DNA of 51,943 bases from the NCBI GenBank assembly GCA_028818755.1, contig JAPPNF010000092.1:1-51943 (forward strand), written 5' to 3'. A program made the position numbers and the translations under genes. The stretch is from Deltaproteobacteria bacterium (GTDB lineage Bacteria > Desulfobacterota > Binatia > UBA9968 > JAJDTQ01). Below the pieces are notes generated by a model. It did not search any database, was not told the DNA's origin, and saw only the letters and a list, made by a program, of their open reading frames with translations. Positions 1-51,943 of this stretch are shown in pieces. Position 1 is the stretch's first letter. Every line of letters begins with the position of its first letter.

Positions 1-235
1 ACCCCCGACGACCATAACCAACTGTTTTTGCTATGAAATGTGTCGGACACTACTGAAGTATCATGATAAGTGGAAGTAAACCTGCAAATCTGGTGCGCCG
101 GTGCTATGCTACTCGTTTCTGGCTGGTCAACGTATGCGGGGTAGGGGCGCCCGCTGACGCCCGTGCGTATTCCCCCTGCGAACACTTCATCGCGCCGGCC
201 GGCTTGAGACGAATCGGCAATCAGGAACCAACGCC

Positions 236-2167
236 GTGGGAAGCCAGGACGTACAACGCGACGAGGACGCCGCCGAGCTCCGGTCGTTCATATCGCACCT
301 GCTGCGGGACGTACAGGCGCTGGAGCTCATGCTCGACGACGGCATGATCGAGTCCGGCGTGCACCGCATCGGGGCGGAGCAGGAAGTGTTTCTCGTGGAC
401 GCGGCGCGGCGTCCGGCGATGCTGGCGATGGAGCTGCTGGAGCAGGTGGCGGACGCCCACTACACCACCGAGCTGGGGCTTTTCAACCTGGAGATCAACC
501 TCGACCCGCTGGTGTTCGGCGGCGACTGCCTGAGCCGGCTTGAGGGGCAGCTCGAATCCACGTTGCAGCGGCTGAGGGAGGCGGCGCACCAGCACGGCGC
601 CGAGGTGGTGCTGGTAGGGATCCTGCCGACCCTTCGCAAGTCCGACCTGGCGTTGGCCCACATGGCCCCGCGACCCCGCTATCGAGCGCTCAACGAGGTG
701 CTCACCCAACTCCGCGGCGGCGACTACGAGTTCAGTCTGAAGGGGGCCGACGAGCTGAATATCCGGCACGACTCGGTGATGCTGGAGTCCGGATGCACCA
801 GCTTCCAGGTGCACTACCAGGTGGAGCCGGCGGAGTTCGCCCAGTGCTACAACCTGGCGCAGCTCGTGACCGCCCCGCTGCTGGCGGCGGCCGCCAACTC
901 GCCGCTCCTGTTCGGCCGCCGGCTGTGGCGCGAGACCCGCATCCCGCTGTTCCAGCAGTCCATCGACACGCGCCGGGCGGGCCATCACATGCGCGAGCGC
1001 GCCGCCCGCGTGAGCTTCGGCCAGAAGTGGGTGCGGGAGTCCATCCTCGAGTTGATCCGGGAAGACCTCGCGCGCTTCCGGGTGCTGCTGGGGGCCTCCC
1101 TGGACGAGGACTCACTGGACGTGCTGGCGCGGGGAGGATTGCCGACGCTGCCTGCCCTGCGCACCCACAACGGCACGGTCTACCGTTGGAACCGCGCCTG
1201 TTTCGGCGTCGGCGAAGGCAAGGCGCATATCCGCATCGAGAACCGGGTGCTGCCCTCGGGTCCGACGATCCTGGACGAGGTGGCCAATGCCGCCTTCTTC
1301 CTGGGAATGCTCCGGGGGGGACAGGAGGCGTACGGCGACCTGGCCGCGACCATGCCCTTCCATGACGCCGAGGCCAACTTCCTGGCGGCGGCGCAGCGGG
1401 GGCTGCGCGCGCAGTTCATCTGGGTGGACGGCGCCACCGCGCCCGCGGACGACCTGATCCGGCGCGAGCTGTTGCCGCTGGCATGGCAGGGTCTGCGCGC
1501 CGCCGGCCTCGACTCCGCGGACGTGGACCGCTACCTGGGGGTCATCGAGCAGCGGGTGGCGTCGCGCCAGAACGGCGCCTCCTGGATGCTGCGCTCGCTC
1601 GCGGACATGCAGGGGACGGACACCCAGGATGCGCTCCTGAGCGCGCTCACCGCGGCGACCGTCACTCGGCAATGGGAGGGAACGCCGGTGCACGAATGGC
1701 CTTTGGCGAAAGTCGAGGAGGGCCGCGGCGGCAAGCCCCACGCCCTCCGCATTGAGGAGTTCATGACCACGGACCTCATCACGGTTCACCCGGACGAACC
1801 GATGGACCTGGTGATCAGGCTCATGGACTGGCGCCGCATCCGCCACGTGCCCGTGGAGGACGAGGAAGGGAAGGTGGCGGGCATGATCTCGTGCTTCGAG
1901 GCCCTGCGGCAGTGGGCTCCGGCCGCGCCCGACGCCGGCGGCGAGCCGGTGCCGGTGCGGGAGGTCATGCGGCCCGACCCCGTCACCATCGCGCCGGAGG
2001 CCACGGTCACCGAGGCGGTGGCCCGCATGCGGGAGGCGCAGAGCGACTATCTGCTGGTGGTGAAGGAGGACCGGCTGGTGGGGATCGTCACCGAGAGCGA
2101 CATCCTCCAGCTTACGGCACGGCTGCTGGAGCAGCTTGCCGGGGAGTCCGGGGCGGATGGCGGTTGA
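236..2167 (+). CDS. GCS2-type glutamate-cysteine-ligase-like enzyme fused to a CBS-domain pair
   Basis: 643 aa from a GTG start with AGGA nine bases upstream. Residues about 40-480 look like the carboxylate-amine ligase family GCS2: GAEQEVFLVD near residue 46 (the acidic ATP/Mg motif), LEINLDPLVFGG, and a basic/acidic block around HIRIENRVLPSGPT. The C-terminus carries two CBS repeats, about 507-560 (starting MTTDLITVHPDEP) and 577-632 (VMRPDPVTIAPEATVTEAV). Family knowledge: GCS2 proteins join glutamate to an amine such as cysteine using ATP; CBS pairs bind adenosyl nucleotides and usually gate activity. A cytosolic, nucleotide-regulated peptide ligase of unknown substrate is inferred. It overlaps the next gene by 11 bp, so the two are probably translated together. 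Domain calls are fairly sure; the substrate is not. Confidence 0.8.
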   Translation: MGSQDVQRDEDAAELRSFISHLLRDVQALELMLDDGMIESGVHRIGAEQEVFLVDAARRPAMLAMELLEQVADAHYTTELGLFNLEINLDPLVFGGDCLSRLEGQLESTLQRLREAAHQHGAEVVLVGILPTLRKSDLALAHMAPRPRYRALNEVLTQLRGGDYEFSLKGADELNIRHDSVMLESGCTSFQVHYQVEPAEFAQCYNLAQLVTAPLLAAAANSPLLFGRRLWRETRIPLFQQSIDTRRAGHHMRERAARVSFGQKWVRESILELIREDLARFRVLLGASLDEDSLDVLARGGLPTLPALRTHNGTVYRWNRACFGVGEGKAHIRIENRVLPSGPTILDEVANAAFFLGMLRGGQEAYGDLAATMPFHDAEANFLAAAQRGLRAQFIWVDGATAPADDLIRRELLPLAWQGLRAAGLDSADVDRYLGVIEQRVASRQNGASWMLRSLADMQGTDTQDALLSALTAATVTRQWEGTPVHEWPLAKVEEGRGGKPHALRIEEFMTTDLITVHPDEPMDLVIRLMDWRRIRHVPVEDEEGKVAGMISCFEALRQWAPAAPDAGGEPVPVREVMRPDPVTIAPEATVTEAVARMREAQSDYLLVVKEDRLVGIVTESDILQLTARLLEQLAGESGADGG

Positions 2168-3347
2168 ATCCCCGGCTCCGGACCGCCGTTTTCCGCGGCT
2201 GCTCGGCAGCTACGGCGGCGACTACGACGGGCCGCTCGTGGTCGGCATCGGCGGCATGCACGGCAACGAACCGGCCGGCGTGCGGGCCCTGGAGCGGGTG
2301 CTCGAGGAATTGCGCTCGGCCGGGGTCCCGTTCCGCGGGTCGTTCGTGGGCTTCGCCGGCAACCGGGCGGCGCTTGTCCGGGGATGCCGGTACATCGACG
2401 AGGACTTCAATCGCGCGTGGTCGCACGAACGCGTCACGCGGCTCCGGAACAGCCGTCCGTCCGAGGAGGCGACCTCCGAGGAGATGGAACAGCGCGAGTT
2501 GCTGGAGTTCCTGGACGTGGAGTTGGCGCGGCGCCGGGGGCCGGTGGTCTGTCTCGACCTGCACACCACCTCGGCGGCGGGCACCCCCTTCGTGGTCATC
2601 GGCGATACCCTGCTGAACCGCCGGTTCGGATTCCGCCTGGGCGCTCCGGTGGTGCTCGGGCTGGAGGAGCGGCTGGAGAGCACGATCCTGAACTACCTGG
2701 GAGAAGAGGGACATGTCGCCGTGGGTTTCGAGGGGGGACAGAGCGATTCGCCGGAGGCGGTGGCCATACACATGGCGGCCATCCGGGCGGTGCTGGCGAC
2801 CGCGGGCTGCATCCGTGCCGAAGACCTGCCGCTGCCGGCGGAAGACGACGATACGTCGGCCGCGGAGGCCGATGTCCCGCCGGTGGTGGAGGTCCGCTAC
2901 CATCACGTGATCCGGGAAGGCGATGAGTTCGTCATGCGGCCCGGGTTCAGCAACTTCCAGCCCGTGGAGCGCGGACAGATCCTCGCGCGTGACCGCGGCG
3001 GACCGATCCACGCCGGCGAGACCGGACAGATCCTCATGCCGCTCTACCAGGGACAGGGCACCGACGGCTTCTTCCTGGTCCGGCCGGTGCGGCCGTTCTG
3101 GCTGCGGGTCGCCCGGTGGCTGCGCCGTCTGCGCGTCGAGCGGCTCCTGCCGGCGTTGCCGGGGGTACGAAGATTCCCGGACAAACCCGGCACCCTGGTG
3201 GTCAACCCGCGAATCGCCCGCTGGTTCGTGCTCGAGCTGTTCCACCTGCTGGGCTTCCGCAAGCGGCAATCGCGGGAAGGCAAGCTGATCCTCAGCCGGC
3301 GCTGGCACGAATCCCGGGCCCTCGACGAACTACAGGGTCAGCCTTAG
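2157..3347 (+). CDS. Succinylglutamate desuccinylase/aspartoacylase-family zinc hydrolase
   Basis: 396 aa. The N-terminal GIGGMHGNEPAG supplies the His and Glu zinc ligands of the AstE/aspartoacylase branch of M14-like carboxypeptidases, and CLDLHTTSAAG supplies the second His. An NRAA...CRYIDEDFNRAW stretch matches the arginine/substrate-binding region. No signal peptide, so cytosolic. The ATG at 2157 has GGGGAG about 11 bases upstream and overlaps the stop of the preceding ligase gene; an in-frame TTG at 2136 would add seven residues and is less likely. Coupling to a peptide ligase suggests one enzyme makes and the other cleaves, or trims, the same N-acyl or gamma-glutamyl type compound (inference). 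Confidence 0.82.
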   Translation: MAVESPAPDRRFPRLLGSYGGDYDGPLVVGIGGMHGNEPAGVRALERVLEELRSAGVPFRGSFVGFAGNRAALVRGCRYIDEDFNRAWSHERVTRLRNSRPSEEATSEEMEQRELLEFLDVELARRRGPVVCLDLHTTSAAGTPFVVIGDTLLNRRFGFRLGAPVVLGLEERLESTILNYLGEEGHVAVGFEGGQSDSPEAVAIHMAAIRAVLATAGCIRAEDLPLPAEDDDTSAAEADVPPVVEVRYHHVIREGDEFVMRPGFSNFQPVERGQILARDRGGPIHAGETGQILMPLYQGQGTDGFFLVRPVRPFWLRVARWLRRLRVERLLPALPGVRRFPDKPGTLVVNPRIARWFVLELFHLLGFRKRQSREGKLILSRRWHESRALDELQGQP

Positions 3348-3350
3348 TTG

Positions 3351-3391
3351 CCTGTCCACACGAATCGATTGTGAGATTCGTGTGTGACAGG
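3351..3391. repeat. 16-bp-stem inverted repeat after the aspartoacylase-like gene
   Basis: Left arm 3351-3366 (CCTGTCCACACGAATC) pairs with 3375-3391 with a single one-base bulge around an 8-nt loop. It starts three bases after the stop codon, so it could end transcription, but no T-run follows. Its outer end (CCTGTC...GACAGG) resembles the end of the longer element at 27149-27313. Confidence 0.6.
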
Positions 3392-3537
3392 CCCCTGGCG
3401 CACCTATCCGTCCGAACCGTGTAGACGCCATACGCGATCGGACAGCCCGTCGGAGTCCGCGTATCCTGTTTCTTTTTCGCAACAAGGCCCTAAAGAAGCG
3501 ACGATATCGCGCGATGAGAAATGCAGGGAGGATTTCC

Positions 3538-5058
3538 ATGAGAAGAACGTCAAGGCGCCTCGCGTTGACTTGGGCCGCGGTGGCGCTGGCCGTGGTCGTA
3601 TTGACCGGAAGCCCGGGCTTCGCCAAGCCTGTGGAGCTTACCATCGTTCACTTCAACGACCTGGACCGCATGGGCGAAAGCCGCGGGCAGGGCGGCGTCG
3701 CGCGCCTGGCCGCGGTGGTCCGGTCCGAGCGGGCGCGCCGCGCCAACGTGCTGGTGACCTTCGCCGGCGACGCCATCTCGCCCTCGCTGATGTCCGCCAT
3801 CGACAAGGGCGCACACATGATCGAACTGCTCAACCAGGTCGGGCTCACCGCCATGGCCATCGGCAACCACGAGTACGATTTCGGTCCGGAGGTGGCCCGG
3901 CAGCGCTTCTCCGAAGCGGCCTTTCCCGTCCTGGGTGCAAACAACATCGACCCGGACGGCAAGATCATCGAAGGCGCGCGAGCGTCCATCATGGTGGAGG
4001 TCGGGCGGTTCAAGGTGGGGATCTTCGGCCTGACCACCGTGGGCACCGCGGTGAAGTCACTTCCCGGCAACATCACCTTCGCCCCGGTCGTGGAAACGGC
4101 CGCCGCTCAGGCCAAGAGGCTGCGGGCGGCCGGCGCGAACCTGGTGGTGGCGCTGGCCCACACCGACATCGCCGAGGACGAGGCGCTGCTCCGGCAGGAA
4201 GCCGTGGACCTGCTCCTCAGCGGTGACGACCACCGGCTGCGTCTGGACTACGACGGCCGCATGCTGTTCGCCGAATCCGGTCAACAGGCGGACTGGGTCA
4301 CGGTCATCGACCTCACCCTCGACGAGGTGGAATCCAGGGGCAGGAAGCGGTTCGTCTGGAGCCCGGCCTTCCGCGCCGTCCATACCGGCCGCGTAACCCC
4401 CGACCCCGAGCTCGCCGCGTCGGTCCGGGCCTATCAGACCCGGTTGTCGCGGGCCCTCGACATCGAGATCGGCACCACCGAAACGGAGCTCGACAGCCGC
4501 CGGGCCATGGTGCGGACGCGGGAGACGGCCGTCGGCAACCTGGTGGCGGACGCCATGCGCCTGGCCGTGGGGGCCGACGTCGCGTTGACCAACGGCGGCG
4601 GGATCCGCGCCGACCGGGTTTATCCGCCCGGCACGACCCTCACTCGCCGGGACGTGCTGAGCGAGCTGCCGTTCGGCAACAAGACCGTGCTGCTGGAGTT
4701 GTCCGGCGCCGAGTTGCGCACGGCGCTCGAGAACGGTTTCAGCGGAATCGAGAAGACCGCGGGACGGTTTCCCCAGGTCTCCGGGATCGAGGTGGTCTAC
4801 GATCCCCGCCGGCCCGCGGGCAAGCGGGTGATCGAGGTCCGTCGCGGCGGCGTGCCTCTGGACCCCAACGCGAAATATACCGTTGCCACCAACGACTTCA
4901 TGGCCCGGGGTGGCGACGGCTACCGGGTCCTCGCAAGCCGGAGGCGGCTCATCGACGCCCGGGCCGGTAAGTTGATGGCGACCCAGGTGATCGACTACAT
5001 CACTGCCCGGAGAGTCGTCGCGCCCCGTGTGGAGGGGCGGTTGCGCACGCTTGAATGA
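3538..5058 (+). CDS. Exported 5'-nucleotidase / cyclic phosphodiesterase family protein
   Basis: 506 aa. ATG at 3538 follows GGGAGGA by a few bases; an upstream in-frame ATG at 3514 lacks such a site. A signal peptide is clear: RRTSRR, then a hydrophobic run ending at GFAKP. The N-terminal metallophosphoesterase domain shows VHFNDLDRMG, FAGDAISPS, GNHEYDFG and ALAHTDIAED; the C-terminal 5'-nucleotidase domain shows NGGGIRAD and ATNDFMARGGDGY. Family members dephosphorylate nucleotides or cleave UDP-sugars in the periplasm using two metals. Oddity: the first metal motif is normally ND-x-H but here reads NDLD, and the last histidine motif reads SGDDH rather than GHxH, so metal binding or specificity may differ. 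It stands alone, with the lytic transglycosylase next. Confidence 0.85.
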   Translation: MRRTSRRLALTWAAVALAVVVLTGSPGFAKPVELTIVHFNDLDRMGESRGQGGVARLAAVVRSERARRANVLVTFAGDAISPSLMSAIDKGAHMIELLNQVGLTAMAIGNHEYDFGPEVARQRFSEAAFPVLGANNIDPDGKIIEGARASIMVEVGRFKVGIFGLTTVGTAVKSLPGNITFAPVVETAAAQAKRLRAAGANLVVALAHTDIAEDEALLRQEAVDLLLSGDDHRLRLDYDGRMLFAESGQQADWVTVIDLTLDEVESRGRKRFVWSPAFRAVHTGRVTPDPELAASVRAYQTRLSRALDIEIGTTETELDSRRAMVRTRETAVGNLVADAMRLAVGADVALTNGGGIRADRVYPPGTTLTRRDVLSELPFGNKTVLLELSGAELRTALENGFSGIEKTAGRFPQVSGIEVVYDPRRPAGKRVIEVRRGGVPLDPNAKYTVATNDFMARGGDGYRVLASRRRLIDARAGKLMATQVIDYITARRVVAPRVEGRLRTLE

Positions 5059-5216
5059 GAGCGACCCGTCCTCGCATTTCCTGGATCGAAACGATGTTTC
5101 CCCGTAGAAAGACTTTCCCCGCGGCACCCTTGCAACGTGAGGACAAATGGAGTAGTTAGGGCGGTTGCTCTGGATTGAGCACTGGAAAACGCGGTGGAAA
5201 CGGTCATTTCGGTACG

Positions 5217-7064
5217 ATGAGGCACGCGGTAACAGTCACGGCGGTTTCGGCTCTGCTGCTCGGCATGAGCAGTTGGCTCGTGACCGGGTCCGCGACCGCG
5301 GAGATGTCAGCGGCACTCAAGACGGCGTCATTGCGCGCGTCTGATGCGGTGGAGCGCCGTACGGCCCATCTTCCGAGGCTGCTGTCCAGGCATGACGCCG
5401 CCCTGTACCGAAGGATCTTCGCCCTCCAGAAGGACGGGCACTGGAACGAGGCCGATGCTTTTATCAAGTGGATCCGGGATACGCTGCTGATGGGTCACGT
5501 CCGGTTCCAGCGCTTGATGCACCCCACCCTCTACCGTTCATCCTACGGCGAGCTGTGGACCTGGATGAACGCGTACGCGGACCATCCCGGCGCCCGGCGA
5601 GTCCACCGCCTGGCGAAGAAGCGGCAACCCGAGGGCTGGAAGTCGCCGAAAAAGCCCGCCCGGGCCGTGCTGGTATCCGAGCTCAAGTCCGACCCGGTAC
5701 CCGTGACGTTGCGGAGCGCCAATGGCCGCCGCCGGAACGGAGCGGAGGCCGAGGTCCGTTCCCGCGCGCACCGGCCGGTGATCCGCCAGGTTCACGGGAA
5801 GATCCGGAAGTTGGTGTCCGGCGGCTACGTGACGAAGGCCCTCCGTTTTCTGGAGCAGCCGCACCATGTCCGTGTCCTGGATGCCGTGAGCTTCGACGAG
5901 AACCTGGCCTGGATCGCCAGAGGGTACTACTTTTGGGATCGGGACCAGCAGGCGCTGGAAGTTGCAAGACGGGCGATCAGGCGGTCGGGTGCCCAGGTGC
6001 CGCTGGCGTACTGGTGGGGCGGCTTGGCGGCTTGGCGGCTGGGGCACAATCGCGATGCCGCGGAGCTCTTCCGGGCGTTGGCGGAGTCGAGGTCGGTGAC
6101 CCCGTGGCTGGTATCGGCCGGCGGCTACTGGGCCAGCCGCGCCTACCGGGAGGCCGGAGAGGCTGGGCGCGTGGCCCCCATGCTGCGGGCCGCGGCGCGG
6201 CATCCGCGGACCTTCTACGGGCTGCTGGCCATCACCGCCCTTGGCGAGCGGCCGCCGCTCGATTTCGGAATGCGCGAGCTCAGTGCCGAGGATCTCGACG
6301 ACTTGCTCGGAATGCGGCCCGTGCGCCGCGCCCTCGCCCTGATTCAGGTCGGGGAGCATGTGCGGGCGGGCACCGAGTTGCGGCGGTTCGCCCACCGCAT
6401 GTCACCCCAATTGGCGCTCGTGATCCTGGCCCTGGCGTCCGAATCGGGCTTGGCCGACCTGTCGTACCGTGCCGCCGAGAGTCTTCTGCAACGCACAGGC
6501 GTTCCGGTGGACGCGGCGCTCTATCCCCTGCCGGTGTGGGAGCCGGACGGCGGTTACACCCTCGATCGTGCCTTCCTGTTCGCCGTCATGCGGCAGGAGT
6601 CCAACTTCCGCGCCGGCGCCCGCAGCTCCCGCGGGGCCAGGGGCCTGATGCAGCTCATGCCGCGGACGGCGGGCGTCATGGCCGGCCGGAAGTACCGCGG
6701 GGCACAGCGCCGGGAACTGCTGGAACCGGTGCTCAACGTCACCCTGGGAGAGAAGTACCTCCGCTACCTGCTTTCGCGGGACGAGGTCGACGGCAACCTG
6801 TTCTACGCGCTGGCGGCCTACAACGGTGGTCCGGCCAAGCTGCGGGAGTGGAAGCGCAGGGTCGACTACCGGAACGATCCGCTGTTGTTCATCGAAAGCA
6901 TCCCCAGCCGGGAAACCCGCATCTTCATCGAACGGGTGCTGACCAACATGTGGATCTACCGGATCCGGTTCGGGCAGGCGACCCGCTCCCTCGACACCAT
7001 CCTGTCCGGGGGCTGGCCCACCTATATCCCGCTGGACCGCAGGCGGGCGGGCGCTCGATCCTGA
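5217..7064 (+). CDS. Soluble lytic murein transglycosylase (SLT family)
   Basis: 615 aa from ATG 5217; an in-frame TTG at 5175 would precede the signal peptide by 14 residues and is rejected. The N-terminus (MRHAVTVTAVSALLLGMSS...) is a signal peptide. The middle is helical, as in the Slt70 superhelical domain, with TPR-like stretches. The C-terminal SLT domain shows FAVMRQESNFRAGARS with the catalytic Glu in RQES, GLMQLMPRTAG, and ALAAYNGGPAKLREW, all hallmark motifs. It should cleave the MurNAc-GlcNAc bond of peptidoglycan in the periplasm, forming 1,6-anhydromuramyl products. About 158 bp separate it from the nucleotidase and 179 bp from tctC, so it is probably monocistronic. Confidence 0.9.
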   Translation: MRHAVTVTAVSALLLGMSSWLVTGSATAEMSAALKTASLRASDAVERRTAHLPRLLSRHDAALYRRIFALQKDGHWNEADAFIKWIRDTLLMGHVRFQRLMHPTLYRSSYGELWTWMNAYADHPGARRVHRLAKKRQPEGWKSPKKPARAVLVSELKSDPVPVTLRSANGRRRNGAEAEVRSRAHRPVIRQVHGKIRKLVSGGYVTKALRFLEQPHHVRVLDAVSFDENLAWIARGYYFWDRDQQALEVARRAIRRSGAQVPLAYWWGGLAAWRLGHNRDAAELFRALAESRSVTPWLVSAGGYWASRAYREAGEAGRVAPMLRAAARHPRTFYGLLAITALGERPPLDFGMRELSAEDLDDLLGMRPVRRALALIQVGEHVRAGTELRRFAHRMSPQLALVILALASESGLADLSYRAAESLLQRTGVPVDAALYPLPVWEPDGGYTLDRAFLFAVMRQESNFRAGARSSRGARGLMQLMPRTAGVMAGRKYRGAQRRELLEPVLNVTLGEKYLRYLLSRDEVDGNLFYALAAYNGGPAKLREWKRRVDYRNDPLLFIESIPSRETRIFIERVLTNMWIYRIRFGQATRSLDTILSGGWPTYIPLDRRRAGARS

Positions 7065-7243
7065 TCTGAAAGAGCTACCTTCCCCTTTTCCAGCGTCTTC
7101 AGACGGCGCTGCCCATCGACTCCAAAGCACGCGACGGCGTCAACCGCGTTGGCCAGGCGCGAGTGAGCCTGCGCTTGCAGTTCGCCGGAGGGTGCGATAG
7201 TGCTGTGCTCATCTCAACCGGTACGATCACACAGGAGGTTTCG

Positions 7244-8287
7244 ATGAAGACACACCTGCGCCCTGCAATGTTCTCGTGTTTCGTTGCCGTCGCCGCACTG
7301 ATCCTTACCGGCTCCCTCGCGGGAGCGGCGGACTATTACGCCGGCAAGACCATCACCATCGTTTGTCCCTACTCTACCGGCGGCACCTACGACCGCATGT
7401 CGCGGCTGGCGGCGAAGTTTCTGCCCAGACACATACCCGGCAACCCGGCCGCCATCGTGAACAACAAACCGGGCGCCGGCGGAGTCATCGGGTTGAGGTC
7501 GGTCTACAAGGCCAAGCCCGACGGCCTGTCGCTGATCCATTTCACCAGCCCCATGGTGGTGCGGAGCCTCACCGGCGGCATCAAGGACATCGACTTCAAG
7601 AAGCTCACCTGGCTCGGCAGCGTGGGCGGGGCCCACTACATCTTCGCCCTTCGCAGCGATCGGCCCGAGCGCGCCATCAAGGACTTCCAGACCACCAAGA
7701 AGCCCATCCGCGTCGGCGCCTCGGGACCGAGCTCGCTGCTGACCCAGGCGCCCAAGTTCCTGCAGCGGGCGGGCAAGTTCAACATCCGGCTGGTACCGGG
7801 CTACAAGGGCTACAACCCCATGGCGCTGGCCATGAAGCAGAACGAGGTGGACGGCGTGTCCACGGCGGGGTCCGCGGTGAGGGTCAATACGGCGACCCGC
7901 GAGATGCACAAGGACGGCACCATCAAGCTGGTGCTGTCCATGGGCGGCGCGCCGCCTCCGGACTCCCTCAAGGCGGAAGTCGCGGCGCTCCCGAAATTCG
8001 TCGACGCCATCGCCGACCCCAAGGACCGTGACGCCTGGGTGGCGTTCTCGGGCCTCCTGAGCGCCAGCCGCCCGTTCGCGACCACGCCGGGGCTGCCGGC
8101 GGAGCCGGCCGCCATCCTCAAGAAGGCCATGGCGGACATGATGGCCGATCCCGAATTCCGCAAGACCGCCACCGACCAGGGGTTCGTGCTGAACACGTTG
8201 AACGCCGCGGAGGCGGAGAAGCTGATCCTCTCGGTCTTCAACCTCCCCGCGGACATACAGGACCGGTTGAAGGTCCTGCTGAAATAG
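7244..8287 (+). CDS. tctC: Tripartite tricarboxylate transporter substrate-binding protein (TctC/Bug family)
   Basis: 347 aa; ATG 7244 with AGGAGG at 7233-7238. A signal peptide ends near SLAGAADYY. The first mature segment, GKTITIVCPYSTGGTYDRMSR, and NNKPGAGGVIGLRSVYKAKPDG are typical Bug-family motifs. The protein binds a carboxylated solute in the periplasm and presents it to the TctA/TctB membrane complex, whose genes follow. A 9-bp-stem hairpin lies between this gene and tctA and may set their expression ratio. The substrate cannot be read from the sequence. Confidence 0.9.
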   Translation: MKTHLRPAMFSCFVAVAALILTGSLAGAADYYAGKTITIVCPYSTGGTYDRMSRLAAKFLPRHIPGNPAAIVNNKPGAGGVIGLRSVYKAKPDGLSLIHFTSPMVVRSLTGGIKDIDFKKLTWLGSVGGAHYIFALRSDRPERAIKDFQTTKKPIRVGASGPSSLLTQAPKFLQRAGKFNIRLVPGYKGYNPMALAMKQNEVDGVSTAGSAVRVNTATREMHKDGTIKLVLSMGGAPPPDSLKAEVAALPKFVDAIADPKDRDAWVAFSGLLSASRPFATTPGLPAEPAAILKKAMADMMADPEFRKTATDQGFVLNTLNAAEAEKLILSVFNLPADIQDRLKVLLK

Positions 8288-8301
8288 TCCCGTTGAAATG
8301 A

Positions 8302-8328
8302 GTGTCCCGCGTCGGTGGCGCGGGACAC
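8302..8328. repeat. Perfect 9-bp inverted repeat between tctC and tctA
   Basis: GTGTCCCGC (8302-8310) and GCGGGACAC (8320-8328) flank a 9-nt loop. It begins 14 bases after the tctC stop and ends nine bases before the tctA ATG. It could stabilise the tctC transcript or attenuate read-through; the same GTGTCCCG core recurs at 15454-15505. Confidence 0.7.
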
Positions 8329-8337
8329 TTCCGCGAA

Positions 8338-9813
8338 ATGGCTTTTGAGGCCTTCCTCGAGGCCCTCGGCACCACCTTCACCCTGCCGGTGCTGGGCGGG
8401 ATCCTGCTGGGGGTTGCGCTGGGGCTCGTTTTCGGCGCGGTGCCGGGCCTGAATGCGGTGCTCGGCATCGTGCTGCTGCTCCCGTTCGTCTGGAGCCTGT
8501 CGCCCTTCGTGGCGTTCGCGATCATGCTGTCGCTGGTGTCGGCGGTCCACACCTCCAACACCTTCCCGGCGTTCTTCTTCAACGTGCCCGGCAGCCCCAG
8601 CGCCGCCGCCACCATCCTGGACGGTTACCCCATGGCGCGCAACGGCGATGCCGCGCGCGGGTTGACCGCGGCCTTCGTGGTGTCCGCCGTGGGCGGGATC
8701 ATCGGCGCGCTGGTGTTGCTGATCGCGCTGCCGGCCTTGCAGCCGGTGGTGCTGGCCTTCGCCGCGCCGGAGCGCTTCATGCTGGTGGTGCTGGGGATCC
8801 TCATGATCAGCTTCCTGAGCGGCGTCAAGCCGGTGAAGGGGCTGATGGCGGGCGCCCTGGGCCTTTGGCTGGGCACCGTCGGGCAGGATCCGCAACTGGG
8901 GGTGGCGCGGTTCACCTTCGGCTCCGACTACCTGCTCGACGGGCTTCAGACCGTGCCCATCATCATGGGCCTGTTCGCCCTCCCCGAGGTGGTGTCCCTG
9001 GCCATCCGCGGGCGCATCGCCGAACGCACCCACGTGGACATGGGCGAGGGGTTCCGGCCGGGCCTGCGGGCGTGTCTGGCGAACCGCTGGCTGGTGGTGC
9101 GGAGCGCGGTGGTGGGCGTGGTGGGAGGCGCCATCCCGGGCATCGGCGGCACCGCGGCGGCATTCTACGCCTACGGGATGGCGGTCCAGGGAACCGACGG
9201 CGCCGAGCGCGGGCGCTTCGGCAAGGGCGAGATCAAGGGCGTGATCGCGCCCGAGAGCGCCAACAACTCATCGGCGGGCGGAGAGCTGGTGCCGTTGCTG
9301 GCGTTCGGCGTGCCCGGCGGCGCCACCTCGGCCATCCTGCTGGCCGCATTCCTGATCCTCGGCATCAATCCCGGCCCGGAGATGCTGGGCGAGAAGCTCT
9401 CGCTGAGCTTCTCCATGGTCATCGTGCTGGTGCTCTCGAACCTGCTGGCCACCGGCGTATGCATCGCCATCACGCGGCCGGCCGCGCGCATCGCTTTCCT
9501 CAGGAGCAACCTGCTGATCCCGGCGCTGATGCTGTTCGTGCTGTTCGGCGCGTACGTCGCCTATCCCCATCCCTACACCCTCGTTCTCACGCTGGCATTC
9601 GGGGTGCTGGGCTACCTGATGATGCGGTTCGACTGGGCGCGGGCGCCGCTGCTGGTGGGTTTCATCCTGGGTCCGCTGGCCGAGAACAACCTGGTCATCT
9701 CCCTGTCGAGCTACGGCGCGGCCTTCCTCGTCCGGCCCATTCCGCTGGGGTGCATGGCGGTCATGGCGCTGGTGGTTTTCGTGGCGGTGCGCCGGGGGGT
9801 GGGCCGGCCATGA
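8338..9813 (+). CDS. tctA: Tripartite tricarboxylate transporter large permease (TctA)
   Basis: 491 aa from ATG 8338 (a GTG at 8302 falls inside a hairpin and is rejected). Starts MAFEAFLEALGTTFTLPVLGG and runs through roughly ten to twelve hydrophobic segments. Family motifs include LVFGAVPGLNAVLGIVLLLPF, VPGSPSAAATILDGYPMA, PGIGGTAAAFYAYGMAVQ, PESANNSSAGGELVPLLAFGVPG (cut here to the recognisable part) and GFILGPLAENNL. It is the main membrane channel of a cation-driven secondary carboxylate importer. It overlaps tctB by four bases (ATGA), so both membrane subunits are made together. Confidence 0.92.
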   Translation: MAFEAFLEALGTTFTLPVLGGILLGVALGLVFGAVPGLNAVLGIVLLLPFVWSLSPFVAFAIMLSLVSAVHTSNTFPAFFFNVPGSPSAAATILDGYPMARNGDAARGLTAAFVVSAVGGIIGALVLLIALPALQPVVLAFAAPERFMLVVLGILMISFLSGVKPVKGLMAGALGLWLGTVGQDPQLGVARFTFGSDYLLDGLQTVPIIMGLFALPEVVSLAIRGRIAERTHVDMGEGFRPGLRACLANRWLVVRSAVVGVVGGAIPGIGGTAAAFYAYGMAVQGTDGAERGRFGKGEIKGVIAPESANNSSAGGELVPLLAFGVPGGATSAILLAAFLILGINPGPEMLGEKLSLSFSMVIVLVLSNLLATGVCIAITRPAARIAFLRSNLLIPALMLFVLFGAYVAYPHPYTLVLTLAFGVLGYLMMRFDWARAPLLVGFILGPLAENNLVISLSSYGAAFLVRPIPLGCMAVMALVVFVAVRRGVGRP

Positions 9814-10253
9814 CACCGGCGCGCGAGATCGTGCTTGGCGGCGTGGTGGCCGCGCTTTTTGCCTGGATCGTGCTCACCGCGCTCGAGTGGCAGCCGGAGA
9901 CCGCCACGTTCCCGCTGCTTATCGGGTTCGCCGGCCTGGGGCTGGCCGTTTGGGGTCTGGTGAGCGATGTGCTGCGCTGGAGGTCCGCGGTCGCGGGCGA
10001 TAACGGGTCGAACGCCGAGGACACGGCGCGCGCCCGCGCCGCGTTCGCATGGATCGCCGTGTTCTTCGTCCTGGTGCTGTTCGCCGGTTTCCGCTGGGGA
10101 TTGCCCCTGGCGGTGCTGGCGTACTACCGGTTGGAAGCGCGTGTCGGTTGGGTCGCCGCGGTCAGCGCCGCCGCCGCGTGCGCCGCCTTTCTGCACGTCG
10201 CGGTGGTCTACCTCTACCTTCCGCTTTACGAAGGCGTGTTGTGGGCATGGTGA
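9810..10253 (+). CDS. tctB: Tripartite tricarboxylate transporter small membrane subunit (TctB)
   Basis: 147 aa, ATGA overlap with the tctA stop. Four hydrophobic segments are visible: EIVLGGVVAALFAWIVLTAL, FPLLIGFAGLGLAVWGLV, AAFAWIAVFFVLVLFAG, and a long C-terminal pair around LPLAVLAYYR and AAFLHVAVVYLYLPLYEGVL. This is the expected layout for TctB. The gene order here is C-A-B. It converges on the amidohydrolase gene 36 bp downstream. Confidence 0.88.
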   Translation: MTPAREIVLGGVVAALFAWIVLTALEWQPETATFPLLIGFAGLGLAVWGLVSDVLRWRSAVAGDNGSNAEDTARARAAFAWIAVFFVLVLFAGFRWGLPLAVLAYYRLEARVGWVAAVSAAAACAAFLHVAVVYLYLPLYEGVLWAW

Positions 10254-10289
10254 CCTCCCCGTCTTGGCGCGTGGCCGGGTGTCGGAGGG

Positions 10290-11408
10290 TCAGATGCCGT
10301 AGAGCCGTTTCGGATTGGCGTTGAGGATCTTCTCCTTGGCCGATTCGCTGATGTCCTGCCGCTTGTTGAACTCCCGCACCGCGAAGCGGTCGCGGTCGCC
10401 ATGGGGCATGTCGGAGCCGAAGACGACACGGTCGTCGCCCACGAGATCCAGCACCTGCGGCAGCAGCGGGTCCTCCACCTCGGTGCTGAGGAAGAGGTTG
10501 CCGCGGCTCATGTACTCGGCCGGGGAGACGGCGGCCCGGGGCGCGGCCTCGGGAATGGATTTGCCGAAACGGTTGGTGAAGGCGAACCGGTGCTCCAGCC
10601 GGTCCATGAGGAAATGGACCCACAGGCAGCCGGCTTCCAGGAACGCCACCCGCAGGGTCGGGAAGCGGTCCAGCACGCCGCCGGTGATCATGGCCGTGAA
10701 CCCCATGAGCAGCGGCACCAGGAACGGGATGATGGTGCCCGGGTAGAGGTGGTCGTACATGTTGCTGAGGGGCGGGCACGACCATCCCACGTGAACCGCC
10801 AGCGTAAGGTCCTCTTCCGCCAGCGCTTCGTAGAACGGGAAGAAGCTCGGGTGGTCCAGGGTGCGCTCGCCCACGGTGCCGAGGATCATCACCGCCACCG
10901 CTCCCAGGCGCTTGGCCTCGCGCACCTGCTCCACCGAGGCGGGGACGTTGTCCAGGTCCACCACCGCGGCCCAGTGGAGCTGGTCCGTCGACCCCGTGGC
11001 GTCTGCGAGCCAGCGGTTGTAGGAGCCGCACAGGGCGGCGCCGAGGCCGGGGTCGTCCACCAGGGGATGGACCAGGAAGAAGCTCGGGTAGATGACCTGT
11101 ACTCCCAGGTCCTCGTCGGCCATGTCCTTGAGGCGGGCCTCCGGATGGCTGATCTCGATGCTCTCGAGGCTTTCCGGCTTGGACGCGGTGTAGAACGAGC
11201 GTTGCCCTTCGTGGTGGGCCGGGGTTCCCATGTTGTGGCAGCCGCGTCCGAACAGGCGGGGGTAGATCTGGTCCTCCACACGCCAGTAGAGCCGCCCTTC
11301 CGAGTTCACCACCTGAGGTCTGCGCTTGCGGAACGCCGGGTCCAGGTAGTCATCGCTGAAGGTCGCCGGAGACTCTTCCACGTGCGCGTCGGCGTCGATT
11401 ACGATCAT
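10290..11408 (-). CDS. Amidohydrolase-related TIM-barrel metal hydrolase/decarboxylase
   Basis: 372 aa; ATG 11408 with AGGAGGACC about seven bases upstream. It opens MIVIDADAHVEES, the D-x-H metal motif of the amidohydrolase-2 (ACMSD-like) family. Further motifs are LAVHVGWSCPP (His), FLEAGCLWVHFLMDRLEHR and the catalytic Asp region FGSDMPHGDRD; it ends with the usual ILNANPKRLYGI. Members hydrolyse or decarboxylate aromatic and heterocyclic acids. It is one of four paralogues in this window. It is divergent from the ornithine-cyclodeaminase-like gene and close to the Tct transporter, suggesting a catabolic role; the substrate is unknown. Confidence 0.85.
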   Translation of the reverse strand: MIVIDADAHVEESPATFSDDYLDPAFRKRRPQVVNSEGRLYWRVEDQIYPRLFGRGCHNMGTPAHHEGQRSFYTASKPESLESIEISHPEARLKDMADEDLGVQVIYPSFFLVHPLVDDPGLGAALCGSYNRWLADATGSTDQLHWAAVVDLDNVPASVEQVREAKRLGAVAVMILGTVGERTLDHPSFFPFYEALAEEDLTLAVHVGWSCPPLSNMYDHLYPGTIIPFLVPLLMGFTAMITGGVLDRFPTLRVAFLEAGCLWVHFLMDRLEHRFAFTNRFGKSIPEAAPRAAVSPAEYMSRGNLFLSTEVEDPLLPQVLDLVGDDRVVFGSDMPHGDRDRFAVREFNKRQDISESAKEKILNANPKRLYGI

Positions 11409-11438
11409 CGGAGGGTCCTCCTCTTTCTCCAGTGGACC

Positions 11439-11450
11439 GTGCCATGGCAC
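11439..11450. promoter_or_regulatory. 12-bp perfect palindrome in a divergent intergenic region
   Basis: GTGCCATGGCAC reads the same on both strands and sits in the 149-bp gap between the leftward amidohydrolase and the rightward ornithine-cyclodeaminase-like gene. The position suits an operator for a dimeric regulator, but no regulator gene is adjacent. Confidence 0.35.
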
Positions 11451-11456
11451 GATCAT

Positions 11457-11471
11457 GGGACACGACACTAG
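11457..11471. repeat. Half-copy of the GTGTC-type inverted repeat
   Basis: GGGACACGACACTAG is identical to the right arm and flank of the inverted repeat at 15494-15508. No matching left arm is found here, so this looks like a remnant or solo end. Confidence 0.55.
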
Positions 11472-11557
11472 TGGGATGTTACATGCCACCAGAGAACGCA
11501 CCCATACCGCAATTTCGAAACCGGACGCAACAAGACCGGCCGGAACGGGAGGTGACG

Positions 11558-12628
11558 ATGCCGATTCTATTGACCAACAGCGACGTGCAGGAACTGATCT
11601 CGCCGGAGACGGCGGTGGAGGTCATGCGGGAAACCTATCGCGGGCTTGCCGCGGGCACGGCGGTTACCCGCACCCGGAGTCAGACCTTCGCCGAGACCAC
11701 CGAACCGGGCACCTTCGTGGAGCTGCGCACCATGGACGGCATCGTTCCGACCTTCGGCTCGGTGGGCATGCGGATCCTGCCGGACCTGCACCGCTGGCCC
11801 CGCATCGGCGACAACCGGCGATACGACAAGGTGCCCAAGAAGAACGGCAGGTTCCTCGCCTTCGACCTGATCTTCGACCTGGACACCGCCGACCTCCAGG
11901 CGGTGGTCCAGGACGCCTGTCTCCAGAAGCTGCGCATCGCCGGCACCCACGGGGTGGCCGCCGAGTACCTGGCCCGCGCGGACGCGTCCCGGGTCGGCGT
12001 CATCGGCTCGGGCTGGCTCGCCGAAGGCGTGCTGATGGGACTCGGAGTCGTCCGCGAGCTTGAATCCGTCAAGGTGTTCAGCCCCACTCCCGCCAACCGG
12101 GAGCGGTTCGCCGAGAACGCAAGGCAGAGTCTTCGCCTCGACGCCGCGGCCGTCGACGACCCGGTGGCGGCGACCCTGGACGTCGACGTCATTGTCGTGT
12201 GCACCAACACCATCGATCCGGTCTTCTTCAGCGACTGGCTCGGTCCGGGCGTCCATCTCGATTCGATATCCGGGCGGGACATCGACGAGGGTTGTTTCGC
12301 GCGCGCCGACTACACGGTGCTGAGCATGCGCGAGGGGCGCTGCAACGAGGGACTGAACTTCGCTCCGCCGGTGCTGCGCGAGACCCTCGCGCCACGCTTC
12401 GCGCCGTTCGAGAAGAACGTCCCCTGGGACGACTATGCCGAGTTGGGGGAGGTGATCGCCGGACAGGCGCGCTCGCGGGAGAACGACCGGGAGATCACGT
12501 TCTTCTGCAACAACGTGGGCTTCGGCGCCCAGTTCGCGGCGCTGGGCGGCAAGGCCGTGGCACTGGCCCGAGAGCGGGGCGTGGGCAAGGAGTTCTCCAT
12601 CGACGACTGGTACGAGGACGAGCGGTAG
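11558..12628 (+). CDS. Ornithine cyclodeaminase / mu-crystallin family protein
   Basis: 356 aa; ATG 11558 with GGGAGGTGACG just upstream. The N-terminal lobe (MPILLTNSDVQELISPETAVEVM) is typical, followed by a substrate-lobe RTMDGIVPTFGSVGMRI stretch. The Rossmann motif is SRVGVIGSGWLAEGVLMGL, and KVFSPTPANRERFAEN follows as in the family. Members are NAD(P)-dependent cyclodeaminases, imine reductases or dehydrogenases acting on amino acids. The Rossmann motif reads GSGWLA rather than the usual GxGxQA. It converges on a second family member 14 bp away, pointing to related but distinct substrates. Confidence 0.82.
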   Translation: MPILLTNSDVQELISPETAVEVMRETYRGLAAGTAVTRTRSQTFAETTEPGTFVELRTMDGIVPTFGSVGMRILPDLHRWPRIGDNRRYDKVPKKNGRFLAFDLIFDLDTADLQAVVQDACLQKLRIAGTHGVAAEYLARADASRVGVIGSGWLAEGVLMGLGVVRELESVKVFSPTPANRERFAENARQSLRLDAAAVDDPVAATLDVDVIVVCTNTIDPVFFSDWLGPGVHLDSISGRDIDEGCFARADYTVLSMREGRCNEGLNFAPPVLRETLAPRFAPFEKNVPWDDYAELGEVIAGQARSRENDREITFFCNNVGFGAQFAALGGKAVALARERGVGKEFSIDDWYEDER

Positions 12629-12641
12629 GGCCCACGTTGCC

Positions 12642-13724
12642 TTAAGGGTGCACGTCCTGGGTGAACCACTCGGTGGGCAGGGTGCGGCCAACGCCTTTCG
12701 CGAGCGCCTCTCGGTACACACGTTGGGCCACCGCGGCGAATTGGAGGCCCTGGCCGACGTTGTTGACGAAGGCCGTGGTCTGGTCCCGCGATTGGCGGCC
12801 CTCGGCGGCGCCGATGATGGCCTGCGGCAACTCCTGGATCCGTTCCCAGAGCGACGTGTCGCGCTCCGACCACCAGCCTCCGGTGCCTTCCGGCGTTTCG
12901 ACGGCGGGCGTGCGGTAGACCTGCGGGCGAATGTTGGCGGGGTTCCTGGAGAACAGGAAAACGCGGTCCATGGCGTCGAGGAAATCGTAGTCCATCTCCT
13001 GGACCTTGACGGCGCTGTAGTGGACGCCGGGCCGCAGCCACTCGCGCCGATGCACGGGTTCCATGGAGTTGGTCCCGGTAACGATCAGGTCGGCTCCCTC
13101 CACCGCGTCGTCCGCGGACGACACCGGCGTGAGACTGGCCTCGACGCGCGGCGCCAGCTCCCGGCAGAAGCGCTCCCGGTTCGCCGGATTGGGGCTGAAC
13201 ACCTTGACCTCGGCGATGGGCCGCACCGCGCAGTGGGCCATCAACTGCCCGCCGGCCTGCCAGCCGGTCCCCAGCAGCGCCATGACCGAGGCGTCCTCCC
13301 GCGCCAGGTAGCGGGCTGCCAGTCCGTTGGCGGCACCCACCCGCATGCGCGAGATGTAGCCGTCCGGGCAGATCATCACCGGCGCGCCGGTCTCCATGCT
13401 GAAGAGCAGCATGAGCCCGTTCCAGCGGCCGTCGGCCGAGGGCAGCCGGTCGCGCCTGACGTTGCCCGCCACCTCCGGCCATATCAGCACGTCGCTGTTG
13501 ATGCGTAGCGCGGCCATGCCCTCGTCAGGCCAGAGTCCGCTCATGGCCTTGAGACTGTAGACTCCCTTGGTCTCGCCCACGGTGGTGGGCGCCAGCGTGT
13601 CCACCCGTGGGCTGTTGACCGCTTCCTGGGCCTCCAGCGACCGCTGCGAGCGCTCGACACAGTCCAGCGCCATCTCCATGGTCAGTATCCCGTCGATCTC
13701 TTCATTGCTCAGCACCAATGTCAT
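12642..13724 (-). CDS. Ornithine cyclodeaminase / mu-crystallin family protein (second copy)
   Basis: 360 aa; ATG 13724, weak GCGAGG site upstream. N-terminus MTLVLSNEEIDGILTMEMALDCVE; RMRVGAANGLAARYLAREDAS and the Rossmann motif MALLGTGWQAGGQLMAHCAV (GTGWQA, the canonical form) are clear, then KVFSPNPANRERFCREL. NAD(P)-dependent amino-acid cyclodeaminase or imine reductase is the family role. It shares the SPxPANRERF motif with its convergent neighbour at 11558-12628 but differs elsewhere, so the duplication is old. The tRNA-Phe gene lies upstream on the other strand. Confidence 0.83.
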   Translation of the reverse strand: MTLVLSNEEIDGILTMEMALDCVERSQRSLEAQEAVNSPRVDTLAPTTVGETKGVYSLKAMSGLWPDEGMAALRINSDVLIWPEVAGNVRRDRLPSADGRWNGLMLLFSMETGAPVMICPDGYISRMRVGAANGLAARYLAREDASVMALLGTGWQAGGQLMAHCAVRPIAEVKVFSPNPANRERFCRELAPRVEASLTPVSSADDAVEGADLIVTGTNSMEPVHRREWLRPGVHYSAVKVQEMDYDFLDAMDRVFLFSRNPANIRPQVYRTPAVETPEGTGGWWSERDTSLWERIQELPQAIIGAAEGRQSRDQTTAFVNNVGQGLQFAAVAQRVYREALAKGVGRTLPTEWFTQDVHP

Positions 13725-13761
13725 CGAAGAACCTCGCTAAACGTCGGAGCCGGACCCCGTG

Positions 13762-13790
13762 TTGACGCACCCCGTAATTTCGGCCATATT
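13762..13790 (+). promoter_or_regulatory. Sigma-70-type promoter of the tRNA-Phe gene
   Basis: TTGACG at 13762-13767 and CATATT at 13785-13790 are 17 bp apart. The -10 box ends 10 bp before the mature tRNA 5' end, a normal arrangement for a tRNA promoter. Confidence 0.6.
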
Positions 13791-13800
13791 TTTTATCTCT

Positions 13801-13873
<73 letters not shown>

Positions 13874-13899
13874 CTTCCCCCAACCCCGTTCCCAACGAC

Positions 13900-14226
13900 T
13901 CAAAGCTGCGCCTCCAGCTTCTTGAACTGCCTGCTCAAGGTCTCCACCTCTTCCTTGGCCTGCTTTCGGTACTCCACGACTCTGTTCAACTCCTCGAGGG
14001 TGGGCAGCGTCAACTGCCTGTGGGGAATACCGCTGTTAGGGCGGTTGTGGACATGGTAGGTGCCGTCGTCGCCGAAGTGGCCGGTCTCCTTCCCGCTCAG
14101 CACACTGACGGCCAGGTTGAGGTTGTTGATCATCTTCTTGATCTCACTGTCCATGACTGAAAGGCGTTGCCTGGCCGCTAGCAGGCGCAGATAGTCCGCG
14201 CCGATCTTCTCTTCGACTTCGCCCAT
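13900..14226 (-). CDS. Small coiled-coil hypothetical protein
   Basis: 108 aa; ATG 14226 preceded by GGGAGGAAG, a good ribosome site. The N-terminus (MGEVEEKIGADYLRLLAARQRL...EIKKMINNLNLAVSVL) and C-terminus (LEELNRVVEYRKQAKEEVETLS) are charged heptad-like helices joined by a short polar segment, THYHVHN-like, containing several His and Gly. No signal peptide, no recognised family. It lies alone between the tRNA and the TRAP operon. A soluble dimeric or partner-binding protein is all that can be inferred. Confidence 0.65.
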   Translation of the reverse strand: MGEVEEKIGADYLRLLAARQRLSVMDSEIKKMINNLNLAVSVLSGKETGHFGDDGTYHVHNRPNSGIPHRQLTLPTLEELNRVVEYRKQAKEEVETLSRQFKKLEAQL

Positions 14227-14365
14227 ATGACTTCCTCCCGCGTGGGTTGTGCCCGTATGACACGAACTCGAGTGTTTGCCGTTTTGGATGTGCGCCCCTA
14301 CCGATACCCCGAAACGCCGTCCGGGAGCAAATCCGTCCCGCCGTTCCCGCGTGGGCAGATTGCCC

Positions 14366-14395
14366 TTGACAGCTCTTCGGCTCGGATACTAGTCT
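14366..14395 (+). promoter_or_regulatory. Candidate promoter for the three-DctP TRAP operon
   Basis: A consensus TTGACA at 14366-14371 is followed 18 bp later by TAGTCT at 14390-14395, about 52 bp ahead of the first DctP start. The -35 is perfect, the -10 weak. Confidence 0.45.
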
Positions 14396-14447
14396 GGCCC
14401 GGCATCGGGCACGGACCTTGCAAACCAACGGAAGGGAGAACGAACCC

Positions 14448-15437
14448 ATGAAGACGGCACTTCGCTGTATCGTCGTTTGCCTCGCCCTAGGTCTGCTCAC
14501 GGCCACGCTGGCGCCAGCCGCGGATCTCGTGCTCAAGGGCGCCACAGCCTGGAAGAAAGATTACGTCTTCAATGCCGGTTACTGGGAGTTCACGCGCCAG
14601 GTCGAGAAGCTCTCCGGCGGGAAGATCAAGGTGGAGTGGAAAGGCGGACCCGAGATCGCGCCCGCCTTCGAGATGTTGAGTCTGGTGCAGCGCGGGGTTG
14701 TGGATGTCCTGGGCAGCTCCGCCGCCTATTATACGGACAAGTACATGGAAGGGGTCTTTCCCGAGTACTTTATCGGCACGCCGGCAGACTTGCGGAACGC
14801 GGGCATCACCAAGTGGTTCGATGATCTGAGCCAGAAGAAGACCGCCGTCAAGCTGCTGGGAATGACCTCGGGGCCGGTGGGCATCGCCATCTTCACCAAG
14901 AAGCCCGTGAAGGGCATTGCCGACTTCAAGGGCCTGAAGATGCGCAGCACGCCCACCTACCTGCCCATGGGGCAGGCCCTGGGCGCGACGATGATCCGGA
15001 TACCATGGGCGGACCTCTACCCGGCGCTCGAACGCGGCGTGGTGGAAGGATACTTCTCGCCGGCTATCGGCACCCTCCAGACGAAGCTTTACGAGCAGGT
15101 ATGCTGCATGATTGCGCCCCATTTCTGGACGGTGCGCACATGGCTGTACATCGGCGTGAAGACCTGGAACAAGCTGAGCCCCGAACAACAGAAGATACTG
15201 ACCGACGCCATCGTCGCGACGGAAGATTGGGCCCAGGGTTACTACTCGGGGATCATCGGCAAGGAAATCGATACGCTGGTGAAGCAGCACGGCATAAACG
15301 TCATCGAGTTCAAGGGGGACGAGGCCAAGCGCTTTCTCAAGATGGCGTACGAGTCGGCCTGGAACAAATACGTGCCGGAGTCCCCGGAGCACGGCAAGAC
15401 GATCCGGGAGATGGCGCAGAAGCTGGAGAGCCGCTGA
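14448..15437 (+). CDS. dctP: TRAP transporter substrate-binding protein DctP, copy 1
   Basis: 329 aa; ATG 14448 after AAGGGAGAA. Signal peptide MKTALRCIVVCLALGLLTATLAPAA (first 20 residues shown in part). Mature part begins DLVLKGATAWKKDY; the family core FKGLKMRSTPTYLPMGQALGAT and ALERGVVEGYFSPAIGTLQTK matches the DctP/TAXI-like ligand helix region (the R-x-T/P substrate-carboxylate site). Exported binding protein of a sodium- or proton-driven TRAP importer whose DctQ and DctM follow. It has two near-identical-length paralogues immediately downstream, which is unusual. Confidence 0.93.
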   Translation: MKTALRCIVVCLALGLLTATLAPAADLVLKGATAWKKDYVFNAGYWEFTRQVEKLSGGKIKVEWKGGPEIAPAFEMLSLVQRGVVDVLGSSAAYYTDKYMEGVFPEYFIGTPADLRNAGITKWFDDLSQKKTAVKLLGMTSGPVGIAIFTKKPVKGIADFKGLKMRSTPTYLPMGQALGATMIRIPWADLYPALERGVVEGYFSPAIGTLQTKLYEQVCCMIAPHFWTVRTWLYIGVKTWNKLSPEQQKILTDAIVATEDWAQGYYSGIIGKEIDTLVKQHGINVIEFKGDEAKRFLKMAYESAWNKYVPESPEHGKTIREMAQKLESR

Positions 15438-15453
15438 AGCCGGCGAACGACCG

Positions 15454-15505
15454 GTGTCGTGTCCCGTAAATTAAAATTATTGCAGGAATTTGCGGGACAC
15501 GACAC
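15454..15505. repeat. 52-bp inverted-repeat element between DctP copies 1 and 2
   Basis: Arms 15454-15472 (GTGTCGTGTCCCGTAAATT) and 15487-15505 pair over 19 bases with one G-T mismatch, around a 14-nt AT-rich loop. The right arm plus flank is repeated exactly at 11457-11471, so this is a mobile or once-mobile miniature element and not only a local hairpin. Confidence 0.7.
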
Positions 15506-15545
15506 TAGCTGAAACCAACGAACCGCTGAAGGGGAGGACGAATCC

Positions 15546-16535
15546 ATGAGAAGGGCACTTGGCTGTATCGTCGTATTATTCACTCTGGGTCTTTTTATCG
15601 CGACGACCGCTCCGGCGGCCGACTTGGTGCTCAAGGGCGCCACCGCCTGGAAGAAGGACTACATCTTCAATGCCGGGTACTGGGAGTTTTCGCGCCAGGT
15701 CGAGAAGCGTTCCGGCGGGAAGATCAAGGTGGAATGGAAGGGTGGTCCCGAAATCTCGTCACCTTTCGAGATGTTGGGCCTGGTGCAACGAGGGGTGCTG
15801 GATGTCCTGGGCGGCGCCGGCGCTTACGATTCCGCCAAGATACCGGAGGGAGTCTTCCTGGAGTACTTTGTCGGGAGCACCAGCGACCTGCGCAAGGCCG
15901 GCGTCACCAAGTTCTTTGACGAAATCACCCAGAAACGGACCGGAGTGAAGCTCCTCGGGCTCAGCTCCGGGCCGGTGGAGTTCGCCATCTTCACCAAGAC
16001 GCCGGTGACCAGCATCGGCCAGTTCAAGGGCCTGAAGATGCGCAGCACGCCCACGTATCTGCCCCTGGGCCAGGCCCTCGGGGCCACCATGATCCAGGTG
16101 CCTTGGCCCGATGTCTACAACGCCCTGGAGCGGGGGGTCGTGGACGGATACTTCGCTCCGGTCATCGGCACCCTGTCGACGAAGCTCTACGAGCAGGTCT
16201 GCTGCATGCTCAAGCCGCACTTCTGGACCGTGCGCACGTGGATGTACATCAGCCTGGACAAGTGGAACAAACTCACGCCCGAGCAGCAAAAGGTCCTGAC
16301 GGACTCCATGATCGCGGTCGAGCAATGGACGACGGGGTTCTACAATGACTACATCGGCGGGGAAATCAGTACGCTGGTGAACAAGCACGGCCTCAAGATC
16401 CATGAGTTGAAGGGCGACGAGGCCAAGCGCTTCCGCACGATGGCGTACGAGTCGTCGTGGAAGAAGTACCTGCCCAACTCCCCGGAGTACGGCAAGGAGA
16501 TCCGGGAGAGGGCGCGGAAGCTCGAGGACCAATAG
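15546..16535 (+). CDS. dctP: TRAP transporter substrate-binding protein DctP, copy 2
   Basis: 329 aa; ATG 15546 after GGGGAGGACG. Signal peptide RRALGCIVVLFTLGLFIATT then APAADLVLKGATAWKKDY as in copy 1. The core (FKGLKMRSTPTYLPLGQALG, ALERGVVDGYFAPVIGTL, YEQVCCMLKPHFWTVRTW) aligns with copies 1 and 3 without gaps. Sites that differ include SSPFEMLG against APAFEMLS and the SIGQFKG linker, consistent with a shifted ligand. Exported to the periplasm. It probably shares the single DctQ/DctM pair downstream. Confidence 0.93.
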   Translation: MRRALGCIVVLFTLGLFIATTAPAADLVLKGATAWKKDYIFNAGYWEFSRQVEKRSGGKIKVEWKGGPEISSPFEMLGLVQRGVLDVLGGAGAYDSAKIPEGVFLEYFVGSTSDLRKAGVTKFFDEITQKRTGVKLLGLSSGPVEFAIFTKTPVTSIGQFKGLKMRSTPTYLPLGQALGATMIQVPWPDVYNALERGVVDGYFAPVIGTLSTKLYEQVCCMLKPHFWTVRTWMYISLDKWNKLTPEQQKVLTDSMIAVEQWTTGFYNDYIGGEISTLVNKHGLKIHELKGDEAKRFRTMAYESSWKKYLPNSPEYGKEIRERARKLEDQ

Positions 16536-16568
16536 CGTGCCGAAAATGAAGCGAGGGAGGCAAGGCTT

Positions 16569-17558
16569 ATGAGACGAGCGCTTCGCTATTCAGTCGCTGT
16601 TTTCGCCTTGGTCATGTTCGCGGCGACCACGGCGCCGGCGGCGGACCTGGTGCTCAACGGCGCCACCGCGTGGAAGAAGGACTACGTCTTCAATGACGGG
16701 TTCTGGGAGTTCAAGCGCCGGGTCGAGAAGATGTCCGGCGGCAAGATCGAGGTGAGGTGGAAGGGCGGTCCCGAGATCGCGCCGGCCTTCGAGATGCTGA
16801 GCCTGGTGCAGCGCGGCACGCTGGACGTGCTGAGCAGCACCGGCGCCTACTTCACGGACAAGATGGCCGAAGGGGTCTACCTCGACTACTTCGAAGGCCC
16901 TGTGAGCGAAATGCGCAAGGGCGGCGTCATCGATTTCTTCGACAAGATCCAGCAGGAGAGGACCGGGGTGAAGCTCCTGGGGCTGCCGTCGGGTCTGGTG
17001 GGCTACGCGATCTTCACGAAGAAGCCGGTGAAGGGTCTTGCCGACTTCAAGGGCATGAAGCTTCGCGGCACTCCCACCTATCTGCCCATCGCGGAGTCGC
17101 TGGGCGCCTCGATGATCCGGATGCCGTACTCCGACCTCTACGCCGGCCTCGAGCGGGGCGTCGTCGAAGGGTACTTCTCGCCCATCATCGGAACCCTGGG
17201 GGCCAAGTTCTACGAGCAGATCTGTTGCATCATCAAGCCCTTCTTCTGGACCGTGCGCACCTGGCTGTACTTCAACCTGAAGACCTGGAACAAGCTGACT
17301 CCGGAGCAGCAGAAGCTCCTTACCGAGGCCGCCATCGAGACGGAGAAGTGGGGACCGGCCCATTTCGACAAGTACATCGACGCGGAGCACAACACCCTGG
17401 TGACCAAGCACGGCATGCAGATCATCGAGCTTCCCCCGGAAGATGCCAAGCGCCTGCGCAAGATCGCGTACGAGTCGGCCTGGAAGAAGTTCGTTCCGGT
17501 CTCGCCGAAGTACGGCAAACAGGTCCGGGAGATGGCTCGACGTTTCGAGCAGAAATAA
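16569..17558 (+). CDS. dctP: TRAP transporter substrate-binding protein DctP, copy 3
   Basis: 329 aa; ATG 16569 after GCGAGGGAGG. Signal peptide RRALRYSVAVFALVMFAATT then APAADLVLNGATAWKKDY. The core reads FKGMKLRGTPTYLPIAESLG and GLERGVVEGYFSPIIGTLGA. This copy differs most: LRGTPTYLPIAES replaces MRSTPTYLPxGQA in the ligand-contact segment. It is the binding protein nearest to DctQ, separated from it by a strong hairpin at 17598-17630. Confidence 0.93.
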   Translation: MRRALRYSVAVFALVMFAATTAPAADLVLNGATAWKKDYVFNDGFWEFKRRVEKMSGGKIEVRWKGGPEIAPAFEMLSLVQRGTLDVLSSTGAYFTDKMAEGVYLDYFEGPVSEMRKGGVIDFFDKIQQERTGVKLLGLPSGLVGYAIFTKKPVKGLADFKGMKLRGTPTYLPIAESLGASMIRMPYSDLYAGLERGVVEGYFSPIIGTLGAKFYEQICCIIKPFFWTVRTWLYFNLKTWNKLTPEQQKLLTEAAIETEKWGPAHFDKYIDAEHNTLVTKHGMQIIELPPEDAKRLRKIAYESAWKKFVPVSPKYGKQVREMARRFEQK

Positions 17559-17597
17559 GGGGCCTCTTCACGGCGAACTCATGTGCTGAACCACCCG

Positions 17598-17630
17598 CCG
17601 GGCTGTCCGCACGCGCCGCGGACAGCCCGG
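17598..17630 (+). terminator. 13-bp perfect hairpin between DctP copy 3 and DctQ
   Basis: CCGGGCTGTCCGC (17598-17610) and GCGGACAGCCCGG (17618-17630) enclose a 7-nt loop. No T-run follows, so it is more likely an mRNA-stabilising or attenuating stem that lets binding proteins outnumber the membrane subunits than a full terminator. Confidence 0.65.
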
Positions 17631-17653
17631 ACACGGGATAGCCGAATCTCGTC

Positions 17654-18202
17654 ATGTCGCAACTCGGGCAGACTCTGGAGCGAGCCTGGGACTCGCTGCT
17701 GAATGGCCTCGCTTACTTTGCGGGGCTCCTCGTGGTCACGGTGACCTTCTCCGTGCTCTACGAAATAGTGGCGCGCTACTTCTTCAACAGCCCGACCATC
17801 TGGGCGGTGGATCTGACCGAATACTCGCTGGTCTACATTACCTTCCTCGGGACCCCCTGGGTGCTGCGCGACCATGCGCACACGCGCGTGGAGCTGGTGG
17901 TGGAACGGCTCCGGCCCAGGGTGCGCCTGATCCTGGGCATCGTGGTATCGCTGGTGGCGGCAACGGGCGCGGTGGTGATGGCGTGGGAAGGCGCCTGGGA
18001 GACCTGGGAGTCCTACCTCGGCGGCCATGCCGAGCTCAAGGCGTGGCGGGTGTACCGCTGGCCGCTCATTCTTCCCATCTGCGTCGGCAGCACCATGCTG
18101 GTCATCGAGTTCCTGCGCCAGGCGTGGCACAACGTCGGGATGCTGCGCCGGGGCGACCCGATCCCGGACGAATCGGCTCCCGTGGGCCAGGATTCCCTCT
18201 GA
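17654..18202 (+). CDS. dctQ: TRAP transporter small permease DctQ
   Basis: 182 aa. Four hydrophobic helices are visible (ALLNGLAYFAGLLVVTVTFS, SLVYITFLGTPWVL, LILGIVVSLVAATGAVVMAW, LILPICVGSTMLVIEFL) with the family motif EIVARYFFNSPTIWAVDLTEY and the charged RDHAHTRVELVVERL after helix 2. It holds the DctM permease in the inner membrane and contacts the binding protein. Its stop lies seven bases before the DctM ATG. The ribosome site is weak. Confidence 0.9.
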   Translation: MSQLGQTLERAWDSLLNGLAYFAGLLVVTVTFSVLYEIVARYFFNSPTIWAVDLTEYSLVYITFLGTPWVLRDHAHTRVELVVERLRPRVRLILGIVVSLVAATGAVVMAWEGAWETWESYLGGHAELKAWRVYRWPLILPICVGSTMLVIEFLRQAWHNVGMLRRGDPIPDESAPVGQDSL

Positions 18203-18209
18203 GCACGAG

Positions 18210-19520
18210 ATGGAGTGGTACGAAGTACTGATCTTGATGCTCGCCGTGCTGATGGTCCTTTTCGTGGCCGGCACGCCGGTGGCGTTCGCCTTCCTCCTGA
18301 TCAACATCGGCGGGCTCTTCCTGTTCATGGGCGGGTTGCCGGCGCTGCGGCTCATGGTCACCAGCGCCTTCGCGACCCTGGCGAGCTTCGTGCTGGCCCC
18401 GGTGCTGCTGTTCATTCTGATGGGCGAGATCATGTTCCGATCAGGGCTCGCGGTGCGCACCCTGGACGCCCTGGACAAGTGGATCGGCGGCATACCCGGG
18501 CGGCTGAGCCTCCTGGCGGTGAGCGGCGGCACCTTGTTCTCCACCCTCAGCGGCTCCAGCATGGCCACCACCGCCATGCTGGGAACGACGCTGGTGCCGG
18601 AGATGCGGCGCCGGGGTTACAGCTACCTGATGTCCGTGGGCCCCATTTCGGCGGCCGGCGGGCTGGCGGCCATCGTCCCGCCCACCGCCATGGGCGTCTT
18701 GCTTGGCAGCCTCGCCGAGATCTCCATCGCCAAGCTCCTGATCGCCGGCATCGGCCCGGGCCTGTTCATGGCCGGCCTCTACGCGGTCTACATCATCGTC
18801 CGGGCCAAGCTGCGTCCCGAATCCGCGCCCATCTACGACGTCGCGCACGTGTCCGCCCGCGAGAAGGTCATGGGCCTGCTGCACCTGGCGCCCTTGAGCC
18901 TCATCGTGTTCATGGTCCTGGGGGTCATCTTCATCGGCGTGGCGACGCCCACGGAGGCGGCGGCCCTGGGAGCGCTGAGCACCGCCATGGTGGCGGCCAT
19001 GTACCGCAGCCTGACCTTCAAGGTGATAGCGCTGTCGGTGATGAGCACCGTGCGCGTGTCGGTGGTGGTGCTCATGATCATCCTCGCGTCCAATGCCTTC
19101 AGTCAGGTGCTGGCGTTCACGGGCGCCAGCCGGGGATTGGTGGAGATGGTGGCGGGGTTCCAGGCGCCGCCGGTGGTGATCCTGGTGCTCATGATGGTGA
19201 TCGTGCTCGTGCTGGGAATGTTCGTCGACCAGATCTCCATCATGATGATCACCGTGCCCATCTACTTCCCGCTGGCCGCCCAGCTCGGCTTCGACCCCAT
19301 CTGGTTCGGCATCCTGATGCTCCTCAACATGGAGGTGGCCAACACCACCCCGCCCTTCGGGCTTCAGTTGTTCGTGCTCAAGGGGGTCGTTCCCGACGCC
19401 CCCATGATAGAGATCTACAAGAGTTGCTTTCCCTTCGTGCTCCTCGATATGTTGAATCTGGCGGTCATGATCGTCTTCCCCGCCCTGGTGCTCACCCTTC
19501 CGCGGCTCATGTTGAATTGA
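18210..19520 (+). CDS. dctM: TRAP transporter large permease DctM
   Basis: 436 aa from ATG 18210; a longer in-frame ORF reaching into DctQ is rejected because MEWYEVLILMLAVLMVLF is the usual N-terminus. About twelve transmembrane segments. Family motifs: GTPVAFAFLLINIGG, SGSSMATTAMLGTTLVPEM, PPTAMGVLLGSLAEISIAKLL, GVATPTEAAALGAL, and FVDQISIMMITVPIYFP near the C-terminus. It carries the ion-coupled solute path. It belongs to the operon that starts with three DctP genes. Confidence 0.93.
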   Translation: MEWYEVLILMLAVLMVLFVAGTPVAFAFLLINIGGLFLFMGGLPALRLMVTSAFATLASFVLAPVLLFILMGEIMFRSGLAVRTLDALDKWIGGIPGRLSLLAVSGGTLFSTLSGSSMATTAMLGTTLVPEMRRRGYSYLMSVGPISAAGGLAAIVPPTAMGVLLGSLAEISIAKLLIAGIGPGLFMAGLYAVYIIVRAKLRPESAPIYDVAHVSAREKVMGLLHLAPLSLIVFMVLGVIFIGVATPTEAAALGALSTAMVAAMYRSLTFKVIALSVMSTVRVSVVVLMIILASNAFSQVLAFTGASRGLVEMVAGFQAPPVVILVLMMVIVLVLGMFVDQISIMMITVPIYFPLAAQLGFDPIWFGILMLLNMEVANTTPPFGLQLFVLKGVVPDAPMIEIYKSCFPFVLLDMLNLAVMIVFPALVLTLPRLMLN

Positions 19521-19591
19521 AGCCGGGAAGCGAGCACCCGCCCCGACGCGGCGGAGAGGTTGTCGGACCCCAGAGTGCTCTACGGAATCTG

Positions 19592-20734
19592 ATGGACACC
19601 CCGAACCATTCCATGCTGGAGGCCGCCAAGGCGCTGGCTCCAAAGATCCGTTCCTGCGCCGACCGGATCGAGGCGGAGCGCGAGCTGCCGCGCCCGCTGT
19701 TCGACGAACTGGCGGACGCCGGCCTGTTCAAGCTCGCGCTGCCGCGGTCCCTGGAGGGCGTCGAGATCGACCTGCCGTCCTACATCGAGGTTTTGGGAGA
19801 GCTCGGCCAGGCCGACGCCAGCACCGCGTGGGTGGTCAACCAGTGCTCGATCTTCGCCACCTACGCGGCGCGCATGCCCCATGAGATCGCCCGGGAGATC
19901 TGGACCGACACGCCGCGCTGTGTGGTGGCCAACACCGCCATGCCCACGTCGGAGGCGGTGCCGGTGCCGGGCGGGTACCGGGTCACCGGGCGTCATCGTT
20001 TCAGCTCCGGTTGCCGGCACGCGTCATGGTTCGCCGCCCGGGCGTGGATCCCGGACAACGGCGAGCCGGTGCAGAAGTTCCTGTTCGTGCCCGCGGCCGA
20101 GGTGGAGGTGCTGGATACCTGGAAGGTCCGCGGCATGCGCGGCACCGGCACCCACGACTTCGCGGTGGACGGCGCCTTCGTGCCGGCCGAGCGCACGGTG
20201 CCCCAGCGCGGCGCCCCGGTGGTGGAGCCCGGTCCGCTCTACCGGCTCTCCACCGTCCTGCTGTTCGCCTGCGGCGACGCTGCCCTCGCCCTGGGGGCGG
20301 CCCGGTCGTGCCTGGACGCGTTCATGGAGCTGGCCGGAGCCAAGACGCCCCACTCCATGCAGGCCTTGCTTCGCGACCAGCCGGCGGTGCAGGTGACGGT
20401 GGGTCAGACCCTGGCCGCCCTGGCGTCCGGCCGGGCCTATCTGCGTGACGCCGTCCGCGCACTATGGGCCGAGGCCGCGTCGGAGGGACCGCTCACCCTG
20501 GACCGGCGGGTGGCGTTGCGGCTGGCGACGACCCACTGCATCCGGGTCGCGGTGCAGGCGGTGGAGCAGCTCTACAACGCCTCCGGCACCACGGTCATCT
20601 ACGAGGGGAACATCATCCAGCGCCACTTCCAGGACCTGCACGTGATCAGCCAGCATGCCCAGGCGCGCCAAGTCGCCTACGAGCTGGCCGGGAAGCACGC
20701 TCTGGGTCTGGAGATCGAAACCGTCCGCCTCTGA
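19592..20734 (+). CDS. Acyl-CoA-dehydrogenase-fold flavoprotein, hydroxylase-like (class D monooxygenase type)
   Basis: 380 aa; ATG 19592. Layout matches acyl-CoA dehydrogenase-fold flavin hydroxylases (HsaA, DszC type): N-terminal helical domain with ELPRPLFDELADAGLFKLALP and GELGQADASTAWVVN, a beta domain with GGYRVTGRHRFSSGCRHASW and the MRGTGTHDFAVDGAFVPAERT loop, and C-terminal helices ending LYNASGTTVIYEGNIIQRHFQDLHVISQH. Such enzymes use reduced flavin from a separate reductase to oxygenate aromatic or sulfur compounds; no reductase gene is visible nearby. Placed 71 bp after DctM in the same direction, it may act on the imported solute (inference). A true dehydrogenase is the alternative. 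Confidence 0.78.
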   Translation: MDTPNHSMLEAAKALAPKIRSCADRIEAERELPRPLFDELADAGLFKLALPRSLEGVEIDLPSYIEVLGELGQADASTAWVVNQCSIFATYAARMPHEIAREIWTDTPRCVVANTAMPTSEAVPVPGGYRVTGRHRFSSGCRHASWFAARAWIPDNGEPVQKFLFVPAAEVEVLDTWKVRGMRGTGTHDFAVDGAFVPAERTVPQRGAPVVEPGPLYRLSTVLLFACGDAALALGAARSCLDAFMELAGAKTPHSMQALLRDQPAVQVTVGQTLAALASGRAYLRDAVRALWAEAASEGPLTLDRRVALRLATTHCIRVAVQAVEQLYNASGTTVIYEGNIIQRHFQDLHVISQHAQARQVAYELAGKHALGLEIETVRL

Positions 20735-20935
20735 GCCAGTGCGTGCGCGGGCGGGTTGAAACTTGCCCTGCCCGGCAACTGTCGTTCCAGCCGGTAGCAA
20801 TCGGAGCGGGTCAGGGAGGTAACGACATCACTTTCCGTCGTGTCGATGGACGCGGACCCTGAAGCCTGTGATGTCGTCGTCCCACACGACCCTTTCAACC
20901 GCCTCAGGTTACGATAGTTCGTACACAGGACGCGC

Positions 20936-22627
20936 TCAGCAAAAACCACTTCGGGCTGCGGCATTGGCCTCTAGCACTTCCCTTGCGACCCGACGCGCTT
21001 CGTCCAGTGTTCCGACAATCCGGCCCCCCGGCAGTTCGCCGAGGATGTCGAAGCTGTGCAGGGTCGCGGCCACCTCCCCGCCGAGGCCCATGACGATGCA
21101 CTCGGTCCCGGATCCGCCGGCGAGTTCCAGGAGCTGCCCGACCACCATAGCGGCGCTGTCGTCGATGTAGACGGTGTCCGAGAAGTCGAAGATCACCACC
21201 TCGTGCTCCTTGATATCCAGGCCGATCACACTGACCAGCTTGTGGGAAGAAGCCACACTCAACGTGCCCTTGAGCACCACCATGCCGACCCGCGCCGCAT
21301 GCGGGTCGGCGTGCGCCGCGGCATCGTCTCCGGCGAAGAACTTCGCGTCCAGCAACGGCACCGATATCACGCTGTCGAGCTCCAGCCGTTCCAGCCGCCG
21401 TGCATGCACCATTCCGCCGGCGATCAATCCGATGGCCACCGCGGTGATCAGGTCCACGAACACCGTCAGGCAGAGCGTCGTCAGCATCACCATGAGATGC
21501 TCGCGCCGGAGGCGATGAAGCCTGGCGAGCATGCGCCAGTCGATGATATCCCAGCCGACCTTGATCAACACCCCGGCCAGCGCGGCCAGCGGAATCGGCT
21601 CGACGAACCGCCCCAGACCCATCACCAGAGCGAGCAGAACCAGCGCGCGCACCGCGCCCGACACCGGCGTTGATCCGCCGGAGCGAATGTTGATCACCGT
21701 CCCCATGGTCGCCCCTGCCCCGGGCAGTGCGCCTATGAGCCCCGCAGCCAGGTTGCCGATCCCCTGCCCCACGAGCTCCCTGTTCGGGTCGTGACGGCTG
21801 CCGGTCATCGCATCGGCCACGAGGGAGGTCAGCAGGCTGTCCACCGACCCGAGCAGGGCGAGGATGATGGCTGGTTGCACCGCATGCAGCAGGAAGGCGA
21901 ACGACGGCGGCTCGAACTGCAGGCCGGGCAGGCCGACCGGGATCGCGCCGATGACCGGCGCCTCCCTGAACCAGAGCATGCCCAGCACCGTTCCGGCGGC
22001 CAGCGCCACGAGGGGGCCGGGGGCAAAACGCGAGAACCGGCGGGGCCACAGAAACCCGGCAGCAAGCGTGACCGCACCGATGGCGAAGGCGCCGGCGTCG
22101 ATGTTGCTCACCGCCGCCGGAAGCGCCCGTGCGGCACCCATGGGCCCACTTGTCGCCCCCGAAGCGCCCAGCAGCGACAGCGACTGCATCAGCATGATGA
22201 TGATGCCGATGCCGGACATGAAGCCGGATACGACCACGTAGGGCGTATACGCGACGAAGCGGCCGATCTTCGACACGCCCAACAGCACCTGCAGCAGGCC
22301 CGCCAGGACCACCACCGTGAGGGCTTCGGCGAGACTGCCCGCGTGGCTGGTGAGAACCGCCGCCATCGCGACGGTCATCGGCGCCGTCGGACCGGAAATC
22401 TGCGAGCGCGTGCCGCCGAACACCGATGCGAAGAAGCCCACCGCAATGGCGCCGTAAAGTCCGGCCGCCGCACCCATCCCGGAGGCGATGCCGAAGCCAA
22501 GGGAAACCGGCAGCGCCACCACCATGGAGGTCATGCCGCCGAAGACATCGCCGCGCAGAGTGCCGAGGTCGTAGTTCACCCGGAAACCAGCCATCCTTCT
22601 CGCACGCCCATGGTGTTCAGGGAACAC
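20936..22627 (-). CDS. SulP-family (SLC26-like) anion transporter with STAS domain
   Basis: 563 aa from GTG 22627, or 552 aa from ATG 22594 (MAGFRVNYDLGTLRGDVFGG); neither has a well-placed ribosome site. SulP motifs are VALPVSLGFGIASGMGAAAGLYGAI, FGGTRSQISGPTAPMTVAMAA and NRELVGQGIGNLAAGLIGALPGAGA (shown in part), across ten or more membrane helices. The last 120 residues form a STAS domain (VIFDFSDTVYIDDSAAMVVG). It imports sulfate, bicarbonate or dicarboxylate; the anion cannot be assigned. It lies 57 bp downstream of an amidohydrolase and converges on the flavoprotein gene. Confidence 0.9.
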   Translation of the reverse strand: MFPEHHGRARRMAGFRVNYDLGTLRGDVFGGMTSMVVALPVSLGFGIASGMGAAAGLYGAIAVGFFASVFGGTRSQISGPTAPMTVAMAAVLTSHAGSLAEALTVVVLAGLLQVLLGVSKIGRFVAYTPYVVVSGFMSGIGIIIMLMQSLSLLGASGATSGPMGAARALPAAVSNIDAGAFAIGAVTLAAGFLWPRRFSRFAPGPLVALAAGTVLGMLWFREAPVIGAIPVGLPGLQFEPPSFAFLLHAVQPAIILALLGSVDSLLTSLVADAMTGSRHDPNRELVGQGIGNLAAGLIGALPGAGATMGTVINIRSGGSTPVSGAVRALVLLALVMGLGRFVEPIPLAALAGVLIKVGWDIIDWRMLARLHRLRREHLMVMLTTLCLTVFVDLITAVAIGLIAGGMVHARRLERLELDSVISVPLLDAKFFAGDDAAAHADPHAARVGMVVLKGTLSVASSHKLVSVIGLDIKEHEVVIFDFSDTVYIDDSAAMVVGQLLELAGGSGTECIVMGLGGEVAATLHSFDILGELPGGRIVGTLDEARRVAREVLEANAAARSGFC

Positions 22628-22684
22628 CTTCGGCGTCCGCCGCCGTCACCGCACGGCCCGCCGGAATCCGTCTTCGCCGTAGCC

Positions 22685-23800
22685 CTACAGCCGCCACAGC
22701 CGCTTGGGATTGTCGTGCAGGATCTTGCGCTTCGACTCCTCGTCGATGTCGGTCCGTTGCTGCATGACGCGCAGGGCGTCCATCTGGCTCGAGCCGTCGT
22801 AGTGGCCGTAATCGCTGCCGATGACGAGGTTGTCCGGCCCGCACCGGTGGGTGTAGGAGAACTCGTCGTCGTTCTGGCAGGTGACGAAGATGTTGAACTC
22901 CTTCAGCACGTCGTCGGGCAGGGGGGTGCCGCGTTGCAGGCTGCGCCGCTTGGCCTCGTGAAGCATCCAGGGGAGCCACATGGAGCCGGCCTCGATAAAG
23001 GCCCAGCGGAGGTCGGGGTACTTGAGCGGAAGCTGGCTCTCGATCAGTCCCTCGCACGAGCCCGCGGTCAAGAGGCGGAAGCGCATGAGGCCGAAGGCGT
23101 TGGGATCGTAGGCCGGCCGGGTGATGTCGATGATGTCCTGGTTGCCGTTGCCGATGTGGGTGGCGACGACCATGTCGAGGCGCTGGGCCTCGTCCCAGAG
23201 CGGATGGAAATAGGGGTCGATGACGAGCCGCCGTCCCAGGATCGGCGGGATCGAGATCCCCACCGCGCCGTGGTCGCGCGCCCAGTTGAGGAGTTCCAGG
23301 GACGCGTCCATGCTCATCAGCGGCAGCACCGTGCACCACCGCAAGCGCCCCTTGGCTCTTTCCCACATGTCTGCCACCCAGCGGTTCCAGCTCTTGCACA
23401 GCGCCAGCTCCACCTCGGGCTGGTCGGTGGTGGGCACGGTCCACAGCGTGTGGAACAGCACCTGGGTGTCGATTCCCAGGCGGTCCATGTGCCGCAGCCG
23501 CCGCTCCACGTCGTCCTCACGGGAGCCGATGGGGGTCACGAGGTCACGGCCCTGCTCGCGGGACCGCTCGGCCATCTCTTCCTCGGTGAGGGTGACGAAC
23601 CGGAAGCCACGGGCTTGGCCGTTGATGATCCACCACTGGAAGTGAGGGTCCGTGGGGTGAGCCGCCAATACCGGGCGATACTTCTCGTCCTCCGGATCCA
23701 TGAACTCCCACGTCCGTTCGGTCTCCACCACGTGGGCGTCGGAGTCGATGAGGGCGTAGTCGGCGTCCGATTCAACAACGGGTCGAGCGTTGATGGCCAT
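22685..23800 (-). CDS. Amidohydrolase-related TIM-barrel metal hydrolase/decarboxylase (second copy)
   Basis: 371 aa from ATG 23800 (MAINARPVVESDADYALIDSD), preceded by CAGGAGGCGG; a longer in-frame form from 23866 is rejected. Motifs: LIDSDAHVVETERTW (D-x-H), TQVLFHTLWTVP, WNRWVADMW, VVATHIGNGNQD, FIEAGSMWLPWMLHEAKRR and IGSDYGHYDGSSQ, ending ILHDNPKRLWRL. It matches the amidohydrolase-2 family, acting on an organic acid with a bound metal. It is co-directional with, and 34 bp downstream of, the signal-less binding-fold gene at 23835-24695, so the two probably act together. Confidence 0.87.
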   Translation of the reverse strand: MAINARPVVESDADYALIDSDAHVVETERTWEFMDPEDEKYRPVLAAHPTDPHFQWWIINGQARGFRFVTLTEEEMAERSREQGRDLVTPIGSREDDVERRLRHMDRLGIDTQVLFHTLWTVPTTDQPEVELALCKSWNRWVADMWERAKGRLRWCTVLPLMSMDASLELLNWARDHGAVGISIPPILGRRLVIDPYFHPLWDEAQRLDMVVATHIGNGNQDIIDITRPAYDPNAFGLMRFRLLTAGSCEGLIESQLPLKYPDLRWAFIEAGSMWLPWMLHEAKRRSLQRGTPLPDDVLKEFNIFVTCQNDDEFSYTHRCGPDNLVIGSDYGHYDGSSQMDALRVMQQRTDIDEESKRKILHDNPKRLWRL

Positions 23801-23834
23801 GACCGCCTCCTGTCGTTGGTTGGAAGGGCTGTCG

Positions 23835-24695
23835 CTACAGAACCACCGCCGACTCGTAGGGTTCATCCAGGGGTGTGTCGCCGTCGAAAAGGTTTCGCGT
23901 CGCGATCCAGCGGTGGGTCTTCTCGTAGACTTCCCGTGTGTAGGGCTCGAAGACCATGCGCTCGCCGACTCCCATGGCGCTGACGTCCACCAGCTCGTGG
24001 TAGCGCTCGGGAATCTCCCTGAGGAGATAGTGCCGGTAGCGCTCCGGCTCCATGTCGATGTCGCGCTGGGCGCGTTGCAGCGCGTTGAAGTACTTCCGGG
24101 TGTCTTCTTCGTCGGCGTCCGGCTCCAGCAGGAAGCCGATCATGAACGTGGTATCGACGATCTTCCGGAACCCCTGCTGCTCCAGCACGTACATGGGCGC
24201 GCCGAAGACGTTGCCGGCCGGAACGTCGCGTTCCAGCAGCCGCGACATCCGGTCCAGCGGACGGCCGGCAAACTGCAGCTTGACCTCTGAAGAGTCGAGG
24301 ATCGGCTCCAGCGCCTGCAAGGCCGAGAAATGGCTCCCGGAGTGATAGCCCACCGCGATCTCGACGTTGGCGAGGTCGCGTGGCTTGCGGATCTCGGACT
24401 CCGGCGGCACGAAGATGCCCGAGGGCGTCACCGAGTAGGCATGTCCCCACATGCGGCCGTGCTGCCCCGTGGCCGCCACGTTGACCATCCAGTGGCAGGC
24501 CGAGCTCACGTCGCAGGCCCGTCCTTCCTTCATGTCCTCGAGGGCGCCGTGGCGGACTTCCTTGGGTTTCTCCGACTGCTGCGAAACGATGCCGAAGACG
24601 AACTCGTAGTCCAGCCCCTCGTCCTTGAAATACCCCAGTTCCTCCGCCACCCATTCCTGAAGTCTGCCGTGCGGCTGTATGCGAAATTTTGCCAT
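23835..24695 (-). CDS. Type-2 periplasmic-binding-fold protein without signal peptide (SsuA/NMT1-like)
   Basis: 286 aa; ATG 24695 after GGAAGGAACGG. The sequence MAKFRIQPHGRLQEWVAEELGYFKDEGLDYEF has the opening helix of NMT1/THI5/SsuA-type proteins ('A-x-x-x-GYFKxEGLD'), then RKPRDLANVEIAVGYHSGSHF, which aligns with the 'DLKGKKIGV' step. No signal peptide or lipobox and no ABC permease or ATPase nearby, so it is likely a cytosolic enzyme or sensor using this fold. It shares this organisation (beside an amidohydrolase) with the protein at 43479-44438. Confidence 0.68.
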   Translation of the reverse strand: MAKFRIQPHGRLQEWVAEELGYFKDEGLDYEFVFGIVSQQSEKPKEVRHGALEDMKEGRACDVSSACHWMVNVAATGQHGRMWGHAYSVTPSGIFVPPESEIRKPRDLANVEIAVGYHSGSHFSALQALEPILDSSEVKLQFAGRPLDRMSRLLERDVPAGNVFGAPMYVLEQQGFRKIVDTTFMIGFLLEPDADEEDTRKYFNALQRAQRDIDMEPERYRHYLLREIPERYHELVDVSAMGVGERMVFEPYTREVYEKTHRWIATRNLFDGDTPLDEPYESAVVL

Positions 24696-24834
24696 GGGCT
24701 CCGTTCCTTCCGAGCGTGTGTTGTCGACTGCGTGTCGACGTACAAACGTTACTGAAAGGAAGGCGGCGCGTCAATGGCGCGAAAGGCGCGGTCGTGGCCC
24801 AAGACGAGGTATGACCGGCGGTGTGGAGCCCGTG

Positions 24835-24875
24835 AAGAAGGGGCTCCCCGCCCAGGGACGGGAAGCCCGCTTCTT
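24835..24875 (-). terminator. Long imperfect hairpin downstream of the lamin-tail-domain gene
   Basis: The arms start AAGAAG and end CTTCTT, with GC-rich inner pairing (GGGCTCCCCGCCC against GACGGGAAGCCC) around a short loop. It lies 26 bp after the stop of the leftward gene at 24902. A T-run is missing, so termination strength is uncertain. Confidence 0.55.
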
Positions 24876-24901
24876 TGGCAAAGTCCGGACAAGAACCCGG
24901 C

Positions 24902-25549
24902 TCAGCGGCTTTCCTTCACCACCTCCACCGGCTCGGATGTGTTCCGCCCGTCGCCGGTGGTTTCCCCGGGGGAGGTCACGAAGGTCTGGTCGGCGTTGAC
25001 CGATCCGGGGGTGGCGCGGCCGGGTCCGTGCCAGGTGAAGTCCGCCAGGGCATTGCCCGAGCCCCTGAGTTGGAGCGAGTGGCCGTTCTCCGTGGAGTTG
25101 GACTCGCGCACACCGATGTCCGTGGCCGCAAGGCCCTCGGCCGGTCCCGAGGCCGCGGTAAAACCGCCCTCGTAGCTCATGAACTGAACTACTTCCTCGT
25201 CCGGGTTGATCAGCGCGATGCCGTCCGGCGCGCCGTTCTCGATGCGGCTGATGGGAAACGAGACTGTCCCGTACCCTCCCTGTTGGTCGGGAATGACTCC
25301 CTCCAGGGGGATGGTCCGGTACGGCCTGCCGTTCTTGCCGTTGTACAGCACGAGGCTCCATCCCTTCATGTCGGCGCCGGCCGGACCGGCGACCTCCACC
25401 CCCTCGTCCGCGTCCGCGCCGCGGTTGTCATAGTGGACCTCGTTGATGAAGATGCTCTGGCCCCACGCCGGAAACCCGGCCCACAGGAACACCCCCAATA
25501 TCGCGACGGTCAACAGCCACGGCCGACGGCCTCTCGAACCTTTGCGCAT
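24902..25549 (-). CDS. Exported lamin-tail-domain-like protein
   Basis: 215 aa; ATG 25549, with an AGGAGG-type site in GAAGGAGGTACAC upstream. The N-terminus (RKGSRGRRPWLLTVAILGVF...AWGQS) is a signal peptide. The mature part opens IFINEVHYDNRGADADEGVEV and continues GWSLVLYNGKNGRPYRTI, as in bacterial lamin tail (LTD) domains, which adopt an Ig-like beta-sandwich. The tail after residue 180 is low-complexity and charged. LTD domains often sit beside secreted nucleases or adhesion domains; here the domain is alone. Extracytoplasmic binding or scaffold role inferred. Confidence 0.7.
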   Translation of the reverse strand: MRKGSRGRRPWLLTVAILGVFLWAGFPAWGQSIFINEVHYDNRGADADEGVEVAGPAGADMKGWSLVLYNGKNGRPYRTIPLEGVIPDQQGGYGTVSFPISRIENGAPDGIALINPDEEVVQFMSYEGGFTAASGPAEGLAATDIGVRESNSTENGHSLQLRGSGNALADFTWHGPGRATPGSVNADQTFVTSPGETTGDGRNTSEPVEVVKESR

Positions 25550-25682
25550 TGTGTACCTCCTTCGCGCAAGACGTTTGGATCATGCCGGGTCCATGGCGTC
25601 CCGGCGCCTATATGAATCAATCGCCGAAAGGGCCGGGAACTTTAGCGCAGTTTCGCTATTTCGTGCGGCCGAAGGCTTGAAT

Positions 25683-25766
25683 TGTCATTCCCGCGGGAGC
25701 GGGAATCCATGGGCGGTGAACTGCCGGCCTCGCCGCACCTGGATTCCCGCTTGCGCGGGAATGACA
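25683..25766. repeat. Paired dRS3-like ATTCCCGC inverted repeats
   Basis: TGTCATTCCCGC...GGGAATCCA at 25683-25709 is repeated in reverse at 25740-25766, each copy itself being a small palindrome (ATTCCCGC/GCGGGAAT). A further half copy (GGGAATGACGGGG) follows at about 25777. This is a widespread intergenic repeat type in bacteria, here between DctM and the lamin-tail gene, where it may also end transcription. Confidence 0.75.
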
Positions 25767-25816
25767 GAGGAGGACGGGAATGACGGGGTGGCGGTCCTGG
25801 AACGTGGTTGCGACGG

Positions 25817-27130
25817 TCAGTTCATCAGGCCGGGCAGCCACAGCACCAGCGCCGGGAAGATGATCATGAGCGCCATGACTACGAGGTTCAGCCCTACGAA
25901 CGGCAGGGCCGCGCGGTAGATGTCGCCCATGGTGGTGCCGGGCGACGCGATGCCCTTCATGACGAACAGCGACAGGCCGAAGGGCGGCGAGATGGTGGCC
26001 AGCTCCAGGTTGAGGAGCATGATGGCGCCGAACCACACCGGGTCCCATCCCAGGGCGTTGACGATGGGCATGTAGATGGGAATGGTCACCAGCACGATGG
26101 AGGTCTGCTCGATGAACATGCCGAGAAACACCAGCACCACCTGCATCAGGATGAGGATGACGATGGGGTGCACCGGCAGATCCACAACGAGATTGGTGAT
26201 CCCGGAGGTGACGCCGGTGAAGGCCAGGACCTGGCTGAAGGCTGCCGAGCCGGTGAGGATGATCAGCACCATCACGGCGATGGAGGTGGTGGTGCCCACC
26301 GCTTCCTTGGTCACGGTCCACGTAAGTTTGCCGTAGGCCATGGCCAGCAGGAAACAGAAGAGCGCGCCGACGGCGGCGGCCTCCGTGGGGGTGGCCACGC
26401 CGAAGAAGATGGTCCCGATGACGATGACGATCACGGACACCAGCGGCACCACGTACCGGAACGTGTCCGCGATGCGGCGCCCCAGGGGGGTGGGGGTCAC
26501 GTCGTAGGCGGGCGCCAGGGAGGGTTGGAGGGTGCAGCGGATGACGATGTAGGCGGCGTAGACCCCGGCCAGCATCAGGCCGGGAATGATGATGCCCACC
26601 AGGAGCTTGCCCACCGAGATCTTGCCCAGGCTCGCCAGGATGACGCCCAGGGCGGTGGGCGGGATCATGATCGCCAGGCTGCCGCTCGCCAGGATGGGCC
26701 CGTAGGACATGGACTTGCTGTAGCCGCGCTTCTCCATGTCCGGCACCAGGGTGGAGCCCAGCATGGCCACGCTGCCCATGGCCACTCCGGTGAGGGTGGC
26801 GAAGAGCGCGCCGGCGCCCACCGCGAGCAGCGACAGCCTACCGGCGATGCGCCCCAGCCATTCGTCCAGCACGTCGATCATCTTGTAGGCCACGCCGGAA
26901 TGGAACATCACCGCGCCCATGAGGATGAACATGGGCACGGGCACCAGCACGAAGGTGGAGATGGAGCTGTCGATGCTGAGCACGAGCTGCTGCAGGCCTA
27001 TGGACCCGCCCCAGAAGACGTAGACGCCGACCAGGTTCACCAGCGTGAAGGCGAACGCCACCGGCAGTCCGATGAGCAGCAGCACCATCAGACCGCCGAA
27101 GAAGAAGAACATGTAGGCCCACCACTCCAC
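25817..27130 (-). CDS. dctM: TRAP transporter large permease DctM (second system)
   Basis: 437 aa from GTG 27130 (GAGGTAA a few bases upstream). Begins MEWWAYMFFFFGGLMVLLLIG, with GLPVAFAFTLVNLVG, LTGVAMGSVAMLGSTLVPDM, PPTALGVILASLGKISVGKLL, GVATPTEAAAVGAL and FIEQTSIVLVTIPIYMPIV, all DctM hallmarks, and about twelve membrane helices. It carries the ion-driven solute path. It is separated from its DctQ by a 165-bp inverted-repeat element, which may reduce its expression. Confidence 0.92.
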   Translation of the reverse strand: MEWWAYMFFFFGGLMVLLLIGLPVAFAFTLVNLVGVYVFWGGSIGLQQLVLSIDSSISTFVLVPVPMFILMGAVMFHSGVAYKMIDVLDEWLGRIAGRLSLLAVGAGALFATLTGVAMGSVAMLGSTLVPDMEKRGYSKSMSYGPILASGSLAIMIPPTALGVILASLGKISVGKLLVGIIIPGLMLAGVYAAYIVIRCTLQPSLAPAYDVTPTPLGRRIADTFRYVVPLVSVIVIVIGTIFFGVATPTEAAAVGALFCFLLAMAYGKLTWTVTKEAVGTTTSIAVMVLIILTGSAAFSQVLAFTGVTSGITNLVVDLPVHPIVILILMQVVLVFLGMFIEQTSIVLVTIPIYMPIVNALGWDPVWFGAIMLLNLELATISPPFGLSLFVMKGIASPGTTMGDIYRAALPFVGLNLVVMALMIIFPALVLWLPGLMN

Positions 27131-27148
27131 CGGCGCTTACCTCATTGG

Positions 27149-27313
27149 CTGGTGTCCTGTCTCACAAATAGCGTTATGAAGCTGCGAGGGCATTTTTGTT
27201 GTCGGCAAGGCGCGATGACGAGCAGTGGCGGGCACCACGCGAGGAAGAGCAACGCAGCCGACGGCAAAAAGGACCCGCAGATTCATAACGCTATTTGTGA
27301 GACAGGACACCAG
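27149..27313. mobile_element. 165-bp miniature inverted-repeat element (MITE-like) inside a TRAP operon
   Basis: Perfect 32-bp terminal inverted repeats: 27149-27180 (starts CTGGTGTCCTGTCTCACAAA) and 27282-27313. Pairing continues imperfectly about 25 bases inward. It is flanked by GG on each side, a possible 2-bp target duplication. No ORF of its own. The right end lies inside dctQ and supplies its last seven codons and stop. Outer bases resemble those at 3351-3391 and 15454-15505. A non-autonomous transposon is the best reading; the parent family was not identified. Confidence 0.8.
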
Positions 27314-27824
27314 GGTCGGCAGTGGCGGTCGGCGCGCCGTCGTCGAGGGCGCGGCGGGCCCGTCTCATGAACTGGAGGGAGAGGAGAAAGCAGCCCAGCG
27401 GAATGACGCCCAGGTTGATGACCCGGGGGATCTCGATCTCGGCGGGGATCAGGATGCCCCGCTGCCAGGACGTCACCGCCTCGACGGTGCCGTAGTAAGC
27501 CACCACCAGGCAGATCAATGCGCCGACAACGGAGTTGACGCAGGTCAGCCGACGGCGGGTCGCGGCTCCGAGCCGGGTGACCAGCAGGTCGATGGTGACG
27601 TGCTCTTCCCGCCGTAGCACCCAGGCGGCGCCCAGGAAGGCGATGTAGACGAGCAGCGTGCCGCTGATCTGGTCGACCCCCAAGAGGCCCTCCCGCAGAC
27701 CGTACCGGAAGAAGACCTTGACGGAGGTGAGGAGCATGACGGCCACCAAGAGGGCGCCGGAAAGCGCCGCGCCGGCATCCAGGAGCCAGTCGAAGATGCG
27801 GATGATTTTCTTGCCGGCCGTCAT
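27291..27824 (-). CDS. dctQ: TRAP transporter small permease DctQ (second system), 3' end replaced by a repeat element
   Basis: 177 aa; ATG 27824. Four hydrophobic helices (LLDAGAALSGALLVAVMLLT, LLVYIAFLGAAWVL, VVGALICLVVAYYGTVEAV, LGVIPLGCFLLSLQFM) and the family motif KVFFRYGLREGLLGVDQIS are present. Residues after ...TADP (GVLSHK and TAG stop) are encoded by the terminal repeat of the element at 27149-27313. Removing the element joins the frame to a stop within a few codons, just ahead of DctM, so the protein is probably still functional. It is the membrane anchor of the TRAP importer. Confidence 0.85.
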   Translation of the reverse strand: MTAGKKIIRIFDWLLDAGAALSGALLVAVMLLTSVKVFFRYGLREGLLGVDQISGTLLVYIAFLGAAWVLRREEHVTIDLLVTRLGAATRRRLTCVNSVVGALICLVVAYYGTVEAVTSWQRGILIPAEIEIPRVINLGVIPLGCFLLSLQFMRRARRALDDGAPTATADPGVLSHK

Positions 27825-27840
27825 GCGGGGGTGTGAGCCG

Positions 27841-28833
27841 TCAGTTATATCCCATCAGCTTCCTGGCCGCGGCATAGTCGTCCGCGCTCATCACGGTCTT
27901 GAAGTGCGCCCACAGGGCCTCGTTGGAGGTCTTGGCCCAGTTCTTCGCCTCGGCGTCCGAGAACTTGATGACCTTCATGCCGGCCTTCTTCATGGCCGCC
28001 AACTGATAGGCCTGGTGCGCGGACATCCAGCCGGCGGACCAGCGCTGGACCGGAGCGACGGAATCCAGCATGGCCTGCTGAACGTCCTTGGACAGGCTGT
28101 TCCACTTCTTCAGGTTCACCGCGATGCCGATGCCGTCCCGATACAGCGGGTGGCCGATGAGGAACTTGGTAACCTTGTGCCAACCGAAGTTGGTGAAGCC
28201 GTCGTAGTAGGGCCAGGTGAACCCTTCCACCGTGCCTCTCTCCAGCGCGAGGTAGACTTCCGAGGGCGGCAGGGTCACGGGCTCCGCGCCCACCGCCTTC
28301 ACGAAGAAGCGCGTGAGCGGCGGCACCCGGATCTTCATGCCCTTGAGGTCGGCCGGGCTCGAGACCTCCTTCTGGGTGGACATGAAATGGTTGCCGGTGT
28401 TCCGGTCGCCTGAGAAGGCGCCCAGGTAGCGGACGCCCTGCTTCTCGTACATCTTCACCATGAAGTCGTGCAGGGCGTTCCCCGGCCCGCCGTCGGGAGG
28501 CTCCAGCGGCGACAGCTCGGTGACGTATCCCGGCTTGACCACGCCCGCCCAGTAGTTCAGGGCGCCGTACCAGACGTCGAAAACGCCCCGCACCAACGCT
28601 TCGGGTTGGTCGAAGGTCGGCACGACCTCCCGCGCCCCCTTGAAGTTGATGACGACCTTGCCCTTGGCGCGCCGGTTCACCTCTTCCATGTAGCGGATGC
28701 CCACGTCGGCCGCGGAAGAGACCCCCGGCGGCCAAGAGCCCACCATATTCAGTTTCGTTTGGGCGGATGCCGTGGCCGCCCACAGCAGGGCCAGCACCAC
28801 AAAGAACACTCCGATCAAGCCGCTTCGTTTCAT
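27841..28833 (-). CDS. dctP: TRAP transporter substrate-binding protein DctP (second system)
   Basis: 330 aa from ATG 28833 with GAGGAGGAACG upstream; the longer in-frame ORF is rejected. Signal peptide MKRSGLIGVFFVVLALLWAA ending ASAQT. Mature protein: KLNMVGSWPPGVSSAADVGIRY, ADLKGMKIRVPPLTRFFVKAVG (ligand-contact Arg in KIRVP), ALERGTVEGFTWPYYDGF. It differs clearly from the three DctP copies at 14-17 kb. It delivers an organic acid to the DctQ/DctM pair downstream. The TPP decarboxylase pair upstream suggests a keto-acid or sulfonate ligand (inference). Confidence 0.92.
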   Translation of the reverse strand: MKRSGLIGVFFVVLALLWAATASAQTKLNMVGSWPPGVSSAADVGIRYMEEVNRRAKGKVVINFKGAREVVPTFDQPEALVRGVFDVWYGALNYWAGVVKPGYVTELSPLEPPDGGPGNALHDFMVKMYEKQGVRYLGAFSGDRNTGNHFMSTQKEVSSPADLKGMKIRVPPLTRFFVKAVGAEPVTLPPSEVYLALERGTVEGFTWPYYDGFTNFGWHKVTKFLIGHPLYRDGIGIAVNLKKWNSLSKDVQQAMLDSVAPVQRWSAGWMSAHQAYQLAAMKKAGMKVIKFSDAEAKNWAKTSNEALWAHFKTVMSADDYAAARKLMGYN

Positions 28834-28996
28834 CTTCGTTCCTCCTCTCGGGACACCAAAGGTAGAGGCGCCCGCAACACACAAGTTCCGGGAACTCGCC
28901 GGTTCCCTCCGAGGCCCGGCCCGATTAGACGCCTTTGCCGGAACCCTGTCAACATGTTTCGGCGGCCGGGAGCGTCCCCGGTCCGGTGGCGAGGAT

Positions 28997-29605
28997 TCAG
29001 GTGCGGAACATGGCCGGCACGTAGCGCGGCGCCCCGATCGCATCCATGAAACGCTGCTTCATCGCGGGCGGGTTCATGGGGAAGGCCGGCTTCACCGGCG
29101 GTATGTCGGGTTCCGTGGCCAGCACCAGGAAGGAGGGGCCGTCCTCTGTCAAGGCCGGCGGCAGGAGCGTACGGAAGGCTTCGAGCGAGGCCACGCTCTC
29201 CGCCTTGCCGATGCCGGCTGAACGGACCAGCGCCGCCAGGTCGAGTTCCGTGTTGGTGAGCGGCTGCCCGCCGGACGCCGCGTGGATGTTGTTGTTCACC
29301 AGCAGCACGGTGAGGTTTCGCGGAGCCACGGAACCCACGGTGATCAGGGTCCCGAGATGCATCATCAGGCCGCCGTCGCCCTCCGCCGCCACCACCCGCT
29401 TGTGCGGCTGGGCCACGGACAGCCCCAGGGCCAGCGGCAGTGCCAGCCCCATGGCGTCTTCCAGGTAGAAGTTCTCCGGGCGATCGCAGACATTCGACCA
29501 GACGTAGGAGGCGTTGCCCAGGGAGGTCACCACCAGCGTCTCGGCCGACACGCATTCGGCGAGCACCCGGTAGTAGGCTTCCCGTGTCGGAGTCGACGCG
29601 CTCAC
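28997..29605 (-). CDS. TPP-dependent decarboxylase beta-type subunit (sulfopyruvate/phosphonopyruvate decarboxylase-like)
   Basis: 202 aa from GTG 29605, which overlaps the alpha stop as GTGA. It has the TPP pyrophosphate-binding motif EGDGGLMMHLGTLITVGS followed by the NNN step (LLVNNNIHAASGGQ), and begins TREAYYRVLAECVSAETLVV, as in ComE and the C-terminal half of phosphonopyruvate decarboxylase. It should pair with the alpha-type protein to decarboxylate a 3-substituted pyruvate. A longer form starting upstream of 29605 would run inside the alpha gene and is rejected. Confidence 0.8.
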   Translation of the reverse strand: MSASTPTREAYYRVLAECVSAETLVVTSLGNASYVWSNVCDRPENFYLEDAMGLALPLALGLSVAQPHKRVVAAEGDGGLMMHLGTLITVGSVAPRNLTVLLVNNNIHAASGGQPLTNTELDLAALVRSAGIGKAESVASLEAFRTLLPPALTEDGPSFLVLATEPDIPPVKPAFPMNPPAMKQRFMDAIGAPRYVPAMFRT

Positions 29606-30114
29606 CAGCGTATATCCTCGCTGTCCAGCAGCAGCACGAAGGGCGCCGAGCCCTCCTCGGCGAAGGTCGCCGCCCGTTCCACCTGCGCGCCGATGGGCAG
29701 ATCCGGCTCCGCCACGGCATAGGAGAGCCCGTAGGCCCGCAGCACCGGCTCCGTCGCCCGCCCCTTGGGGAGGTGATAGAAGACCGGATCCCGTGCCGAC
29801 CCGCGGTACGAGGCCAGGATCAGGATCGGGAACTGGTAGCGCTGGGCCAGGCACACCATGCCCGCGCCGGTGGTCAGAAGCCCGACGTTCTGGATCAGCA
29901 GCACCGTGCGCGCGCCGCCCAGCCGCGCCCCGCAGGAGATGGAGAGGGCCTCTTCCTCGTGGGTGGCGCGGATCAGGGTCATGTCCGGATCTTCGTCCAC
30001 CCTCTCCATGAAGACCCCGATCCAGCTATCTGGAACCGAGACGACGACGCTGACGCCGGCCCGTTTCAGGGCGGCCAGCAGTTCGCTCGGGCGGTGATTG
30101 GTTCCCTCGCTCAT
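29602..30114 (-). CDS. TPP-dependent decarboxylase alpha-type subunit (sulfopyruvate/phosphonopyruvate decarboxylase-like)
   Basis: 170 aa from ATG 30114 (MSEGTNHRPSELLAALKRAG); an in-frame start at 30132 adds six residues. This is the pyrimidine-binding (PYR) TPP domain: VSVVVSVPDSWIGVFMERV, then IRATHEEEALSISCGARLGG with the catalytic Glu in HEEEA, and NVGLLTTGAGM. Same layout as ComD, the sulfopyruvate decarboxylase alpha subunit. Product with the beta subunit would be an aldehyde such as sulfoacetaldehyde. It heads a leftward run with the second TRAP system. Confidence 0.8.
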   Translation of the reverse strand: MSEGTNHRPSELLAALKRAGVSVVVSVPDSWIGVFMERVDEDPDMTLIRATHEEEALSISCGARLGGARTVLLIQNVGLLTTGAGMVCLAQRYQFPILILASYRGSARDPVFYHLPKGRATEPVLRAYGLSYAVAEPDLPIGAQVERAATFAEEGSAPFVLLLDSEDIRW

Positions 30115-30274
30115 GAGTTTCGCTACGCACACAAGCCGGCGGTCAACGGTTCTCGCCGCCGGCCCGACGGGTCAGCCGGGCGCGATCATAGCCAAGGCGT
30201 CTACGGATAACAAGACGGAACTGCTATGAACCGGTGTGAGGGACCGACCGTACGGGATCAGGTCTGACACCGCC

Positions 30275-31123
30275 ATGCGTATTTTCGCCATTTCAGACGT
30301 GCACGCGGACTACCCGCAGAACATGGCGCTGGTGCAGGCGTTGTCCGCCGGCGACCATCGCCGTGACACCGTACTCGTGGCGGGAGACGTCACCGACGAT
30401 CTCGCCAGGCTGACCGATGTTCTCCGAGCGTTCCGCCAGAGGTTTGCCCACGTCTTCTTCGTACCCGGCAACCACGAGCTCTGGGTCCGGCGCGGCGAAT
30501 CAGGAGACTCCGTGGACAAGTTCGGGAAGGTCGTGCGCTTGTGCGCGGACCTCGGGGTCGGCACGACCCCGGCCCGGATCTCCTCCGGCTCGGACGATCC
30601 CGGCGCCTGGGTGGTGCCGCTGTTCTCCTGGTACGTGAAGCCGGAGCAGGGCGCCGAAAGCCTCTACGTCCCCAGGGAGGGTGACGACCCCAGTCTCTCC
30701 ATGTGGGCCGACGAGGTCCTGACCAGATGGCCGGAGCGGTTGGCGGTGGCGGACTATTTCCTCGACATGAACGAGCCCCATCTCGGTCGCGAATATGACG
30801 CGCCGGTGCTGTCGTTCAGTCACTTCCTCCCCAGACGGGAGGTGATGTTCCGCTCGCCCGCCGCGCCGCCCGCGCGCGCCGGCCGCGCCATCCGGTTCAA
30901 CTTCAGCCGGGTCGCTGGCAGCACCCGGATCGAGGCCCAGCTACGCGCGCTGGGCTCGGTCGTCCATGTCCATGGCCACCAGCATCGCAACCGCGACCGG
31001 GTCATCGACGGCGTGCGCTACGTGTCCAACTGCCTGGGTTATCCGCCGGAACGGGCGCGCGGCGAGATCGGGGAGTCGTGCGGGAGTCTCAAGCTGGTCT
31101 GGGACACCGCTCCTAGTGAATAA
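30275..31123 (+). CDS. Calcineurin-like metallophosphoesterase
   Basis: 282 aa from ATG 30275 (MRIFAISDVHADYPQN); an upstream in-frame start at 30236 is rejected. All five metal motifs are present: SDVHAD, AGDVTDD, PGNHELW, a His region around SFSHFLPRRE and HVHGHQHRNRD. Family members hydrolyse phosphomono- or diesters with two metals; substrate unknown. Its last 11 bp overlap the 3' end of the convergent SDR gene. Confidence 0.85.
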   Translation: MRIFAISDVHADYPQNMALVQALSAGDHRRDTVLVAGDVTDDLARLTDVLRAFRQRFAHVFFVPGNHELWVRRGESGDSVDKFGKVVRLCADLGVGTTPARISSGSDDPGAWVVPLFSWYVKPEQGAESLYVPREGDDPSLSMWADEVLTRWPERLAVADYFLDMNEPHLGREYDAPVLSFSHFLPRREVMFRSPAAPPARAGRAIRFNFSRVAGSTRIEAQLRALGSVVHVHGHQHRNRDRVIDGVRYVSNCLGYPPERARGEIGESCGSLKLVWDTAPSE

Positions 31124-31874
31124 TCCCTCCGCCTTCCACCACCAGCAGTTGCCCGGTCATGAAGTCGCTGTCGGCGCTGGCAAGGAAGAGCGCGGTGCCG
31201 GTGACGTCCTCGGGCACCTGGATGCGCTTGAAGGCCCGGCGGCTGGCGCTGTCAGACCGTCGCTTGCGGATCTCTTCGGTGATGACGTCCTCGCTCATGG
31301 TGGAGCCGGGGGTCATGCAGTTGACGTTGATGTTCCAGTCGCCGAGCTGCCGGGCCATCACACGGGTCAGGCCGACCACCCCGCCCTTGGAACTGGTGTA
31401 GTGGGGCATGTTGCTGGTGCCGTTCAGGAACGTTCCCGACGCGATGTTGATGATCTTGCCCGACTTCTGCTCCTTCATCACGGGAATGACCGCGCGGCAG
31501 CACATGAAGACGCCCTTGAGGTTCACCTCCATGACCCGGTCCCATTCGTCCAGCGGACAGTCCTCCACCCGCCCCATCCACATCTTCTGGGTCACGTAGA
31601 TGGCCGCGTTGTTGAGGAGCACGTCGATGCGCCCGAACCGGTCGCGGGTTTCCGCGACGAGTCCCTCGATGCTGTCGTATTTCGTGACGTCGGTGGCGCG
31701 GGCCCATCCGGATTGACCTGCGTCGGTTAGTTCCTGGGCCACGGACTCGCCCGCGGCGTCGTCGATGTCGGCGATGACCACCCGCGCGCCTTCCTCCGCG
31801 AACCGCTTGGTATAGGCCTTGCCCAGTCCGTGTCCGCCTCCGGTGATGATGGTGACCTTGTCCTCGAGTCGCAT
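31113..31874 (-). CDS. Short-chain dehydrogenase/reductase
   Basis: 253 aa from ATG 31874 with CAGGGAGGC upstream. NAD(P) motif TGGGHGLGKAY, acidic VIADIDDAAG (NAD preferred), LLNNAAIY, the catalytic Ser in IINIASGTF and the Y-x-x-x-K in HYTSSKGGVVG. C-terminal NVNCMTPGSTMSED and FMTGQLLVVEGGG are standard. It oxidises or reduces an alcohol/ketone. The start is divergent from the cupin gene. Substrate unknown. Confidence 0.9.
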   Translation of the reverse strand: MRLEDKVTIITGGGHGLGKAYTKRFAEEGARVVIADIDDAAGESVAQELTDAGQSGWARATDVTKYDSIEGLVAETRDRFGRIDVLLNNAAIYVTQKMWMGRVEDCPLDEWDRVMEVNLKGVFMCCRAVIPVMKEQKSGKIINIASGTFLNGTSNMPHYTSSKGGVVGLTRVMARQLGDWNINVNCMTPGSTMSEDVITEEIRKRRSDSASRRAFKRIQVPEDVTGTALFLASADSDFMTGQLLVVEGGGIIH

Positions 31875-31902
31875 GGATGCCTCCCTGTTTCGGATGCCGG
31901 CG

Positions 31903-31908
31903 AGTATA
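31903..31908 (-). promoter_or_regulatory. Extended -10 promoter element of the SDR gene
   Basis: On the minus strand the bases read TGCTATACT, a TGn-TATACT extended -10, about 30 bp ahead of the SDR start codon. The -35 is poor. Confidence 0.4.
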
Positions 31909-31951
31909 GCACAGCGGTCCCTTAAGCTCGTCGCGTCCCGCGCGATTGATC

Positions 31952-31957
31952 TATACT
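31952..31957 (+). promoter_or_regulatory. -10 element of the cupin gene
   Basis: TATACT lies about 66 bp upstream of the cupin start, divergent from the SDR promoter. No convincing -35 is seen. Confidence 0.3.
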
Positions 31958-32022
31958 TGCCCGAAGGCGTACAAAGGGGGACGCGGCGACGCCGCGCACT
32001 CGGACACACAGGAGGTTTCACC

Positions 32023-32352
32023 GTGCAGTTCGTTCGATTGTTCACCGGGGACGACGGCCAGTCCCATTTCGAGGATCTGGATACGACCGCTGAAGGCGGC
32101 TACTTCTTCGAGACGCTGCAGGCCACCGGCCTGGTGCTCAAGAACGATCCGGCCACCCACTTGGGCGACTTCCACACCGCGCCGCGGCGGCAGTACTGCA
32201 TCACCCTCTCGGGCTCCGCGGAGATCCGGGTGGGCGACGGCACGTCGCGGACCTTCGTGGCCGGAGACGTTTTTCTGGCCGAGGACGTCACCGGGCAGGG
32301 CCACACGCTGACGCCGCACAACTGGGCAAGGGCTTTCGTTCACATCGACTAG
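32023..32352 (+). CDS. Small cupin-domain protein
   Basis: 109 aa from GTG 32023, with ACAGGAGGTTTC upstream. The middle (FHTAPRRQYCITLSGSAEIRVGDG then FVAGDVFLAEDVTGQGHTL) has the two cupin motifs: a conserved turn-strand with GSAEI and a G-D-x-F...G-H pattern. The His usually found in the first motif is partly replaced (FHTAPRRQY). A metal-binding single-domain cupin of unknown reaction. It is followed by the VOC gene in the same direction. Confidence 0.75.
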   Translation: MQFVRLFTGDDGQSHFEDLDTTAEGGYFFETLQATGLVLKNDPATHLGDFHTAPRRQYCITLSGSAEIRVGDGTSRTFVAGDVFLAEDVTGQGHTLTPHNWARAFVHID

Positions 32353-32425
32353 ACAATGGGACAGAATGGTCATGGGCGATGCGGCGCCCGAGACTTCTCA
32401 ACGCACGCTTGGAAAGGAGACGAAC

Positions 32426-32938
32426 ATGAGCATTGAGGAAGCGACACCCATCAAGGTCAAGAAGATCGGGCACGTGGTGTTCAACGTGAGCGACCTGGAG
32501 CGCAGCACGAAGTTCTGGACCGAGATCATGGGCTTCAAGGTGTCGGACGTGAACGAACGCGGCATGGTGTTCCTGCGCAACGCATCCGATCACCATTCCG
32601 TCGCGCTCTTCCCGTCCAAGTCGAACAAGGGACAGCCAGAGCAGGACCAGGTGGCGTTCAACCACTTCGCGATGGAAGTGGGAAGCGTCACCGAGCTGTT
32701 CAAGATCCGTGAGTTCCTCAAGGCCAAGGGCGTGCCCATCCTATACGAGGGACGCCGGGGTCCGGGCTGCAACCCCGGCGTCGAGTTTACCGATCCCGAC
32801 GGCTTCCAGATCGAGCTCTACGCGTCCATGGACCAGATCGGATGGGAAGGCGAGAGCCGCCCGGCCGAGCAGTGGTCCCGCGCCACCACGCTTGAGGAAG
32901 TGCTGGAGAAGCCGATCCCCGGCGTCTCCTACGACTGA
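32426..32938 (+). CDS. VOC/glyoxalase-fold dioxygenase-like protein
   Basis: 170 aa from ATG 32426 with AAAGGAGACG upstream. It has the paired beta-alpha-beta-beta-beta modules of the VOC family: KKIGHVVFNVSDLERSTKFW (His metal ligand), FNHFAMEVGSVTELFKI (second His) and FTDPDGFQIELYASMD (Glu ligand). Such metal-dependent proteins are extradiol dioxygenases, glyoxalases or isomerases. It forms a row with the cupin and E2 genes. Substrate not known. Confidence 0.85.
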   Translation: MSIEEATPIKVKKIGHVVFNVSDLERSTKFWTEIMGFKVSDVNERGMVFLRNASDHHSVALFPSKSNKGQPEQDQVAFNHFAMEVGSVTELFKIREFLKAKGVPILYEGRRGPGCNPGVEFTDPDGFQIELYASMDQIGWEGESRPAEQWSRATTLEEVLEKPIPGVSYD

Positions 32939-33014
32939 TCCGACCAACCACCGGGCGGGGGCCGTGCGGCCCCTCTGCCCGATTCTATTCGGCTCTACGG
33001 AACAGTGGAACGCG

Positions 33015-34181
33015 ATGGCGGTGGACGTGATCATGCCGGCCATGGGCGCGACCCAGGAGACGGGTCGGCTGGTGCGCTGGTTCAAGCGGGAAGGGGACTC
33101 CGTCACCAGGGGCGAGATGCTCATGGAGGTAGAGACGGACAAGTCCGTGGTGGAGGTGGAGGCGCCAGCCTCGGGAATCCTAACCAAAGTCACCGCGGGG
33201 CAGGATGACGAAATTCCCGTAGGACAGACCATCGCGCTCATCGTGGAGCCGGGCGAAGCCGTGTCCGGAACCAGAGAGATCCCCGACGCAGGCCCTCGGC
33301 GCAAGGTTCCGGCGCGCAAGAAAGCGAAAACTCCGATTGCTCCAAAGCGTGCTCCCGCGACTACCCCAGACACCGGCCGGTTTCTTGCCTCCCCCGCGGC
33401 AAGACGGTTGGCGAAGGAGAGGGGTGTGGAGATCGCCGGCATACAGGGCACCGGACCGGAGGGTGCCGTGGTAGCGCGCGATGTCCTCTCCACGGTCGAG
33501 GCCGCTCCTGCCACGGAGGGCGCGCAGGTTCCGCCAAGCCGCATGCGACGCATCATCGGCGAGCGCATGACCTTAAGCAAGCAGACCGCGCCGCATTTCT
33601 ACCTCCACATGGACGTGGACATGACCGCCGTCGAGGCTCGACGAGACCTGCTGAAGCAGCGGGGCGCGTCGCCGGTCCCGTCCTTCAACGACTTCATCCT
33701 GAAGGCCGTGGGTCGGGCGCTGGCGGAATCACCGTCGATGAACGCGTCCTGGACGGACGAGGGGATCGAGCAGCGCCGCGAGGTGAACCTCGGCATGGCC
33801 GTTGCGGTAGACGACGGCCTCGTAGTTCCCGTCATCAGCAACGCCGACAAGCTTCCACTGGAGGAGCTGGCGCTGCGCAGCCGCGAGCTCGTGGCCCAGG
33901 CCCAGAGTCGCAGGCTGACACCCGCGAACTACCAGGGCGGCACATTCACGGTCTCCAACCTCGGCATGTTCGGCGTCGATGCCTTCACCGCCATCATCAA
34001 CCCGCCCCAATGCGGCATCCTGGCCGTGGGCCGTGTCGCCCCGCGGGTCGTGCCGGACGGCGATGCCGTCGCCGTCCGCTCCATGATGACCATGACCCTT
34101 TCCGCCGACCACCGCGTCGTCGACGGTGCCATCGGAGCCCGTTTCCTGCAACGGGTGAAGCAGAACCTGGAGGAGGGTTAG
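33015..34181 (+). CDS. Dihydrolipoamide acyltransferase (E2 of a 2-oxoacid dehydrogenase complex)
   Basis: 388 aa from ATG 33015. One lipoyl domain (residues 1-78) with the lipoylated Lys43 in ETDKSVVEVEAP; a Pro/Lys/Ala linker; a peripheral-subunit-binding domain around FLASPAARRLAKERGVEIAGI; and a catalytic CoA-acyltransferase core ending SADHRVVDGAIGARFL (active-site His about 366). The chemistry is transfer of an acyl group from lipoamide to CoA. No E1 or E3 gene is in the window, so partners are encoded elsewhere or this serves an acetoin- or branched-chain-type complex. Confidence 0.9.
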   Translation: MAVDVIMPAMGATQETGRLVRWFKREGDSVTRGEMLMEVETDKSVVEVEAPASGILTKVTAGQDDEIPVGQTIALIVEPGEAVSGTREIPDAGPRRKVPARKKAKTPIAPKRAPATTPDTGRFLASPAARRLAKERGVEIAGIQGTGPEGAVVARDVLSTVEAAPATEGAQVPPSRMRRIIGERMTLSKQTAPHFYLHMDVDMTAVEARRDLLKQRGASPVPSFNDFILKAVGRALAESPSMNASWTDEGIEQRREVNLGMAVAVDDGLVVPVISNADKLPLEELALRSRELVAQAQSRRLTPANYQGGTFTVSNLGMFGVDAFTAIINPPQCGILAVGRVAPRVVPDGDAVAVRSMMTMTLSADHRVVDGAIGARFLQRVKQNLEEG

Positions 34182-34234
34182 GGTCGCCCGTCAGGCATAG
34201 GCCAACGGAACCCCTAGTTTCCCGGGAATGGTTC

Positions 34235-35158
34235 ATGGCATTCGACCGGACCTACGATGCGAAGGTTAGAGGGGCTGCTTTCGAGTGGCTGTCGCGTACG
34301 GTGTCCATCCGTGGGGAGGTATTGTCCCGCGATGTGCTGGCTGCGGGTTTTGAACTTGATGAACGCCGCGTACCGCTGGTTGGACCCCAGGGAATCTTCA
34401 AACCCGCTGTGATGGGGGTGCCGCTTTCCATTACGACCGCACCGAACGGGCCGTATGACGACGCATTCGGTTACGACAACCTTCTAAGGTACCGGTATCG
34501 CGGAACGGACCCCCAGCATCGTGACAACGTGGGTCTGCGCTTCGCGATGCAGAACAGCCTTCCGCTGGTCTACTTCCATGGACTCGTTCCGGGAAAGTAC
34601 TTGGCTATGTGGCCGGTATATGTCGTTGGCGACCAACCGGAGTACCTTTCGTTCTCCATCGCGGTGGACGATGCCGATCAGCTTGATCTCATTTCGGAAG
34701 TCCACGAGACTACTGGCACAATTGCCGAGATTCGGCGAGGGTATGTGACCACTACGGCGAGACGCCGACTGCACCAGAGCGCATTCCGCGAGAGAGTCCT
34801 TCGTGCGTATCGCCATCAATGCGCATTCTGTCGTCTGCGGCATGGTGAGCTGCTAGACGCTGCACACATCATACCGGATACGGAGTCGGAGGGGCAGCCG
34901 ATCGTGAGCAACGGGTTGTCCCTGTGTCGGCTGCATCACGCGACGTTCGACCGCTTCTTTGTGGGAGTGCGACCGGATGGAACGATTGATGTGCGTTCGG
35001 ACATCCTCAAGGAGTTCGACGGTCCAACGCTTCAGCACGCAATCCAAGGCCTACACGATCAACCTATCGTTATCCCTCGCAAGCAGGCAGAGAGGCCGTC
35101 CGAGGAGCTTCTTGCCAAGCGGTATGAACGTTTCCTTGAAGTGGCGGCTGCAATGTGA
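34235..35158 (+). CDS. HNH endonuclease of the predicted-restriction type (COG3440-like)
   Basis: 307 aa from ATG 34235. The C-terminal HNH domain is clear: CAFCRLRHGELLDAAHIIPD, then SNGLSLCRLHHATFDRFFVG, with the Cys pairs and His-Asn-His. The N-terminal half (YDNLLRYRYRGTDPQHRDNV, LPLVYFHGLVPGKYLAMWPV) matches the substrate-reading domain of predicted restriction HNH proteins. It probably cuts modified or foreign DNA. Codon use and GC are lower than in the E2 gene before it, suggesting transfer. No methylase is adjacent, which fits a modification-dependent (type IV-like) nuclease. Confidence 0.82.
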   Translation: MAFDRTYDAKVRGAAFEWLSRTVSIRGEVLSRDVLAAGFELDERRVPLVGPQGIFKPAVMGVPLSITTAPNGPYDDAFGYDNLLRYRYRGTDPQHRDNVGLRFAMQNSLPLVYFHGLVPGKYLAMWPVYVVGDQPEYLSFSIAVDDADQLDLISEVHETTGTIAEIRRGYVTTTARRRLHQSAFRERVLRAYRHQCAFCRLRHGELLDAAHIIPDTESEGQPIVSNGLSLCRLHHATFDRFFVGVRPDGTIDVRSDILKEFDGPTLQHAIQGLHDQPIVIPRKQAERPSEELLAKRYERFLEVAAAM

Positions 35159-35178
35159 CTGTCGGGTCGCCGCGTTCG

Positions 35179-36273
35179 TCACATCCCCGGCCAGCTCTCC
35201 ATCGGCTCGGTGGAGCTTACCAGGTGCATGCCCGCGGAGGCGGCTTCGTCCAGGGTCTGCTCGGCGGATTCGGTGAAGTCGGCGGCGATGTCGCCGCCCT
35301 CGGTACGTACCACCACCGAGGACATGCAGTCGGTGAGCAGGTAGACTTTCCCCGCCAGCGACGGGTTTTCCCGGAGGATCTCTTCCATCAGGTCCTGCAC
35401 GGTGCTCTTGACGCAGTGGCTGGCTGCCTGTCCGGCCACGATCAGGGCGTCCGCTTCCACCAGGGTCCTGTAGAACCGGACGTTCCTCTCGGCGAGGACG
35501 CCGCCGTCCCAGGTGGTCAGCACCTCGGGACGCAACACCGAGTAGTTCTCTGTCAGGTTGTGGGTCCCCTTGATCTCCTCCCAGGACTGTGACGCCCGCG
35601 CGAGGGAGTGGAGCGTCCGGGCCTCGTCCACCACGCCGGTGACCGTGTGGCCCGGGCTTCCCACGAGACAATGCGGCGGCCACAGGTAGAGCGTGTAGCG
35701 TCCGCCGGCCGCCAACTCGTGGTTGTAGAAACGGCACTGCTCCACCAGCCAGTCGTAGCCCTTGTCGGTGACCCAGGAGGTGATGGCGGGGTTGGGGTTG
35801 ACGTCCTCCTTGAGGACGTTCCCCATGGGGTCGGTGTTGACCAGCCGCTTGGCGTCGCGTCCGTCGACCGTGATGAGAGTGTGGGGTGCGAGGGGCTCCC
35901 CGTTGGAATCCACCCAGAACCAGGGGAAGAAGATCTGAAAGTTGTCGTGGCTGTCCAGGGTGCAGCGGATGTTGGTGATGCACGCGAGGTTCCGGTAGAT
36001 GAACTCGGCGATGCGCCGGTTGTCCTCGACGGCGCCTTGTCCGGTACGGCCACCGACATACAATGTGCCTTCGGGGTGGCAGAAGTCGCGCTGCACGTCG
36101 ATGAGCAGGAGGTCGATCCTCTTTGAGTCCGCCGCGGCCGGGGCGATCTCGAACTCCCGCCGGAACCGCCCGGCTTCCTCGAAGACCGCCATGCGGTCCG
36201 GCGTATAGGAGAAGTCCGCGGCGTTCTCCGGGCGGTAGCACGCGGGCAATTGGTATGTTTCGCCGGCTGTCAT
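35179..36273 (-). CDS. Isochorismatase/nicotinamidase-fold cysteine hydrolase, long form
   Basis: 364 aa, far longer than the usual 180-220. Catalytic triad by alignment: Asp59 in LIDVQRDFCHPEG, Lys235 in WEEIKGTHNL and Cys287 in AGQAASHCVKST. LWPPHCLVGSPGH matches the nicotinamidase metal/substrate loop, and TLDSHDNFQIFFPWFW a His-rich loop. An extra N-terminal segment of about 50 residues and an insertion near 120-190 account for the length. It hydrolyses an amide or carbamoyl-type bond. Convergent with the HNH gene and divergent from PrmA. Confidence 0.85.
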   Translation of the reverse strand: MTAGETYQLPACYRPENAADFSYTPDRMAVFEEAGRFRREFEIAPAAADSKRIDLLLIDVQRDFCHPEGTLYVGGRTGQGAVEDNRRIAEFIYRNLACITNIRCTLDSHDNFQIFFPWFWVDSNGEPLAPHTLITVDGRDAKRLVNTDPMGNVLKEDVNPNPAITSWVTDKGYDWLVEQCRFYNHELAAGGRYTLYLWPPHCLVGSPGHTVTGVVDEARTLHSLARASQSWEEIKGTHNLTENYSVLRPEVLTTWDGGVLAERNVRFYRTLVEADALIVAGQAASHCVKSTVQDLMEEILRENPSLAGKVYLLTDCMSSVVVRTEGGDIAADFTESAEQTLDEAASAGMHLVSSTEPMESWPGM

Positions 36274-36363
36274 GAGCCCATTCTATCAGCGCGCCGAACG
36301 CAAGCAACATGGAAATGCGTGCCTCCTTCCCCCGGCCGCCGGGCCTGTGACATAAAGGGAGGC

Positions 36364-37221
36364 ATGTCTCACGGCTGGCTCGAGCTCTCCGTCCAGGCTC
36401 AAGGCCCGGTGCAGGACACGATATCCAGTTTCCTGGTGGAGCAGGGCTCCACGGGTGTCGTCTGCGGCGACCGCTCCCTGCGCGCGTTCTTTTCCGGCAC
36501 GGTTGACGACACGGTTCTGAAGCCCGCCGTCCGCCGCTATCTGCGCGGGCTTCGGGACATCTTCCCCGAGTGTGTGCTGGGCCGCTCGCGTTGGCGGGTG
36601 ATCGCCGACAAGAACTGGCACGATGCCTGGCGCGCCCACTTCAAGCCGCAACGGATCGGCCGGCGGTTTCTGGTGGCGCCGCCATGGGTTCATCCGAAGG
36701 ACAGCGGCCGCCACGTGGTCCGTATCGAGCCCGCCATGGCTTTCGGTACCGGCACCCACGACACCACCCGCTGCTGTCTCGAATTCATTGACGAGCTTTG
36801 CGCGGAGACGGTGCCCCGGAAGGCCCTGGACGTGGGCACTGGGTCGGGCGTCCTCGCCATCGGCATGGCCCGTCTGGGGGTGCGCGAGATACTGGCGCTG
36901 GACAACGATCCCGTGGCCCTGGAGGCGGCCCGGGCCAATCTCCAGCTCAACGGCATCGACGGCGCGGTGACGTTGAGTGACGTGACCGTCGGCCAGCTTC
37001 GGCGCCGCTTTCCGCTGGTGGTGGCCAACATCATCCTGGAGACGTTGCTGGAGATGGCCGGCCCGCTGACCCGGTGCGCGGGCGCCGGCGGCTCGCTGAT
37101 CCTGTCCGGACTGCTCCGTGACCACGTCCCGCCGGTCAGACGGCGCTTCCACAGTTTCCGGCTGGTGCGGCGCAAGGACCGCAAGGAGTGGAGCACGTTG
37201 CTGCTCCGGAAGGACCCATGA
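36364..37221 (+). CDS. prmA: Ribosomal protein L11 methyltransferase PrmA
   Basis: 285 aa from ATG 36364. The N-terminal substrate-recognition domain is followed by KNWHDAWRAHFKPQRIGRRF and VRIEPAMAFGTGTHDTTRCC, diagnostic for PrmA. SAM-binding motif I is ALDVGTGSGVLAIGMARLG, with acidic LALDNDPVALEAARANLQLN and motif IV VVANIILETLLEM. It trimethylates Lys and the N-terminus of ribosomal protein L11. It overlaps rsmE by ATGA, a gene pairing common in bacteria. Confidence 0.94.
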   Translation: MSHGWLELSVQAQGPVQDTISSFLVEQGSTGVVCGDRSLRAFFSGTVDDTVLKPAVRRYLRGLRDIFPECVLGRSRWRVIADKNWHDAWRAHFKPQRIGRRFLVAPPWVHPKDSGRHVVRIEPAMAFGTGTHDTTRCCLEFIDELCAETVPRKALDVGTGSGVLAIGMARLGVREILALDNDPVALEAARANLQLNGIDGAVTLSDVTVGQLRRRFPLVVANIILETLLEMAGPLTRCAGAGGSLILSGLLRDHVPPVRRRFHSFRLVRRKDRKEWSTLLLRKDP

Positions 37222-37964
37222 GCCTGCCGCGGTTCCTCGTTTTGCCGGACGCGGTGCGCGACGGCGCTGCCACGGTGGGGGGCGAGGAACTCGCCCACAT
37301 GCGCAAGGTCCTGCGCCTGAAGCCGGGCGCGCGGGTGCTGCTGTGGGACGGCGCCGGGACCGAGCACGAAGCGTTGATCCGGGCCTATGAAGGTGGAGTT
37401 GCAAACATGACCGTGGTACGGTCCTACCACCCCGAGCGGGAGTCGCCTCTGGCGGTCACCCTGGCCCAGGCCGTGGGCAAGGGCGACAAGATGGACTGGA
37501 TCGTCGAGAAGTCCACGGAACTGGGGGTGGCGTGCGTGGCGCCGTTCTTCTCGTCGCATACCGTGCCCCGGTACGACGGCGACAAGGGCGGGAGGCGTCG
37601 CGAGCGCTGGCGGAAGATTGCCGCCGCCGCGGCCAGGCAGTCGGGGCGCACCCGGATCCCGGAGGTCCGCAAGCCCGACGGGTTCGAGGCGGTGCTCGCG
37701 CGAGACTGGCAGTGCGAGGCTAGGCTGCTGTTGTGGGAAGGCGCATCGGAGCAGGGACTCGCCTCCCTCCGGGAAGAGCTCGGAACTCTGCGCTCCGTGC
37801 TCGTGATGGTGGGGCCGGAAGGGGGGTTCAGCGAGGAGGAGGCTTCGCAGGCTGCCGCCCACGGATTTCACACGGTCGGGTTGGGTCGGCGCATCCTGCG
37901 CACCGAGACCGCGGCCGTGGCCGCCGTCTGCACCGTGCAGTTGCTGTGGGGCGATCTCGGTTGA
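37218..37964 (+). CDS. rsmE: 16S rRNA (uracil-1498-N3)-methyltransferase RsmE
   Basis: 248 aa, starting within the prmA stop (ATGA). N-terminal PUA-like part (MSLPRFLVLPDAVRDGAATV, HMRKVLRLKPGARVLLWDG). C-terminal SPOUT knot: QAVGKGDKMDWIVEKSTELGV, then VGPEGGFSEEEASQAAAHGF and VGLGRRILRTETAAVAAV, all RsmE hallmarks. It methylates U1498 of 16S rRNA in the small subunit, using SAM. Confidence 0.95.
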   Translation: MSLPRFLVLPDAVRDGAATVGGEELAHMRKVLRLKPGARVLLWDGAGTEHEALIRAYEGGVANMTVVRSYHPERESPLAVTLAQAVGKGDKMDWIVEKSTELGVACVAPFFSSHTVPRYDGDKGGRRRERWRKIAAAAARQSGRTRIPEVRKPDGFEAVLARDWQCEARLLLWEGASEQGLASLREELGTLRSVLVMVGPEGGFSEEEASQAAAHGFHTVGLGRRILRTETAAVAAVCTVQLLWGDLG

Positions 37965-38004
37965 GGCGGGCGGGGACGACGTTGTCGAGAACAGGAGGTT
38001 CGTC

Positions 38005-38199
38005 ATGGATAAACACACCGAGGAAACCCTGAACCGGTTGCTGGCTCGGGCCGGCCTGGAGATGGCGGAGACCGATCGCGCGCGCTTCATCCCGATGCTG
38101 GAGACCTACATGGAGAGCCTGGACAAGCTGCACTCCATCAACTTGGCCGGCGAGCAGGTCGGCGGGGTGTTCCGGCCCGAGACGGATGAGGACCGGTAG
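38005..38199 (+). CDS. GatC/AtzG-like small amidase partner
   Basis: 64 aa from ATG 38005 with AACAGGAGG upstream. A helical protein with acidic C-terminus (MDKHTEETLNRLLARAGLEM, ETYMESLDKLHSINLAGEQV). Its size and its place directly before an amidase-signature gene match the GatC-like AtzG subunits that stabilise certain amidases. Function by position; the sequence is too short to be sure. Confidence 0.65.
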   Translation: MDKHTEETLNRLLARAGLEMAETDRARFIPMLETYMESLDKLHSINLAGEQVGGVFRPETDEDR

Positions 38200-38258
38200 G
38201 GGCGGATTTCTGGCCCGCCCGGCTTCCGCCGGCGGTTCGGCTACAGCGAGGAACCGAC

Positions 38259-39632
38259 ATGTCGGATTTGTGTTTTTCCAGCATCGATAGCATGGCCCCG
38301 CGCCTGCAGAAGGGCGAGGTCTCTCCGGTCGAACTGACGCAGGCCTACCTCGACCGGATCCACGCCCTGGACGGGGATCTGCACGCGTATGTGAACCTCA
38401 TGGAGGAAAGCGCCCTGGAGGAGGCCCGGACGGCGGAGCAGGAAATCCGCAACGGCCACTACCGGGGTCCGCTGCACGGCATCCCGGTCGCGGTGAAGGA
38501 TCAATACGACGTCGCGGGCGCGCCCTCGATGGTCCGCATCCCGGCGGCCACCGGTCCGGGGGAGGACTGCGAGGCCGTGCGTCGCCTGCGCGGGGCCGGG
38601 GCGGTGATGCTCGGCAAGCTCAACATGAGCGGGCTTCCCGGCGGCATCAAGGGCGCCTGCAATCCCTGGAATCTCGACCACGTGCCCGGCGGTTCCAGCA
38701 CGGGCTCCGGGACCGGCATCGCCGCCGGGCTGTGCATGGGCTCCATGGGCGAGGACACCGCCGGTTCCATCCGGAACCCCGCGTCCTATTGCGGCATCTC
38801 CGGCTTGAAGCCCACCTACGGACGGATCAGCCGCGCCGGCCTGGCGCCGCTGGGCTGGTCGCTGGACACGGCGGGGCCCATGACCCGGGTGGTGGAAGAC
38901 CTCGCGCACATGCTGCAGGTCCTTGCCGGCTTCGATTCGAGGGACCCCACCTGCAGCCAGGTGGAGGTCTCCGACTACTCTGCGGACCTGAAGGCCGGGG
39001 TCGCCGGCATGGTCATCGGCGTGCCGCGTGACTACTTCGGGCTCATCGACACCGATCCCGAGGTGCTGGATCTCTTTGACCAGGCGTTGGCGGCGTTCGA
39101 GTCCTTGGGCGCCAAGGTCCGGGACGTGACGGTGCCGAGCATGGAGTACGCCACCATCGCCAACGGCCTCCTCTACTCCTGCGAGTTCTACAACATCTGC
39201 CGGGCGGACATGGACGCGGCCATGGCCGGGGAAGCCTCGGAGTCGCGCCGGGCGCGGCTGTTCATCGGCGCGGTGTCCACCAGCGGAGACTATATCCAGG
39301 CCCAGCGGATGCGGAGCCGCTTGAGGCGGGAGTTCAACGAGGTGTTCCGGGAGGTCCACGTCATGGCGCTGCCCACCAATCCGACGGCGGCGCCGCTGGC
39401 CTCGGAGCTGGACGGCCTGGACGCGGTGAACAAGATGCTGCGCCCGGACTATCCGTCGCCGGCCAACCTCGCCGGCGTCCCCGCGCTGGCCATCCCTTCC
39501 GGCTTCAACGCCAAGGGGTTGCCGGTGGGCATGCAGTTCTGGGGCAAGGCCTTCGCCGAGTCCACGCTGCTGCGGGTGGGCTACGCCTACCAGCAGCACG
39601 CCCGCTGGTTCGAGCGCCGGCCGCCGATGTAG
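38259..39632 (+). CDS. Amidase-signature hydrolase (GatA/AtzE-like)
   Basis: 457 aa from ATG 38259 (GAGGAA upstream). Ser-cisSer-Lys triad: Lys80 in IPVAVKDQYDVAG, cis-Ser146 in VPGGSSTGSGTG and nucleophile Ser170 in GEDTAGSIRNPASYCG, with the 24-residue Ser-Ser spacing seen in the family. Residues past 300 form the variable substrate part. Follows the GatC-like small protein by 59 bp. It hydrolyses an amide; glutaminyl-tRNA amidotransferase is unlikely because no gatB is near. Confidence 0.88.
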   Translation: MSDLCFSSIDSMAPRLQKGEVSPVELTQAYLDRIHALDGDLHAYVNLMEESALEEARTAEQEIRNGHYRGPLHGIPVAVKDQYDVAGAPSMVRIPAATGPGEDCEAVRRLRGAGAVMLGKLNMSGLPGGIKGACNPWNLDHVPGGSSTGSGTGIAAGLCMGSMGEDTAGSIRNPASYCGISGLKPTYGRISRAGLAPLGWSLDTAGPMTRVVEDLAHMLQVLAGFDSRDPTCSQVEVSDYSADLKAGVAGMVIGVPRDYFGLIDTDPEVLDLFDQALAAFESLGAKVRDVTVPSMEYATIANGLLYSCEFYNICRADMDAAMAGEASESRRARLFIGAVSTSGDYIQAQRMRSRLRREFNEVFREVHVMALPTNPTAAPLASELDGLDAVNKMLRPDYPSPANLAGVPALAIPSGFNAKGLPVGMQFWGKAFAESTLLRVGYAYQQHARWFERRPPM

Positions 39633-39692
39633 GAAGGGGTTTCAAGGCCGCGCGCCCGCGGGCAGGCAACGGACGGAAGAAAGGAAACCGCC

Positions 39693-40757
39693 ATGCTCAC
39701 CATCGACGCCGATGCCCATGTGCTGGAGAACCCGCACACCTGGGACTTCCTGGAGGAGTCGGAAGAGGGTTTCCGGCCCGAGGTCGTCGTGTCGGGGCGG
39801 CAGTACACCAAGGCAGAGATGCGCGACAAGTGGGACCGGATGCCCAAGCGGGGGGCCGAGTACTGGTTCGTGGACGGCCGGTTGCAGCCCAAGAACCACA
39901 ACGTGGGGCTGGACACCACGCCGGAAACCCGGGAGATGCGCGACGTGGAGGCCCGGATCCGGCACATGGACGAGCTGGAGGTGGACGTCCAGGTGCTCTA
40001 CCCGACCCTGTTCCTCCGTCCGGTGACCATGAATCCGGCGGTGGAGATGGCGCTTTGCAGGAGCTACAACCGTTGGCTGGCAGGGCTCTGCGAGGGCACC
40101 AAGGGGCGCCTGCGCTGGATCGCGCTGCTGCCGTTCCTGACCATGGACAAGGCCCTGACGGAGGTGGCCCGGGCCAGGGACGCCGGCGCCTGCGGCTTCA
40201 TGATGCGTGGGCTGGAGGGCGACAAGCAGCTCACCGACCCCTACTTCTTTCCGCTGTACGAGGAGGCCGCGAGGCTCGACATGCCGGCGTGCGTTCACTC
40301 GGGCATCGCCAGCTTCACTTACCAGGACATGTTTCCGGCGACCGCCGGGTTCCGCCGCTTCAAGCTGGCGGTGGTGGGGGACTTCCACTCGCTGATCATG
40401 GAAGGCATCCCGGCGAAGTTCCCGGGGCTCAAGTTCGGCTTCATCGAGGTCAGCGCCCAATGGCTGCCGTACGTGATCCACGACCTCATGCGGCTTGCAG
40501 AGCGGCAGGGAATGGATTTTCCGGACGACGTGCTGCGGGAGAACCGCGTGTACGTGGCCTGTCAGACGGACGACGACCTCGCCACCATCCTGCGCTACGG
40601 CGGCGAGGACAACCTCGTCATCGGCACCGACTACGGCCACGCCGACCGCTCGGCCGAGATCGAGGCCCTGCGCGTGCTCAGGGACAAGGGCGAGGTGGCG
40701 CCCCACATCATAGACAAGATCCTGGGACAGAACGCCAAGAACCTCTACGGTCTGTAG
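39693..40757 (+). CDS. Amidohydrolase-related TIM-barrel metal hydrolase/decarboxylase (third copy)
   Basis: 354 aa from ATG 39693 with AAAGGAAACC upstream. Opens MLTIDADAHVLENPHTWDFL (D-x-H). VQVLYPTLFLRPVT, NRWLAGLCEGTKGRLRW, PACVHSGIASFT (His), FIEVSAQWLPYVIHDLMR and IGTDYGHADRSAEIEAL follow, ending ILGQNAKNLYGL. It probably acts on a product of the flanking amidases. The shared motifs with the 22685 and 42312 proteins suggest duplication. Confidence 0.87.
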   Translation: MLTIDADAHVLENPHTWDFLEESEEGFRPEVVVSGRQYTKAEMRDKWDRMPKRGAEYWFVDGRLQPKNHNVGLDTTPETREMRDVEARIRHMDELEVDVQVLYPTLFLRPVTMNPAVEMALCRSYNRWLAGLCEGTKGRLRWIALLPFLTMDKALTEVARARDAGACGFMMRGLEGDKQLTDPYFFPLYEEAARLDMPACVHSGIASFTYQDMFPATAGFRRFKLAVVGDFHSLIMEGIPAKFPGLKFGFIEVSAQWLPYVIHDLMRLAERQGMDFPDDVLRENRVYVACQTDDDLATILRYGGEDNLVIGTDYGHADRSAEIEALRVLRDKGEVAPHIIDKILGQNAKNLYGL

Positions 40758-40789
40758 TCGCCGTCAGACACGGCGGCGGGAGGAGCCCC

Positions 40790-42232
40790 ATGGTCGAAAA
40801 AGATCTTGCGAACCTGACCATCAGTGAAGTAGCCCCGAAGATGCGTGACGGCCAGGTTTCGCCGGTGACGCTGACGAAGCTCCACCTGGAGCGGATCGAG
40901 CGGCTCAATCCGCTCCTGAGCGCGTTTCTTACGCCCACTCCCGAGAGCGCGCTGGAGGAGGCGGCCGCCGCGGAGAAGGAGATCCGCTCCGGCAACTACC
41001 GCGGCCCGCTCCACGGTATTCCCGTTTCCATCAAGGACAACCTCGCCACCCGCGGCGTGCGCACCACCGCCGGCGCCAAGGCGCTGTCGGACAATACGCC
41101 GGACTTCGATGCCACGGTGGTGACCCTGTTGCGGGAGGCCGGCGCCGTAAGCCTGGGCAAGACCAACATGCACGAGTGGGCCAAGGGCAGCCACGGCATC
41201 AACCCGTTCTACGGCACTCCCTGCAACCCCTGGGACCGCAACCGAATTCCCGGCGGCTCCAGCAGCGGCTCGGCGGTGGCGGTGGCGGCGGGCATGTGCA
41301 TGGCAACCGTCGGCACCGACGCCGCGGGCTCGGTCAGGAATCCGGCCTCGCTGTGCGGCATCGTCGGCCTGAAGCCCACCTACGGCCGCATCAGCGTGTT
41401 CGGCGGCGTGCCGGGCACCGGCGGCTATTCCACCAACCACTTCGGCCCCCTGACCCGCTCGGTGGCCGACTGCGCGGCGATGATGCAGGTCATCGCCGGA
41501 CACGATCCCCAGGACCCGCTCAGCTCGCGCGAGCCGGTGCCGGACTACGCCGCAGCGCTGGGCTTGTCCGTCGAGGGCATGCGCGCGGGCATCGTCAAGG
41601 GATATTTCGAAAGGTTCGCCTCGAAGGAGGTCATGCAGGCCTTCTCCGGCGCCCTCGACCTTCTCCGTTCCCTTGGGATGACCGTGGAGGAAGTCACCGT
41701 TCCCCACATGGACTTGGTCCCGGCGGTGCAGCTCTGCGCCAGCCGGGTCGAAAGCACCGCCGACGCTGAGTATTTCCTGCGGAACCACGCCCGGGACTAC
41801 AGCCCGAGCATGCTGTCCACGCAGATCCAGGCGCTGACCGTGTCCGGCGGCATGTACAACCAGTCCCAGCGCATCCGCCGGCTCATTTGCGACGGCTTCG
41901 ACGAGGCGCTGGACCGGGTGGACGTCATCGTGTCGCCCACCTCGCCGGTGCCGGCGATCACCATCGACGAGTCCATGAGTAGCTACGTCACCGTGGACGG
42001 CCGCAAGCAGCCGCTCCAGGGTCGTGACGGGAATTACCTGACACTGTGCACCATCCCCCACAACGTCAGCGGGCTGCCGTCGCTGAGCATCAACTGCGGT
42101 TTCTCGAAGGACGGTGCGCCCATCGGCATGCAGATCGCCGCGGGCGCATTTCGCGAGGATACCGTGCTCACGGTGGCCCATGCCTACGAACAGGCGTCGC
42201 CGTGGACAGGCAAAGCACCGGACCTACCGTAA
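40790..42232 (+). CDS. Amidase-signature hydrolase (second copy)
   Basis: 480 aa from ATG 40790 with GGGAGGAG upstream; a much longer overlapping ORF is a frame shadow. Triad: Lys82 in IPVSIKDNLATRGV, cis-Ser157 in IPGGSSSGSAVAVAAG and Ser181 in TDAAGSVRNPASLCG, 24 apart as expected. It is closer to the GatA consensus than the 38259 protein (SSSGSAVAVAAG; the DNLATRG lid). Cytosolic amide hydrolase, substrate unknown. It lies 32 bp after the third amidohydrolase and before the fourth. Confidence 0.88.
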   Translation: MVEKDLANLTISEVAPKMRDGQVSPVTLTKLHLERIERLNPLLSAFLTPTPESALEEAAAAEKEIRSGNYRGPLHGIPVSIKDNLATRGVRTTAGAKALSDNTPDFDATVVTLLREAGAVSLGKTNMHEWAKGSHGINPFYGTPCNPWDRNRIPGGSSSGSAVAVAAGMCMATVGTDAAGSVRNPASLCGIVGLKPTYGRISVFGGVPGTGGYSTNHFGPLTRSVADCAAMMQVIAGHDPQDPLSSREPVPDYAAALGLSVEGMRAGIVKGYFERFASKEVMQAFSGALDLLRSLGMTVEEVTVPHMDLVPAVQLCASRVESTADAEYFLRNHARDYSPSMLSTQIQALTVSGGMYNQSQRIRRLICDGFDEALDRVDVIVSPTSPVPAITIDESMSSYVTVDGRKQPLQGRDGNYLTLCTIPHNVSGLPSLSINCGFSKDGAPIGMQIAAGAFREDTVLTVAHAYEQASPWTGKAPDLP

Positions 42233-42253
42233 CAACCTGCATACCGGCAGCGC

Positions 42254-42286
42254 TTTCTCCCTCTGGGAGAGGGTCGGGGTGAGGGC
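42254..42286. repeat. CTCCCTCTGGGAGAGGG-type intergenic repeat
   Basis: TCTCCC-TCT-GGGAGA (42256-42270) forms a small hairpin and is followed by GGGTCGGGGTGAGGGC. This is a common dispersed bacterial intergenic repeat type, here between the second amidase and fourth amidohydrolase. Confidence 0.6.
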
Positions 42287-42311
42287 ATCGAGCCCCAGAA
42301 AGGAGATAGAC

Positions 42312-43397
42312 ATGAACGGCTTTATCGACGCCGATACCCACATCGTCGAATCGGCGGATATCTGGGAGTACATGGACAAGGACATGTACGACCGCCGGCC
42401 GATCCTGCTCCAGGCTCCCACCGACACGGAGTACGCCAACTCCAATGCCTTCTGGCTCATCGACGGGCAGATCTATCCCAAGTCGGTGGGCAAGGGCAGC
42501 GCCCGGCTCAGCACCCCGGCGGAGCAGGAGCGGCAGTGGACCCGTCAGGACATCGACCTGGCGGTGCGGCAGTTGACCGATCCGCGGGCCCGGGTGGAGG
42601 CTCTTGACAAGCGCGGAGCCGACGCCGAGGTGATCTATTCGACTCTCTGGGGGGTCCGTCTCACCGAGGACGTGGACCTCGACGTGGCGCTGTGCCGCGC
42701 CTACAACCGCTGGATGGGCGAGGTCTGGGCCCAGGGCGACAACCGCCTGCGCTGGACCGCGGTGTTCCCGCTGACTTCCATCGAGGAGTCCATCAAGCAG
42801 TTGCACTACGCCAAGGAGCACGGCGCGGTGGGCGTCAACATGCGCGGCATCGAGGGCGACCGCTCGCTGGCCGAGCCCTACTTCTTTCCGCTCTACGAGG
42901 AGGCGGCCCGGCTGGACTTCCCCATCTGCATCCACATCGGCGCGGGCTCGCCGGCCATCTCCAGCGTGTTCGACGTGCGCGTCAGCCACACGCTGCCGCA
43001 CCTGCGCATGCTGCCGCTGATCGCCTTCCGCGACCTCGTGGCCAACAGGATCCCGCAGCAGTTTCCCGGCCTGCGGTTCGGCTACGTCGAGGCCAGCGCC
43101 TCCTGGGTGCCGTACCTGTTGCACCAGCTCCGGCGCACCAAGGCGAGCGACTCGCCGCTGGGACCCGAGCTGTTCGAGGAGTGCCGCATGTGGGTGGTGT
43201 GCGAGGTGGACGAAGACCTGCCCATGCTGCTCAACTACATCCACGAGGACCACATCATGATCGGCTCGGACTACGGCCATCTTGACCAGTCCTTCGAGGA
43301 CAACGTCGCCGCCAAGCTCCGCGCCCGCGACGACATCCCGTCGCGGGTGGTGGAGAAGATACTCTACGACAACCCGAAGGCTTTCTACTCGATGTAG
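42312..43397 (+). CDS. Amidohydrolase-related TIM-barrel metal hydrolase/decarboxylase (fourth copy)
   Basis: 361 aa from ATG 42312 with AAAGGAGATAG upstream. MNGFIDADTHIVESADIWEY carries a D-x-H with Thr in place of Ala. Others: AEVIYSTLWGVRL, NRWMGEVWAQGDNRLRW, ICIHIGAGSPAIS (His), YVEASASWVPYLLHQLRR and IGSDYGHLDQSFEDN, ending ILYDNPKAFYSM. Same family and probable role as its paralogues. A perfect 22-bp palindrome lies 60 bp downstream where the leftward Pht5-like gene ends. Confidence 0.87.
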   Translation: MNGFIDADTHIVESADIWEYMDKDMYDRRPILLQAPTDTEYANSNAFWLIDGQIYPKSVGKGSARLSTPAEQERQWTRQDIDLAVRQLTDPRARVEALDKRGADAEVIYSTLWGVRLTEDVDLDVALCRAYNRWMGEVWAQGDNRLRWTAVFPLTSIEESIKQLHYAKEHGAVGVNMRGIEGDRSLAEPYFFPLYEEAARLDFPICIHIGAGSPAISSVFDVRVSHTLPHLRMLPLIAFRDLVANRIPQQFPGLRFGYVEASASWVPYLLHQLRRTKASDSPLGPELFEECRMWVVCEVDEDLPMLLNYIHEDHIMIGSDYGHLDQSFEDNVAAKLRARDDIPSRVVEKILYDNPKAFYSM

Positions 43398-43457
43398 TGG
43401 CCGGCCACGCCTGAAAGTCGAGAGCCGCCGGGGGCTTGCCCCGAAGGAACCGTGGCA

Positions 43458-43479
43458 GGGGCGACCGGCCGGTCGCCCC
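43458..43479. repeat. Perfect 22-bp palindrome (GGGGCGACC type) at a convergent gene end
   Basis: GGGGCGACCGG and CCGGTCGCCCC are exact reverse complements. It sits between the fourth amidohydrolase stop and the leftward Pht5-like gene, and its right edge forms part of that gene's TAG stop codon. The GTAGGGGCGACC arm is a common dispersed repeat; it could terminate both genes. Confidence 0.75.
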
Positions 43480-44438
43480 TACGTGTCCAGCATCGTGGGG
43501 TGGAACATGTCCTCGGGCCGGAAACGGTCCCGGGTGAGGCCCTGGCGCTGGGCGTACTCCAGCATCTTGTCGACCTCGGCCCGCGTTGCCTTGAACCCCC
43601 AGCGGTAGAAGTCCTCGCCCGCGGCGGCGCGCTCCTCTTCCCACAGGGCCCTGTACCACAAGCCGGTCTGGTGGACGCGCTGCCATTCCAGCCACTGGTA
43701 GCAGCGTCGCTTGGACTCCTGCCAGGCGTCGAACATGCTGCGGGCCACCCAGGGGTGGCGTTCCAGCACCGAGTTCCGGATGAGCAGGGTGTGCTGGATC
43801 GGGAAGAAGCCGGTCCTATGGTAGTATTCGCGCTCGCGCCGGGCGTAGTCGGGAAACAGGAAGTCCACCCGCGGGCGGTCGTCGGGAGCCAGGGTGGCGG
43901 TGGTGATCATGGCGTCGATGGCCCCGTCCAGAAGAAGCTCCCGCAGCTTACCGTATCCTTCCACCACCTCGAGCTTGAGCCAGTCGGGCGGCGACCACTC
44001 GTGTGGGTTCTCCGGCGGCCGTCCCGCCACCCAGGTGATGGTGTCGAGGTCGACGCCGTATTCCTCCGCGAGGATGCCCCGGGCCCACAGGGCGGTGGTG
44101 GTGAACCAGCTCTGAATGCCCACCCGCTTGCCGTTGAGGTCCGCGGGCTCGGTGATGCCGGCGCTCGTGTTGACGTAGATGTAGGAGTGACGGAACATCC
44201 GCTTGACGAATATGGGGATGGCGGTGAACCCCAGGGTCCTGAAGGGCAGGTCGACGATGTAGCGGCCGGTGAAGAACTCGGCCACGTCGAAGCGGCCCTC
44301 GTGGCCGCCGAAGTGGCGGTTCACGTCATCAGCGTCCACGTGGACGCGGAGGTCGATTCCCTCCGGCTTGACCGCTCCCTCTATCAACGCCCGGGCGCGG
44401 TCATAGGGAGCGCAGATCATGCTCAGTTCGAGCGCCAT
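43479..44438 (-). CDS. 4,5-dihydroxyphthalate decarboxylase-like protein (binding-protein fold, no signal peptide)
   Basis: 319 aa from ATG 44438 (MALELSMICAPYDRARALIE); no signal peptide. Matches the Pht5-type family: YDRARALIEGAVKPEGIDLR, AIPIFVKRMFRHSYIYVNTS, AGITEPADLNGKRVGIQSWF and TTTALWARGILAEEYGVDLD. This family uses the type-2 periplasmic-binding fold but acts in the cytoplasm, where the reference member decarboxylates 4,5-dihydroxyphthalate. Substrate here may differ. It is the second signal-less binding-fold protein next to an amidohydrolase. Stop codon is shared with a palindromic repeat. Confidence 0.8.
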   Translation of the reverse strand: MALELSMICAPYDRARALIEGAVKPEGIDLRVHVDADDVNRHFGGHEGRFDVAEFFTGRYIVDLPFRTLGFTAIPIFVKRMFRHSYIYVNTSAGITEPADLNGKRVGIQSWFTTTALWARGILAEEYGVDLDTITWVAGRPPENPHEWSPPDWLKLEVVEGYGKLRELLLDGAIDAMITTATLAPDDRPRVDFLFPDYARREREYYHRTGFFPIQHTLLIRNSVLERHPWVARSMFDAWQESKRRCYQWLEWQRVHQTGLWYRALWEEERAAAGEDFYRWGFKATRAEVDKMLEYAQRQGLTRDRFRPEDMFHPTMLDT

Positions 44439-44619
44439 GAAAAGAGATCCTGCCAGCGGCACTATCTCGCGATGTACCCTGGCAGTCAATGTCGGCCATC
44501 GCGTAGTGTGCGGTTGATTCCACCGGAGCGTTGATCCACAATTTTCGGAGGTGTCTTCGTGCCCCCGACGATACCGGATCGGGACCCGTACAGCCTGCGG
44601 AAAAACGGAGGAGTTCAAG

Positions 44620-44997
44620 ATGGGAGACGATACTCTCAGGATCAAGGCCACGGGCATCGACCACATGGTGGTGCACGTGGAGGATGTGGCACGGGCCAAG
44701 CGGTTCTACGTGGACCTGCTCGGGATGGAGGTGGCCCACGAGCACGACGGCCGGGTCTTCCTCCGCTGCGGACAGCAGCAGCTTGGCCTGTTCAAGGCGC
44801 GTCAGCCGCTGGACCCGTCCGCTGGCCGTGACCTGAACCATGTCGCGCTTCAGGTGGAGTCGGGCAGCTACGAGGAGGTGAAGGCCGCCTTGGAGGCGTC
44901 GGGAGTCGCGGTGAGCGGACGCAGGGGAGACCCGCGTTGCATCTACTTTCGGGATCCGGACGGTCACCAGGTGCAGATTCTGGCGCCACGGACATGA
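44620..44997 (+). CDS. VOC/glyoxalase-fold metal enzyme
   Basis: 125 aa from ATG 44620 (CGGAGGAGTTCAAG upstream). Two VOC half-modules: ATGIDHMVVHVEDVARAKRF (His ligand), LNHVALQVESGSYEEVKAAL (His) and YFRDPDGHQVQILAPR (His/Glu ligand). Typical of glyoxalase, extradiol dioxygenase or fosfomycin-type proteins. It runs with the aldo/keto reductase 33 bp downstream and is divergent from the Pht5-like gene. Substrate unknown. Confidence 0.85.
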   Translation: MGDDTLRIKATGIDHMVVHVEDVARAKRFYVDLLGMEVAHEHDGRVFLRCGQQQLGLFKARQPLDPSAGRDLNHVALQVESGSYEEVKAALEASGVAVSGRRGDPRCIYFRDPDGHQVQILAPRT

Positions 44998-45030
44998 TCC
45001 GCCCGCCCGGACACGACGAGAGCGTGAGCC

Positions 45031-46026
45031 ATGCAATACAGGATGCTGGGTAGGACGGGCCTTCGGGTCTCGGAAATCGGTTTCGGGTGCGGCAACGTCG
45101 GCGGCCTGATGACCCGGGACGGCCATGACGAGCAGCTCGACGCGGTGCGGCGCGCGCTCTCCCTGGGCATCAACTATTTCGACACGGCCAGGGCCTACGG
45201 GGAGGGCAAGTCGGAGACGAACCTCGGCCGGGTGCTGGACGAGATCGGCGAGGAGACCGTGCTGTCCACCAAGGTCCGCCTCGAATCCGACGCCCTCGGG
45301 GACATCGCCTCGGCCACCGTCGCCCACGCGGACCAGGGGCTTGCCCGCCTGGGACGCGACTCGGTGGACCTGATGCAGCTCCACACCCGGCTCGTCAACA
45401 GGCGGGAGGATGGGCGCTTCGGCATGACTCCGGCCGAGGTGCTGGGGCCGGGGGGCGTCATCGAGGGATTCAAGCGGCTGCGCGACCAGCGACGGGTCGG
45501 GTTTTTCGGATTCACCGGCCTGGGCGACGTCGATGCCATTGAGGCGCTGGTGGACAGCGGCGAGTTCGACTCCTTCCAGGCCTACTACAACCTGCTCAAT
45601 CCCAGCGCCGGCCAGTCCGTGCCCGATGGTTTCAGCGCCCTGAACTACCGCCGCGTCATCGACCGGGCCGCCGCGCAGGGCATGGGGGTCGTGGTAATAC
45701 GCGTGCTGGCGGCCGGAGTTCTGAGCCCGACTCCGGAGTCAGGCGGCGGCACCAGCCGCGAACCGCTCTCCGCGGGCTCCGACTACGAGCGCGACGTGGC
45801 CCGGGCCCACAAACTGGGCTTCCTCAAGGACCACGGGCTGGAATTCCTGCCCCGGGCGGCCATCCGCTTCGCCTTGATGAAGCCCGAGGTCGGCACGGTC
45901 CTGGTGGGCTTCTCCAACAACGCCCAGATCGACGAGGCCGCGGCGTGCTCGGGGGCGGACCCACTGCCGGAGGGCGCCATGGCCGGACTTCGCGAGATCT
46001 GGGACAGCGACTTCGGCAGCCGATAA
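45031..46026 (+). CDS. Aldo/keto reductase
   Basis: 331 aa from ATG 45031 (MQYRMLGRTGLRVSEIGFG). Catalytic tetrad by motif: Asp in YFDTARAYGEGKSE, Tyr in ARAYG, Lys in LSTKVRLES and His in LMQLHTRLV. The C-terminus has FALMKPEVGTVLVGFSNNAQIDEA, the NADPH-binding step. It reduces an aldehyde or ketone; the substrate is unclear. It ends the catabolic cluster before the composition change at 46.03 kb. Confidence 0.88.
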   Translation: MQYRMLGRTGLRVSEIGFGCGNVGGLMTRDGHDEQLDAVRRALSLGINYFDTARAYGEGKSETNLGRVLDEIGEETVLSTKVRLESDALGDIASATVAHADQGLARLGRDSVDLMQLHTRLVNRREDGRFGMTPAEVLGPGGVIEGFKRLRDQRRVGFFGFTGLGDVDAIEALVDSGEFDSFQAYYNLLNPSAGQSVPDGFSALNYRRVIDRAAAQGMGVVVIRVLAAGVLSPTPESGGGTSREPLSAGSDYERDVARAHKLGFLKDHGLEFLPRAAIRFALMKPEVGTVLVGFSNNAQIDEAAACSGADPLPEGAMAGLREIWDSDFGSR

Positions 46027-46229
46027 CTCCGACTCCACCGCAGGCAATTGGGTGCAACCCCTTCCCCCCACCTCAGGCTTCTGCGAGCCAGAACACTTGC
46101 GGCGGCCACGCGCAACTCACCGGCTCTTGCCCTGTCGCCCATCTCCCGCTCTGGTACTCGACACCCTCCGCATTGAGGAATGCAAAAAACGCCGCCGTGC
46201 CCACGCCAAGAAAACAGAGGAGCTCACGT

Positions 46230-46269
46230 ACTACGTCTACCGCGCGCTCATAGCGGCAGTAGACGTAGT
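46230..46269 (-). terminator. Inverted repeat just after the SMC-like ATPase gene
   Basis: ACTACGTCTAC (46230-46240) and GTAGACGTAGT (46259-46269) form an 11-bp stem with an 18-nt interior. On the minus strand it directly follows the stop of the gene ending at 46270. The remaining 200 bp to the aldo/keto reductase carry no gene that can be supported. Confidence 0.5.
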
Positions 46270-48063
46270 TCAATGTGGGTCAAAGGAGGCGTCAGACTCC
46301 CGTATGGTGATAATTCCGGCACCATTCGTATCGTCGGCCAACTGCTGCGCGATCCCATGTTCGTAGGTCGTCACCAAGAGTTGACGGGGAGAGCCACCAA
46401 CGGTGGCTGTGGCCAGGGTTGCCGCGACAGCGTGGCGCAGTTGGGGATCGAGGTGTTCTAGGGGTTCGTCGAACCACGCGAAGGGAAGGGAGGTCGTGGT
46501 TGCAATGACGATCAAGTGGGTAACGATTCTGGCCCACGTGCGTTCCCCACCGCTGAGCGTGTCCCATCCTAGCTCCTCATCGCCTCGAAGCCGCGTGATC
46601 GACCCGTCGGGCCTGAAAGTGAGGCCGTTATTTGTAAACAGATGCTTCCAACGCGCTCGCACTTCACTCGCCAGTGGCTCGATGCGAGATTCGATCACAT
46701 GATTCGCCGCCTCTGACAGTACCCTTGCTCCGGCAAATGCAGCGGCTTCCCGTCGATATGCCAGCCGGAGATGTCGCTCCTCCTGCAGGATCTGGTCATC
46801 CGTGGCAATTTGGGCCTTCAACGACTCCAGGCGGGACTGCATTCCGCCAAGCTGCTGGTTGTGTTCGTCAAGAGCAGCGCTCGCCTGTTGGTACAAGGCT
46901 TCGGCTGCAGCTCGGGTGGGTACATTGTCTACCCCGGCGTCGATACTCGGAGGCTGTAACGCGTCCAGTTGGGCGAGCAACTTCGAAACCGCGTTTGCGT
47001 GCGTATGCCTTGCGGCGCGAGTCTCTTCAAGGCGTCTCGCCTCCATCTGTGCATCTGCCCGTTGTGTCCTATGTGCCGATATCGCCGACAAACGCTGATG
47101 AGAAGGAAGCGGGCGCAGACAGGTCGGACAGACCGTGTGGTCTCTGTCGAGTAACCTAACTGCCTGTTCGGCAACAGTGATGACAGAACGTGCGGTGATT
47201 GCGCCTTCTGTCATTTCGGCAACTGCGCGTTCAGACTTCTCCAATTCTGTACGCAATTCGGAGCTGATCGACTCCTTAGTATCAGAGGCTACCGGTCGAC
47301 CGAGTAGATCCTCAATAGTGGCCAGCAGACGAGAGCGTTGCTGTTCATACCGTTCCAATTGACCCGCAAGGGCGAGGTGCCGTTCGACCAAAGACCGTTG
47401 CGCGGCAGCAGAGTCACGAACTTGCTCAAGTTCTGTGCCGCGTTGCTTGAGATGTGTAATCTGTGCTTCTAGTCCAGCGATCTCACCCTCTAGCACAGCC
47501 CGAGTCTCCATGCGTTGTCTGGTCGTCGACCGGAGTACCGCTCGTGCCTTCTCTGCCTCTTTGGCAACCGACTGAGCAGTCTGGGCCACGCCAAGCAGGT
47601 GGGTAACGCCGAAAGCGTGATGGAGGTGGCCTTCAAGACTAAGAGTGTCATTAGCTGCGATGTGACCGCCGCCCAACATCATTGACAGACGACTGGCTAC
47701 AGGGAGTTCTATCCTTAATGCTTGTTCCATTTCTGTTAGAGCCGAACTCTCGGTTAACCTCGTGCCGTTCATTTCGTATGTCGCTGTGGGGGCACCGCGT
47801 CGCCTTGCAGCCCGACGGATGTTGAATCGGCGTCCATCGGGGAGGTCGAACTCGACCTGGACCTCCGCGCCTTCTGCGCCAGCTCGGATGCAAGCCCTTG
47901 GGTCGACGTTACTGTGCCCCCCGAACACAGCCCAAGCGAGTCCGTACACAAGCGATGTTTTCCCCACCCCGTTGGGGGCGACGACGAAGGTCGTGCCGGG
48001 ATTGAGCCGTAGGTCGAGGTCTTCGTAAGATCGCCAGTTGCGGAGGTGGATTCGATGAATCAT
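46270..48063 (-). CDS. SMC/Rad50-like AAA ATPase with zinc-hook motif
   Basis: 597 aa from ATG 48063, overlapping the upstream stop as ATGA. Walker A APNGVGKTSLV (residues 29-39) lies in MIHRIHLRNWRSYEDLDLRL, the Rad50/RecF-type opening. Then long coiled coils (about 165-300 and 330-440) flank a CPTC zinc-hook (Cys312, Cys315). Signature motif LSGGERTWARI is at 503-513 and Walker B LPFAWFDEPLEHLD has Asp532-Glu533. DNA-end or chromatin-type ATPase; such proteins power several anti-phage systems. No Mre11-type nuclease is adjacent, so the partner is likely the 300-aa protein upstream. Confidence 0.88.
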   Translation of the reverse strand: MIHRIHLRNWRSYEDLDLRLNPGTTFVVAPNGVGKTSLVYGLAWAVFGGHSNVDPRACIRAGAEGAEVQVEFDLPDGRRFNIRRAARRRGAPTATYEMNGTRLTESSALTEMEQALRIELPVASRLSMMLGGGHIAANDTLSLEGHLHHAFGVTHLLGVAQTAQSVAKEAEKARAVLRSTTRQRMETRAVLEGEIAGLEAQITHLKQRGTELEQVRDSAAAQRSLVERHLALAGQLERYEQQRSRLLATIEDLLGRPVASDTKESISSELRTELEKSERAVAEMTEGAITARSVITVAEQAVRLLDRDHTVCPTCLRPLPSHQRLSAISAHRTQRADAQMEARRLEETRAARHTHANAVSKLLAQLDALQPPSIDAGVDNVPTRAAAEALYQQASAALDEHNQQLGGMQSRLESLKAQIATDDQILQEERHLRLAYRREAAAFAGARVLSEAANHVIESRIEPLASEVRARWKHLFTNNGLTFRPDGSITRLRGDEELGWDTLSGGERTWARIVTHLIVIATTTSLPFAWFDEPLEHLDPQLRHAVAATLATATVGGSPRQLLVTTYEHGIAQQLADDTNGAGIITIRESDASFDPH

Positions 48064-48962
48064 GCGGCTTTCCCGACGACTTCACCCAATCGGGCCTCGT
48101 AGTCTTCCGCGGAGAGTCGTCCGTGTTGAGCCTCCTGAACAATGGCAGCCAACCATTGCGCCTCCTGATCTCCAAAATCTGTCCAAGTGGCCTGCTTGGC
48201 TTCAATTCTAGCTCGGGCACCGGCCGTGGATACTTCGGTTACTACCCCGGTTGCCAACCGGTAAGGATCCAAGGCCGATGCGGGACCAGTGGCGGGATCA
48301 AGGAGATCAGTGCTCATGGGCTCGAATTCGGGTATCATGCTCCTTAGCCACGCCTCACATGTCGTACGAGCGTCGGCGATCGAACGCCGCAGACGAGGCG
48401 GCCGTCTCTCGCCCGATGGTGTTTCAATGGCTCGATAGACGTCACCCCGGTCCACTACCACTGCTAGGGGTTCTTGTCCTGTGGTGGTGTAGAGGACCGC
48501 ATGGGAGTCAGGAAAGGCACTGAACACCTTGGCGATCTCTTCGGCCCTGTTGTTGAGGGCGTGTTCCAGATTCGATGAAGTGGTTTCCGGTACGACCCGA
48601 ATACGCAGGCCTCGGGCCTGGATCACCAAGGTCGAAGCCAGCCCAACCGCTGTCGAAGCAGCATCCGGCGTGACTAAGGCTCTTTGATCAACTGTGAAGC
48701 GCAGATGGTCCTGGAGTGCTTCGCCGAGATCGCTAGCTCGGTCGCTCTTAGAGGCCCAAGTGGCCACGAGTTGTTCGATCGACGGTCTGGAAGCGTAGGG
48801 ATCTACCCCGTGCGCTGCCGTGATCGATTCGATGAAGGCTGCAGCTGTTCGGCGCTGTCGTTCCGGCAGATCCTCGAGTGCGGGTGGCTCGTCGCGGTCG
48901 CCCTCCAAATAGTCCAAATAAGCCTCTCGGAACTTTCTGAGATGGTCATCCTTGGTACTCAT
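48060..48962 (-). CDS. Unrecognised 300-aa protein coupled to the SMC-like ATPase
   Basis: 300 aa from ATG 48962 after AAAGGAGGAAC. I do not recognise a family. The N-terminus is acidic and helical (FREAYLDYLEGDRDEPPALE, then AAFIESITAAHGVDPYASRP). A middle region predicts beta strands (GLRIRVVPETTSSNLEHALN, AVLYTTTGQEPLAVVVDRGD). C-terminal helices follow (ACEAW-like, AQWLAAIVQEAQ). No signal peptide, membrane helix, Cys-rich motif or nuclease signature seen. The four-base overlap with the ATPase gene implies a protein partnership, perhaps a substrate adaptor or effector. Confidence 0.75.
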   Translation of the reverse strand: MSTKDDHLRKFREAYLDYLEGDRDEPPALEDLPERQRRTAAAFIESITAAHGVDPYASRPSIEQLVATWASKSDRASDLGEALQDHLRFTVDQRALVTPDAASTAVGLASTLVIQARGLRIRVVPETTSSNLEHALNNRAEEIAKVFSAFPDSHAVLYTTTGQEPLAVVVDRGDVYRAIETPSGERRPPRLRRSIADARTTCEAWLRSMIPEFEPMSTDLLDPATGPASALDPYRLATGVVTEVSTAGARARIEAKQATWTDFGDQEAQWLAAIVQEAQHGRLSAEDYEARLGEVVGKAA

Positions 48963-48998
48963 CAGTTCCTCCTTTCCATATTGCCCAGCTATTGTGCG

Positions 48999-49655
48999 TC
49001 ACTTGAAGGGATAGTCGGGGTGGGCTTCAAGCGTACGTAGAGCGGCATTGTAGATTTGGCCGATCCGCTGGCTGGTCAAGCCAAGTCGCTCACCGACCTC
49101 CTTACGACTGCACATACGGAAGTGAATCTCAAAGAAGATCTCTCGGTCTTGGTCACTGAGAGCCTCTCGGGCGAGGTCGCGTAGCTGGAGCACGTTTCGT
49201 AGCATGAAGTATTCGGCCTCTGGGTCACCCCAATCACTGGGAAGCGATTCGAATAACGCTGGTTCCGTTGCACCGTCTGGGCCGTCCGGTTCAAGGTCGC
49301 CCGACACTAGGTACAGTTGGGGTCGATGGTCAGTACCGCGTAGACCTTTGTTGGAAGCCTTGAGTGCATCGATTGCCTTGTATCCAGCGATGGATACTGC
49401 CAAGCCCTCCCATGTGCCCTCAAGGCGCTCTGGCGGGTACTGAAGGAGACCGAGCAGCGCTTCTGACAGTACGTCGTCCGCACTGACTGCAGTACTCACC
49501 AGAATGCGTTCCTGTTTATCCTTTGAGCGCTGTCCGCGTGTCCCAAAGAGGGTCTTGTGGATCTTCGCGTACATGACGTCAAGGATTCTTTCGAGACGCT
49601 CTCTGTCCTCTAGGAGTGGGTGCTCGGAAGCGGATGCCTGTGAAACGGATGCCAT
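48999..49655 (-). CDS. Sigma-70-family RNA polymerase sigma factor (ECF-like)
   Basis: 218 aa from ATG 49655; the in-frame extension to 49766 is rejected as it would run across the divergent promoter region. Region 2 is seen around ADDVLSEALLGLLQYPPERL and VSIAGYKAIDALKASNKG; region 4 HTH is DQDREIFFEIHFRMCSRKEV followed by GERLGLTSQRIGQIYNAALR. No anti-sigma gene is adjacent. Starts its operon 110 bp from the divergent ubiquitin-like gene, so it may control both units. Alternative: an HTH sigma-like regulator that no longer directs polymerase. Confidence 0.8.
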   Translation of the reverse strand: MASVSQASASEHPLLEDRERLERILDVMYAKIHKTLFGTRGQRSKDKQERILVSTAVSADDVLSEALLGLLQYPPERLEGTWEGLAVSIAGYKAIDALKASNKGLRGTDHRPQLYLVSGDLEPDGPDGATEPALFESLPSDWGDPEAEYFMLRNVLQLRDLAREALSDQDREIFFEIHFRMCSRKEVGERLGLTSQRIGQIYNAALRTLEAHPDYPFK

Positions 49656-49765
49656 TTTCACCCTTATTGTCGCAAACGGAGCCAAAACTGAAAATCGGTG
49701 CCTTTCGTTTTCACTGCAGCGGGGAATCTCGACAGACCTTGTAGACCCCTCGAAAGGAGAGACCA

Positions 49766-50020
49766 TTGACCGAGAACATCGAAAAGATCCGCCGCCGCAT
49801 CCCGTTCACCATCGACGGGCAACCCTTCACCACCGACGACCTCAGCCAGCGTGCCTCGGCGCTTCTGAATCTGGCTGGATTGGATCCTGCCACCTTCGAC
49901 CTAGGGGAACTCGTCGGAAAGGAGCACCCTCAGACGAAGCGTTTCGCCGATGAGGAGATCGTCTCCATAGTTAAGGACGCGCGGTTCATATCGATCCGTC
50001 AGAGCGCACCTGTCGCCTAA
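49766..50020 (+). CDS. Ubiquitin-like protein (multiubiquitin-family, single domain)
   Basis: 84 aa from TTG 49766, chosen because AAAGGAGA lies just upstream and it is the only start giving the domain. The domain RRIPFTIDGQPFTTDDLSQR, ALLNLAGLDPATFDLGELVG, ADEEIVSIVKDARFISIRQS fits the beta-grasp pattern of prokaryotic multiubiquitin proteins. It is a single domain, not a tandem, and the tail ends SAPVA, so no Gly-Gly is present at the C-terminus. It is followed by a stop/start overlap (TAATG) into the E2 gene. The modifier is thought to be joined to targets by the E1 and E2 encoded next. Confidence 0.78.
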   Translation: MTENIEKIRRRIPFTIDGQPFTTDDLSQRASALLNLAGLDPATFDLGELVGKEHPQTKRFADEEIVSIVKDARFISIRQSAPVA

Positions 50021-50367
50021 TGAAAACGGGTGTCGAAGCGTTCATCCAGGACGTGACAGAACTCGGCTGTGATCCGACGCTCGACGCCGATCTGGTCATA
50101 TACAAAGTTGTGGCCGTCGACGGTGCCTACGCTGGAAGGCCAGTGGATACTGCTGTCGGTATTAACGAGCTAGAGCCGTGGCCTCAGGTACCTCCGCACT
50201 GGCTTCATTTTCCTGCTGGCGTAAGGTTCTCCCGCACCAACAGCCAACTCTCTCCCAAGTCTGGATGGTTAATGCACAGCCGCCAGATAACCGGGTGGGG
50301 CGACGCGCCGGCTGGAGTCGCGTGGGTGAGCCATGTCCGCGCAGTCCTCAGTGGGGCGGTTGCGTGA
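50020..50367 (+). CDS. Prokaryotic E2-like (family E) protein
   Basis: 115 aa from ATG 50020, whose A overlaps the Ubl stop. The order is an N-terminal helix, strands with LVIYKVVAVDG, then PWPQVPPHWLHFPAGVRF (the P-P turn of UBC folds) and SGWLMHSRQITGWGD, matching the Prok-E2_E pattern. The only cysteine is Cys17, in the N-terminal helix; no Cys is visible where the E2 active site would lie. Thus it may act as a scaffold, use a different residue or belong to a degenerate branch. Its stop TGA overlaps the next ATG. Confidence 0.72.
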   Translation: MKTGVEAFIQDVTELGCDPTLDADLVIYKVVAVDGAYAGRPVDTAVGINELEPWPQVPPHWLHFPAGVRFSRTNSQLSPKSGWLMHSRQITGWGDAPAGVAWVSHVRAVLSGAVA

Positions 50368-51878
50368 TGCGTAGAACGTCGGTGGCGATGACTGCGACGA
50401 CCGAGGAGGAGCTCGTCCGCCGACTCGTTCGCGACGATGGTCAAGAGGACATTTGTCTCGCCACATACCGGCCCTCCACCGGACTCACCCGTTTCAGCGC
50501 CCTTGTTCGCGCGGTTGTCCCGCCTGAGCCTGGGGATCGACTCGTCCACGGAAATGCCACCGTGACGGCCGATTACATCTTGCGGGGCGCCGAAACAGCC
50601 CAGGAAGATGGCTGCGGCTTGGTCCTCCTTCACAGCCACCCCGGCGCCAGTCAGTGGCAGCCAATGAGTGGCCCGGACCGTGATTGCGAGGCCAGCTACG
50701 CCAACCTCGTCCGTGAAATCACAGGACTTCCTCTGGTTGGCATGACCCTTGCCACAAGAAATTGCACATGGTCAGCTCGCCATTGGGACATTGGAGTCGG
50801 ACGAGCGGTCGACTGTACTCACTGCACGAACGTCCGGGTCATCGGCGACAAGTTCGTGATATCGTGGAACGACGCAGTCCAGCCACCTCCACGGCCCGGC
50901 AGCAGTCAGAGTAGGACCGTAAGCGCCTGGGGCGACCGGCACCAAGCTGATCTTGTTCGCCGGAGAGTCCTCGTGGTGGGTGCGGGTAGTGTCGGACTCG
51001 ATGTCTTTGTGCGTCTCGCCGCATCCGGGTTGCGCCAGTTGACAGTGATGGATTTTGATGTGGTTGAGGTCCGCAACCTAGACCGGCTTATTGGCGCGAC
51101 ACCTCGCGATGCACATCTGAGGCGGCCTAAGGTTCACGTTGCCAGCCGGGAAGCAACAGCGGCAGCTACTGCGCACTACTGCAGTGTCGAGCTTTCAGAC
51201 CGGTCCATCTGTGAACCTGAAGGATTACGGCTGGCACTCGATCACGACTTGGTTTTCTCTTGCGTCGACCGTTCTTGGCCGCGCGCTGTACTCAACTCTT
51301 TGGCCTACTCGGACCTCATACCCGTCATTGATGGGGGCATTGCCATTGATACCTTCGATAGCGGAGAGATGCGCAACGCTACTTGGCGGTCTCATGTTGT
51401 CAGGCCACGGCGACCGTGCATGAGTTGTAACCGGCAACTCGACCTCGGCACGGTCGCCCTCGAACGTCAAGGGCTGCTCCGTGATCCTGCTTACATCCAG
51501 GGAGCACGGGAGAGCCGTAGGCCAGTCAACCCCAACGTGGCGCCGCTCTCGGTAAGCGTTGCGGCGAGCATGCTTGCCCAATACGTGAGCTTTAACGTGG
51601 CTCCGAGTGGGCTTGGCGATCCCGGTCCACTCCAATACGCGTTCAGCACCCATTACCTTGAGCGCCGCAATGACGCTACGAGCGTGCACTGCGCCACAGA
51701 AGCTGCGGAAGGCGCTGGCGATCATCGTGTCTGTCTGACGGGCCCTCACGAAGACGCGGAACGACAACGACAACTTTCAGGGTCGGTGGGAGTCAGCATT
51801 CGCCTTCTGCGTTGGGTCGACGAACGTGCTCAAGCGGTAACGAGGTGGTTGGACCACCTCGTGGGTCAAAACCTCTAA
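50367..51878 (+). CDS. JAB/JAMM peptidase fused to an E1-like ThiF adenylyltransferase
   Basis: 503 aa from ATG 50367 (TGATG overlap with E2); an in-frame ATG at 50388 is a possible later start. N-terminal JAB domain: HSHPGASQWQPMSGPD gives JAMM residues His89, His91, Ser101 and Asp104, with Glu54 a candidate acid. From about 195 the E1-type ThiF domain: VLVVGAGSVGLDVFVRLAAS, acidic MDFDVVEVRNLDRL with Arg240, Lys255 in RRPKV, Asp301 in CVDRSWPR and Cys pair CMSC (351, 354). One protein thus activates the modifier with ATP and may trim or remove it. Lower GC than the window core. Confidence 0.88.
   Translation: MRRTSVAMTATTEEELVRRLVRDDGQEDICLATYRPSTGLTRFSALVRAVVPPEPGDRLVHGNATVTADYILRGAETAQEDGCGLVLLHSHPGASQWQPMSGPDRDCEASYANLVREITGLPLVGMTLATRNCTWSARHWDIGVGRAVDCTHCTNVRVIGDKFVISWNDAVQPPPRPGSSQSRTVSAWGDRHQADLVRRRVLVVGAGSVGLDVFVRLAASGLRQLTVMDFDVVEVRNLDRLIGATPRDAHLRRPKVHVASREATAAATAHYCSVELSDRSICEPEGLRLALDHDLVFSCVDRSWPRAVLNSLAYSDLIPVIDGGIAIDTFDSGEMRNATWRSHVVRPRRPCMSCNRQLDLGTVALERQGLLRDPAYIQGARESRRPVNPNVAPLSVSVAASMLAQYVSFNVAPSGLGDPGPLQYAFSTHYLERRNDATSVHCATEAAEGAGDHRVCLTGPHEDAERQRQLSGSVGVSIRLLRWVDERAQAVTRWLDHLVGQNL
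51840..51862 (+). repeat. 10-bp hairpin at the end of the JAB-E1 coding region
   Basis: ACGAGGTGGT and ACCACCTCGT enclose TGG, 14 bases before the stop codon. It is inside the gene; it may slow 3' decay or be chance. Confidence 0.45.
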
Positions 51879-51899
51879 TTCAAACTCTTGAGCCTCTTG

Positions 51900-51927
51900 C
51901 AAAACCCATCGGGTGAGGGGGATTTTG
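51900..51927. repeat. Imperfect stem after the JAB-E1 gene, near the window edge
   Basis: CAAAACCC pairs imperfectly with GGGGGATTTTG. This could be a terminator or the edge of a mobile element; the window ends 16 bases later, so it cannot be decided. Confidence 0.35.
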
Positions 51928-51943
51928 TAGACGTGGGGTCGTT

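Follow-up and report, generated by a model that had tools for sequence, protein, structure and literature searches.

Bacterial ubiquitin-like (Ubl) conjugation is represented by several described operon types. Bil systems possess a separate deubiquitinase (DUB) gene and a canonical E2 with a catalytic cysteine. In Bub systems, the E2 of Ye et al. reportedly lacks a catalytic cysteine and operates by oxyester chemistry. According to passages of PMC13373217, many Bub operons are adjoined by CapH+CapP, CapW or CapK+CapS, which respond to ssDNA or DNA damage, and those Bub and CBASS controllers which are named there work through repressors answering DNA damage. Another scheme is found in type III CRISPR systems, where Calp (CalpL-CalpT-CalpS) is described in part of PMC12751052 as a chain of sensor, anti-sigma and sigma factor leading to a transcriptional response to infection; its sensor is a Lon-SAVED protease sensing cA4.

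The locus considered here lies in a window of 51,943 nucleotides (the whole stretch of DNA that was analysed). All six reading frames named in the original prediction are open and lie at the positions given, and the following features are distinguished:

46270..48063, minus strand: Rad50-like ABC/SMC ATPase gene, 597 aa, zinc hook CPTC at residues 312-315
48060..48962, minus strand: gene of a 300-aa protein (U300), reading frame open
48999..49655, minus strand: ECF-like sigma-70 gene, 218 aa, start ATG 49655
49668..49693, minus strand: TTTC-N17-CGACA, 12 bp 5' of the sigma ATG, predicted to be the promoter from which sigma drives the sigma-U300-ATPase operon
49709..49734, plus strand: TTTC-N17-CGACA, 31 bp 5' of the Ubl start, predicted to be the promoter from which sigma drives the Ubl-E2-E1 operon
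49766..50020, plus strand: single-domain Ubl gene, 84 aa, C-terminus ...SAPVA
50020..50367, plus strand: E2-like gene, 115 aa
50367..51878, plus strand: fusion gene of a JAB (JAMM) deubiquitinase-like domain and an E1 (ThiF) domain, 503 aa

The Ubl, E2-like and JAB-E1 genes constitute a Bub-like conjugation cassette; a second, divergent module (the triad) consists of sigma, U300 and the Rad50-like ATPase with its zinc hook. The claimed TAATG (Ubl/E2) and TGATG (E2/E1) overlaps are present in the sequence, and by their coordinates the U300 and ATPase genes also overlap, via ATGA. The two halves start 110 bp apart (sigma ATG to Ubl TTG), as had been claimed.

Pfam ThiF matches the JAB-E1 fusion protein at 8e-27 and JAB at only 0.1, under the family cut-off; JAB residues H89, H91, S101 and D104 are invariant in all 14 aligned sequences. 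The best match of solved structure is Citrobacter BubCD (3e-17 over residues 16-353; the Citrobacter BubCD/BubB structures are 9ea4, 9ea5 and 9eae), so that the fusion resembles BubCD. Further features in common with Bub are the Ubl gene within the same operon and the presence of adjacent controllers, as far as the passages of PMC13373217 describe these. The window's own Ubl and E2-like protein differ from Bub in that neither retrieves a Bub chain by sequence search. The E2-like protein has no cysteine conserved among 19 E2-like sequences, and the JAB domain is fused to the E1, which distinguishes the locus from Bil.

One refuting condition of the original prediction, that HMM profiles fail for the Ubl and E2, literally holds for the window's own proteins (neither has a Pfam match), but both identities are favoured by evidence from relatives and from the E2 model. 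With E values up to 1 allowed, six of nine aligned Ubls matched Multi_ubiq, the best of them at 5e-4; the window Ubl shares 44-83% identity with eight relatives, and its profile search retrieved no Ubl of known structure. Prok-E2_E was found in one of 19 E2-like proteins (E 0.046). The AlphaFold2 model of the E2-like protein (pLDDT 94.8) suggests a BubB-like fold, since Citrobacter BubB (9eae_C) is the top of 307 Foldseek matches (TM 0.57/0.53, probability 0.89, E 0.16), among which none reaches E 0.001 and eukaryotic E2s rank lower. In the alignment of 19 E2-like sequences, His60 and Ser87-Arg88 are invariant.

The sigma factor of the triad matches Pfam Sigma70_r4 at 7e-6 and NCBIfam sigma70-ECF at 6e-9 over residues 52-210, the latter under that model's cut-off. 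A 255-aa version of its reading frame is probably too long, because its start codon sits beyond both promoter elements; the start at ATG 49655 agrees with these elements and with the relatives. The ATPase is matched by SMC_N (1e-16), AAA_23 (4e-14) and, under the family cut-off, Rad50_zn_hook (0.002) of Pfam, and its family profile retrieves Rad50 structures (6e-18) as well as the hook structures 6zff and 1l8d. Among the best 25 of 76 PADLOC families matching the ATPase are mad3 (3e-21), LmuB (5e-13) and PtuA (9e-10). MADS, Lamassu and Septu were rejected as its home: the likeness is at the level of the ATPase family, and the other five proteins have no MADS, Lamassu or Septu profile match in PADLOC.

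U300 has only sub-cut-off matches in Pfam (0.1), and NCBIfam and PADLOC returned nothing for it up to an E value of 1. Its model (pLDDT 76, pTM 0.46) comprises a helical N-terminus, an alpha/beta middle and a helical C-terminus, the middle domain having a weak Holliday-junction-resolvase-like structural match (E 0.012). The invariant residues include R120, R122, D174, R193, R250, K256 and E267, presumably without any recognizable nuclease active-site set. A colicin assignment (Pfam 0.099, far under the cut-off) was rejected, and so was an active nuclease, given the weakness of the fold match and invariant residues unlike a nuclease site. U300 is proposed to be a coupling or anti-sigma subunit; no recognized anti-sigma domain was found in it, and the weak fold match points to nucleases.

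The original prediction had linked a ubiquitin-like conjugation cassette to a sigma-70-like gene and an ATPase of Rad50/SMC type and had taken the six genes for one unit, possibly of conjugation-based defence. The association is borne out, with a cassette of Bub type: the six-gene set is more than chance, since all six are found together again in different phyla. They occur together in five of nine long E1 relatives (the same five retain the ATPase), on an M. avium plasmid and in one actinobacterium. The single unit is too strong as a general claim, because outside the near clade the halves are found apart, as the prediction's own refuting condition had it: four of the nine long relatives lack the triad, and of eight actinobacterial genomes carrying a U300 relative, one holds a complete cassette, another the Ubl only and six no cassette gene in the stretch read. 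The six near loci group as a single supported clade in both trees, that of E1 and that of the ATPase; L012 and L013 fall inside the triad-bearing E1 clade yet lack the triad. The slot adjacent to the cassette is occupied elsewhere by HTH and M78 peptidase genes (L012; M78 at 1e-13, HTH at 3e-5, just under the cut-off), by sigma, a second protein and M78 (L013, L014) or by HigB and HTH-M78 (L015). Cassette and triad are thus two exchangeable modules, and the first job of the triad may be elsewhere than in cassette control, because it also exists without a cassette. A phage origin of the island was ruled against: 50,697 phage records contained nothing that matched E1 at 1e-5 or better, and viral contigs yielded no confirmed E1 or U300 relative, save a short N-terminal U300 match in one contig.

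The same distribution bears on the role of the triad as a client or effector of conjugation, in which one of the triad proteins (ATPase, U300 or sigma) would receive the Ubl, and this would switch a DNA-targeting ATPase on or off. The close linkage of both modules in the near clade and the resolvase-like middle domain of U300 are in keeping with this. However, many cassette loci lack the triad, triads occur without a cassette, and the invariant residues of U300 do not resemble what we take to be a nuclease site, so this role is quite unlikely.

The idea that the island has its own sigma factor, likewise put forward in the original prediction, is now supported by a promoter element common to both operons. 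TTTC and CGACA separated by 17 bp, or a near form, point at the sigma gene and at the Ubl gene in all nine loci, whether divergent or tandem, in which triad and Ubl could be read together with the regions upstream of both. The exact element occurs in 15 of 18 upstream windows, which are not 18 independent cases because the window, L008, L009 and L016 are close kin; the relaxed form, defined only after the sequences were inspected, occurs in 18 of 18, and control windows gave 0 of 146. The departures are CAACG instead of CGACA (L046) and TTTA before sigma (L027); other spacers (10-25) gave 0 or 1 match. In the window, 2 matches were found versus 0.30 expected, a number that was reached or exceeded in 5 of 100 shuffled windows. 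Across the 4.9 Mb of the host genome the exact element occurs 39 times (the backwards pattern 8 times), and the only pair within 100 bp is the window's own; a wider host regulon is not claimed from this.

By eye, the two copies of divergent loci are oriented towards one another and make up an imperfect palindrome or inverted repeat, as a repressor operator or structural repeat would. This reading has very little probability, since tandem loci L011 and L027 carry one copy before each gene, in the same orientation and more than 2 kb apart, with a -35/-10 geometry (17-bp spacer, 11-13 bp to the sigma ATG). The promoter had first been read as TGTCG (-35) and GAAA (-10); this was reversed, because L011 and L027 carry the gene-directed form only as TTTC-N17-CGACA.

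The triad could also be a separate autoregulated SMC-like module of DNA defence or repair that merely shares the island with the cassette. Stand-alone triads in six of eight actinobacterial U300 genomes agree with this, as does the mad3 match of the ATPase; in five such triads examined (L052 is outside this sample) the element precedes the triad's own sigma in four, one exact and three relaxed, and was not found before that of L049. On the other hand, it also precedes the Ubl gene in 9/9 loci (8 exact), tandem ones included, and in 19 triad-less cassettes the 1.5 kb preceding E1 holds the exact element on neither strand (the relaxed motif gave two copies in one, L034). The separate module is therefore considered improbable, if less so than the other two alternatives.

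The reading preferred, which we hold to be probable, is a Bub-like cassette under its own autoregulated alternative sigma factor, gated by U300 and the ATPase. Judged from the promoter sequences, the predicted sigma control of the cassette is well supported, while the gating and the triggering signal are inferred. Sigma would bind the TTTC-N17-CGACA element; in its active state it would amplify its own operon and switch on the cassette genes for Ubl, E2 and E1-JAB. Together with the Rad50-like ATPase, U300, whose gene immediately follows that of sigma, could keep sigma inactive and release it once abnormal DNA is encountered by the ATPase (ends or damage, or phage or plasmid in replication), so that switch-on would probably occur upon DNA damage or infection. 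The E1 domain could then adenylate the Ubl C-terminus, and the Ubl would be passed to targets via the E2-like protein, with Ser87 as the candidate nucleophile. The JAB domain may remove or process the Ubl.

Like CapH+CapP, CapW/BrxR and CapK+CapS, as presented in the passages of PMC13373217, the triad adjoins a putative immune operon whose transcription it would control. Those controllers are repressor-based, whereas the window would have an activating sigma that recognizes a promoter class of its own, together with a Rad50-like ATPase, a sigma-U300-ATPase arrangement absent from the Bub passages of that source; Pfam gave no M78 or HTH_3 match in the window's six proteins. The proposed switch would be analogous to the sensor/anti-sigma/sigma scheme of Calp, as far as this is described in part of PMC12751052, but no Lon or SAVED match was found in the six proteins with Pfam.

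The sigma-Rad50-Ubl set was not found among the matches listed in the open-licence literature, outside which the main Bub papers lie, and this is weak evidence of novelty. More tentatively than sigma control itself, and with slightly more doubt than belief, a new class of immune-operon controllers can be envisaged: an ECF-like sigma with its own promoter class, gated through U300 by a Rad50-like zinc-hook ATPase, would turn the sensing of DNA ends or damage into expression of Ubl conjugation, and in Actinomycetota would also exist by itself as a regulatory module. The element makes sigma control directly testable, with one 110-bp region, one sigma gene and two predicted start sites, and the sigma/element pair offers a means to switch on the Ubl pathway. 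If confirmed, such control would be novel for bacterial ubiquitin-like pathways: a sigma with promoters on both operons would amount to activator-type control of such a pathway, and a Rad50-like ATPase would thereby act as a sensor for transcription.

The six open reading frames of the original prediction are all present at their predicted positions: the Ubl, E2-like and JAB-E1 genes (the cassette, plus strand, 49766-51878) and the sigma, U300 (a 300-aa protein) and Rad50-like ATPase genes (the triad, minus strand, 46270-49655). Both claimed couplings, TAATG and TGATG, are found as overlaps, and an ATGA overlap joins the U300 and ATPase genes. The G+C content of the region is 56-62% versus 64-69% in 1-kb windows on its left, and U300 had no match in 57 other genomes searched as relatives (8 of the same genus) or in 246 further genomes drawn from the phylum; on these sequence grounds the region was probably acquired as an island. 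The E1 gene stops 65 bp short of the contig end, which lies within a repeat, and whatever may follow E1 would fall beyond it. Copies of the last 55 bp (51889-51943; 95-100% identical) sit at the ends of five other contigs and in the interior of a sixth; they probably mark where a mobile repeat ends and the assembly broke, which conceals the sequence after E1.

The profile matches expected for the cassette were obtained in part. The 503-aa JAB-E1 protein matches ThiF (E1) at 8e-27 and JAB weakly (0.1), and the window Ubl and E2-like proteins have no Pfam match. The closest solved relative of the 503-aa protein is Citrobacter BubCD (3e-17), from the bacterial ubiquitination-like (Bub) operons; the match, residues 16-353, spans both the JAB and E1 parts. 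JAMM-like residues H89, H91, S101 and D104 are invariant (14 of 14 sequences). Multi_ubiq matches six of nine aligned Ubl members at E up to 1 (best 5e-4), and Prok-E2_E one of 19 E2-like relatives, at 0.046. The E2-like protein yielded a confident predicted model (pLDDT 94.8), whose top PDB match is Citrobacter BubB (TM 0.57/0.53, probability 0.89), yet at E 0.16; no PDB match was obtained at E up to 0.001, and eukaryotic E2s, for example UbcH7 and Ubc12, stand lower in the list, mixed with other folds. The E2-like alignment (n=19) contains no conserved Cys; His60, Trp61, Ser87 and Arg88 are invariant. Bub operons reportedly employ oxyester chemistry. The E2-like and Ubl proteins differ from the Bub chains in that sequence searches from either retrieved none of these. 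The conjugation half is taken as a diverged Bub-like cassette.

The sigma factor has a region 4 match in Pfam (7e-6), and its residues 52-210 match an NCBIfam ECF model at 6e-9, under the model's cut-off. The ATPase is short (597 aa, single CPTC hook); its family profile retrieves Rad50 structures (6e-18) and Rad50 zinc-hook structures. U300 matches no family above cut-off in Pfam, NCBIfam or PADLOC. Its predicted model (pLDDT 76, pTM 0.46) has helical termini and an alpha/beta middle, the latter with weak likeness to Holliday junction resolvases (E 0.012). A protein of a 141-kb viral contig (L019, 7758-8615) contains a stretch common to the U300 N-terminus (RGIDPY..RPS).

The gap between the sigma and Ubl genes contains two copies of a predicted sigma-dependent promoter element, one aimed at each gene:

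49709-49734, plus strand, TTTC-N17-CGACA copy directed towards Ubl
49693-49668, minus strand, TTTC-N17-CGACA copy directed towards sigma

The whole window holds 2 matches against 0.30 expected; 5 of 100 shuffled windows had as many, scattered across the window. Nine loci that have both the triad and Ubl, four of them close kin and so not independent, were analyzed over the 160 bp ahead of sigma and of Ubl. The exact element occurs in 15 of the 18 upstream windows and a relaxed form, defined after inspecting the sequences, in 18 of 18; upstream windows of other ORFs in the same loci gave 0/146 for either form. Alternative spacers of 10 to 25 gave 0 or 1 matches. Element orientation is fixed by the tandem loci L011 and L027, and CGACA lies 8-13 bp from the sigma start in eight of nine loci (77 in L010, with the start chosen here). 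No exact copy was found within 1.5 kb ahead of E1, on either strand, in 19 triad-less cassettes, one of which (L034) has two relaxed copies. L067, where the ATPase gene is immediately ahead of Ubl, showed no element. The test also covered five of the six stand-alone triads; the element ahead of sigma is exact in one and relaxed in three, and L049 has neither form.

The E1 scan of the genome collection gave 10 loci, nine of them long relatives after exclusion of L017 (26% over 177 residues). All six genes occur in five of the nine (L008, L009, L010, L011, L016; E1 identity 77-81%), which come from three Caldilineaceae, one Gammaproteobacteria and one Thermoanaerobaculia MAG. L008 lies within a 5.4-Mb single-contig chromosome, the L010 ATPase is truncated by a contig end, and L011 has the single-strand order Ubl-E2-E1-sigma-U300-ATPase. 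BLAST with sigma, U300 and ATPase gave no match in L012-L015; different sigma genes are present in L013 and L014. An E1 match occurs in 84 plasmid records, and ten of their neighbourhoods were examined. M. avium pP7a carries the complete six-gene set ordered as in L011; profiles from which it was excluded give matches there (U300 1.5e-16, ATPase 5e-69, sigma 1e-29, Ubl 6e-30). In another plasmid the cassette is preceded by genes for a sigma factor, a protein of 222 aa and an M78 peptidase, and the remaining eight have different neighbours.

Phylum counts may be low, since scoring was restricted to a few top candidates in each genome. Among 396 Actinomycetota genomes, U300 relatives turn up in eight (E up to 1e-3) and E1 relatives in six (E up to 1e-40); one genome (G088) has all six genes. 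Six of the eight (L048-L053) carry a sigma-U300-ATPase triad with the cassette absent within the stretch examined, and none of them is among the genomes with E1. By eye, L050-L052 share an upstream gene resembling an ABC exporter. G453 (L047, 2729-6644) has the triad, Ubl and both promoter elements; E2 and E1 were not found, and this is either a decayed cassette or a Ubl used otherwise. G245 (L067, 2558-5858) presents a third gene order at a contig end, with Ubl, E2 and E1 following the ATPase gene in the same direction. Among 251 Chloroflexota genomes, E1 occurs in four and U300 matches in two (the seed G058 itself and one weak, 5e-4); no triad was seen at the three E1 loci besides that of the seed.

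The E1 tree (24 rows; L017, L032, L035, L036 and L070 left out) needs 3 changes for the triad label, which includes L067 with the ATPase alone; the shuffled mean is 7.5, and 1 of 500 shuffles was equally low. The window and the five six-gene relatives form one supported clade in this tree and in the ATPase tree (16 rows), where long branches L027 and L067 are placed unsurely. Triad-less L012 and L013 are nested inside the triad-bearing part of the E1 tree. The proposal that the six genes form one unit holds for five of nine long E1 relatives, pP7a and G088, but cassettes and triads also occur separately. The six-gene association is real, not an artefact; judging by the survey of genomes and plasmids, the two modules are truly associated, tightly in one clade and loosely elsewhere.

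Some further loci stand out. In L070 (7146-11278) the E1 gene is split in two, with two genes in between that by eye resemble IS21-type transposition genes, and the JAB-E1 gene of L012, a Dehalococcoidia MAG, is interrupted by an in-frame stop (~8517-8519). Haloarchaeal plasmids (L035, hits H12-H14) encode distant E1-JAB relatives (28-31% identity), preceded in L035 by two small genes.

Cassettes that lack the triad often adjoin a peptidase-based switch instead. The controller place is occupied by HTH and M78 in L012, a weak sigma match, HTH and M78 in L013, sigma, a 222-aa protein and M78 in L014, and HigB and HTH-M78 in L015. In L013 (5331-7146; sigma match weak), L014 (5021-7310) and L028 (4837-7072), Ubl-E2-E1 adjoins genes for a sigma factor, a protein of 208-222 aa and an ImmA/IrrE (M78) peptidase; this set looks like a second sigma-type controller of such cassettes. 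PMC13373217 reports that 219 of 544 Bub operons adjoin CapW or CapH+CapP and 59 adjoin CapK+CapS, controllers that respond to DNA damage or ssDNA. Sigma switching in immunity has a precedent in CalpL-CalpT-CalpS of type III CRISPR (PMC12751052).

In the simplest reading, an autoregulated sigma factor would drive both the operon that encodes it and that of the conjugation genes, and control of both by this factor is very likely. Gene position suggests what may restrain the sigma factor. Because the Rad50-like ATPase occupies the place held elsewhere by switches answering ssDNA or DNA damage, it may sense DNA ends or damage, and U300 could be a coupling or anti-sigma subunit. The chances that U300 and the ATPase would gate the sigma factor on a DNA signal are roughly even.
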